Of a DNA stretch of 37,494 nucleotides, positions 1 through 37,494 are shown one piece after another. Position 1 is the stretch's first letter. Each line of letters starts with the position of its first letter. Under the pieces are notes generated by a model. It was given only the letters and a program-made list of their open reading frames with translations. It was not told the origin of the DNA and ran no database searches. Both the position numbers and the translations under genes were made by a program. This DNA comes from a virus: positions 1-37,494 of the IMG/VR virus record IMGVR_UViG_3300030103_000216, one strand, 5' to 3'.

Positions 1-143
1 TGAGTTAGAAGCACGTGCACGTACATACTTTGAAAAAATGAGCACAGGTAAATACAAATACGAATTGCCTGAACTAGCTACATGGAACAAAGAATGGTGG
101 CTAACTGATACAATGATGGACAGTTATGCAGGCCGTAAGTTTG
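1..143 (+). repeat. Left copy of the 143-bp window-end repeat
   Basis: Identical to 37352-37494 except T79 versus C37430, the third base of an Ala codon. The repeat lies within the coding sequence of the giant internal virion protein. The likely reading is circularisation overlap of an assembled contig, not a T7-type terminal repeat, because physical ends rarely fall inside a gene. Confidence 0.9.
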
Positions 144-3100
144 TAAAATATACAGGTGGTGCTGGCGATCAAAACGTATTTACAACAGGCTACAGAATGT
201 CTGTAAACGGTTTGTTTATGGCATACCACACAGAATTAGAAAAAGGCACAGATCCAAAAGTAGCATACGAAAAGATATTTATGCACGAAACACAGAACTT
301 TGCACAAGATATAGTGCAGTCTGTAATTACATTAGCTAATGATACGCCTTGGATGATTACTGGTTTTGTTGGTGGTAGCGGTGGAACAATCGCAGTTAGT
401 ACAGCAACAGGACAGCTTTGGGCAGCACCAGCAGCACCTTTTGTTGGTATGGGTACAGCGTTTGCATTGCCTGAAGCGTTGCGTGACGTATATCTAAGGG
501 CAATCCTTAATGACGAAGTAAATGACTTTGATGAATTTTTAGATGAGTTTCTTAACACCAAAACGCTGTCAAAATTTTTAAAATACGAATTGGTAGGTGC
601 AGCTACATTTGGTTCAGGCAGACTTGTAAAGGCAGCAGGCGGTAACAGGCTTGCACAGCTATCTGCTGAAATACCAACAATGGTTACCCTATCATCTGTT
701 CTTGAAGGACAAGTGCCAACACGTAAAGATTTTGCACACGCTGCTGTTCTTATGTTTGGTATACACGGTGCGTCACGTAGTATTCCAACAATGATTGAGG
801 TGTACAGAAAATATGGTATGCACCCTAGAGATCAGGTCAAACTTGCAGAAAAACGGTCTGACATCAAAGCAGAATATGAAGATGGTCAAGTGCCTTCAAT
901 ATTTAGGGAAAGCAATGAATTTATCATTGAGCACCTAGAAAAGAAAACAAACATCAAATTAGTACCTGCACCAAAATTTAGTGCAAACGAAGCTGTCAAA
1001 ACATCTATTGAAGGTGGTGAAAATGGCAGAGTGCTTGACCGTATTGAGGGTAAAGATGGCACAATTTACTACATTGTTGAAAAGTCTAATGGTGAAAAAG
1101 TAAACATTAGAGAAACAGAATTACATAAACAAGAACAGGTGGGTGACGTACAGGTCACTGTAGAAAGCAACGGCAAAATTAAAGTAGCTGAAAAAGTAGA
1201 AAAGATAGAAGATGGTCAAAAATCAGGACGTATAGAAAGTGACGTTGCAAAATACGTTGAAAGAACTGAAGCAGACGCACCAAACTTTATTAAAGTAGAA
1301 ATGCCGAAAGCTGTTTCTGAAATACTTGACGTAGGTAATGGCAGTGCAGTCACGCCACGTACAGTAAAATCAGGCAAAGATGGCAGTATTGGTAACCAAA
1401 ACTTTGTTCTAAACAGCAAATTCTACCCTAAACTTGTTAAAGAAATAAAAACACAAGCAGATACCGTTCTGCCTAAATTTAAAAATATAAGTGCACAAGT
1501 CAAAGATGTGTTTGGTGTAGGTGCTAAAAAAGCATCTAAAGCTGACACGGTTATGGTTGTTACTAAAGACGGTGTTCAGCAAGCCAAAAATGACACAATA
1601 GTTTTGCGAAACAAAGACGGATACTATGGTGTCAACAAGCGTATGTTTGACGCTATGAGTAAGTACGAGCAAGACGGTCAAGTTTTAAGTGCTGATATAG
1701 CAATGACTAATGGCTATGTGATATTTTTGCCACAAAACGGTTCAAAGCCTATTGGCTACATTAGAGTAGAAAAAGCCAACGGCAAGACAGAACAACAATC
1801 AAGAGATTATTACGACAACTACAAAGAACAAAGTAGTAAAAGTTACTATGACAAGCACAGAAGCAGCAAAGGTGGCAACGAATGGGGCATACCTGAAGAA
1901 CCTGCTGGATCTATGCCTAACAAAAACTTGCATTTTAAAGACCTGTTTAACAATCACAAAGGGCTAGATACCTTTGATCTTGTTGACATGGTTAAGGTAT
2001 TGATTGAGCAAACGCCTATTGTAAAGAAAATGCCACTTAATCTACGTGGTTACTTCAAAAGCATAGAGGGGCGTGACGGTAAGGTAGACGGTACAAAGCT
2101 AGAAGTGGCTGTAAATAAGGCACTAGCAGAAAACCCTAAAGATTTTACTATGACATTGGCACACGAAATAGGCCACCTAATAGACTATTTGCCTGAAGCT
2201 ACAATGAAAAAAGGCAATATTCTAGGGTCATTGGCAGGGCTAAAGGGCTATATGAACAAGTGGATTGATGGCAAAGCAGATGGTGCGAAGCCACTAAATC
2301 CAAAAGAAATAGCTGCAATGAAACTAGAAGCAGAAAATATTGCAGCAAAGAACGCAAAGAAAACAGAAAAAGAAATAGAAGGTCTTGGTGACAAAGAATC
2401 AAAAATTACACCTGACACTATTCTACAAATATTTCGTGACCCACAAGCAAGGGAAATTATAGACCCATCTTTCTATGATGCGTTTACAAAATTGTCTGAC
2501 AGCCTAAAGAAAGAGGTTGTTAAGGATGCTATGAAAGGTCTTATGAGCCATCATATGAAGGCCATAGCAGATAAAATAAATGGCAGAAAACCTGCAAGTG
2601 AAGCAACAACGGTAGATGCACAAGTACAATTTGCACGTATGTTTGAAACAGAAATGCAAAATCGTGGCCTTGTAAACAGGGAAATGATTACAAACGAATT
2701 GAAGATGTTGTCACAAAGATGGAAACCTTTTGATAGAGCATCAGACCCTAAATATACAGCATATCGTGACAGCCCACGTGAATTGATGGCTGACTTTATG
2801 ATGGCGTTTTTACTGCGTCCTAACTGGACACGTATCAATGCACCCAAGTCATTCGATTTATTTATGCACCATATGTACAAACGGCCTGAAGTACAGCTTC
2901 AATACCTTAAATTGCAGAACGAACTAGCTGCTGGCCCTGAAGCTAGGTCAGGTGCAGTGCATACAAAAGTATCAAATATGTTTGCCGAAAGTGCTGTCAA
3001 AATACAAAAGTCGATGGAAAACCAATGGCAGCCTAACAAAACTGATGCGTTACACGCTACATGGATTGACACGTTTGCTTATATTTACAGACGTATTGGT

Positions 3101-5674
3101 GGCCCAAATCAAAAATGGTTGGGCAATGTTGGCAAGCGTTACATGGATAAAGACGCACTAAACTTAAACTGGCGTATAGAAGATTACAGGTACAGACACA
3201 CCTATTTGCAAAGGTACGGCACTGATTTTGTAAACAAGATTATCGAACCATTAGCAGCTAAAGGATACAACATACATCAGCTATCTACTATGCTGCTGTA
3301 TCGTAACCTTATGTATTCACAACAAAGGGCAGGTGTAGCAAACCCATTAGGGCTATGGTCACGAATAAAGGAAATAGGTCTTGATGGTGTAATTAAAGAA
3401 AACCAAGTAGAAGGACGTACAGCTAAACAACTGTATGAAAGCTACAAATCACAACACCCTGAACTAGACGTTATGGCAGATAAATTCTTTGCTTTGCGTC
3501 AGGAATATATGCGTCCAGTGCTAGAAGAAAGTAAATTCTTTAACAAAGAGGACATGGCAAAAATCCTAGATAACAACGAATACATTACATTTAGTGTAGA
3601 AAAACACGTGCTTGCTAGAATTGAAAAGTACGGTGGTTACAAGGTTGCAACACCAGCTATCAGAAAAACAGAAGGTACACTTGGCAATATTGTTGATCCG
3701 CTAATGTCCACAATGGAAAAAGATATGTTGTTGTTGACCCAGCTTAAATTAAACAGGCTGAAGTACGACACGATACATTGGATGTTAAAAAACAAAAACT
3801 GGTTAGAAAAGTTTGACCGTCCTGATTTTACAAAAGACGTAGTTATACAAAAAGCAACAATTAAAAAAGGCAGTAACAGTGGTGAACCTGAACCAGCACC
3901 ACAAGGCATGGACATTGTTGATGTAGTCGTAGACGGTAAGGTTAAATATTACTACATGAACAAAACAGCAGCAGAAGCGTTTAAGGCAAATCCATACATT
4001 ACGTTTGAAGGCATACAGTATTTGTCTGCTTTCAACACTTTTTTCCGTTCTATATTTACTGAATACAATCCCCTGTTTTGGGGCAAGAATATGTTTAGAG
4101 ATACAGGGCGTGCTGTACGTAATCTGCCAAAGGCTACATACTTAGACATAAAGGGTGGCGGTAAAAACGCTTATCTAAAATACCTAATCAAATCTATCCG
4201 TCCAACAATTAAGTCAATCTATGGCAAAATGGAAGGCACTGAACTTACAAGGCAGATGGAAAAGGAAGGTATCTACATTGCACAAATGGAAGGATACAGG
4301 GGTAACGCAGGGGAAAAAGCATTACAGCGTATGGTAAGGGATGGCACATTAGACCCATCTAATTACATGGTTGAAAAGATGATGCAAAAGATGTCACCAA
4401 AGCAATACGAAACTTTCTATGGCAAAACTATGGGAAGGTTCTTAGATCATTGGGGCAACAACGCTAGATTTTTAGAGCGTATGCACAAAATAGCTGGCTA
4501 TATGTATTACAAAGACGCAGTAAAGCGTGGCGAAATTAGTGCCAGCAGTAAAGAAATTATGCTGAAGGTACAGGCAGACGTAGGTAGCCCTAGCTTTTTG
4601 CGTACAGGCAAACTGCATCCAGTATCTAACAACGTGTTTATTTTCTTTAACGCAATGAAAGAAGGTATACGTGGCGACTATGTGCGTGCAAAAGAAGATC
4701 CTGTAAGCGTTCTTGGTAAAATGTTTATGTACAACACAGCACCTAAAGTTATCCAAAAGATGCTAAAATATGGTGTGTATGGTGTAGCAATGCAGCAATT
4801 CTACCAAGGCGTTAGTGATTACGATGAGCAAAATTACATTATTATACCATTGGGCTACACCAAAGAAGGCAAGCCAGTGTATTTTAGAATACCACAGGAC
4901 GAAACTGCACGTGTCATCAATGGCATAATGGGCAAAGCTATTGATGCCTACATGGGTGAAGCAGATCTTACAGACTTTGGTGCAACACTAAGTAGTGACG
5001 TAATACCAAGTGTAAACCCTGCCATTGAAATGTTTGGCGATCTAATATCTATGGGTCAGGGTCACAACCCTACAAATGATTTTACAGGCGAATACGCTAT
5101 TGACCCTACGGTATGGGAAGCAGGTGACAGTAGAACAAAGATAGCAGCGTTTCAATATATGTGGAACACGTATGGTGGTGGTGCACTGTACAGATTTAAG
5201 ACTGAAAACCCTACAGAGATTGTTAGTGAACTAGAAGAAATCTTTGCGTTTCCTATGGTTGGTACGTTTGCAAATACATTTGTTAAGGTAGGCACACATC
5301 CAAGTGTCAACCAATACAAAGATATAAAGAAAGATATGGAACTAAGGGAAAGCAGGCTAACCCTAGACTACAGGGAAGCTATTAACCTAATGCTTAGTGG
5401 CAAGAATGATGAGTTTGAACCACGTCACAAAATGGCTTTGATTGAAAAAGCTGACGTTATTAAACGTAACAAACTGCTACAAGCACAGCTAGTAAAATCT
5501 ACGAAAGGCACAGAATTGCTACAGGTTTTAGCCACAGCACAGACAAAGATAGAGAAACTAGCGGTAATGAAGGCTATATCAGAATATGAGGAAACAAGGT
5601 CTGTCTTGATGGAAAACAACCTTGAAATGGCTATACCACAATTTACGGTTGGCGATAACAAAGAAGAAAATTAG
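2..5674 (+). CDS. Giant internal virion protein (T7 gp16-like), C-terminal 1,890 residues; 5' part is at 36255-37494
   Basis: The reading frame is open to the left edge. Because the window ends overlap, it is the continuation of the gene starting at 36255; the ATG at 38 is internal, and the joined protein has 2,256 residues. In T7-like phages the largest core protein is ejected into the cell and helps the genome cross the envelope. Residues here are numbered from the ATG at 38. A zinc-peptidase motif HEIGH lies at 709-713, and a possible third ligand is E915 in a PRELMAD segment, as in the large polyvalent-protein-associated domains. Around 1342-1358 is a NPLFWGKNMFRD stretch typical of such polyvalent ejected proteins (LPD38-like). 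The last 150 residues are helical and charged. The lytic transglycosylase domain is in the 36255 part. The peptidase role is inferred from the motif alone. The next gene begins 37 nt downstream. Confidence 0.85.
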   Translation, partial: ELEARARTYFEKMSTGKYKYELPELATWNKEWWLTDTMMDSYAGRKFVKYTGGAGDQNVFTTGYRMSVNGLFMAYHTELEKGTDPKVAYEKIFMHETQNFAQDIVQSVITLANDTPWMITGFVGGSGGTIAVSTATGQLWAAPAAPFVGMGTAFALPEALRDVYLRAILNDEVNDFDEFLDEFLNTKTLSKFLKYELVGAATFGSGRLVKAAGGNRLAQLSAEIPTMVTLSSVLEGQVPTRKDFAHAAVLMFGIHGASRSIPTMIEVYRKYGMHPRDQVKLAEKRSDIKAEYEDGQVPSIFRESNEFIIEHLEKKTNIKLVPAPKFSANEAVKTSIEGGENGRVLDRIEGKDGTIYYIVEKSNGEKVNIRETELHKQEQVGDVQVTVESNGKIKVAEKVEKIEDGQKSGRIESDVAKYVERTEADAPNFIKVEMPKAVSEILDVGNGSAVTPRTVKSGKDGSIGNQNFVLNSKFYPKLVKEIKTQADTVLPKFKNISAQVKDVFGVGAKKASKADTVMVVTKDGVQQAKNDTIVLRNKDGYYGVNKRMFDAMSKYEQDGQVLSADIAMTNGYVIFLPQNGSKPIGYIRVEKANGKTEQQSRDYYDNYKEQSSKSYYDKHRSSKGGNEWGIPEEPAGSMPNKNLHFKDLFNNHKGLDTFDLVDMVKVLIEQTPIVKKMPLNLRGYFKSIEGRDGKVDGTKLEVAVNKALAENPKDFTMTLAHEIGHLIDYLPEATMKKGNILGSLAGLKGYMNKWIDGKADGAKPLNPKEIAAMKLEAENIAAKNAKKTEKEIEGLGDKESKITPDTILQIFRDPQAREIIDPSFYDAFTKLSDSLKKEVVKDAMKGLMSHHMKAIADKINGRKPASEATTVDAQVQFARMFETEMQNRGLVNREMITNELKMLSQRWKPFDRASDPKYTAYRDSPRELMADFMMAFLLRPNWTRINAPKSFDLFMHHMYKRPEVQLQYLKLQNELAAGPEARSGAVHTKVSNMFAESAVKIQKSMENQWQPNKTDALHATWIDTFAYIYRRIGGPNQKWLGNVGKRYMDKDALNLNWRIEDYRYRHTYLQRYGTDFVNKIIEPLAAKGYNIHQLSTMLLYRNLMYSQQRAGVANPLGLWSRIKEIGLDGVIKENQVEGRTAKQLYESYKSQHPELDVMADKFFALRQEYMRPVLEESKFFNKEDMAKILDNNEYITFSVEKHVLARIEKYGGYKVATPAIRKTEGTLGNIVDPLMSTMEKDMLLLTQLKLNRLKYDTIHWMLKNKNWLEKFDRPDFTKDVVIQKATIKKGSNSGEPEPAPQGMDIVDVVVDGKVKYYYMNKTAAEAFKANPYITFEGIQYLSAFNTFFRSIFTEYNPLFWGKNMFRDTGRAVRNLPKATYLDIKGGGKNAYLKYLIKSIRPTIKSIYGKMEGTELTRQMEKEGIYIAQMEGYRGNAGEKALQRMVRDGTLDPSNYMVEKMMQKMSPKQYETFYGKTMGRFLDHWGNNARFLERMHKIAGYMYYKDAVKRGEISASSKEIMLKVQADVGSPSFLRTGKLHPVSNNVFIFFNAMKEGIRGDYVRAKEDPVSVLGKMFMYNTAPKVIQKMLKYGVYGVAMQQFYQGVSDYDEQNYIIIPLGYTKEGKPVYFRIPQDETARVINGIMGKAIDAYMGEADLTDFGATLSSDVIPSVNPAIEMFGDLISMGQGHNPTNDFTGEYAIDPTVWEAGDSRTKIAAFQYMWNTYGGGALYRFKTENPTEIVSELEEIFAFPMVGTFANTFVKVGTHPSVNQYKDIKKDMELRESRLTLDYREAINLMLSGKNDEFEPRHKMALIEKADVIKRNKLLQAQLVKSTKGTELLQVLATAQTKIEKLAVMKAISEYEETRSVLMENNLEMAIPQFTVGDNKEEN

Positions 5675-5711
5675 TGCAAAGATAATAAAATGATGATAAG
5701 GTGTTAGACAA

Positions 5712-6818
5712 ATGACCATTACAACTACGATAATCAAGAATAGTTACAATGGTGACGGAAACCAAGCTGCCTTCCAGTACAATTACAAGGTATTGGATGA
5801 AGCTGACATAGAAGTTTTAATAAGGGCAGCAGACGGTACTGAAACCAAAAAGACTATTCAAACACATTATACCGTTTCAGGCGTTGGCGTTGCAAGCGGT
5901 GGTAATGTCACGTTTACGGCAGGTAACATACCAATCGTAGGCGAAACTGTTGTATTGCGTAGAGCGACAGCACAAACACAAACATTAGATCTAGTAGAAA
6001 ACGATCCGTTTAGTGCAGAAAGTATTGAAGCTGCATTAGACAGAACTGTTGCAATCAACCAAGAACTACAGGAACAGGTTGATCGTGCAATAAAACTTTC
6101 TCCCACCAACACTATCACTTCCTCCGAATTTACTGTTGACGCTGCTAACAGGGCCAACAGAGTGTTGGCATTTGACCCTGCTGGCGAACTATCTATTGCT
6201 CAATCTTTGGGTGATTATCAGGGTAATTGGTCAGCAGGGTATTCTTATAACCAGCGTGACATTGTAAAGGATGCGTCTAACGATAACATCTACTTATGTA
6301 TTACCGCACACACATCATCAGGTTCAACACCATTATCAGGTAACGCTGACATTGGTAAATGGGCATTAATTGTAGATGCAGTAGCAGCAGCAACAAGTGC
6401 ACAGGCAGCAGCAGCTAGTCAAGTAGCAGCAGCAGCAAGCGAAGCACAAACAACTATTGATGCAGCAACAGCAGCAACAGAAGCAGGCAACGCATTTAAT
6501 TCTGCACAAGCTAGTGCACAAAGTGCTAGTGCAGCAAATTCATCAGCAAACACTGCCAGCAGTAAGGCCAACGAAGCAAGTCTAAGTGCCACATCTGCAA
6601 GTAATAGTGCTGATGTAGCAACAGCAGCAGCAGTAAGTGCAGCAGCTTCTTCAGGCGGTGGGGTTGTAAAAGTCACCGCAAATGATACAAATGCTAATAC
6701 ATTGCAACAAAAATTGCAGGCAGGTGTTGGCATAAATCTTAGTGTGAAAAACGCTGGTAGTAATGAATTATTAGAGATTGGGTCAGACGCTATCGTCTAC
6801 GCAATCGCATTGGGGTAA
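5712..6818 (+). CDS. Tail fibre protein with T7 gp17-like N-terminal attachment domain
   Basis: 368 residues. Residues 1-140 match the N-terminal virion-binding domain of T7-type tail fibres (MTITTTIIKNSYNGDG start, then the ALDRTVAINQELQEQVDRAI helix). Residues about 168-218 (GNWSAGYSYNQRDIVKD ... GKWAL) resemble a small carbohydrate-binding-type beta module. Residues 220-310 are almost entirely Ala/Ser/Thr with some Gln/Asn and Glu, suggesting a trimeric coiled or helical shaft. The C-terminal 55 residues form a short beta-rich cap. It is shorter than T7 gp17 (553 aa) and has no obvious large receptor-binding tip, so the next, very large gene may supply receptor contacts. AAGGTG lies 8-9 nt before the ATG. 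It lies between the internal virion protein and the giant tail protein, co-directional with both. Confidence 0.82.
   Translation: MTITTTIIKNSYNGDGNQAAFQYNYKVLDEADIEVLIRAADGTETKKTIQTHYTVSGVGVASGGNVTFTAGNIPIVGETVVLRRATAQTQTLDLVENDPFSAESIEAALDRTVAINQELQEQVDRAIKLSPTNTITSSEFTVDAANRANRVLAFDPAGELSIAQSLGDYQGNWSAGYSYNQRDIVKDASNDNIYLCITAHTSSGSTPLSGNADIGKWALIVDAVAAATSAQAAAASQVAAAASEAQTTIDAATAATEAGNAFNSAQASAQSASAANSSANTASSKANEASLSATSASNSADVATAAAVSAAASSGGGVVKVTANDTNANTLQQKLQAGVGINLSVKNAGSNELLEIGSDAIVYAIALG
6376..6655 (+). repeat. Low-complexity GCA/AGT-rich tract encoding the Ala/Ser shaft of the tail fibre
   Basis: Within the fibre gene the codons gca and agt/agc recur in imperfect short arrays (for example gcagcagcagctag, gtagcagcagcagc, gcaacagcagcaac). 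The translated product is an Ala/Ser repeat region with no stop codons. Imperfect trinucleotide arrays of this kind can vary in length by slippage or recombination, which would change shaft length. The repeat is degenerate rather than a clean microsatellite. Confidence 0.6.
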
Positions 6819-6824
6819 AAACAT

Positions 6825-9800
6825 ATGGCAAAAAAGATTATACACAGATATGTGTTCGATGCAGCAAATCGAACTGTGCTAATAAACGAAATTATTGCAC
6901 AAAAACGATTGCTGACAATTACAAACACTACAGCAAATGAAATCTTATATGCTTTCCCTGACACTGTAAGAGGTGCATCTTCTTACAATATCGACACAAC
7001 AGCTAAAACTACAACCATTACCCTAGACATTGACACAACAGCAATGGGTGTTTACGCAAACCCCACGCAGACAGGATATTCAGGTAGTGGTACAGATTTA
7101 CAATTTACCATTGCTAAGAATACTCCAACTAAAAATTATGAGATTACTGTAACAACAACAGGTACAGGCTATGCAGTAGATGAAACAATTATTGTTGCTG
7201 GAAGTCAGTTAGGTGGAACATCAGCTAACGATGCTACAGTTACAATTACATCAGTAGATGGTAGCGGTGCTGTTACAGGTGTGTCTATTGCTGGCAAACC
7301 TTTGCTTGATGAACTGCAAATATTTATTGAAAAAGACAGCACAGAAATGCGTCCTGACAAGACGTATACTGACCCTGTATCTAAGTTTCGTGTATCACAA
7401 CCTGAAAACCTAATTGATACAGACTTTGAATATGGATTGCAGTCTACAAAATGGGAAACGCTAGAACTAATACGTAACATTCCAACGTTCTTTAGTCGTA
7501 ATGGTGACCAAGATCTTGATATTACTGAAATGACTACTGTACAAGACAGTAATCAGATTAGGGTTGTTACGTCAGATCAGCACAACTTAGTACAAGGTAA
7601 CCCTATTATTGTTATTGGTAGCCGAAACAATAACGCTAATGGTGGCTTTGTTGTTACTAAGATTGTAGACCCAACAACATTTGTATTTACAGCTAAAGCA
7701 AACATAGCAACTACAGGTTCTATCAAGGATACTTACACACAAGTATTCCTAGCATCTATTTATCAGGGTACTGAATTTAAACTAGAAAACGTTAATGGCA
7801 TCACGACTGATGAGGGCAATCCATCAAAACTAACAGTATCTACAGAATACCCATTAGGGTTGAATGAGGGCACGTCCTTCTTCTTAGTTAATTCTGTTGG
7901 TCAAAAGATTGTTAATTACACAGCAGGTGCAAGTAATGTTGTACACGAAAACTTTGTAAACATTGGTAACTCTACACAGGGCAACCAGCCTACAGGTGAA
8001 ACTGGTCATGTGTGGACATACGGTGCGATAGATACGCACAACTATATTCCAAAACACGCACCATCAGAAGGCTGTATTACCAAATGGTTTGTGCAAGGCA
8101 CAGGGGCAAACAACACAATAACTGTAAACACAGCAGGCGGTGTTGAAACAATTACGTTTGACGATAGCCCACATGGATTTACTGACGGTCAATATGTAGT
8201 TTACCTACACGGTGACGGTAATGGTGCAATGGGTGGCCTTACAGACACACGGCCATATTGGGTACGTGTCATAGATGCCAACACAATATACCTAACTCTA
8301 CAAGGGCCAACAGGTACAGGTAGGGTTAATATTACAAACTACGGTAGCTTTAATGGGCATAGTAGATCTTGCTTTACAACAGCATTTGACCCTGTACAAA
8401 TCTACACAGGATCATCACAAGAAGAAGTAAGGTTCAACAGCGTTATACCGTTTATTGCTAACAATCCTAATCAAGCATTTATATGTTTCTATTCATATGT
8501 CGGTATTAACTCTACATCTTACTTTGTAAATAATTCTGACAACCTAGCTAGTTACAATCAAAACTCATCACAGATTTTATTCCCACGTAATGTACGTGTG
8601 GTAAACAACGAAACAATTATGCAGTTTAGTCGTTACCCTAACAGTGGTGCACTAAACATGAGCCGATCATCACATGGTGGTGCTGTGGTTCTTATGGATG
8701 TAAACCCCAACGCTAATACAATTTGGTTTCAAAACCACGGACTTTCACAAGGTGATGTAGTTAGATTTGGGTCATCATCATCTAGTGTGCCTAGTGGCAT
8801 GACAAGAAACGATTACTACAATGTCTATCCTGTAAACGCTAACAGAATTAAATTTTCTGATTATCGTGCTAACGGACAAAACAACCTTACATCACAGGGT
8901 GCTACAAGTGCCACGATGGACATTACTGGCTGGTCAGCTATTGACGGTGCAGATTTTATTGACGCAACGCAAACTATAACACCACCAGTAGCGACTATAG
9001 ATTATTCTGTATCAGTACAAAACAATGGCAGTGCAAATAAATTCTACATTGATGGTATAGAAAGCCCTGTACTAGAATTGACAGAAGGCAACACCTACAG
9101 GTTTGACCAATCTGACGGTAGCAATGCTAACCATCCATTTAAGTTTAGCGAAACAGCAGATGGCACACATGGTGGCGGTTCAGAATACACAACCAATGTG
9201 GCCTATACAGGTACAGCAGGCACAGATGGCTTGCTAACAATAACAATAGCTAGTGGTGCACCTACGTTATATTACTATTGTGGTGTACACAGTGGAATGG
9301 GTGGACAAGCTAATACACCAGTGCCTACATCAACAACACTTGGTCATGGCCTTACAGATGGTGACCCTGTTGTATACTCTAACGAGGGTAACACAACGAT
9401 TGGTGGACTTACAAACGCAGCAACTTATTATGTTGCAAACGCATCAGAATTTAAAACACAGTTAGCTACTACAGCTACAGGATACACAACACCTGACATT
9501 ACATTTAGACACTCAACAGGTGGTTCACGAACTACTGGCTACATTTACAGCTATGCTTATGTATGGCGTAACAGTCATGGTTTTGTAACTGGTGACCGTG
9601 TTCAGTACACATCTAATACACCAGTACAAGGTTTGCGTAACGGTGCGTTCTATTACATCAGACGTATTGATGCCAACAGATTTTATTTCTACAGGACATT
9701 AGCAGGTGCACAATCAGGTTCAAGCTGGCCTGACCGTATCTTGTTTGCACTACCATATTCAGGCACAGGACGTGTAAGAAAGACAACTATTGTTGATCTG

Positions 9801-12695
9801 ACAAGTGCAGGTGCAGGTGCACAGAAGTTTACAGCTAGTGTAGATGGTGCATCAGACAGCGTGTACACACTTAATAATCGTGTAGATGACACTACGTTTG
9901 AACTAAATGCAGGTTCACAGATACCTAAACGGTCAATACCATTTGACCCTGACAGTAGTGTATGGATTGAGCAAGACGCTATACGTATTCCTGACCATTA
10001 TCTACGGACAGGTTTTAACGTTACATACAAAGAAGGTTCATCAGCTACAGGTGGACTTACTACCAACACTACATACTATATTATTAGGGTGTCACAGAAT
10101 TGGATTAAGTTAGCTGCATCAGAAGATGACGCACTGACAGGCACAGCAATCAGTCTTACATCTAAAGGTGTAGGGCAGGCATCATTTGATACTAACAATA
10201 TTATTGGTGAGATTGGCGGTCAGGGTACTGCTACACTGGACATTGACAAGACTACGATTGAAGGAACAAACACAAACTTTACATCCTTCTTTAAAACAGG
10301 TGATGACATATCATTGTACAAGCCTGAACTGTTTGACCAAAAAACAGTAAACAGTCTTGGTGGTACAACAGATCTAAACACATCAACTAATCACGGTTAT
10401 TCAACTGGTGACCTTGTTATATTTGAAGCAACATCAGCACCAACTGGTCTTACAAGTGGGTTCTTTTATTATGTAGGCGTTGTCGATGCTAACTCATTAA
10501 AGGTATATCCAACACTAGATGACGCTACCAACACTACAAACGGCATAACGTTTAGTGGCACTGGTAACGGCATGACTGTTAGAAAGATTACATCTATAGG
10601 TGACACAGTAGTACAAAGAGTACGTGCAGTGCTGTCGCCAAGTAAGATGGAAGTAGAACAAGCAGGCACAGAAACATTAGCAGATGTTAATTATTCTGTT
10701 GGTACATCACTTATCCTACGTGCAGATGGCTTTGCATTGCACAGACCATATGACGGTGGTGTAGAACTGATACCGTCTACTAATCCTGATAGTCAGATGA
10801 TTAGACAGACACGTAAGTATTTCCGTTATCAATCAGGTAAGGGTATACAAGTATCGTTTGCTGTAAACTTTAGCCCAACAACACAGATTGAGCGTATCGA
10901 ATATGCAACAGGTGGCAGTCAGGCAAGGGTATATACTAAGTTTGCACACAGACTAAGTGCAGGTCTTGAGATTACAATTAAGGATGTAAACCCTGTAAAC
11001 GGTGTAGATTACTTCAATGGTAAGTTTAGTGTTACTGCAATCTATGACGATTACAGCTTCCACATTACGCTACCAGTTAGCCCACCTAACACAGTCAGCA
11101 CAGGTGGCTTTGGTTTCTACCATGTAAACGCATGGCAAAACAGTGAACTACGTTGCGGATTGTTTGACGATCAGAACGGTATGTTCTTTGAATACGATGG
11201 GCAAAACCTGAAATGTTGCAGACGTAAATCTATCAAGCAGCTTGCAGGTACGTGCACCGTTACATTTGGTGCAGGTATTGTAACAGGTCTTAACACCAAG
11301 TTTACATCACAATGTAACGTCAACGATTATATTGTGTTGAAAGGTCAGTCATATCAGATTGCTAAGATTGACAGTGACACAGTTATGTACATTACCCCAT
11401 CATACAGGGGTCAAACTACAGATGGCGTTGTAGCTACAATAACAGAAACAATCAAAGTCAATCAGTCTGATTGGAACATAGACACAGCAGATGGATTTGG
11501 CCCAACAGGTTACGTATTGGATCTTAACAAAATCCAAATGGCCTACATTGATTACTCATGGTATGGTGCAGGTAAGATTAGATTTGGTTTTAAAGACCAA
11601 GAAGGTGACGTGCAATACGTACACGCTTTCATACACAACAATTTAGAAACAGAAGCGTATATGCGTTCAGGTAATATGCCTGCACGTTACGACATACAGA
11701 ACATTGGCACACCTACATACGTGCCAGCCCTAGCACATTGGGGTACATCAGTTATCATGGACGGTACGTTTGACGATGATAAGGCGTACATCTTTACAGC
11801 GTCATCAAACGATGTTGCCGTAACAGGTAGTGCTACAGTTACAGTATCAGCTAAGTCAGATTACACAGGGTACTATTACTCATTTGTACAAAACAGACTA
11901 CGTAGGATTGGTTACTGTCTTGAAAGTAATACAAGCACACAGTACAACCAGCTTACATCAGGTCAGGCAATCAGTGGTGCTAACTTGTCATCAGGTACAC
12001 GACTACGTAATCCACAAGATAGTCGTATCCAACCGTTTGCACCTTATCTACCTGACGTGTTTAGCTACCAAGGTTTTAACTTTAGCACTGGTGCTACACG
12101 AAATCTTATTGTAGTAGACAGACAGCCAACAGGCACAGCAGGTACAAATAGTAACTACACAGTTACATTGTCAGATGCATCAACACCTGTGGTTTATGAC
12201 ATACCGCTAATCTCAATTAGACTAGCACCGTCAGTAGACACTGGTACAATAGGTGCACTTGGTGAACGTGAGATTATCAACCGTATGCAGTTACTACTAA
12301 ACTCTGTAGGTATTCTTACAACACACACAATCGAAGTAGTGCTTAGACTAAACGGTGCTATCGACAACGCATCATGGGATGCTGTTGAAAACCCATCATT
12401 GTCACAGCTTATATTCCACGGTACAGGCGATACGATTGAAGGTGGTGTAAACCTATTTAAGTTTAGAGCAGCAGGCACAACAGGTTCATCAGGCAGAACA
12501 CAGGCATCAACAGAACAAACACTTGGCGAAGTGGCATCACTTGGTAACAGTATAATGGGCGGTGACAACACCTTCCCTGATGGCCCTGATATTCTAACAG
12601 TGGTAGCAAGATTGACTGAAGATCCATCTACAGTTACAGCAAGCAACCCATTGATTGTGAACTCACGTATATCATGGTCAGAAAGTCAGGCGTAA
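6825..12695 (+). CDS. Very large tail/adhesin-like structural protein with repeated FCCH-type beta modules and a cupredoxin-like domain
   Basis: 1,956 residues, beta-rich, with no signal peptide, starting 6 nt after the fibre gene. At least six copies of a module with the pattern HG(F/L/Y)-x-x-GD-x-V-x-Y ... GGL-x-x-x-x-x-YYV ... N-x-(I/L)-x-(L/F) occur. This module is commonly annotated in phage tail proteins as an E1 FCCH domain, and two copies also occur in the tail tubular protein at 31458. Residues about 726-830 form a distinct insert with the ligand pattern of a type 1 copper protein: H770, C819, H822 and M825 (HPF ... YYYCGVHSGM), with amicyanin-like C-x2-H-x2-M spacing. The N-terminal 150 residues are probably the virion-attachment part. 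A distal tail or host-binding structure is inferred from position after the fibre; the enzymatic or receptor role is unknown. Confidence 0.72.
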   Translation: MAKKIIHRYVFDAANRTVLINEIIAQKRLLTITNTTANEILYAFPDTVRGASSYNIDTTAKTTTITLDIDTTAMGVYANPTQTGYSGSGTDLQFTIAKNTPTKNYEITVTTTGTGYAVDETIIVAGSQLGGTSANDATVTITSVDGSGAVTGVSIAGKPLLDELQIFIEKDSTEMRPDKTYTDPVSKFRVSQPENLIDTDFEYGLQSTKWETLELIRNIPTFFSRNGDQDLDITEMTTVQDSNQIRVVTSDQHNLVQGNPIIVIGSRNNNANGGFVVTKIVDPTTFVFTAKANIATTGSIKDTYTQVFLASIYQGTEFKLENVNGITTDEGNPSKLTVSTEYPLGLNEGTSFFLVNSVGQKIVNYTAGASNVVHENFVNIGNSTQGNQPTGETGHVWTYGAIDTHNYIPKHAPSEGCITKWFVQGTGANNTITVNTAGGVETITFDDSPHGFTDGQYVVYLHGDGNGAMGGLTDTRPYWVRVIDANTIYLTLQGPTGTGRVNITNYGSFNGHSRSCFTTAFDPVQIYTGSSQEEVRFNSVIPFIANNPNQAFICFYSYVGINSTSYFVNNSDNLASYNQNSSQILFPRNVRVVNNETIMQFSRYPNSGALNMSRSSHGGAVVLMDVNPNANTIWFQNHGLSQGDVVRFGSSSSSVPSGMTRNDYYNVYPVNANRIKFSDYRANGQNNLTSQGATSATMDITGWSAIDGADFIDATQTITPPVATIDYSVSVQNNGSANKFYIDGIESPVLELTEGNTYRFDQSDGSNANHPFKFSETADGTHGGGSEYTTNVAYTGTAGTDGLLTITIASGAPTLYYYCGVHSGMGGQANTPVPTSTTLGHGLTDGDPVVYSNEGNTTIGGLTNAATYYVANASEFKTQLATTATGYTTPDITFRHSTGGSRTTGYIYSYAYVWRNSHGFVTGDRVQYTSNTPVQGLRNGAFYYIRRIDANRFYFYRTLAGAQSGSSWPDRILFALPYSGTGRVRKTTIVDLTSAGAGAQKFTASVDGASDSVYTLNNRVDDTTFELNAGSQIPKRSIPFDPDSSVWIEQDAIRIPDHYLRTGFNVTYKEGSSATGGLTTNTTYYIIRVSQNWIKLAASEDDALTGTAISLTSKGVGQASFDTNNIIGEIGGQGTATLDIDKTTIEGTNTNFTSFFKTGDDISLYKPELFDQKTVNSLGGTTDLNTSTNHGYSTGDLVIFEATSAPTGLTSGFFYYVGVVDANSLKVYPTLDDATNTTNGITFSGTGNGMTVRKITSIGDTVVQRVRAVLSPSKMEVEQAGTETLADVNYSVGTSLILRADGFALHRPYDGGVELIPSTNPDSQMIRQTRKYFRYQSGKGIQVSFAVNFSPTTQIERIEYATGGSQARVYTKFAHRLSAGLEITIKDVNPVNGVDYFNGKFSVTAIYDDYSFHITLPVSPPNTVSTGGFGFYHVNAWQNSELRCGLFDDQNGMFFEYDGQNLKCCRRKSIKQLAGTCTVTFGAGIVTGLNTKFTSQCNVNDYIVLKGQSYQIAKIDSDTVMYITPSYRGQTTDGVVATITETIKVNQSDWNIDTADGFGPTGYVLDLNKIQMAYIDYSWYGAGKIRFGFKDQEGDVQYVHAFIHNNLETEAYMRSGNMPARYDIQNIGTPTYVPALAHWGTSVIMDGTFDDDKAYIFTASSNDVAVTGSATVTVSAKSDYTGYYYSFVQNRLRRIGYCLESNTSTQYNQLTSGQAISGANLSSGTRLRNPQDSRIQPFAPYLPDVFSYQGFNFSTGATRNLIVVDRQPTGTAGTNSNYTVTLSDASTPVVYDIPLISIRLAPSVDTGTIGALGEREIINRMQLLLNSVGILTTHTIEVVLRLNGAIDNASWDAVENPSLSQLIFHGTGDTIEGGVNLFKFRAAGTTGSSGRTQASTEQTLGEVASLGNSIMGGDNTFPDGPDILTVVARLTEDPSTVTASNPLIVNSRISWSESQA

Positions 12696-12696
12696 T

Positions 12697-12858
12697 ATGG
12701 ACATTACAATCGCACTGATTATTGGATTTGTTATAGGATGGGTTACAAGCGATAAGCTAGGATATAAATGGACAATCAAAGCCACTGAAATACGTGTTAA
12801 AATAAAACAGGCAGTGGCTAAATTGTATGGCAGCAAGAAAACCAATAAGCGTAAGTGA
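12697..12858 (+). CDS. Small membrane-anchored protein (53 aa)
   Basis: ATG one base after the stop of the giant tail gene. Residues 4-16 (TIALIIGFVIGWV) form one hydrophobic segment, followed by a strongly basic helical tail ending in SKKTNKRK. It overlaps the next gene by 32 nt in another frame. No family is recognised. The N-in or N-out single-span form and its place before a second membrane-associated gene suggest an envelope role late in infection, but this is inference. The extensive overlap lowers confidence slightly, although the compact neighbouring genes favour it. Confidence 0.6.
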   Translation: MDITIALIIGFVIGWVTSDKLGYKWTIKATEIRVKIKQAVAKLYGSKKTNKRK

Positions 12859-13249
12859 AGATACAGGCGTTGCCTTACCACTCAAGAACTTGATAGGTCT
12901 TGTTGGTGCAGTAGCCGTAGCTGTATGGACATACTTTGGTATTGTTGAAAAGCTAAATGAGCACAACACACGCTTAGAAATCATGGAAAAAGATTTAGAC
13001 CTGAACACTGATTTTAGGATCAAGTGGCCTAGGGGTCTGCTTGGTTCGTTGCCTGCTGATAGCGAACAGTTTATGCTCATAGAGAATGTGCTGAAAACAC
13101 AGGAAAAGATTAAGTCACAGCTAGAAGATGGTATGCACAACAAAGTAAACATAGAATTTTTGCAGAAGCAGGTAACCAAACTGCAAGAAGATGTAGAGAA
13201 ACTAAAGGATCAAAACAGGGAAATGAAATATACCAATGGCAACAATTAA
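12827..13249 (+). CDS. Conserved phage protein with one membrane segment and a long coiled coil (140 aa)
   Basis: Residues 20-42 (NLIGLVGAVAVAVWTYFGIV) make one membrane span, followed by an extended helical region. The C-terminal heptads from about 85 to 135 (LIENVLKTQEKIKSQLE ... LQKQVTKLQEDVEKLK) predict a coiled coil. The N-terminal RKPISVSEDTGVALPLKN segment looks like a conserved start in marine phage homologues, from memory. Function is not established; the topology could fit a spanin or holin accessory role, but no Rz-like feature is clear. It overlaps the 53-aa gene upstream (32 nt) and the 73-aa gene downstream (14 nt). Confidence 0.75.
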   Translation: MAARKPISVSEDTGVALPLKNLIGLVGAVAVAVWTYFGIVEKLNEHNTRLEIMEKDLDLNTDFRIKWPRGLLGSLPADSEQFMLIENVLKTQEKIKSQLEDGMHNKVNIEFLQKQVTKLQEDVEKLKDQNREMKYTNGNN

Positions 13250-13457
13250 AGTAGTCGTGGCATTGCTACTGTTTACAGGAAGCAGCCCTGACGCACCACT
13301 TGAATTTACCTACGTAGAAAGTTTTGGTAAGTGTTTAGAAATGAAACGTAAAGCAGAACGCAACAGTCCAAACATTAGATGGTCATGCACAGAAGTAGAA
13401 GCTGTGTTAGAACAACATAAGACCACAGGTGATTGGCATATTGTTGAACTCAAGTAG
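13236..13457 (+). CDS. Small probably exported protein with two cysteines (73 aa)
   Basis: The N-terminus (ATIKVVVALLLFTGSS) looks like a signal peptide or membrane anchor without a clear lipobox. The mature part has two Cys (FGKC-LEMK and WSC-TEVE), consistent with one disulphide in the periplasm, and ends HIVELK. It overlaps the upstream gene by 14 nt and is the last gene of the rightward virion operon. Its stop overlaps the stop of the convergent endolysin gene by 8 nt. I recognise it as a conserved hypothetical type in marine podophages but know no function. Confidence 0.7.
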   Translation: MATIKVVVALLLFTGSSPDAPLEFTYVESFGKCLEMKRKAERNSPNIRWSCTEVEAVLEQHKTTGDWHIVELK

Positions 13458-13935
13458 GTATTGCACAAGCAGCCATACGGCCTGCTAAATCCTCACAACG
13501 ATTTGTAGTTTGCTGATGCCAACGGCTATCCATCATTTGATCTGATGCTTCTACAAAGTCACCTTGTTCTAATGCAGCCCACATCTTTTTGAATTTACCT
13601 ACACCACCAATGCCTAACTGAAACACCATTTCAATCAACACTTCTTGTGCTGGGTGTGGCAACACTGGCAAGTCATACTTTTCCATAAGGTCACGTGCAT
13701 TAAGAAAAGACCTGTCAAAGTCTACATCAAACTGTCGTGACAATAGATCTTCACTGTATTCTAAGCCTTCTTCATAGGTGTCATCTTCCGTAATCAAATG
13801 CCCATAGCCTATGGTAGCTTTGCCAAGACTGTCTTTATAGATCTTGTTTACAAAACCTTCATGCTTCTTAATTCGTTCCTTCAAGTCAGCCCATTCAGGA
13901 CGTTCACTTGGCATTGTACCTGCACCATCACTCAT
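13450..13935 (-). CDS. Endolysin, T4-type lysozyme (GH24 muramidase)
   Basis: 161 residues. It cleaves the MurNAc-GlcNAc bond of peptidoglycan at lysis. The catalytic triad spacing of T4 lysozyme (E11, D20, T26) is exactly kept as E26, D35 and T41 in HEGFVNKIYKDSLGKATIGYGH (read in parts). A C-terminal helical domain follows (PAQEVLIEMVFQLGIGG). There is no signal peptide, so export must depend on the holin at 14574. The start codon overlaps the stop of the upstream 48-aa gene as ATGA. The N-terminal 15 residues are an extension compared with T4 lysozyme. Tail-to-tail overlap with the rightward operon leaves no room for a terminator between them. Confidence 0.93.
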   Translation of the reverse strand: MSDGAGTMPSERPEWADLKERIKKHEGFVNKIYKDSLGKATIGYGHLITEDDTYEEGLEYSEDLLSRQFDVDFDRSFLNARDLMEKYDLPVLPHPAQEVLIEMVFQLGIGGVGKFKKMWAALEQGDFVEASDQMMDSRWHQQTTNRCEDLAGRMAACAIPT

Positions 13936-14078
13936 GCTTTAGCCTTCTTTCCAAATTTAGGGAAACCCTTTTTCATGTTAGCGTATGCTTCATCTGATAT
14001 TGTACTATTCTTTTTTGAACGGCTAGTACCAGCAGATTTACGCTTGTTAATATTATAATATAAGCCTTTTTTAGCCAT
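13932..14078 (-). CDS. Small basic protein, KKGLYxNIN / AYANMKxGFP family (48 aa)
   Basis: 48 residues, very rich in Lys/Arg, Ser and Gly: starts MAKKGLYYNINKRKSAG, has a TSRSKKNSTIS centre and an AYANMKKGFPKFGKK end. Similar tiny proteins occur in marine cyanophages and pelagiphages (recalled, not searched) with no known function. Charge suggests binding of nucleic acid or of a membrane surface. AGGA lies about 7 nt before the ATG, and the stop overlaps the endolysin ATG (ATGA), so the two genes are probably translationally coupled. A weak TTGATA/TATAAT-like promoter may lie in the upstream 14085-14125 region. Confidence 0.72.
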   Translation of the reverse strand: MAKKGLYYNINKRKSAGTSRSKKNSTISDEAYANMKKGFPKFGKKAKA

Positions 14079-14113
14079 AACTATTCCTTTCCTATTGTTA
14101 TCATACAGTTATA

Positions 14114-14566
14114 TTATATCAAGCCTTGTTTTTTTGCTATCAAATATCCAACAAACAATACCCCACAGACTATAAGGATAATCAAACCTGCTAGTAGTAT
14201 CTGTTCTTTTATATCTTCTATGCGTTTAGCCTTGTCTATCTTTTCTTGTTGCCTACGCTTACGTATTTCAGCACGTAGACGTATCAATTCTTGCCACCCT
14301 GTCATACCACGTGTAGCAATCACTATCTGTCTTAGCTGATCTTCTAAATCTTCAGCACGTTTCTTTGCAATGAACGTGTCCATAGCTTCTTCATTGACGC
14401 TACTGAACAGGCTTGCTTTCTTTTTGTTGTGCTGTTGTTTGGCTTGGTCTATGCCATCCCATAGTTTGCCTATGTCTTTGGCTAGATCTTGTATCTGTCG
14501 GCCTGCGGATACGCCTGCCTTGATAGCAGTAAACGCTGCTACGGCTGTAGATAGGGGATCAGGCAT
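14114..14566 (-). CDS. Tail-anchored helical protein of the lysis block (150 aa)
   Basis: Start taken at MPDPLSTAVAAFTAIKAGVS, 7 nt after the holin stop, because an upstream TTG at 14608 would overlap the holin by 35 nt. The middle is strongly helical and charged (residues about 50-118), and the C-terminus has one membrane span (ILLAGLIILIVCGVLFVGYLI) followed by KKQGLI. This topology resembles tail-anchored proteins found beside holins in marine podophages. An accessory lysis role (pinholin, antiholin or spanin-like) is inferred from context only. Confidence 0.7.
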   Translation of the reverse strand: MPDPLSTAVAAFTAIKAGVSAGRQIQDLAKDIGKLWDGIDQAKQQHNKKKASLFSSVNEEAMDTFIAKKRAEDLEDQLRQIVIATRGMTGWQELIRLRAEIRKRRQQEKIDKAKRIEDIKEQILLAGLIILIVCGVLFVGYLIAKKQGLI

Positions 14567-14573
14567 GACGCAA

Positions 14574-14978
14574 TCATTTCTTAAACTTTCCCATTGCGTT
14601 GATGCCAAACGATCCTGACACTATTGCCAACACAATATACCAAAACATATCAGGTGCTACGCCAAGTAGTGCCCAACCTGTTTCCATATGCGGTGCAGTC
14701 CACGGTGTGAAATGTGCGATCAGGATGCCTGTAAAAACTAACGTTAGCCATTCATCTTTCCATGAGGATGTAGATGCATTGACCTGTGCTGTCTTTACTG
14801 TCATGTCAGCTTGTATCTTAGCAACATCAATAGTCTTTGCTGCTTCAATCTCTGCTGCACGTATAATCTTTTTCTTTTCTAGGTTGTGTTGAACCGCACC
14901 GATAGTCTTATCAACTACCATGTTTACGATAGGGTTCTTAAACAACCCACCAAGCAATCCTAAGATTGGTAACGCCAT
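14574..14978 (-). CDS. Holin, three-TM / gene-transfer-agent holin type (134 aa)
   Basis: Residues 1-20 are hydrophobic (ALPILGLLGGLF), followed by an amphipathic helix with many Ala/Lys/Glu to about residue 70. Two hydrophobic segments then lie at 78-92 and 111-130 (FWYIVLAIVSGSFGINAMG). A WKDEWLTLVF motif precedes the first of these. The order matches the family PF11351 (GTA holin) as I remember it. It would form the membrane lesion that lets the leaderless GH24 endolysin reach the cell wall. Its ATG overlaps the preceding stop by one base (TAATG), and the endolysin is two genes downstream. Confidence 0.8.
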   Translation of the reverse strand: MALPILGLLGGLFKNPIVNMVVDKTIGAVQHNLEKKKIIRAAEIEAAKTIDVAKIQADMTVKTAQVNASTSSWKDEWLTLVFTGILIAHFTPWTAPHMETGWALLGVAPDMFWYIVLAIVSGSFGINAMGKFKK

Positions 14979-15214
14979 TAGTCTGTACCCCCCATGAAAC
15001 CCATAGCGGATGCTACGGCTGCAATAACTGCACCCAAGAGGAATAAGACCTTGACCCCACCACGACCCATAGATACTTGGTGCTTCAATTCTTCAATGTC
15101 TTTGGAATTTTTATCTAACTTAGCTTCAATACTATCGAGTTTTAACGCAATAATATTGTTCGACATATCTGTCGATTTGTTTGTACTGCCTTTAGGTCTG
15201 CCACGTTGTGCCAT
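14978..15214 (-). CDS. Small coiled-coil protein with a C-terminal membrane span (78 aa)
   Basis: Start chosen at MAQRGRPKGSTNK (15214) rather than the ATG 9 nt upstream, because GGAtgg then sits at normal distance. A basic N-terminus is followed by a helical region (ALKLDSIEAKLDKNSKDIEELKHQV), then one membrane span (VKVLFLLGAVIAAVASAMGFMG). The RGRPKGSTNK start resembles an AT-hook-like basic motif often seen at the start of small phage proteins. It is the first gene after a possible lysis promoter and is joined to the holin by TAATG. A holin-partner role is inferred. Confidence 0.72.
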   Translation of the reverse strand: MAQRGRPKGSTNKSTDMSNNIIALKLDSIEAKLDKNSKDIEELKHQVSMGRGGVKVLFLLGAVIAAVASAMGFMGGTD

Positions 15215-15237
15215 AATATCCATCCACGGTTAAGTAG

Positions 15238-15266
15238 ATATTATATTATTTTACAGATTGTTGCAA
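15238..15266 (-). promoter_or_regulatory. Candidate sigma70 promoter of the lysis block
   Basis: Reading leftward, TTGCAA (15266-15261), a 17-nt spacer and TAATAT (15243-15238). It lies in the 51-60 nt gap before the first lysis gene, the only sizeable gap in the leftward operon. The same TAATAT -10 form is used by the leftward promoters at 17114 and 22865. No ATTAAC-N4-GTTAAT operator is present here, so it may be constitutive or controlled otherwise. Confidence 0.45.
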
Positions 15267-15274
15267 TACTTAGG

Positions 15275-15541
15275 TTATTTTTCTACGTCTGAAGGTGGGT
15301 CTACATCGTCTGTAGGCATGGTAGCAGTAGCGTTATTGTACAGTAACCGTACCTTTTCAAGATAAACTATGGCATCCCACAATTCTTCCTGTGCGTCTAC
15401 AATCCACACATCAAATGGCTTGTGTGCTTCTTGCATTGTAGTGCCAAAAGAAGCAATCCCATCATTGGCACGTTTGCAGAAACGCTGCAATAATTCATGT
15501 GTTAGCGGATCTTCAGTATCAATGATGGGTCTATTGCTCAT
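15275..15541 (-). CDS. Hypothetical protein, possibly MazG-like helical fragment (88 aa)
   Basis: Starts MSNRPIIDTEDPLTHELL and ends in an acidic Pro/Asp tail (DDVDPPSDVEK). The central segment PFDVWIVDAQEELWDAIVYL contains an EExxD pattern with a following helix that recalls all-alpha NTP pyrophosphatases, but the protein is short and the first ExxE pair is not clear, so I do not assign that activity. It begins one base after the nuclease stop and precedes the only gap in this operon, so it belongs to the DNA-metabolism group rather than the lysis group. Confidence 0.65.
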   Translation of the reverse strand: MSNRPIIDTEDPLTHELLQRFCKRANDGIASFGTTMQEAHKPFDVWIVDAQEELWDAIVYLEKVRLLYNNATATMPTDDVDPPSDVEK

Positions 15542-15542
15542 G

Positions 15543-16430
15543 TTAAAAACTCACGTTGTTCCAGTGTGTACAGTATTTATTTACAGCACAGTAATGAGCA
15601 CACCTTGTATCCTCACCCTTACGCAAAACAATAGAACTGCCTTTGCCTTCCTTCATGTTGTTAGCTTCAAGGTATTGTTTTGCATCTTCCATGCTAGGCA
15701 ACAAACGTACTGCTGATTTTCTGCCATCTTTCATAACAGCATACTGGTCAGGCTTGTGCCATCTTTCTTCAGGACTACACACAGGGGCATCACCATTATG
15801 TTTTGCGTCCTGATGTAGTTTGATGCGTGTAGATATGTATGTGTCCTGTTCTTCTTCAGACCACCTACGTATAGGTATCATCACTACTTGTTTACGTGGG
15901 TAATTATCAGACGTAAGCACACGCATCTTAGACCAATCACGTAGGATAGCCATGATTGCTAAAGACTTAACACGGTGCTTAACGTCTTTTTGGTTGTGAC
16001 GCACCAGCCAATCAAGGATGTTTAGCTGTGCTTCCCATTCTGATTTGCCGTTTGTTAGTGCGTCAAGTGCAGACCAAGCTGACGTAACCTTGAAGTCAGT
16101 AAGCTGACCGTTGGATGGAAGGTAGTCAAATTGCCCACTAAGTGTCCAGCCATTTGTAATGTCATTGTTTACAAACAGCCTTTGCTCAACAAGATCACCG
16201 TCCTGTGCTGCACGCTCTATGATGTGGTGCACTGACTGCCCTAACAGGCTAAATATCCTATCAGATGCATCCTCATCAATCTCATTCCAGTGTTGTTGCG
16301 TTAGCATATTGATGCGTGGTGGTTGCAACAACCTAGTAGCTGATATATCGCTACCTGATGCATCATACGGATCGTTTGTGATTGCACGTACAATCGCATC
16401 AGGCAGGTTTTGTTCATTAGTTATCTTCAT
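15543..16430 (-). CDS. PD-(D/E)XK superfamily nuclease, RecB/Cas4-like exonuclease
   Basis: 295 residues. The core motifs of this superfamily are visible: HH at 68-69, E83, D102 in GQFDYL, D112-x-K114 in TDFKV, and Q135 in EWEAQLNIL. The C-terminus has a cysteine cluster C277-x3-C281-x5-C287, with a fourth Cys at 218. This suggests a metal or Fe-S site like that of Cas4/AddB, although in those proteins the isolated Cys usually precedes the nuclease core. Likely role is phage recombination or DNA processing with the neighbouring SSB-like protein, whose gene is 8 nt upstream. Activity and polarity are not shown by the sequence. Confidence 0.82.
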   Translation of the reverse strand: MKITNEQNLPDAIVRAITNDPYDASGSDISATRLLQPPRINMLTQQHWNEIDEDASDRIFSLLGQSVHHIIERAAQDGDLVEQRLFVNNDITNGWTLSGQFDYLPSNGQLTDFKVTSAWSALDALTNGKSEWEAQLNILDWLVRHNQKDVKHRVKSLAIMAILRDWSKMRVLTSDNYPRKQVVMIPIRRWSEEEQDTYISTRIKLHQDAKHNGDAPVCSPEERWHKPDQYAVMKDGRKSAVRLLPSMEDAKQYLEANNMKEGKGSSIVLRKGEDTRCAHYCAVNKYCTHWNNVSF

Positions 16431-16438
16431 AACGTCCT

Positions 16439-17074
16439 CTAAAATGGCACATCGTCAGGGTCAACATCAGCAGTAAAGTTTGGTGGCATGGTATCTGAAC
16501 CATTGTTGCCATCACCCTTGTCTTGCGTGGACACGTTTTCCAACTCTTGTGATTTTAGTATCATGTTTCGTATACCTTCAGGCAGTGCGTTGAACGCATC
16601 AGCTTCACCTTTTTGGTATTCATCTACGCTGAAGATTACAGTGCTGTGGTATTGCTGATCTAATTCATCACCCTTTGGCAATGGCATTAGTGTAGCAATC
16701 CTTGGCCTACCGTTCTTACCTTCAACTACATTCATCATACAGGGTACGCCAGCTAGTTTTGATATATCAAAGCCTGACTTTTCCTGTTCAGTAAACGCAC
16801 GACCACGCCATGCAGATAGGTCAGCACCAAGTGTTGCCTTTTCATGCAGCGATAGTGTGTAGAATTTACTGATAATCATGGGTTCGCCATCATCTTTCTT
16901 TTCAGCAGGCACTTCCCATTGCAGCATACATTGACGCTTCCATTTGCCTTCACCCTGATATTCATTCCATTGCGTGCCAAGGTCTATGACCCTTACGCAA
17001 CGTGCTTTGTGTACGCCTACAGATACATCAGGGTAACGACCATCACCTGTGACGCTTGTTGCTATGATTGACAT
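16439..17074 (-). CDS. Single-stranded DNA-binding protein-like (SSB) with acidic DDVPF tip
   Basis: 211 residues. A beta-rich N-terminal two thirds is followed by a disordered Asn/Gly/Asp linker and a C-terminal tip ending DVDPDDVPF. That tip closely mimics the DDDIPF tail by which bacterial SSB recruits partner enzymes, and it is the main reason for the call. The body does not show the classic OB-fold SSB sequence, so it may be a phage family analogue. It is the first gene of the leftward operon, with AAGGTG 7 nt before its ATG and a promoter 40-68 nt upstream containing a perfect-armed operator. The next gene is the nuclease. Confidence 0.78.
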   Translation of the reverse strand: MSIIATSVTGDGRYPDVSVGVHKARCVRVIDLGTQWNEYQGEGKWKRQCMLQWEVPAEKKDDGEPMIISKFYTLSLHEKATLGADLSAWRGRAFTEQEKSGFDISKLAGVPCMMNVVEGKNGRPRIATLMPLPKGDELDQQYHSTVIFSVDEYQKGEADAFNALPEGIRNMILKSQELENVSTQDKGDGNNGSDTMPPNFTADVDPDDVPF

Positions 17075-17113
17075 ATGTATTCACCTTTTTTCATATTTAC
17101 TATTTGATGTACC

Positions 17114-17142
17114 ATATTAACAATAGTTAATCTATACGTCAA
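17114..17142 (-). promoter_or_regulatory. Leftward sigma70 promoter of the SSB-nuclease operon
   Basis: Leftward TTGACG (17142-17137), 17-nt spacer, TAATAT (17119-17114). The predicted start is near 17107, giving a leader of about 33 nt. The inverted repeat at 17116-17131 covers much of the spacer and the -10 box, so a bound repressor would exclude RNA polymerase. Confidence 0.75.
17116..17131. promoter_or_regulatory. Operator 1: ATTAAC-AATA-GTTAAT inverted repeat
   Basis: Perfect 6-bp arms with a 4-bp spacer, lying within the leftward SSB promoter and 98 bp before the Cro-like gene. It is one of four copies of ATTAAC-N4-GTTAAT in the window (17116, 17641, 22851, 23653), all next to promoters. 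The likely ligand is the 72-aa HTH protein encoded at 17214. Confidence 0.75.
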
Positions 17143-17150
17143 GCATTATG

Positions 17151-17179
17151 TTGACAAAAGTTAAGTTAATATGTAATAT
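17151..17179 (+). promoter_or_regulatory. Rightward sigma70 promoter of the Cro-like gene, with tandem half-sites
   Basis: TTGACA (17151-17156), exact 17-nt spacer, TAATAT (17174-17179). The spacer holds GTTAAGTTAAT at 17160-17170, two direct half-sites of the operator, suggesting autoregulation. Its -35 is only 8 bp from the -35 of the divergent leftward promoter, so the two polymerases probably compete. Confidence 0.75.
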
Positions 17180-17213
17180 CATACACATAACATACCATAT
17201 ATAGGCATAGGAA

Positions 17214-17432
17214 ATGGCTGACACATATGAATTAGCAAAGAAGCGTAAAGCTGAAGTCGTAGATAAATACGGTGGCAAAAACCTTGCACGTATGCTGGGT
17301 ATATCACACCCTGCCGTATCAAAATGGCAGGTCATACCACAACTGCGTGCCTATCAAATAGCAGAACTAGGTGACTATGATCTAGGATACCTGCGACCTG
17401 ATTTGCAGATTGCCCCATCACGTGTGGGGTAG
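17214..17432 (+). CDS. Cro-like helix-turn-helix repressor (72 aa)
   Basis: A compact HTH protein. Residues 23-40 (NLARMLGISHPAVSKW) fit the helix-turn-helix of Cro/YdaS-type phage regulators, followed by the typical IP-x-x-RAYQIAEL helix and a short C-terminal tail. It has no protease or multimerisation domain of the CI type. It is transcribed from a promoter carrying half-sites of ATTAAC-N4-GTTAAT and faces the SSB operon promoter carrying a full site, the arrangement of a phage control region. It is the only obvious transcription regulator in the window. AGGA is close to the ATG (spacing about 2), which may give weak translation. Confidence 0.85.
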   Translation: MADTYELAKKRKAEVVDKYGGKNLARMLGISHPAVSKWQVIPQLRAYQIAELGDYDLGYLRPDLQIAPSRVG

Positions 17433-17456
17433 CCCATAAATCATAGGGTAAAAATG

Positions 17457-17490
17457 ACACGTGGGGTGACGTGTGGTTTATTTATTCTTT
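17457..17490 (+). terminator. Possible terminator after the Cro-like gene
   Basis: ACACGT (17457-17462) and ACGTGT (17469-17474) form a 6-bp stem with a 6-nt loop, followed by GGTTTATTTATTCTTT. It lies 25 nt after the stop. The stem is short and the T-tract interrupted, so the call is weak. A second hairpin CCCCA...TGGGG (17413-17429) overlaps the end of the gene. Confidence 0.35.
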
Positions 17491-17558
17491 AGCTCAACCA
17501 TGCGTCACCTATAGCATTGCCATAGTATTGCTATAAATAACTAATGGCATTTGATGCC

Positions 17559-17594
17559 CTTCATCTTCACCTTCACCTTCAACTTCCCCTTCAT
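17559..17594. repeat. Six tandem CTTCAN hexamers (pyrimidine tract)
   Basis: The units are CTTCAT, CTTCAC, CTTCAC, CTTCAA, CTTCCC and CTTCAT. The strand is almost pure pyrimidine over 36 bp and ends 12 bp before a -35 box. Homopyrimidine tracts can melt or form triplexes and are found at some origins; here the role is unknown. Confidence 0.8.
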
Positions 17595-17606
17595 CCCAAG
17601 ATAGTG

Positions 17607-17635
17607 TTGACACACTTAACCTAGTTATGTATATT
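17607..17635 (+). promoter_or_regulatory. Rightward sigma70 promoter of the replication operon
   Basis: TTGACA (17607-17612), exact 17-nt spacer, TATATT (17630-17635). The spacer contains TTAAC-CTA-GTTA (17616-17627), a variant operator with a 3-nt spacer, and the full operator at 17641 covers the predicted start site near 17642. Confidence 0.75.
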
Positions 17636-17640
17636 GAGTT

Positions 17641-17656
17641 ATTAACTAATGTTAAG
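17641..17656. promoter_or_regulatory. Operator 2: ATTAAC-TAAT-GTTAAG
   Basis: One mismatch in the last base of the right arm. It lies 5 bp after the -10 box of the replication promoter, over the predicted transcription start. With the variant site inside the promoter spacer it gives two sites for one promoter. Confidence 0.7.
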
Positions 17657-17671
17657 TGATGGTAGAAACAC

Positions 17672-18064
17672 ATGAGAAAAAGTAAACAGGATGAGCAATC
17701 CCCTGCGTTCCAGTTTTACGCACAGGATTGGATAAGTGACCCTGACCGTATGGTTTTGTCACTTGAGGAACAGGGTGCATATGTACTGCTGTATTGTTAT
17801 TGCTGGCGTGCTTACAAAATACCTAATGATGTAGAGGTGTTGGCAAAGATGTGCAGTACCAGTGAACAAGAAATGGAAATCATAATGAAACACATTTCAC
17901 ATTTGTTCACAGAAAAAGATGGGCACTTGATCTGCATACAAGCAGAAGAAGAACGTAAAGAACAAGAAAAGAACCGCAGACGCAGACAGGAAGCAGGCCG
18001 TAAGGGTGCTGCTGCACGCTGGGGTGATAAGGATGGGGATGATGGTAGTGTTCAATCCGAATAG
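17672..18064 (+). CDS. DUF1376-like replication-associated protein (130 aa)
   Basis: N-terminal SPAFQFYAQDWISDP followed by LSLEEQGAYVLLYCYCW is characteristic of the DUF1376/YdaU family, often found next to phage replication initiators and thought to have a winged-helix-like fold. The C-terminal third is a highly charged helix (EEERKEQEKNRRRRQEAGRK) with an AARWGDKDGDDG tail that could bind DNA. It is the first gene of the replication operon and its end overlaps the primase gene by 23 nt. The precise role, perhaps origin recognition or helicase loading, is not proven. Confidence 0.75.
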   Translation: MRKSKQDEQSPAFQFYAQDWISDPDRMVLSLEEQGAYVLLYCYCWRAYKIPNDVEVLAKMCSTSEQEMEIIMKHISHLFTEKDGHLICIQAEEERKEQEKNRRRRQEAGRKGAAARWGDKDGDDGSVQSE

Positions 18065-18857
18065 TCATTACGCTGTATTCTTACAGGCGTTTGGCAATAC
18101 GCATAGTTTCCAAACATTTGATGACAAGGGAAAGAACAAGTCACTGGTCAAACAGTTTCATGGCAACATTGAAAGTTTTATTGATGAACTGTCATGGCTA
18201 AACAAACGTGGTGCAGGTGTATATTTTACAGTCAATCAGACTGACCTGAAAGGTAGGACAACAGCCAATGTTAATCGTGTGCGGTCTGTCTTTATAGATT
18301 TAGACGGTGCACCACTGCCTGATAAGTTTGACCTTGAACCACATTTTATCTTGGAAACATCACCAAAGAAATACCACGTGTATTGGCTGGTGTATGAAAT
18401 GCCATTGCCTACGTTTACATTGTATCAACAAGCGTTGGCTAAAAAATTTAATAGTGATGACAAAGTAAAAGACCTGCCACGTGTGATGCGTGTTGCTGGT
18501 TTTTATCACAACAAACGTGAACCTTATCCAATAAAGATAAGGCACATGACAGATCCAACACCCTATGACATGGATGAAATACGTGACCAGCTTGGCTTGC
18601 AAAGGCCACAGCCACGTAGGTTTGTTGCACGTGCACCAGTAACTTTCCAAGGTGCATACGCAGGTAGCAAACCATACGGTGCAAGTGGTGGTGACAGACA
18701 TGAACAATTAGTACGCATGATTATCAGCATACGTAAGCGTGGTGAAAGTATTGAGTACGCAACAGAAGAAGCAATCAAGTTTGCTGATGCGTGTCAACCA
18801 CCTGAAAGCAGAAGCGAAGCTGTGTTCCAAGTGCGTGACATTTACAACAGGTATTGA
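18042..18857 (+). CDS. RepB-type DNA primase (archaeo-eukaryotic primase-like), 271 aa
   Basis: Residues from the start MVVFNPNSHYAVF: FIDLDG at 84-89 supplies the acidic pair D86/D88, SPKKYHVYW at 107-115 supplies the conserved His112, and DLPRVMRVAGF at 144-154 follows. This is the motif order of RepB/RepB' primases of plasmids and phages (PF16793-like). It would lay primers for host DNA polymerase. The start is chosen at 18042 because AGGA lies 8 nt upstream; ATGs at 18033 and 18039 are also in frame. It overlaps the DUF1376-like gene and is followed immediately by the helicase. The C-terminal segment (residues about 215-271) is helical and may be a regulatory or helicase-contact domain. 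Confidence 0.82.
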   Translation: MVVFNPNSHYAVFLQAFGNTHSFQTFDDKGKNKSLVKQFHGNIESFIDELSWLNKRGAGVYFTVNQTDLKGRTTANVNRVRSVFIDLDGAPLPDKFDLEPHFILETSPKKYHVYWLVYEMPLPTFTLYQQALAKKFNSDDKVKDLPRVMRVAGFYHNKREPYPIKIRHMTDPTPYDMDEIRDQLGLQRPQPRRFVARAPVTFQGAYAGSKPYGASGGDRHEQLVRMIISIRKRGESIEYATEEAIKFADACQPPESRSEAVFQVRDIYNRY

Positions 18858-18859
18858 TT

Positions 18860-20344
18860 ATGAAACTACGTGATTACCAGCTTATTGCTGTAGAAAAAAT
18901 TAGACAAAGTTTTCGTAACGGAAACAAAAGAGTGCTGCTTGTTGCACCAACAGGTAGCGGTAAGACTGTGATTGCAAGCCACATGATTAAAATGGCACAG
19001 CTAAAGCACAAAGGCAGCTTGTTTGTGGCACATAGGCGTGAACTGGTCATGCAATGCAGCAATAAACTAGCAGATTTTGAAGTAAACCACGGCATTATGA
19101 TGGCTGGTAAATCTGCAAACAGCATGGCAACCACACAAGTAGCAAGCATACAAACGTTTCATGCACGCAAAGATGGCGATTACTTTATCAAACCAAAGGG
19201 TGACCTGATTATGCTGGATGAAGCACACAGGTCTGCATCTAAAACTTTCAAAGATTTGATAGACGATTACCCTGACGCATATGTCATTGGCTTGACTGCT
19301 ACACCATGCAGGGCTGATGGCAAAGGATTGGGTGCTGTCTATGATGATCTTGTAGAATGTGCATCAATCAAAGAACTGACTGACCAAGGCTACCTTGTAC
19401 CAAACAATATTGTAGCACCAACTATGCCTGACTTAGAAGGCTTGAAGATTGTAGCTGGTGATTATGAAAAGCGTGGCCTGTCAAAGCGTATGAACCAACC
19501 TAAACTTGTGGGTGATTTGGTTACACATTGGAAACGACATGGACAACACAGACCAACCGTTGTGTTTGCTGTTTCGATTGCACATAGCAAGTACATTGCC
19601 AACATCTTTAATCAAAACGGCATACCTGCTGGTCACATTGATGGTGATATGCCTGAAATAGAACGTGAACAGGTGTTGAGTGACTTGCACACTGGCAAAA
19701 TAAAAGTGTTGTCAAACTGTCAAGTGCTCACTGAAGGCTGGGATGAACCAAAGGTATCATGTGTGATACTGGCACGACCAACAAAATCATATGCCATGTA
19801 TTTGCAAATGGTAGGCCGTAGCTTACGACCATTCACAGGCAAACAGGACACGCTAATCATTGACCATGCTGGTTGTGTGTATGAGCATGGCTTTCCTGAA
19901 GATGTGCCTGAATGGGAACTAACAGAAAACAGAATACAATCACCACGACAAAAGAAAAGCGAACCGATTGAGAAACAACCTTGGACGTGTTTGCAATGTG
20001 ACCATGTTTATAAGCCTGTGCGTGGTGACATATCGTGCCCTGTCTGTGGCTTTACACCAACAAAGAAAGAAAAGCAGGTGCTAATCAAACAAGGCAGGCT
20101 TGTTGAGTTAGAAAAAGAAAAGATTACACCACAGCACAAGTTAGATTTTTTGGCACAGCTTATCTATCACGCTAGGCAAAGGGGCTACAAAGAAGGGTGG
20201 GCAAGCTGGACATTCAAAGAAAAGTTTGGGCATTTTCCGCATACAAAGCGTGTGATGCCAAAGCCTGTGGGTGATGAGGTCAATGGCTTTCTTCATCATC
20301 TGCGTATTAAAAAAGCCAAACGGAAGGTAAACGCATATGAGTGA
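18860..20344 (+). CDS. Superfamily 2 DEAH-box helicase with C-terminal zinc ribbon
   Basis: 494 residues from the ATG MKLRDYQ; a TTG 6 nt upstream overlaps the primase stop and is less likely. Motifs: Q-like LRDYQ at 3-7, Walker A APTGSGKT at 29-36, DEAH at 120-123, GLTATP near 145, and motif VI QMVGRSLRP near 320. A CLQC ... CPVCG pair near 375-395 forms a zinc ribbon, as in many phage replicative or repair SF2 helicases. It resembles the RAD25/UvsW-like phage helicases more than a hexameric DnaB. Probable role is origin opening, fork restart or recombination-dependent replication alongside the primase. The next gene starts at the helicase stop region with an 8-nt overlap. Confidence 0.92.
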   Translation: MKLRDYQLIAVEKIRQSFRNGNKRVLLVAPTGSGKTVIASHMIKMAQLKHKGSLFVAHRRELVMQCSNKLADFEVNHGIMMAGKSANSMATTQVASIQTFHARKDGDYFIKPKGDLIMLDEAHRSASKTFKDLIDDYPDAYVIGLTATPCRADGKGLGAVYDDLVECASIKELTDQGYLVPNNIVAPTMPDLEGLKIVAGDYEKRGLSKRMNQPKLVGDLVTHWKRHGQHRPTVVFAVSIAHSKYIANIFNQNGIPAGHIDGDMPEIEREQVLSDLHTGKIKVLSNCQVLTEGWDEPKVSCVILARPTKSYAMYLQMVGRSLRPFTGKQDTLIIDHAGCVYEHGFPEDVPEWELTENRIQSPRQKKSEPIEKQPWTCLQCDHVYKPVRGDISCPVCGFTPTKKEKQVLIKQGRLVELEKEKITPQHKLDFLAQLIYHARQRGYKEGWASWTFKEKFGHFPHTKRVMPKPVGDEVNGFLHHLRIKKAKRKVNAYE

Positions 20345-20687
20345 AGAACAGTTAGAACAGCGTATGCATAGTCTGCGTGAAGTGGGCATGAAACACGCTG
20401 AAGCAAAGGAAAAGCTAACCAAACTAGATTACAGCAGGCAGATCTTGCTTGCTACATTGATGAAAGAAAAGCTGGTTGATGATCCTGTTGCAAACAAAAC
20501 ATCAGCAGCACAAGAACGTGAAGCACGTGCTGACAAACGTTACATTGACCACATTGATGCATTGGCACAGGCTACAGGTGAAGAAGCAAAGTGGGCATGG
20601 GAAAAAAAGATTGTAGAAATAAACTTTGAACGTTGGAAAACTGATATGATAAATCAAACAATAGAAAAGAAAAAGTATGGTGCGTAA
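20337..20687 (+). CDS. Hypothetical helical protein of the replication operon (116 aa)
   Basis: Almost entirely predicted alpha-helix, with heptad-like charged segments (QLEQRMHSLREVGMKHAEA; then AQEREARADKRYIDHI and KKIVEINFERWKTDMI). No catalytic motif, membrane span or Cys is visible. It overlaps the helicase end by 8 nt and the Ref-like gene by 11 nt, so it is almost certainly translated with them. Similar small proteins sit beside helicases in marine phages; the role is unknown. Confidence 0.7.
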   Translation: MSEEQLEQRMHSLREVGMKHAEAKEKLTKLDYSRQILLATLMKEKLVDDPVANKTSAAQEREARADKRYIDHIDALAQATGEEAKWAWEKKIVEINFERWKTDMINQTIEKKKYGA

Positions 20688-21033
20688 CAAGACAACAAAA
20701 GAAAAGAAACACATGGATAGCGTGGCAAGGCTGGGATGCATAGCTTGTCGCCTGCTTGGTCATTACGATAGCCCTGCTGAACTGCATCACATCAAGCATC
20801 AAACAGGCATGGGCAGGCGTTCATCACACTTTGAAGTTATACCGTTGTGCTACACGCATCATCGTGGTTCGTTTGGCTATCACAACAGCCCTGCTGAATT
20901 TGAAGGTAACTACGGCACACAAAAAGAACTGCTGGCAATGACGCTGAAGTGGTTAGCCGTTGATGGATGTAGCTGTGGTTGCACAGAAAAGAAGGGGAAA
21001 CAGGCTGACCCATTTCCCCCCCTCTATGAGTGA
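20677..21033 (+). CDS. Ref-like HNH nuclease / recombination protein (118 aa)
   Basis: Zinc and HNH features in order: C21-x2-C24, H37-H38 (AELHHIKHQTG), C58-x2-H61-H62 (IPLCYTHHRGSFGYH) and H69, then FEGNYGTQKELL. This is the pattern of the RecA-dependent nuclease Ref of phage P1 and its phage relatives (DUF968/Ref-like). It could resolve recombination intermediates or cut DNA at RecA-bound loops. The C-terminus has an extra CSCGCTEKK tail. An alternative start is the ATG at 20713 (MDSVARLGC). It is the last large gene of the replication operon. Confidence 0.85.
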   Translation: MVRNKTTKEKKHMDSVARLGCIACRLLGHYDSPAELHHIKHQTGMGRRSSHFEVIPLCYTHHRGSFGYHNSPAEFEGNYGTQKELLAMTLKWLAVDGCSCGCTEKKGKQADPFPPLYE

Positions 21034-21045
21034 TAAGGTAGAAGT

Positions 21046-21133
21046 TTGGTGGTGACTAGCGAAGGTTACATCACTAATGAAGCCATCTGGTCAGATACAA
21101 CAACAGTCCTGAACGAGCCTAGCCACCGACCAA
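21046..21133 (+). ncRNA. Candidate structured RNA with a long closing stem
   Basis: TTGGT-GGTG-A-CTAG (21046-21059) pairs with CTAG-C-CACC-G-ACCAA (21119-21133): 13 base pairs with one mismatch and one bulged G, enclosing about 59 nt that can fold further. There is no T-tract on either side, so it is not a standard terminator. It lies in the gap between convergent operons (21034-21159). No known RNA family is recognised. Confidence 0.35.
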
Positions 21134-21141
21134 CACCATAA
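21046..21141 (+). CDS. Possible 31-aa protein at the end of the replication operon
   Basis: Begins at TTG 21046 (or GTG 21049), with AAGG 7-10 nt upstream, 12 nt after the Ref-like gene stop, and runs to TAA. The product is protein-like in composition (VTSEGYITNEAIWSDTTTVL) but short, and an open frame of this length is not unlikely by chance. The same DNA forms a long inverted repeat, so a structured RNA is the competing interpretation. Confidence 0.3.
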   Translation: MVVTSEGYITNEAIWSDTTTVLNEPSHRPTP

Positions 21142-21159
21142 CTACCACTCACAAACTTG

Positions 21160-21330
21160 TCAAATCTTATCGCTTTTGTAGCAATCCCATGCCCACCATG
21201 CAAACCACACGGCAACAAAAAAGACTGCAAGACTGCCGACATATGGCGTAGGTATCATCACCTGTAGCTGCCATATGCCAAACATTAACAACAAAAGACT
21301 TACAGACCATTTGAATATAAGCATTTTCAT
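21160..21330 (-). CDS. Small membrane protein with two spans (56 aa)
   Basis: Found by reading the - strand after the 67-aa gene: starts MKMLIFKWSVSLLLLMFGIW, then a short polar loop and a second aromatic-rich span (SLAVFFVAVWFAWWAWDC) and a YKSDKI end. The ATG overlaps the upstream stop as ATGA, typical of a real coupled gene. Last gene of the leftward six-gene operon. Tryptophan-rich small membrane proteins of phages may act on the host envelope or in superinfection control, but no function can be assigned. Confidence 0.65.
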   Translation of the reverse strand: MKMLIFKWSVSLLLLMFGIWQLQVMIPTPYVGSLAVFFVAVWFAWWAWDCYKSDKI

Positions 21331-21530
21331 TTTGTTGTGTTCCTATAGTTTTTCCAATCCTGTACGGACTGTTCTAACGCTTTGTTGATAGCTTCATAAA
21401 CGTGCTGGTCATTGTTCTTCATGTAAATTAGCAAGTCTGCACGCTGTGCAGGGGATAAATCACGCTGTTCATTAGCTATACTTTCTATCCACCTGCGATC
21501 AATGACGATCAATTTTTCATTGTGCGTCAT
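21327..21530 (-). CDS. Hypothetical small helical protein (67 aa)
   Basis: Start taken at the ATG giving MTHNEKLIVIDRRWIES, with AAGGG 10 nt upstream; a TTG two codons earlier is also possible. Contains an LSPAQRADLLIYMKN helix and an amphipathic C-terminal helix. No recognised motif. It overlaps the preceding gene by 14 nt and the following membrane protein by 4 nt. Confidence 0.65.
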   Translation of the reverse strand: MTHNEKLIVIDRRWIESIANEQRDLSPAQRADLLIYMKNNDQHVYEAINKALEQSVQDWKNYRNTTK

Positions 21531-22017
21531 GCTCAATTATCCCTTCTTCCTCATCTTTCTTTGCATTAAATGCACCAGCCATACGGTGCACTGCTTCAAC
21601 GCTAAAACCGCCAACGTTCCATTCTTTTATGTGGTCAAGTGGCAGACCGTCAGTGCCGTTGTACGCATAACCGTTCTTCCAGTTATACAGCGTTGCAATC
21701 GTGCCATCTTCAAACTCAAACGACCATTCAACATCAATCTTATTTTCTAAGTCTGTTGGTTGCCATTTGTAATGTGGTTCACCAAACGCTTTAACTATCT
21801 CATCATAAGGCATTTCCAATTTGCCTTGCAGGTGTGTGCCTGCTGTCTTTGTTGTTCGTTTCATGTCCTTTCCTTCCAAGTAATGTTTATCTTGTAAGCC
21901 AAAGGCCAGCATTGATGCCAGCCTTTCTGCTTTTGTTGGTAACCAAGTGACAAGCTGGCTTGCTAAATTATCAAGCTGTTCATCACTCATGTTGGCAAAA
22001 TCCCACTGCTTACGCAT
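21517..22017 (-). CDS. Conserved hypothetical protein with a beta-rich FEDGTIATLYNWK domain (166 aa)
   Basis: The N-terminal helix (DEQLDNLASQLVTWLP) is followed, from about residue 65, by a domain with GTHLQGKLEMPYDEIVKAFGEP, then WSFEFEDGTIATLYNWKNG and a WNVGGFSVEAVHRM ending. This domain recurs in phage and bacterial hypothetical proteins (recalled, no search done) with unknown function. Start chosen at ATG 22017, giving an 8-nt overlap with the upstream gene; ATGs at 22029 and 22056 would overlap more. The C-terminus is acidic (KKDEEEGIIEHDAQ). Confidence 0.7.
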   Translation of the reverse strand: MRKQWDFANMSDEQLDNLASQLVTWLPTKAERLASMLAFGLQDKHYLEGKDMKRTTKTAGTHLQGKLEMPYDEIVKAFGEPHYKWQPTDLENKIDVEWSFEFEDGTIATLYNWKNGYAYNGTDGLPLDHIKEWNVGGFSVEAVHRMAGAFNAKKDEEEGIIEHDAQ

Positions 22018-22351
22018 ACCTGTCACCATATGCCCTGTGCCGTGGGTTGCCCACATGACTAGGCTTGATAATCGTGTGACTTATCACACCATCAGCCCAT
22101 TCATGTTCTTTGTCTATGTACTGCTGCACTATCGTAGGCACAGCAGGCAGCATTGACGGATTGCTAGACCATCCAAACCCATCACAGTCACGACCTTCAG
22201 CATAGATGCAAATAAACCCTGCTTCAGCTTTTGCCTTGATGCTGTTCACAAAGCGTTGTTTGCGTGCAAGTGGGTCATCAGACTGCGTGTGTTTGACGTG
22301 GTTTTTCATCAAGCGTCTAACTTGGTGTTGCCATGTTGGTTTATTATCCAT
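22010..22351 (-). CDS. Hypothetical protein (113 aa)
   Basis: Start set at MDNKPTWQHQVRRL because that ATG overlaps the upstream stop by one base (TAATG), a pattern repeated in this operon; a longer frame upstream lies inside the preceding membrane-protein gene. Basic N-terminal helix, then an ICIYAEGRDCDGFGWSSN segment containing a Cys and several Gly, and a C-terminal half with a TIVQQYIDKEHEW helix. No family recognised. Confidence 0.65.
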   Translation of the reverse strand: MDNKPTWQHQVRRLMKNHVKHTQSDDPLARKQRFVNSIKAKAEAGFICIYAEGRDCDGFGWSSNPSMLPAVPTIVQQYIDKEHEWADGVISHTIIKPSHVGNPRHRAYGDRYA

Positions 22352-22515
22352 TATCTGCCCCCCATCATCATAGGCCACCAAAAAATAACAGTGCCACCAA
22401 AACCAAGAACCAAGGGCACGAACAGTCCGTTGACGTGTTGAAACCCTGTGACTGCAAGACCCAATGACGCAAGCTGCATCATTAGGCCAAGCACCATCGC
22501 AAAAACGGTAGCCAT
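22351..22515 (-). CDS. Small hydrophobic membrane protein (54 aa)
   Basis: Reads MATVFAMVLGLMMQLASLGL, then a short polar QHVNG loop and a second span (LFVPLVLGFGGTVIFWWP) ending MMMGGR. The ATG overlaps the upstream stop by one base and its stop overlaps the downstream ATG by one base (TAATG on both sides), strong context support for a real gene despite its size. A helical hairpin in the inner membrane is predicted. Role unknown. Confidence 0.7.
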   Translation of the reverse strand: MATVFAMVLGLMMQLASLGLAVTGFQHVNGLFVPLVLGFGGTVIFWWPMMMGGR

Positions 22516-22829
22516 TACGCTACCGCCTTCAAGTTATTAGCCAAGATAAGAAATGCCTTGCTAGGGTCACTGTTTACGTTGCCAACCTGATTTAATATGT
22601 TTTGGTCAATCTGTGGCACTTTCTTTACATCTTCCACAGCCCATTCAGCACGCAAATAAGCGTTAATGTGCTTTGATGTTGTCACGCTGTGATATTCGTC
22701 AGTTTTAAAAACAGTATCACCGCACTTGCCAGCGACTACAGTTGTATAAGAGAAAAACAATTCAATAGGCTGACCATCTACTGACCAGCTAATGATTGTT
22801 TGATTGCTTCCGTATTGTTGTACTTTCAT
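22515..22829 (-). CDS. Conserved phage hypothetical, SYxTxVA...TTSKHIN type (104 aa)
   Basis: Start at MKVQQYGSNQTIISW, because GGAAGG sits 7 nt upstream; an in-frame ATG five codons earlier is less suitable. It contains FFSYTTVVAGKCGDTVF and YHSVTTSKHINAYL, a combination seen in small phage proteins I recall as a DUF of unknown function. First gene of the leftward small-gene operon, directly downstream of a promoter with an operator at its start site, so it is probably made early. Confidence 0.7.
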   Translation of the reverse strand: MKVQQYGSNQTIISWSVDGQPIELFFSYTTVVAGKCGDTVFKTDEYHSVTTSKHINAYLRAEWAVEDVKKVPQIDQNILNQVGNVNSDPSKAFLILANNLKAVA

Positions 22830-22850
22830 CGTTCTACCTTCCATTTATTG

Positions 22851-22866
22851 ATTAACGTAGGTTAAT
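22851..22866. promoter_or_regulatory. Operator 3: ATTAAC-GTAG-GTTAAT
   Basis: Perfect arms. It overlaps the -10 end and the predicted start of the leftward small-gene promoter. The adjoining GTTAATATTAAC (22861-22872) is a perfect 12-bp palindrome made of the same half-sites, so two dimers could bind side by side. Confidence 0.75.
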
Positions 22867-22892
22867 ATTAACACAATATAATTGACTGTCAA
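22865..22892 (-). promoter_or_regulatory. Leftward promoter of the six-gene small-protein operon
   Basis: Leftward TTGACA (22892-22887), 16-nt spacer, TAATAT (22870-22865). The -35 box shares base 22887 with the -35 of the rightward terminase promoter, so both cannot be occupied together. Confidence 0.7.
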
Positions 22893-22909
22893 CCACTTTA
22901 GGTTATAAT
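22882..22909 (+). promoter_or_regulatory. Rightward promoter of the small terminase gene
   Basis: TTGACT (22882-22887), 16-nt spacer, consensus TATAAT (22904-22909). The next gene's ATG begins at 22916, so the predicted +1 is at or beside the start codon. An AACC-N6-GGTT repeat (22891-22904) in the spacer resembles degenerate operator half-sites. Confidence 0.72.
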
Positions 22910-22915
22910 GAGCAT

Positions 22916-23326
22916 ATGATTACTAAAACCCTTACAGACAAACAAAAAGCGTTTGTTGAAAACTTTAGTCAGACTGGCAATGCCACACAGTCAGCGATCA
23001 AGGCTGGCTACAGTAAAGCCACAGCAGAACAACAAGGCTACAACCTCAAGCAGCAACTATCCCATGAGATAGACACAGAAACAAAAAAGCTACTTGGGTC
23101 AGTCGTACCGTTGGCAATCGAAAAGCTAACCAAGCTGGTCAATGATGACAAGATAAGCCCTGCGGTCAGGCTAGGTGCAATCAATAGCATCTTAGACCGT
23201 ACAGGCTATCAGACTGTTCACAAGGTTGAGGACGTAACCAAGCAGCGAACAGATGAAGAACTGCAAACAGAACTGCAACACCTATTAAATGGGCTGGGGT
23301 CTAGTGATAAAGACACACAGCATTAA
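22916..23326 (+). CDS. Terminase small subunit (136 aa)
   Basis: Starts MITKTLTDKQKAFVENFSQTGN, then TQSAIKAGYSKATAEQQGYNL, the typical N-terminal HTH (terminase_2-like, PF03592) that recognises packaging DNA. A central helix (IEKLTKLVNDDKISPAVRLGAINSILDRTGY) forms the oligomerisation part. The C-terminus is acidic and disordered. No Shine-Dalgarno sequence fits, and the -10 box is only 6 nt before the ATG, so a leaderless message is likely. It is followed by 390 bp of non-coding, GC-rich DNA before the next packaging genes. Confidence 0.9.
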   Translation: MITKTLTDKQKAFVENFSQTGNATQSAIKAGYSKATAEQQGYNLKQQLSHEIDTETKKLLGSVVPLAIEKLTKLVNDDKISPAVRLGAINSILDRTGYQTVHKVEDVTKQRTDEELQTELQHLLNGLGSSDKDTQH

Positions 23327-23652
23327 CCCTGTATTGCTACGCTCTATATATAGGGGAACACACAGCACCCCCAATCAGTAGCCCAATCACCCCACGCAAA
23401 AACGTTTTCTCCGCACACACACACGCACCACAGCAAAGCAGGGGCACACGGCCTGCGGTCTTGTCAAAAGGATAGGGGCAGGGGTGGTGCATTACACATA
23501 GCCGCAGCAAATGTGCAGCCCACGCAACGCAGGCGACACGCACAGAAATAATTTGCCCCCACGACAGCAGAAATCGACCCCCCACCCCCCCAAAACGCTT
23601 TGGCCTGTATAATACAATGGGTCTTTCCACACAGCGGAGGGGATATTTTAGT

Positions 23653-23668
23653 ATTAACATAGGTTAAT
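23653..23668. promoter_or_regulatory. Operator 4: ATTAAC-ATAG-GTTAAT
   Basis: Perfect arms, 14 bp upstream of the -35 of the nuclease/terminase promoter. A degenerate copy, ATAGAC-TAAG-GTTAAT (23681-23696), overlaps that -35 and spacer. Confidence 0.75.
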
Positions 23669-23681
23669 AAAGTAAAACAAA

Positions 23682-23710
23682 TAGACTAAGGTTAATTTAT
23701 AGTATATATT
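23682..23710 (+). promoter_or_regulatory. Rightward promoter of the packaging nuclease-large terminase genes
   Basis: TAGACT (23682-23687), 17-nt spacer, TATATT (23705-23710). The -35 is poor, so activation or weak use is possible. The ATG of the nuclease gene is at 23717, again 6 nt after the -10 box, as at the small terminase gene. Confidence 0.6.
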
Positions 23711-23716
23711 GCTAAT

Positions 23717-24031
23717 ATGGGCGACAAAGCATGGAAACAGCGTGAAAGAAAGGTTGCTGCATTTTTTGGGGGGCAGCGAACACCCCTATCAGGTGGCAAC
23801 GGCAAGATAACTAGGGCAGATGTTATACATCCTGACCTGTTTATAGAGTGTAAGTTACGCAAAAAGCACAGTGTTGTAACATTGTGGGATGAAACAAAAG
23901 AATTAGCTGACAAAGAAGGTAAGACACCTATCATTGCCTTATGTGAAGCAAATCGCAAAGGGCACTGGATTATGTGCCACAGTGATGATCTACAGAAATT
24001 GTTACAAAATGTTACGAAGGATGTGACGTGA
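23717..24031 (+). CDS. PD-(D/E)XK nuclease of the packaging module (Holliday-junction-resolvase-like), 104 aa
   Basis: Reads KQRERKVAAFFGGQRTPLSGG, then VIHPDLFIECKLRKKH with D40 and E44-x-K46, the core of a small PD-(D/E)XK nuclease. A TPIIALCEANRKGHW strand follows. Proteins of this type often precede the large terminase in phages and may trim branched DNA before packaging. There is no Shine-Dalgarno; a -10 box lies 6 nt before ATG, so a leaderless start is likely. The stop overlaps the GTG start of the large terminase (GTGA). Confidence 0.78.
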   Translation: MGDKAWKQRERKVAAFFGGQRTPLSGGNGKITRADVIHPDLFIECKLRKKHSVVTLWDETKELADKEGKTPIIALCEANRKGHWIMCHSDDLQKLLQNVTKDVT

Positions 24032-25443
24032 GTGCGTTAGAACAAGCAGTAGAGATTGCAAGAGAGTTAGAGCGTAGGCGTGCTACTAACCAGTTAAAAC
24101 ATTACAAGCCATACCCATACCAAGTTAAGTTTCATAACACCGTAGCACAACAAAGGTTGCTTATGGCAGGTAACCGTGTAGGTAAATCTTGGTCAGGGGC
24201 TATGGAACTAGCCATACATTTGACAGGTTTGTATCCTGATTGGTGGGAAGGCAAACGTTTTACTAGACCTATAAGGGCATGGGCTGGTGGTGCGTCTAAC
24301 GAAACAACACGTGATATTTGTCAAAAAGAATTGTTGGGGCAACCTGACGATCCTAGTGCTAGGGGCACAGGGTCAATACCGTTAAATCTTATAGGTGACA
24401 CAGTGCGAAAAGCAGGTGTGCCTAATGCATTGAATAGCTGTGTGGTCAGACACACAACAGGTGGATATAGCCGACTTGCTTTCAAAGCCTACGAAATGGG
24501 TAAAGAAAAGTGGATGGGCGAAAGTTTGGACGTTATATGGCTAGATGAAGAACCGCCAGCACAGATTTACACACAATCGCTAACACGTACTGCTGACAGG
24601 GGTGGTATTGTGTATATGACGTTTACACCTGAAAACGGTATGACGGAAACTGTAGCACAATACATCAATGACATACGTGATGGGCAGGCATTAGTACAAG
24701 CTACATGGGATGATGCCCCACATATGACAAAAAAAGTTAGAGATCAGATACTAGCAGCGTTACCACCACATGAACGTAAGATGCGTGAACAAGGCATACC
24801 ACAGTTAGGTAGTGGCCTTGTGTTTCCTATGGCAGAAGCAGACATGATTTGTGACCCTATAGAGATACCTAGTCATTGGCCTAGGATATGTGGTCTTGAT
24901 TTTGGATGGGATCACCCAACAGCAGCAGCATGGATTGCATGGGATAGGGATACAGACTGTATTTACTTGTATGACACGTATTCTATGCGTCAAGAAGCTG
25001 TGCCTATTCATGCAAGTGCTATAAAGGCACGTGGCAACTACATACCTGTAATATGGCCTATGGATGGTAGGCAAGCTGACAAAGGGTCAGGTAAATCACT
25101 AACAGAACAATACAGGTCTGAAGGTGTAAACATGACACGTGAGCATTTTACAAACCCACCACAACAAGGACAAAAAGAAAATACAGGTGGTATTAGTGTA
25201 GAAGCTGGGATAATGGATATGTATACAAGGTTTCAGACTAATAGATTGAAAATTTTTAATAATCAAAGTAAAGTGTTAGAAGAATTACGAATGTATCATA
25301 GAAAAGACGGTAAGATCGTAGCACAACATGACGATATTATTAGTGCTTTTCGTTACGCAGTAATGAGCGTTCGTAAAGCTAGGGTAAAAAATTATGAGCC
25401 AATGCAATACTCTAGCGACAATGAGTTTAGTGTTTTTGCATAG
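24028..25443 (+). CDS. terL: Terminase large subunit
   Basis: 471 residues, with both enzyme domains. ATPase: Walker A GNRVGKS at 48-54, Walker B DVIWLDEE near 168-175, and a TFTPENG coupling segment near 198-204. Nuclease: D291 in GLDFGWDHP, a second acidic site in WPMDGRQ near 353, and the HDDIISAFRYA motif near 447. It drives ATP-dependent DNA packaging into the prohead through the portal at 26448 and cuts the concatemer. GTG start, overlapped by the upstream nuclease stop. Intact and full length for the family. Confidence 0.96.
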   Translation: MSALEQAVEIARELERRRATNQLKHYKPYPYQVKFHNTVAQQRLLMAGNRVGKSWSGAMELAIHLTGLYPDWWEGKRFTRPIRAWAGGASNETTRDICQKELLGQPDDPSARGTGSIPLNLIGDTVRKAGVPNALNSCVVRHTTGGYSRLAFKAYEMGKEKWMGESLDVIWLDEEPPAQIYTQSLTRTADRGGIVYMTFTPENGMTETVAQYINDIRDGQALVQATWDDAPHMTKKVRDQILAALPPHERKMREQGIPQLGSGLVFPMAEADMICDPIEIPSHWPRICGLDFGWDHPTAAAWIAWDRDTDCIYLYDTYSMRQEAVPIHASAIKARGNYIPVIWPMDGRQADKGSGKSLTEQYRSEGVNMTREHFTNPPQQGQKENTGGISVEAGIMDMYTRFQTNRLKIFNNQSKVLEELRMYHRKDGKIVAQHDDIISAFRYAVMSVRKARVKNYEPMQYSSDNEFSVFA

Positions 25444-25461
25444 GTTCAGGAAAGGTAAATT

Positions 25462-25800
25462 ATGGGTGGCGTAGCTAAGATAATTAGAAAAGTAGCATCA
25501 CCGATTGTTAGGGCTATTGCACCAAAACCAAAAGTGCAAGCTGCTGTGCAAAAAGTACAGACGCAAGCTAAGTCGGTAAAAAGCGGTGCAGTAGATAAAG
25601 CAAAAGGTGCATTGGCAAGTGCTACAGGTAGCGGTGGTAGCTTGTATGGATCTAACATGAACATGACAGGTTCAACAGGTGTTGAAGAAGAAGCAAACAC
25701 TGCAAAGACTGCATTAGGCGGTGGCCTAGATATGGCTGAAGCAGGTGCACCAAAAAAGAAAAAAAATAAGGACGCTAAAACTGCAATGGGTGCAGCGTAG
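25462..25800 (+). CDS. Small basic virion-module protein with a TAKTALGG motif (112 aa)
   Basis: Starts MGGVAKIIRKVASPIVRAI, is Lys/Ala-rich and largely disordered, and contains GVEEEANTAKTALGG near residues 74-88, followed by a lysine-rich APKKKKNK end. The same motif recurs at the C-terminus of the 70-aa gene at 26239. It has AGGAAAGG before the ATG and sits between the large terminase and an acetyltransferase. A small structural or assembly protein is likely; function unknown. Confidence 0.7.
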   Translation: MGGVAKIIRKVASPIVRAIAPKPKVQAAVQKVQTQAKSVKSGAVDKAKGALASATGSGGSLYGSNMNMTGSTGVEEEANTAKTALGGGLDMAEAGAPKKKKNKDAKTAMGAA

Positions 25801-25804
25801 ATAA

Positions 25805-26248
25805 ATGATAGTAGCAAATACAAATGATGATATAAGACAGGTAGCATACGATTTTATTGCACCTAGGGCATATATCGCTAGAGATATGTGTCACACAGAT
25901 CGTCATATAATGTTTGCTGAAGAAGAAGCACCTAATGAACCGTTAGGTGTATTATTATTTTCTGACTACGATGGGCACAATATTCATGTCCATCTTGCAC
26001 TAGATGATCCTAGAGTTTGTCAACGTAGATATATAAAACTGATGTTTGATTACGCTTTTAATCAATGCAAGTGTAACAGAATGACAGCGATTTGTGTACA
26101 TGGGTACGAAAGAAATGAAAGATTGCTGGCAGGTGTTGGATTTGTAAAAGAAGGTGTAATACGACAGGTGTTGTATGACGATAAAACAGACAAGTGGTTG
26201 GATGGGTCACTTTATGGAATGTTAAAAGGGGAATGTCGATGGGTATGA
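25805..26248 (+). CDS. GNAT-family N-acetyltransferase-like protein (147 aa)
   Basis: The GNAT fold is suggested by the strands FAEEEAPNEPLGVLLFSDYD and IHVHLALDDP, followed by an RRYIKLMFDYAFNQ helix and the C-terminal signature YERNERLLAGVGFVKEGVIRQ typical of RimJ/RimL-type enzymes. The acetyl-CoA loop (R/Q-x-x-G-x-G/A) is not cleanly visible, so activity is uncertain. GNAT genes between terminase and portal occur in other podophages. Substrate is unknown. Its end overlaps the next gene start by 10 nt. Confidence 0.75.
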   Translation: MIVANTNDDIRQVAYDFIAPRAYIARDMCHTDRHIMFAEEEAPNEPLGVLLFSDYDGHNIHVHLALDDPRVCQRRYIKLMFDYAFNQCKCNRMTAICVHGYERNERLLAGVGFVKEGVIRQVLYDDKTDKWLDGSLYGMLKGECRWV

Positions 26249-26451
26249 AACGTGCACCACAGATGCCCCCACCTGTAGAACAATCTGTTGTTGACAGAAC
26301 TGCTGAAAAGGAAGCAAAGCTAGAGAAAGAAAAAGGCAAAATGCTTGCTACTAAGAAGAAGGGTCAATACGGAACTGTGCTTACATCAGGTATGGGCGTA
26401 GAAGATGAAGCTGATACAGCGAAAACTGCCCTAGGGGGTACGTTATCGTGA
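26239..26451 (+). CDS. Small protein with a GVEDEADTAKTALGG C-terminus (70 aa)
   Basis: Start chosen at MGMKRAPQMPPPVEQ, because AAGGGG is 7 nt upstream; longer starts run deep into the acetyltransferase gene. A Pro-rich N-terminus and a charged helix (AEKEAKLEKEKGKML) precede the motif GVEDEADTAKTALGG shared with the 112-aa protein at 25462. It overlaps the portal gene by 4 nt, so it is produced with the head proteins. Role unknown; a peptide signal for virion incorporation or partner binding is one possibility. Confidence 0.7.
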   Translation: MGMKRAPQMPPPVEQSVVDRTAEKEAKLEKEKGKMLATKKKGQYGTVLTSGMGVEDEADTAKTALGGTLS

Positions 26452-28118
26452 ATGAAAAATTTGATTACATAAAAAAACGCTATGAAGCCATGAAAACCCA
26501 ACGTGGTACATGGGAAGATCACTGGCAAGAAATTTTGGATTACGTTATGCCACGTAAGGCAGACGTTATTACATTGAGGACAAAAGGTGAAAAGCGTACA
26601 GAAATATTATTTGACAGCACAGCGATACAAGCAAACACGTTATTAGCAGCATCTTTGCAAGGAACATTAACATCACCATCCCTTCCTTGGTTCTCTATTA
26701 AGTTACGTGACAAAGAACTAAATGAGAATGAAGAAGTAGCACGTTTCTTAGAAGATACTGCACGTAGGATGTATGATGCGTTTAACGACAGTAACTTTAA
26801 TACTGAAGTGCATGAAATGTATCTTGACCTAACATCAATAGGTACAGGCTGTCTGTTTGTAGAAGAAAGCAAAAAAGGATTTGAGCAAGATGGTGTACAT
26901 TTTAACACTTTACATTGTGCAGAGTTTTTCATCCAAGAAAACATTAACGGATATGTAGACACTGTATATAGACGCTACAAACTAAGTGCACGTCAGGCAG
27001 TACAAGAGTTTGGTCAAGACAGTGTTGGCGAAAAAATTACAGAAGCCCTAAAGAAAAAACCTGAACAGCAATTTACATTTATACACGCTGTAGAACCTAC
27101 AGAAGATTACATCAGAGCACACGGCAAACAGGAAGGTATGACACAGCTACCTTTCCATAGCTGTCATGTGTGTGAAGAAGATAAAATGGTTCTACGTACA
27201 GGTGGGTATAATGAGTTTCCATACCTTGTTCCAAGGTGGTCAAAAGCAACAGGTGAAATATATGGGCGGTCACCGTCATATAATGCATTGCCTGACATCA
27301 AAACACTTAACAAAGCAGTCGAAATTGGTCTTAAAGCGTGGGCGAAAGCCATTGACCCCCCACTTTTGGTACAGGATGACGGTGTTATTGGGCGAGTGAG
27401 AACCACCCCAGCAGGTATAACAGTTATTAGAAACGATGGTGCAATCAAACCATTGCAGGTTGGTAGCAACTGGCAGATTACAGATTTAAAAGAAGGCCAG
27501 CTACGTACAGCAATACGTCAAGCGTACTACAGTGACCAGCTACAACTGCAAGAAGGCCCACAGATGACTGCAACAGAAGTACAAGTAAGGTACGAACTGA
27601 TGCAAAGACTGCTTGGCCCAACGCTAGGACGTTTCCAATCAGAATTTTTGAACCCATTAATTGAACGTATGTTTGGTATTATGCTGCGTGCAGAAGCATT
27701 GATGCCGTTGCCTGAAATTATACAGGGTGCAAAAATAGATATTGAGTATGTTGGCCCATTAGCAAGGTCACAGCGTATGGAAGAAGCTACAGCTATCGAC
27801 AAGCTATATCAGCTTGCAATGATGGTAGGGCAGATAGATCCAGCCGTAATGCAAAATATCAACCACGATGCAGCTATTAGATTGCGTGCAGACTTACTTG
27901 GCGTGCCTAAAACAATTATGCGTGGTGTTGATGAAGTAGAAGAAATGCGTGAAGCTGCTGCACAAGCACAAGCACAGCAAGCAGAAATGGCTGCACAAAT
28001 GCAGGCTGCTGATATGGGCAAAACACAGGCAGAAACAGCTAAGATTGTATCTGACCCTGATACGCAAGGCGTAATGGGTGAAGCACAAGTCGAAGCAGAA
28101 AGGCAGATGGCAGAATAA
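26448..28118 (+). CDS. Portal protein (head-tail connector, T7 gp8-like)
   Basis: 556 residues. The N-terminal region with KKRYEAMKTQRGTWEDHWQE and LDYVMPRKAD, then the stretch FDSTAIQANTLLAASLQG, is typical of T7-type connectors. A TATEVQVRYELMQRLLGPTLGRFQSEFL segment forms the wing/crown region. The C-terminus is a long Gln/Ala/Met-rich helix (QAQAQQAEMAAQMQAADMG), like the barrel. A dodecameric ring at the special vertex is the known family role, where DNA enters and the tail is attached. GTG start overlaps the previous gene by 4 nt; the stop overlaps the 43-aa gene by one base. Confidence 0.94.
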   Translation: MNEKFDYIKKRYEAMKTQRGTWEDHWQEILDYVMPRKADVITLRTKGEKRTEILFDSTAIQANTLLAASLQGTLTSPSLPWFSIKLRDKELNENEEVARFLEDTARRMYDAFNDSNFNTEVHEMYLDLTSIGTGCLFVEESKKGFEQDGVHFNTLHCAEFFIQENINGYVDTVYRRYKLSARQAVQEFGQDSVGEKITEALKKKPEQQFTFIHAVEPTEDYIRAHGKQEGMTQLPFHSCHVCEEDKMVLRTGGYNEFPYLVPRWSKATGEIYGRSPSYNALPDIKTLNKAVEIGLKAWAKAIDPPLLVQDDGVIGRVRTTPAGITVIRNDGAIKPLQVGSNWQITDLKEGQLRTAIRQAYYSDQLQLQEGPQMTATEVQVRYELMQRLLGPTLGRFQSEFLNPLIERMFGIMLRAEALMPLPEIIQGAKIDIEYVGPLARSQRMEEATAIDKLYQLAMMVGQIDPAVMQNINHDAAIRLRADLLGVPKTIMRGVDEVEEMREAAAQAQAQQAEMAAQMQAADMGKTQAETAKIVSDPDTQGVMGEAQVEAERQMAE

Positions 28119-28249
28119 TGGGTTGGGATATTAACGCAGATCTGATTGATGCCATAAACAACACATCATGGGTAGATGGCATAGGCACTATTGTAGTCTT
28201 GCTATTAGCTTATGCTGGATACAAATGGATAAAAAATAAATTCAAATGA
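28118..28249 (+). CDS. Small single-span membrane protein (43 aa)
   Basis: MGWDINADLIDAINNTSWVD, then the span GTIVVLLLAYAGYKWI and a basic end KNKFK. The ATG overlaps the portal stop by one base (TAATG) and its stop overlaps the next ATG (ATGA), which supports translation. Acidic N-terminus outside, basic C-terminus inside is the predicted orientation. A holin-like or envelope role inside the head operon is possible but unsupported. Confidence 0.65.
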   Translation: MGWDINADLIDAINNTSWVDGIGTIVVLLLAYAGYKWIKNKFK

Positions 28250-28473
28250 GTGACGCAGAACAATTAAATAAAGAACATACACAACTTGCTACAGATTATT
28301 TAGTAACCTTTAGCACCCCTGAAGGGGAACGTGTACTACAGGATTTGCAAGCTGCATATGGCGACAGGATTAGTTTTAGCAGTGATCCATACGCTACAGC
28401 TTACAAAGAAGGGCAGCGTAGTGTCTTACTACGTATTAACAATCTGCTAAAAGAACGAAAGGACGAAGGGTAA
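28246..28473 (+). CDS. Bbp19-like small head-module protein (75 aa)
   Basis: Contains FSTPEGERVLQDLQAAYG and FSSDPYATAYKEGQRSVLLRINNLL, the pattern of the phage Bbp19 family, whose members lie between portal and capsid genes and are probably structural or assembly factors. ATGA overlap with the 43-aa gene; AAGGG precedes the scaffold start 4 nt downstream. Confidence 0.75.
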   Translation: MSDAEQLNKEHTQLATDYLVTFSTPEGERVLQDLQAAYGDRISFSSDPYATAYKEGQRSVLLRINNLLKERKDEG

Positions 28474-28477
28474 TTAT

Positions 28478-29311
28478 ATGTCAGAACAAGAACAGGCCGT
28501 TCAAACCGAACAGGCAACCGTAGAAGCTAATACAATTCTAGGGTCTGAAGGTGGTAGCGATAACCTATCAAGCGATTGGAAATCACAACTTCCTGACGAT
28601 CTAGCGAATGACCCTACGCTTCAAAACTTTAAATCACCAGCAGACTTGGCAAAGACTGTCGTGCACCAGCAGAAACAGCTTGGTAGCCGTATTCCTATGC
28701 CAAAGAACGATGAGGAACGTAGCGAACTTTACAGTAAGCTAGGCAGACCTGATGACGCTGGTGGATATGAAATTAACATTCAAGATGGTATGGAAAGCTA
28801 TTTTGGTGAAGCAGATCTAAATGAGTTTAGAAATGTTGCACATCAGCTTGGATTGTCACAAGAGCAAGTGTCAGGATTGATTGAGTACCAGCACAAAGCT
28901 ATTGGCAACACAATCGAAAATGAACCATCAATGTTACGTGCACAGGCTGATGATACTATCGCCAGCATGAAACAAGAATGGGGATACGACTACGATAAAA
29001 ATATGCGTGCAGCAAAACGTGCAATGCAGGTTTATGGTGATGAAGAAATTATGAACCTTGTTAATAACACAAGTGCAGGCAATGACCCTGCTGTTATTAG
29101 AATGTTTGCCAAAATTGGTGAAACTATTACAGAAGATATGGCACAAAACACGCAAAATAATAGTCTTGCAGTATCACCATTGGATGCAAAACAAGAGATT
29201 GAAAGCATATTTGCTAATCCAAAACACGCCTATTTCGATCAGTCAAATCCTGAACATAAATCGGCAGTGGCAAGGATGCAGCAGTTACATGAAAAAGCAT
29301 ATGGCAATTAA
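28478..29311 (+). CDS. Scaffolding protein (277 aa)
   Basis: Acidic and Gln-rich with a disordered N-terminus (EQEQAVQTEQATVEANT), a central helical region (DLNEFRNVAHQLGLSQEQVSGLIEYQHKA) and a C-terminal helix. The LPDDLANDPTLQNFKSPADLAKTVV segment is typical of podophage scaffolds that guide capsid assembly and are lost before DNA entry. Its position directly before the major capsid gene supports the call. No protease domain is seen in the neighbourhood. Confidence 0.82.
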   Translation: MSEQEQAVQTEQATVEANTILGSEGGSDNLSSDWKSQLPDDLANDPTLQNFKSPADLAKTVVHQQKQLGSRIPMPKNDEERSELYSKLGRPDDAGGYEINIQDGMESYFGEADLNEFRNVAHQLGLSQEQVSGLIEYQHKAIGNTIENEPSMLRAQADDTIASMKQEWGYDYDKNMRAAKRAMQVYGDEEIMNLVNNTSAGNDPAVIRMFAKIGETITEDMAQNTQNNSLAVSPLDAKQEIESIFANPKHAYFDQSNPEHKSAVARMQQLHEKAYGN

Positions 29312-29478
29312 AAAAAAATATGCTATAGTAATGGTACAGCTATAGCCCCGTAATGGATAAGCAAACGCTGTGGGGGTGATCCCTTAAAATCCGCAATGGG
29401 TGGTGCGTTACCGCCAAGGTTTCCCAGCAATGGACAAAAACCGTGAAAATGTAAACTTAAACGAAAGAGAGGTGTACT
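29312..29478 (+). promoter_or_regulatory. Structured leader before the major capsid gene
   Basis: 167 nt without a gene. It holds an inverted repeat GCTATAG-N11-CTATAGC (29322-29346) after an A9 tract and a second hairpin GGTGGT-GCGTT-ACCGCC (29399-29415) which CCTT/AAGG (29382-29385, 29416-29419) can close further. A GAAAGAGAGGTG purine stretch just before the ATG is the ribosome site. A promoter, a processing site or an mRNA stability element for high capsid output are possible; none is proven. Confidence 0.45.
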
Positions 29479-30339
29479 ATGTCAGTACAGATCACAACTG
29501 CTTTTGTAGAACAATACAAAAGTAATGTGTTCCACCTTGCCCAACAAAAGGGAAGTCGTCTAAGAGATTGCGTTAGATCCGAAACGGTAAATGGGAAATC
29601 GCATTTCTTTGAACGAATTGGTAGCACTGCTGCATTGAAGCGTACTTCAAGGCACAGCGATACACCAAGAGTGGATACACCACACAGCAGGCGAAAAGTA
29701 TCAATGGATGATTATGATTGGGCAGATCTAATCGACCAAGAAGATAAGGTTCGTATGCTTATCAGCCCACAGTCCGAATATGCACAAGCTGGTGCATGGG
29801 CTATGGGGCGTGCAATGGATGATGCACTTATCGCAGCAGCTACAGGAAACGCCTTTGGTGGCGTTGCAGGTGGCACTACGGTAGCACTACCAGCAGGGCA
29901 AAAGATTGCTCATGGCAGTGCAGGGCTAACATTGGAAAAGTTAATTGCAGCCAAAGAACTATTGGATGCTAATGACACTGATCCTGATGAGCCACGTTAC
30001 ATCGTTGCAACATCAAAACAAATGTCAAACTTGCTTGCACTTGAAAAGGTAACGTCAGCCGATTATGCGACTGTCAAAGCCTTAGTCCAAGGCCAAATCG
30101 ACAGCTACTTAGGTTTTACCTTCAAGCGAACCGAAAGGCTTACACAGGACGGCAATGGCAACAGACAAGTTTTGGCTTTCTGTCAATCAGCATTAGGGCT
30201 TGCTATCGGTGCAGACATCACAACAAAGATTTCTGAACGAGCAGACAAGAACTATGCAACACAAGTATTTCTATCAATGACCATCGGTGCTACACGTGTA
30301 GAGGATGAGAAAATGGTAGAAGTAGCGTGTACAGAGTAA
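29479..30339 (+). CDS. Major capsid protein (HK97-fold type), 286 aa
   Basis: Sequence pattern of the phage capsid family PF19821 (Phage_capsid_2-like): SVQITTAFVEQYKSNVFHLAQQKGSRLRD, then AWAMGRAMDDALIAAATGNAFGG and an IVATSKQMSNLLAL strand, ending MTIGATRVEDEKMVEVAC. No N-terminal cleaved scaffold domain is apparent, consistent with the separate scaffold gene. It would form the icosahedral shell. Strong GAGAGG ribosome site. It is followed by a decoration-like gene and then a strong hairpin, the classic place to reduce downstream transcription. Confidence 0.9.
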   Translation: MSVQITTAFVEQYKSNVFHLAQQKGSRLRDCVRSETVNGKSHFFERIGSTAALKRTSRHSDTPRVDTPHSRRKVSMDDYDWADLIDQEDKVRMLISPQSEYAQAGAWAMGRAMDDALIAAATGNAFGGVAGGTTVALPAGQKIAHGSAGLTLEKLIAAKELLDANDTDPDEPRYIVATSKQMSNLLALEKVTSADYATVKALVQGQIDSYLGFTFKRTERLTQDGNGNRQVLAFCQSALGLAIGADITTKISERADKNYATQVFLSMTIGATRVEDEKMVEVACTE

Positions 30340-30352
30340 GGGGGGTTTAACT

Positions 30353-30817
30353 ATGGCAACTGTATATTCGACACAGAAAACACAGTGGTTTAGCAATAAT
30401 CCCACTGAAAGAACTAAAACCAACGAATTTGCTGGTAGGGTTCGTGTAGCATACGGTGAGTATGAAGCATCATCATTAGCGTCAGGTGACGTTATTGAAA
30501 TGTTTAACTTGCCAAGTGGTGCAAGAATTATATCAGGCAAATTGTGCCATGATGCACTTGGTGGTTCAACAACACTTAGCGTAGGTTACGCAGCACACAC
30601 TGATAGTGCTGGTTCAGCCGTTTCAGCAGCAGCAGCAGGTTTCAAAGCAGCAGCAGCTTCTACAGGTGCACAATGTGTAGATGTAGCAGCAACACTAGCT
30701 TTGCTTAATGGATCTGAAGTTAATGCAAATCAAAACGGTATGCCAGTTACAGTCACTATGGGCGGTGCAGCAGGTACAGGTACAATTACACTGACGATGC
30801 TGTATGTGACCGACTAA
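30353..30817 (+). CDS. Probable head decoration / capsid-associated protein (154 aa)
   Basis: Small, Ala/Gly/Thr-rich and beta-rich, with a RVRVAYGEYEASSLASGDVIEMFNLPSGARI strand region. An Ala-rich insert (SAAAAGFKAAAAS) and a GTITLTMLYV C-terminal strand follow. This matches capsid-stabilising proteins that follow the capsid gene in marine phages. GGGG leads the ATG at 13 nt after the capsid stop. The call rests on position and composition. Confidence 0.68.
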   Translation: MATVYSTQKTQWFSNNPTERTKTNEFAGRVRVAYGEYEASSLASGDVIEMFNLPSGARIISGKLCHDALGGSTTLSVGYAAHTDSAGSAVSAAAAGFKAAAASTGAQCVDVAATLALLNGSEVNANQNGMPVTVTMGGAAGTGTITLTMLYVTD

Positions 30818-30825
30818 CAAAAGTT

Positions 30826-30860
30826 AGGTAGGGGGGTCAATCCGAAACACCCCCCTATCT
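30826..30860 (+). terminator. Strong hairpin terminator or attenuator after capsid and decoration genes
   Basis: AGGTAGGGGGGT (30826-30837) and ACCCCCCTATCT (30849-30860) form a 12-bp stem with one G-U pair and an 11-nt loop. The following sequence is only moderately T-rich (ATTTAGG), so it may pause, stabilise the 3' end or attenuate rather than fully terminate. It occupies the position of T7 Tphi. Confidence 0.75.
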
Positions 30861-30878
30861 ATTTAGGTAGGTTAAAGT

Positions 30879-31457
30879 ATGGCAACAGATGTATCTATAT
30901 GTAGTAACGCATTACGAAGGCTTGGCGACCAAGCTATCACATCACTAACAGACGATAGTGAACGTGCTAGATTATGTAATGCTTTTTATGAAGATGCACG
31001 TGATGCCTGTCTGCGATCTTACCCTTGGAACTTTGCTATCAACAGAGCAAGTTTAGCGAAACTTACAACTGCACCTGCATACGGTTTTGCTAACCAATTC
31101 TCACTGCCAAACAGTCCTTATTGTCTGCGTGTTCTTAGCATGGAATTTGCGGATAGTATCTTCAAGATTGAAAATGATCCCACAAATGGACGTGTGCTTC
31201 TATCTAATGAAGATAGTGCAAACATACTGTTTATTGGACGTATAACAAATACAACATTGTTTGACACGATGTTCGTTGACGTACTAACAGCAAAGTTAGC
31301 CCTAGATCTTGCTTATCCTGTTACTGGTAGTGTTCAACTGCAAGGACAAATGGAAAAGCTGTATAAGGCTAAACTTTCTGAAGCACGTAGTGTTGACGGA
31401 CAAGAAGGGGTCATGGATGACCTTGTGTCTAACACATTCACGGACTTTAGGAAGTAA
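30879..31457 (+). CDS. Tail tubular protein A (T7 gp11-like gatekeeper)
   Basis: 192 residues. MATDVSICSNALRRLGDQAITSLTDDSERARLCNAFYEDARDACLRSYPWNFA, in sections, is the classic N-terminal signature of T7 gp11-type adaptors. The C-terminal part with LTAKLALDLAYPVTGS and KLSEARSVDGQEG is also as expected. It forms a dodecameric ring between portal and nozzle. The next gene starts on the base after its stop. Confidence 0.92.
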   Translation: MATDVSICSNALRRLGDQAITSLTDDSERARLCNAFYEDARDACLRSYPWNFAINRASLAKLTTAPAYGFANQFSLPNSPYCLRVLSMEFADSIFKIENDPTNGRVLLSNEDSANILFIGRITNTTLFDTMFVDVLTAKLALDLAYPVTGSVQLQGQMEKLYKAKLSEARSVDGQEGVMDDLVSNTFTDFRK

Positions 31458-33932
31458 ATGGCAAGAGTACATCCATTTCAAACAAACTTTACCGCAGGTG
31501 AACTAACACCAAAGTTAGCAGGTCAGACTGATTTTAAAAAATATCAGAATGGTGTAGCTGAACTGCAAAACATGACCGTGTTTCCGCAAGGTGGTGTAAA
31601 GCGTAGATATGGCAGTAGATACGTAGCAGAAGTCAAAAACAGCAATTCAGCGTGCAGATTGATACCGTTTGAGTTTAATACGACACAAGCGTATATCCTA
31701 GAATTTGGCAATCAATACATAAGATTTTATAAAGATGGGGGTCAGATTACAGAAACCCCTAAGAATATTACGGCAGTTACACAGGCAAACCCTGCACAAG
31801 TAACAATATCTAGTCATGGTTATTCTACAGGCGATGACGTATGGATATATAGTGTTGCAGGAATGTCACGCTTAAATGGTAGGCGTTACAGGATTACTAA
31901 AGTAGATAACAACAATTTTACACTAGATGGTGAAGATACCACTAACTTTCCAGCGTATACATCAGGCGGTACAGCAGAACGTGTATACGAAATATCTACT
32001 ACTATAACGTCTGCACAGCTATATGAGATACAATTTACGCAGTCTGCTGACATCATGTACATTGTGCATGAGGATTTTCCCCTTAAAAAGTTAGCACGTA
32101 CAGGCCATACAAGCTGGACTATTAGCAACGAAACGTTGAAAAATGGCCCTTATATGGACAAAAACACGTCTAGCAGAACGCTTGCCATAAACAATCAGGC
32201 TGTTGGCACTAACCGTACATTAACGGCAAATGGTGCTATCGCTGACGCAAATGGTAAGTCAGGTTTTTCTGCACAGGATGTAGGAAGGCTAGGCAGGCTG
32301 CGTAACGGTCATTTTAAGATTACAGCATTTACAAACTCTAATTCAGTCAAAGTGCAGGTGTTAAAAGCAATAGGAAGCACAGCAGCATCTACAGATTGGG
32401 CACTAGGTGCATATTCAGAACACACAGGCTATGCACGTACAGTTACGTTTTTTGAGCAACGACTTGTATTAGCTGGCAGTAGATCGTTTCCACAAACAGT
32501 GTGGGCAAGCCAAACAGGATTATACACAGATTTTGATACAGGTGATGCTAATGCAGCAGATGCCTTTATCTATACGATTGCTGCTAACCAAGTAAACGTT
32601 ATTAGATGGCTGTCACCAGCACGTGATTTGATCGTTGGTACGGTAGGCGGTGAATTTAAGGTAGGTAGACCCACAGGTGAGCCACTAAAGCCTGACAACG
32701 TGTCTATCACCCAGCAAACCACATATGGTGGATATTACACAGAACCAATACAGATTGGTAACGTGGTCTTGTTTGTACAAAAACAAAGACAAAAGATTAG
32801 AGAATTTGCATACCAGTTTGAAAGTGATGCATACGCTGCACCTGATATGTGTTTGTTAGCAGATCATATAACAGGCACAGGCGTTGTAGACGTGGCGTAT
32901 TCACAAGAACCTGACAGTATATATTGGGCAGTACGTGACGATGGAACGTTGCTAGGCATGACGTACAAACGTGAAGAAGATGTTGTAGCTTGGCACAGGC
33001 ACGTCTTAGGCGGTGCTAACAGGTACACATTTAATGCAGCTTCAGCAGTTACCGTTAGTGGGTCAGACCCAAGACAGAATGGATTTATAACAATAACTAA
33101 CCACGGCTATGAAACTGGCGACCCTGTTGTATATAGCGTAGGTGCAAACAACACAGCTATAGGTGGCCTAGAAGATGGCAAAGAATATTTTGTTATTGCC
33201 AAAAACGCTAACGAAATAGAACTAGCAGCTACATTAGAGCAAGCTAGGGATACTACTGTAGTACAGCTAACATCAGGTGGTACAGGTACACAGACAATAG
33301 AAGGCATAAGCAAAGTAAGAAGCGTTGCGACAATTTCAGAGAACGAAGAAAACCAAACATGGGTTATTGTAGAACGAACTATAGGTAACGCCAAATATAA
33401 ATATGTCGAATACCTTAATGACAAAGTAAGTATGGATAGCAGTCTAATAGGTCTTGTAAATGGTACATCTTCACAAATAACAGGCTTAGACCACCTTGAA
33501 GGGGAAAGCGTACAAATATTAATAGGGGATGCAGTATACCCTAATCAGATTGTTACAGACGGTGCTATAACAGTAAATCTGCCATCAACCACGGCATTTA
33601 AGGCGATTGATATTGGCCTTGGATTTACAAGCAAAATTAAAACAATGAGAATAGAAGCAGGGGCAAATGCAGGCACAGCACAAGCTAGACCAAAGCGATA
33701 TAATGAAGTAGTAGTTAGACTATTTGAAAGTATAGGGGTTGTTATAAATGGCGATCAAATACCATTCAGGTCATCTACTACACCATTAGGTCAAAACATT
33801 GAGCCTTTTACTGGTGATAAAAGAGTTACAAACCTTGGATGGGATAAGGACGGTCAAATTGTCATTGAACAAAAACAACCATTACCACTTACGGTGTTGG
33901 GTATAACAGGAACGTTGGTGGTAAGTGATTAG
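31458..33932 (+). CDS. Tail tubular protein B / nozzle (T7 gp12-like), with two FCCH-type modules
   Basis: 824 residues. It begins MARVHPFQTNFTAGELTPKLAGQTDFKKYQNGV, in parts, which is diagnostic for gp12-type nozzles, and contains ENMT-type GGVKRRYGSRYVAEV. Two modules of the HG(Y)-x-x-GD type are inserted (SSHGYSTGDDVWIY near residue 116 and TNHGYETGDPVVYS near 547), related to the repeats of the giant tail protein at 6825. The hexameric nozzle closes the tail end and carries the fibres. The FCCH-like modules suggest exchange of parts between nozzle and adhesin genes. Confidence 0.92.
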   Translation: MARVHPFQTNFTAGELTPKLAGQTDFKKYQNGVAELQNMTVFPQGGVKRRYGSRYVAEVKNSNSACRLIPFEFNTTQAYILEFGNQYIRFYKDGGQITETPKNITAVTQANPAQVTISSHGYSTGDDVWIYSVAGMSRLNGRRYRITKVDNNNFTLDGEDTTNFPAYTSGGTAERVYEISTTITSAQLYEIQFTQSADIMYIVHEDFPLKKLARTGHTSWTISNETLKNGPYMDKNTSSRTLAINNQAVGTNRTLTANGAIADANGKSGFSAQDVGRLGRLRNGHFKITAFTNSNSVKVQVLKAIGSTAASTDWALGAYSEHTGYARTVTFFEQRLVLAGSRSFPQTVWASQTGLYTDFDTGDANAADAFIYTIAANQVNVIRWLSPARDLIVGTVGGEFKVGRPTGEPLKPDNVSITQQTTYGGYYTEPIQIGNVVLFVQKQRQKIREFAYQFESDAYAAPDMCLLADHITGTGVVDVAYSQEPDSIYWAVRDDGTLLGMTYKREEDVVAWHRHVLGGANRYTFNAASAVTVSGSDPRQNGFITITNHGYETGDPVVYSVGANNTAIGGLEDGKEYFVIAKNANEIELAATLEQARDTTVVQLTSGGTGTQTIEGISKVRSVATISENEENQTWVIVERTIGNAKYKYVEYLNDKVSMDSSLIGLVNGTSSQITGLDHLEGESVQILIGDAVYPNQIVTDGAITVNLPSTTAFKAIDIGLGFTSKIKTMRIEAGANAGTAQARPKRYNEVVVRLFESIGVVINGDQIPFRSSTTPLGQNIEPFTGDKRVTNLGWDKDGQIVIEQKQPLPLTVLGITGTLVVSD

Positions 33933-33949
33933 AAAGGACGGAATATAAA

Positions 33950-34399
33950 ATGGCATGGTGGGTAATTCCAGCAATGGTTGGCAGTGCAGCGGTCACTGTC
34001 ATGGGTCTACAGCAGCAAAAGAAAGCTGCAAAGGCTGATGCTGCTTGGAAAAAATATGGTGATGAATTGAATTACCATTATAACTACCAAAAAGAATTAA
34101 CCAAAGAAACTAAAAGACTTAGTGAAATGCGTGCACGTGGTGGTGCAAGTGGTGCTGTATTGGGTGCAGGTTCGTCACTTATTGCTATGGAAGCAGATTT
34201 AGAAGAATTTGAAAACGATATGTTCTTTTTGGAAAAGGGTTTAGCAACAAGCAACGCCATAACCGATAATAAACTAGCAGGTGCAATAACGTCAGCAAAC
34301 CTACAAATGGCAGGTACAGTCCTCAATACAGCAGCAGGTGCAGGTCAGTATAAATCTGACATGGATTTTGCTAAAAAATATGGAAGCGGTCAGGACTGA
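33950..34399 (+). CDS. Internal virion protein (T7 gp14-like), 149 aa
   Basis: Starts MAWWVIPAMVGSAAVTVMG, with a hydrophobic N-terminus, then a long helix (KKAAKADAAWKKYGDELNYHYNYQKELTKE in parts). A glycine/alanine segment (RGGASGAVLGAGSSL) and a GTVLNTAAGAGQYKSD end follow. Topology and position after gp12 fit gp14, which inserts in the outer membrane when ejected in T7. The stop overlaps the next ATG by one base. Confidence 0.8.
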   Translation: MAWWVIPAMVGSAAVTVMGLQQQKKAAKADAAWKKYGDELNYHYNYQKELTKETKRLSEMRARGGASGAVLGAGSSLIAMEADLEEFENDMFFLEKGLATSNAITDNKLAGAITSANLQMAGTVLNTAAGAGQYKSDMDFAKKYGSGQD

Positions 34400-36255
34400 T
34401 GAAATTACCTAGATACAATAGTGGAAGTGGCGGTGCACCAATAAAGGTTGGGAACAATCCTAGCGGTGGGTCAGGTCAAGCATTAGCACAACTTGGCAAC
34501 GATATGTTTTCTGCACTTAGTCAATATGGTCAGCAGAAAGTAAGGCAAACAGCCAAGCTGCGTGATTTAGATATATATAACAAACGATCTGCTGCATCTA
34601 CAGAAATAGAAATGGACATGATTAAGTTTATGTCAACTTTGCAAACAGACAATGATTACGGAAGTTTTGAAACTAAATTTGATACCGCCTTCAAAAATGC
34701 TGTAAACAATGCAACCAAAGACCGTTTTAAGGGTGATGAATATGCATTAAGCAAAGCTGAAACAGACTTTAATCTGTTAAAAGTAGAATATTTTAAAAAC
34801 ACCATGCAAAAGAAAAACGAAAAAACTATTAGCATGGCACAGATGAATTATGACAATAACAAATCAAACCTTAAAAAAAATGTAGATGCTGCAACGTCAC
34901 CAAATCAAGTTATAAGCCTTTTTACAACTTGGGCAACAGACAAGCACAAAACTTATGCAGACACTATGTACGGCACAGGGTCAGGTGAAGCAGCCCAAAC
35001 ACAATATGATGATGCACTAGCTTATGCAAATACAGCATATATGACACAAGTAGGAAAAGTAGGTGCACCAAGTGTTATGTCACCTGATGGCAAATCAGCA
35101 ATGAATTGGGCACATATTGCTTCCCAAGCAGCAAACCCTGATTTTGAAATGAAAGATGTAAATGGTAATGTTCTTACTGTTGACGATCCTTTGCGTAAAG
35201 GTTTTATCAAACTTGCACGTGGCAAAGCAGACGAACAAAAGTCATTCTTTGACAACAGACGTACAGAACTAGAGCGTAAAGATGAAGAAACGTTTACTAA
35301 TCGTCTTGTAAATATTTATGCAGGCAAGCCTGACCCTGATTATCTTACAGATTTAGAAGGAAACAAAAACCTACAACCATCTACTAAGAAAGCATTAGCT
35401 TCATCATTTAACAGTGCAACAGGTGCAGGTGGTTCTGCAACAAAACCTTGGGATACCCAAGAAGGTCTTAATGCACAAATTGCTTTGCGTACATTGGTAA
35501 GCATGGGCGTGCTAGATACAAACAAAGAAAAAATGATACTTAACAGTTTTGCTGCAAGGGGTCTTATCAAGCCTGAATTGATTACAAGCCTAGGCAAAGA
35601 AATCAATGACCACATTAAGAACAGAAACACTGAAAAGAAAAGAATGTTTAAGACTGTGGTGCAAACCATTGTTAAAGAAGTGGGCAGCAAGGATTTAGCT
35701 GAAGCTATTGCAAAACGTAATCTAAATGATATGCCAAACGATGAACTAATGGCATTGATTACATCAAGCAAAGATAGTGATTTAGTGCTACAGGCTATCG
35801 AAAACGCTAGAAACTTGATAGAAGAAGGCGAGAAAAAAGGCATAAGTCTTGTAAATATGATGGGCAATAGAAACAGCAAAAACTATGTTGTTACGCCTAT
35901 TATAGAAACATACAAGGCTACAAAGATTGCAGATATAGACGCAGATTTACGTAAAGTTATGGGTGGCAGTGAATTTTTTGGAAGCCTTGACGGTGGAACA
36001 TTTGTTGATGAAACAACTAAATTTGCAAGTCCAAATGAAGCCTTTGGTACAGGCAACAATTACCGTATTGACGCTGGTGTGTATTTTAAAAATAGATCAC
36101 CTGAAATTGGCAGGTTTAAGAATGTACCGCCAATGAAAGCAAATGAAAGTTTGTCTGATTATCTCAATCGTGTAGATACATTGATTGACGCTTCAGGTGG
36201 CAGTATGTTTAGCGGTTTGACCCTATCCAGCAATGATGTAATAGTGGATCAATAA
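34399..36255 (+). CDS. Internal virion protein (T7 gp15-like), 618 aa
   Basis: Soluble, helical, Lys/Asn/Asp-rich. N-terminal GSGGAPIKVGNNPSGGSGQAL, then an FSALSQYGQQKVRQTAKLRD helix. No catalytic motif or membrane span is seen. Between the gp14-like and the giant gp16-like genes it matches T7 gp15, which forms the periplasmic part of the ejection conduit. The end overlaps the giant gene by one base (TAATG). Confidence 0.82.
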   Translation: MKLPRYNSGSGGAPIKVGNNPSGGSGQALAQLGNDMFSALSQYGQQKVRQTAKLRDLDIYNKRSAASTEIEMDMIKFMSTLQTDNDYGSFETKFDTAFKNAVNNATKDRFKGDEYALSKAETDFNLLKVEYFKNTMQKKNEKTISMAQMNYDNNKSNLKKNVDAATSPNQVISLFTTWATDKHKTYADTMYGTGSGEAAQTQYDDALAYANTAYMTQVGKVGAPSVMSPDGKSAMNWAHIASQAANPDFEMKDVNGNVLTVDDPLRKGFIKLARGKADEQKSFFDNRRTELERKDEETFTNRLVNIYAGKPDPDYLTDLEGNKNLQPSTKKALASSFNSATGAGGSATKPWDTQEGLNAQIALRTLVSMGVLDTNKEKMILNSFAARGLIKPELITSLGKEINDHIKNRNTEKKRMFKTVVQTIVKEVGSKDLAEAIAKRNLNDMPNDELMALITSSKDSDLVLQAIENARNLIEEGEKKGISLVNMMGNRNSKNYVVTPIIETYKATKIADIDADLRKVMGGSEFFGSLDGGTFVDETTKFASPNEAFGTGNNYRIDAGVYFKNRSPEIGRFKNVPPMKANESLSDYLNRVDTLIDASGGSMFSGLTLSSNDVIVDQ

Positions 36256-37494
36256 TGGCTAATCTTACTGCAACTGAACTTAGACAAGCTGGATTTACTG
36301 AACAAGACATTGAACTTCTTATTGAAGATCAGCGACCATTGTTAAATCAAGCAGGGTTTAGCAACAACCAAATCAATAAATTTTACGGCATACGTCCTAA
36401 GAAAAGCACTGTTTTTTCTGAAGAAGATATGACGATTACTACTGACACTATGACAGTATCGTCAGAAGGAACAGATCTTATTAATGGTGACAAAACAAAT
36501 CAGGGCAACACACTGATTGAAGATGCTGTGCAAACAGATAGCAGTGTCAAAAAAGATGACAGTGCAAATCCAAATGCAACATCAACTGTAACTAATGCTA
36601 ATGTTGACACTAGCGAAAACACAGAAAGTGAAAGCACTGTAGCTGCTTTAGCAGCAGGTAGCCCTGATGGGCTTACGCTAAGTGAAAATGAAGATGTAAA
36701 CACTGTGTTGTTTGAAAACATTGCAGCAGAACAGAAAGCACTAGAAGGCAAGATTGATGATAGCACCCTTACTGCTGGCGAAAAAAAGAAACTAAGCAGA
36801 AGGGGAAGTTTTACACGTGATGGCATTAGATACACACGTGATGACCTTGTAAGCACAACCAAAAAAGAATTAGATGAAGAAAAGCTAGAGGTAATAAACA
36901 CAAAACTTACCAGTGGGCCTGAAACACAAAACATCCTTGGAAGGTTGTATCTTGACTACAACTATAACAACTTTCAAATGATGACCCTAAATGACAATCT
37001 ATCTACTATTGCAGCAATAGAAAGTGATGGCAGAAACATTGTCAATGAAGATGATACTAAGGGCGGTGTGTTTCAGATAAGCAATGCAGAACTTCCAACA
37101 TTGCTAAAACTGTATGGTGACTATGCAAAAGAAGCTAATGCAAATTGGCAAGAACCTGATTGGTATACAGCAGCAAAAGTACATAATAGTCCTTCTAAAT
37201 TAGACTTAGATCATCAACGTGCATTAGCACTAATCAAACTTACAAGCGACCCTGATAGTCAGCATTTGCTAGAAAAGGCAGTAAATGGTGATGTTGATGC
37301 ATGGGTTGATTTGTACATGAACCATTACAACAAAGGTGAAGGTGACAGGGGTGAGTTAGAAGCACGTGCACGTACATACTTTGAAAAAATGAGCACAGGT
37401 AAATACAAATACGAATTGCCTGAACTAGCCACATGGAACAAAGAATGGTGGCTAACTGATACAATGATGGACAGTTATGCAGGCCGTAAGTTTG
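36255..37494 (+). CDS. Giant internal virion protein, N-terminal 413 residues with transglycosylase domain (continues at position 1)
   Basis: ATG at the one-base overlap with the previous stop. The N-terminus (LRQAGFTEQDIELLIED ... FSNNQINKFYGI) is a helical module seen at the start of marine phage ejection proteins. After an acidic Thr/Ser/Asn-rich linker, residues about 245-340 form a lytic transglycosylase (SLT) domain: IAAIESDGRNIVNEDD with catalytic candidate E256, then GGVFQIS and the YTAAKVHNS helix. It would open a local hole in peptidoglycan during ejection, as T7 gp16 does. Residue 379 equals the Met at position 38, in frame. The peptidase motif and remaining domains lie at 2-5674. 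Confidence 0.88.
   Translation, partial: MANLTATELRQAGFTEQDIELLIEDQRPLLNQAGFSNNQINKFYGIRPKKSTVFSEEDMTITTDTMTVSSEGTDLINGDKTNQGNTLIEDAVQTDSSVKKDDSANPNATSTVTNANVDTSENTESESTVAALAAGSPDGLTLSENEDVNTVLFENIAAEQKALEGKIDDSTLTAGEKKKLSRRGSFTRDGIRYTRDDLVSTTKKELDEEKLEVINTKLTSGPETQNILGRLYLDYNYNNFQMMTLNDNLSTIAAIESDGRNIVNEDDTKGGVFQISNAELPTLLKLYGDYAKEANANWQEPDWYTAAKVHNSPSKLDLDHQRALALIKLTSDPDSQHLLEKAVNGDVDAWVDLYMNHYNKGEGDRGELEARARTYFEKMSTGKYKYELPELATWNKEWWLTDTMMDSYAGRKF
37352..37494 (+). repeat. Right copy of the 143-bp window-end repeat
   Basis: Matches 1-143 with one silent difference (C37430). Joining the copies gives a 37,351-bp circle and keeps the giant gene open. Confidence 0.9.

Follow-up and report, generated by a model that had tools for sequence, protein, structure and literature searches.

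A conserved operator and a candidate P22-type Cro regulator at the promoters of a marine phage

Comparison with described systems

The Cro protein of phage P22 belongs to Pfam family PF14549, the same family as a 72-aa Cro-like protein encoded by the phage analysed here. The OR operators of P22 are, like the sites described below, inverted repeats with 5-bp half-sites and an N4 spacer which lie over divergent promoters; the operator of the P22 CI-cro region is TTAAG-N4-CTTAA. P22 is temperate and its C2 (CI-type) repressor shares the operators, whereas a scan of the proteins of our phage gave no partner repressor; unlike P22, our phage also carries operators at replication, small-gene, and packaging promoters. 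The arrangement is reminiscent of cro and its operators, which make up the lytic half of the lambda/P22 switch, with the operators spread over the promoters of the genome. In the phages ST101-KPC2phi6.3, AH07, Valp1, and phiES15, position 6 of the Cro recognition helix is K or R and the half-sites end in AAC, as in our phage, but the outer half-site bases mostly differ (GTAAC, TAAAC) and a repressor gene adjoins cro.

Genome-wide repetition of one repressor site is also found in cluster A mycobacteriophages (L5 and D29 relatives), where the copies, termed stoperators, are many. Stoperators are described as asymmetric, as bound by the immunity repressor, and as also stopping elongation (PMC9283540). 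Unlike these, the sites reported here have a symmetric form, are few in number, and occur only at promoters. Binding of CtrA to TTAA-N7-TTAA sites has been shown in phages of Alphaproteobacteria (PMC9437464); such sites share TTAA half-sites in intergenic DNA with those of our phage but differ in their N7 spacing and in being read by a host regulator.

Pelagibacter phage EXVC032P Baldr has the same gene order as our phage. Its Cro, annotated as hypothetical, is 67% identical to the protein considered here; the phage has only two full operators, and operator sites are not annotated. The open-licence literature has little on how transcription is controlled in these marine podovirus-like phages, of which one isolate infects Pelagibacter, and no published report of these operators was found there. 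For the stretch analysed (the window; 37,494 nt, IMG/VR record IMGVR_UViG_3300030103_000216), the data point to one small Cro-type repressor as the controller of the entire programme. Such a protein is normally one half of a dormancy switch; here, it would act without the customary partner.

Operator sites in the window

The first-pass annotation had reported a 16-bp motif (ATTAAC-N4-GTTAAT) with perfect arms at positions 17116, 22851, and 23653 and with a single mismatch at 17641, and all four copies were confirmed in the sequence. With up to two mismatches allowed, the motif has 8 matches in the window compared to 3.4 expected (at least 8 in 1 of 100 shuffles). Its core, TTAAC-N4-GTTAA, occurs four times compared to 0.14 expected, the maximum in 300 shuffles being two. 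A weight matrix trained on relatives alone gave a result in line with the proposed operator: the six best sites (23654 > 17642 > 17117 > 22852 > 17151 > 23682) are all located in non-coding DNA, which amounts to 4.6% of the coding span, and it is only at rank 7 (10677) that a site falls in coding DNA. Judged from its distribution, TTAAC-N4-GTTAA is a real operator. The five promoter settings originally distinguished are better grouped as four intergenic regions, namely ssb/cro, replication operon, small genes/terS, and packaging nuclease.

The ssb/cro region separates a leftward operon, led by the gene for an SSB-like protein with an acidic DDVPF tail (16439-17074, minus strand; its PHROG is of unknown function), from the cro-like gene (17214-17432, plus strand). 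The operator ATTAAC-AATA-GTTAAT (17116-17131), which relatives keep, overlaps the -10 box of the predicted ssb-operon promoter (-35 at 17142-17137, -10 at 17119-17114). The composite operator TTGAC-AAAA-GTTAA (17151-17164, plus strand) provides with its left arm the -35 box of the cro promoter (-10 TAATAT at 17174-17179), while its right arm corresponds to a copy at 17160 previously listed as degenerate. This composite form was found in 73 of 81 loci.

In front of the replication operon, which is led by a DUF1376/primosomal-protein-like gene (17672-18064, plus strand), the operator ATTAAC-TAAT-GTTAAG (17641-17656) is located directly 3' of the promoter -10 box (17630-17635). The operator ATTAAC-GTAG-GTTAAT (22851-22866) overlaps the -10 box of the promoter for the leftward small-gene operon, the first gene of which (22515-22844, minus strand) belongs to phrog_5643 of unknown function. 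The gene for the terminase small subunit (terS, Terminase_2; 22916-23326, plus strand) begins 50 bp downstream of this site. Relatives keep an operator upstream of terS, at a distance that varies between about 54 and 112 bp; the evidence that the site controls terS itself is weaker.

The fourth region precedes a RusA/Holliday-junction-resolvase-like nuclease gene (23717-24031, plus strand), which adjoins on its upstream side the gene for the terminase large subunit (terL; 24028-25443, plus strand; 77% identity to terL from Baldr). The full operator ATTAAC-ATAG-GTTAAT (23653-23668) lies upstream of the nuclease/terL promoter, and the left arm of a composite operator (TAGAC-TAAG-GTTAA; 23682-23695, plus strand) forms its -35-like box (-10 TATATT at 23705-23710). 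The latter incorporates the degenerate copy noted at 23681. The 600 bp that precede terL contain an operator in 50 of 59 loci, and forms related to the 23682 composite were also seen in relatives.

Conservation of the operators in relatives

If the motif is functional, it could be expected at the same promoters in related phages, and such recurrence was found in the comparison set, which consists of 80 IMG/VR relatives and Baldr. In the relatives, 95 full sites (4.2 expected) and 132 composite sites (2.7 expected) were counted. Spacing is strict, with 190 strand-counts for N4 and between 0 and 12 for other spacings, and the arms are constant while the spacer itself varies (43 different N4 sequences). 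The sequence upstream of terL (235 kb) contains 108 full sites, the sequence downstream of it (586 kb) none. Our phage and many relatives share the same operator at nearly all gene switches, with none in structural genes. Because the best -10 box is at a distance of 16-17 bp from the composite TTGAC in 28 of 53 clusters, this arm is a genuine -35 box.

The Cro protein and its recognition rule

The 72-aa protein matches the P22_Cro profile (PF14549) with 49.1 bits (cut-off 30.2) and, among PDB entries, P22 Cro (1RZS; E 5e-4). The AlphaFold model is of low confidence (pLDDT 58), so that the fold assignment rests on sequence families. A recognition rule was derived from the CI-cro regions of 17 temperate phages with P22-type Cros. 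The P22 Cro query was a 100% match to the P22 record, and later steps are based on the record sequences. Counted on the same phages from which the rule was derived, several of which are related, and with four weak regions left out, K or R at helix position 6 pairs with C (4/4) and other residues with G (13/13), while at position 3 A pairs with A (11/11) and S with G (6/6). For the helix HPAVSK of our phage, the rule predicts AAC-N4-GTT, which is the motif observed; the palindromic N4 operator agrees with the recognition helix of this P22_Cro family member.

The helix (SHPAVSKW) is identical in nearly all relatives. Phages with the helix TPGAVSKW (L238/L291/L292) are devoid of TTAAC-N4-GTTAA and have TTTAC-type sites at cro and terS instead. 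Sites with N5 spacing occur in a divergent clade (L296/L236, L300) that has kept the same helix; helix and operator therefore track imperfectly. Since SHPAVSKW is near-universal and is shared by the N5 clade, helix-operator covariation within the group is only suggestive. That the Cro-like protein acts on these sites, as the first-pass annotation had proposed, is well in keeping with the P22_Cro match, the helix rule, the conservation at promoters, and the exclusion of CtrA spacing (see below), and we consider this protein most likely to be the ligand of the operator.

Proposed circuit and alternative explanations

We consider it likely that the sites serve as operators for the P22-type Cro which the phage itself encodes. 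This protein would act without CI and would be autoregulated, repressing its own promoter as well as those for ssb, replication, the small genes, and packaging. Host RNA polymerase would use these sigma70-like promoters to transcribe cro and the packaging genes together with the ssb, replication, and small-gene operons. A Cro dimer is predicted to place one recognition helix in each TTAAC half-site, spanning the 4-bp spacer. As its level rises, Cro would cover the -35 box, the -10 box, or the start region of each promoter, which would shut down its own gene and the others. Switch-off of the early genes, one of two roles originally suggested for the protein, is a natural reading of the overlap of sites with -35 and -10 boxes. 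For sites located 50-110 bp upstream of terS, and for the more distal full site of the nuclease gene, occlusion of the respective promoter is not evident.

The nuclease site leaves some room for Cro being an activator or dual regulator at certain promoters (e.g., that of the packaging nuclease) and a repressor at others. The full site lies 28-31 bp upstream of the composite which covers the -35 box, with its centre about 56 bp before the expected transcript start, and some regulators contact polymerase from such an upstream place. We nevertheless regard a dual role as unlikely: the sites at ssb, cro, the replication operon, and the small genes extend into the core promoter or start region, the distance of the terS-side site to terS is inconstant, and the annotated function of P22 Cro is to turn off early genes.

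The second role originally suggested, upkeep of a carrier state, appears improbable. In such a state, or in another kind of non-integrated dormancy, Cro would be the immunity repressor. In principle, the genome could be silenced by one repressor that covers every lytic promoter detected. The phage had been described as lacking an integrase, which was borne out for tyrosine integrases (PF00589 unmatched in 17 records), and a search of 84,980 prokaryote genomes gave no close relatives of this Cro; this chromosomal absence is equally consistent with an ordinary virulent phage. Neither a second HTH or CI-type repressor nor partition or protelomerase functions were noticed among the proteins scanned, and the divergent neighbour of cro is the SSB-like/exonuclease operon rather than a CI-type repressor gene. 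Neither of the two hallmarks of the lambdoid CI/Cro bistable switch, a divergent CI-type gene and a (tyrosine) integrase with a prophage state, was found in the records and genomes searched. To our knowledge, small P22-type Cros have no CI-type cleavable domain, which also counts against a carrier state.

Binding by a host regulator such as CtrA, through which the phage would read the host cell cycle, is very improbable. The half-site does contain TTAA, the host of the closest isolate is an alphaproteobacterium, and control of alphaproteobacterial phages by CtrA is documented (PMC9437464). However, TTAA-N7-TTAA is not enriched in the relatives (109 matches, similar to other spacings); N6 alone is raised (240), and 95 of these 240 have the C...G form, TTAAC-N4-GTTAA. 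CtrA sites were rejected on this wrong spacing, and the form of the site agrees with the Cro recognition rule. A role in DNA replication or packaging (iterons, terminase recognition site) is hardly credible: although some sites adjoin terS/terL or replication genes, ssb and cro have them too, they incorporate -35 boxes with a -10 box at the right distance, and they occur as one or two per promoter and not in arrays.

Returning to repression by Cro, the map of six sites, the named regulator, and the recognition rule allow direct tests of the programme in Baldr, a phage available as an isolate. If the circuit is as proposed, it would show that the lytic half of the classical switch is able to control a whole genome on its own. 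A broader generalization is possible but rather doubtful: that throughout this large group of marine phages a lone autoregulated, CI-less Cro has taken overall control of the early, replication, and packaging promoters, that titration of Cro may couple the release of late genes to genome copy number, and that the operator co-evolves in half-site (TTAAC to TTTAC with TPGAVSKW) and, in one clade, in spacing (N4 to N5). Families with altered half-site or spacing provide a natural series for protein-DNA co-evolution.

Other motif matches

Two further copies from the degenerate set were dropped, one at 17616, which is absent among the matches listed, and one at 22861/22867, the matrix score of which is close to background (-0.16). 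A candidate operator at 14036 (a one-mismatch match near the lysozyme gene) was also dropped, as none of 21 distinct relatives carries an operator there. A one-mismatch match to the motif is located at 10676 within a tail gene. In one clade (L022, L027, L037, L044), motif matches occur within an HNH gene and are coding.

Operator sites in the window and in related phages

The first-pass annotation had reported four good copies of an inverted repeat with TTAAC-N4-GTTAA as its core, and these are present exactly where it placed them (4 sites observed vs. 0.14 expected). A position weight matrix trained on the relatives only was scanned over the window, and its top six matches were, in order, 23654, 17642, 17117, 22852, 17151, and 23682. 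Each of these six scores exceeds the best shuffle at equal rank, and all six sites are non-coding, non-coding sequence amounting to only 4.6% of the coding span. Its list of half or degenerate copies was only partly borne out: the top six include two composite operators, at 17151-17164 (TTGAC-AAAA-GTTAA) and 23682-23695 (TAGAC-TAAG-GTTAA), in which the left arm is the −35 hexamer itself, while copies at 17616 and 22861/22867 are unsupported.

Searching IMG/VR with the Cro protein as query gave 80 loci, to which Pelagibacter phage Baldr was added (81 in total). The full site occurs 95 times in 52 of the 81 loci (control palindromes 0-10, shuffles 4.2) and the composite TTGAC-N4-GTTAA 132 times in 73 of the 81 (2.7 expected); spacings other than N4 yielded 0-9 composite and 0-12 full sites. 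The sites precede ssb, cro, terS, and the packaging nuclease, and in some phages also the replication operon. Many relatives carry three operators in the ssb/cro region, about 22 bp (two helical turns) apart, and two of these incorporate −35 boxes, one leftward and one rightward. Because the loci are mutually related, site counts are non-independent events; in a fairer sample of 53 composite clusters (≤84% identity), the best −10 hexamer lies 16-17 bp from the composite −35 box in 28, which supports real promoters. Each of sixteen complete or near-complete genomes has 1-3 exact sites.

A second set of loci was collected with terL as query. Its 235 kb of sequence upstream of terL contains 108 full sites, whereas the 586 kb downstream has none. 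A site lies within 600 bp of terL in 50 of the 59 loci with enough sequence. The central N4 of these terL-proximal sites takes 12 different sequences; arms that stay constant while the centre varies are the expected mark of selection for a dimeric repressor.

Prediction of the operator from the Cro recognition helix

The 72-aa protein (17214-17432, plus strand) scores 49.1 bits against Pfam P22_Cro (cut-off 30.2), and P22 Cro is the one PDB entry that it matches significantly. For Cro recognition, Hall et al. (2005), as cited in PMC4997575 and PMC4488713, put forward sequence rules. Whether the protein would be expected to bind this motif was examined on the CI-cro intergenic regions of 21 phages with P22-type Cros, in nearly all of which a repressor gene adjoins cro. 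The best palindrome per region was chosen blind to the Cro sequence. A clear gap-4 palindrome was present in 17 regions, and in these the inner bases of the half-site track the recognition helix. At helix position 6, K or R goes with C (4/4) and other residues with G (13/13); at position 3, A goes with A (11/11) and S with G (6/6). A perfect split would arise by chance with probability 1/2380 at position 6 and 1/12376 at position 3, values uncorrected for phage relatedness and with the rule read from the same data. For the window helix, HPAVSK, the rule predicts AAC-N4-GTT, which is the operator seen.

The helix SHPAVSKW is found in nearly all relatives, but one phage type (L238, L291, L292) has TPGAVSKW; it lacks TTAAC-N4-GTTAA and carries TTTAC-N4-GTAAA or TTTAC-N4-GTATA at the cro and terS positions, whereas its SHPAVSKW relative L293 has TTAAC arms at the corresponding positions. 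This single case of a changed helix with a changed half-site fits co-variation. Another clade has N5-spaced operators at both cro and terS (L296:4488 and L236:2189, from one contig; L300:7968; L239:161, placed here by its sites) and no exact N4 TTAAC/GTTAA sites. The Cros seen in this clade (L296, L300) have an unaltered recognition helix and a change from VIPPF to VIPLF just after it, which suggests that dimer geometry rather than base recognition has changed. Taken together, the two cases make co-evolution of Cro and operator likely rather than certain.

Proposed control circuit and life style

We conclude from these sequence comparisons that the sites are most probably operators of a CI-less, P22-type Cro. 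This Cro is very probably a repressor of its own gene and of the promoters for ssb, replication, small genes, and packaging; its binding, the repression, and the timing are inferred. At the nuclease promoter Cro might have an activating role, since a full site lies some 56 bp before the expected transcript start. Sites serving replication or packaging would leave both the embedded −35 boxes and the ssb/cro positions unexplained. Control by CtrA, which is known to regulate alphaproteobacterial phages through TTAA-N7-TTAA sites (PMC9437464), is ruled out by the spacing: N7 stands at background, and N6 is raised, mainly through the C...G form. The parts of a Cro circuit are of known kinds; what would be new is their arrangement, in which a single Cro serves promoters across the genome and the lysogenic half is missing.

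Among integrases the search covered the tyrosine type, and none turned up in the window or in 16 related records, consistent with the initial view of a phage without integrase; the window Cro has no relatives in 84,980 prokaryote genomes. CI-type repressor, partition, and telomere proteins were not noticed among the scanned proteins, in which the small genes are represented in part. The simplest reading is that the phage is virulent, and the carrier state suggested earlier finds no support.

The final stretch of the 37.5 kb IMG/VR virus record matches its opening bases apart from a few mismatches, as expected if the genome is circular or redundant. Pelagibacter phage EXVC032P Baldr is the nearest isolate by terminase (77%) and has its genes in the same order. 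The window has 41% G+C vs. roughly 33% in the relatives, and Baldr's host is therefore not assigned to the window phage.

Additional observations on promoters and genes

In the region 22890-22916 a strongly conserved element, CTTTAGGTTATAAT, stops about 6 nt short of the terS start codon (ATG) in most relatives, which suggests that the terS transcript is leaderless and that the promoter is of a type often without a clear −35 box. The −10 box of the packaging nuclease (TATATT, in the region 23705-23717) likewise stops 6 nt short of the ATG, and this transcript may be leaderless too. Just upstream of the nuclease operator, in the region 23615-23650, relatives conserve a hairpin-like stretch, CCGCACAGCGG, followed by T-rich sequence; it may be a terminator that insulates the packaging operon. 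One clade has an operator match inside the 3′ end of an HNH gene (L022:10992, L027:12288, L037:7432, L044:10104), with TTGACA 8 bp before it; an internal promoter could account for this, as could a chance match in conserved codons. Bacterial genome contigs contain distant relatives of the phage primase (L279-L290); several of these contigs bear the label Chlamydiae, and one is labelled Marinobacter.
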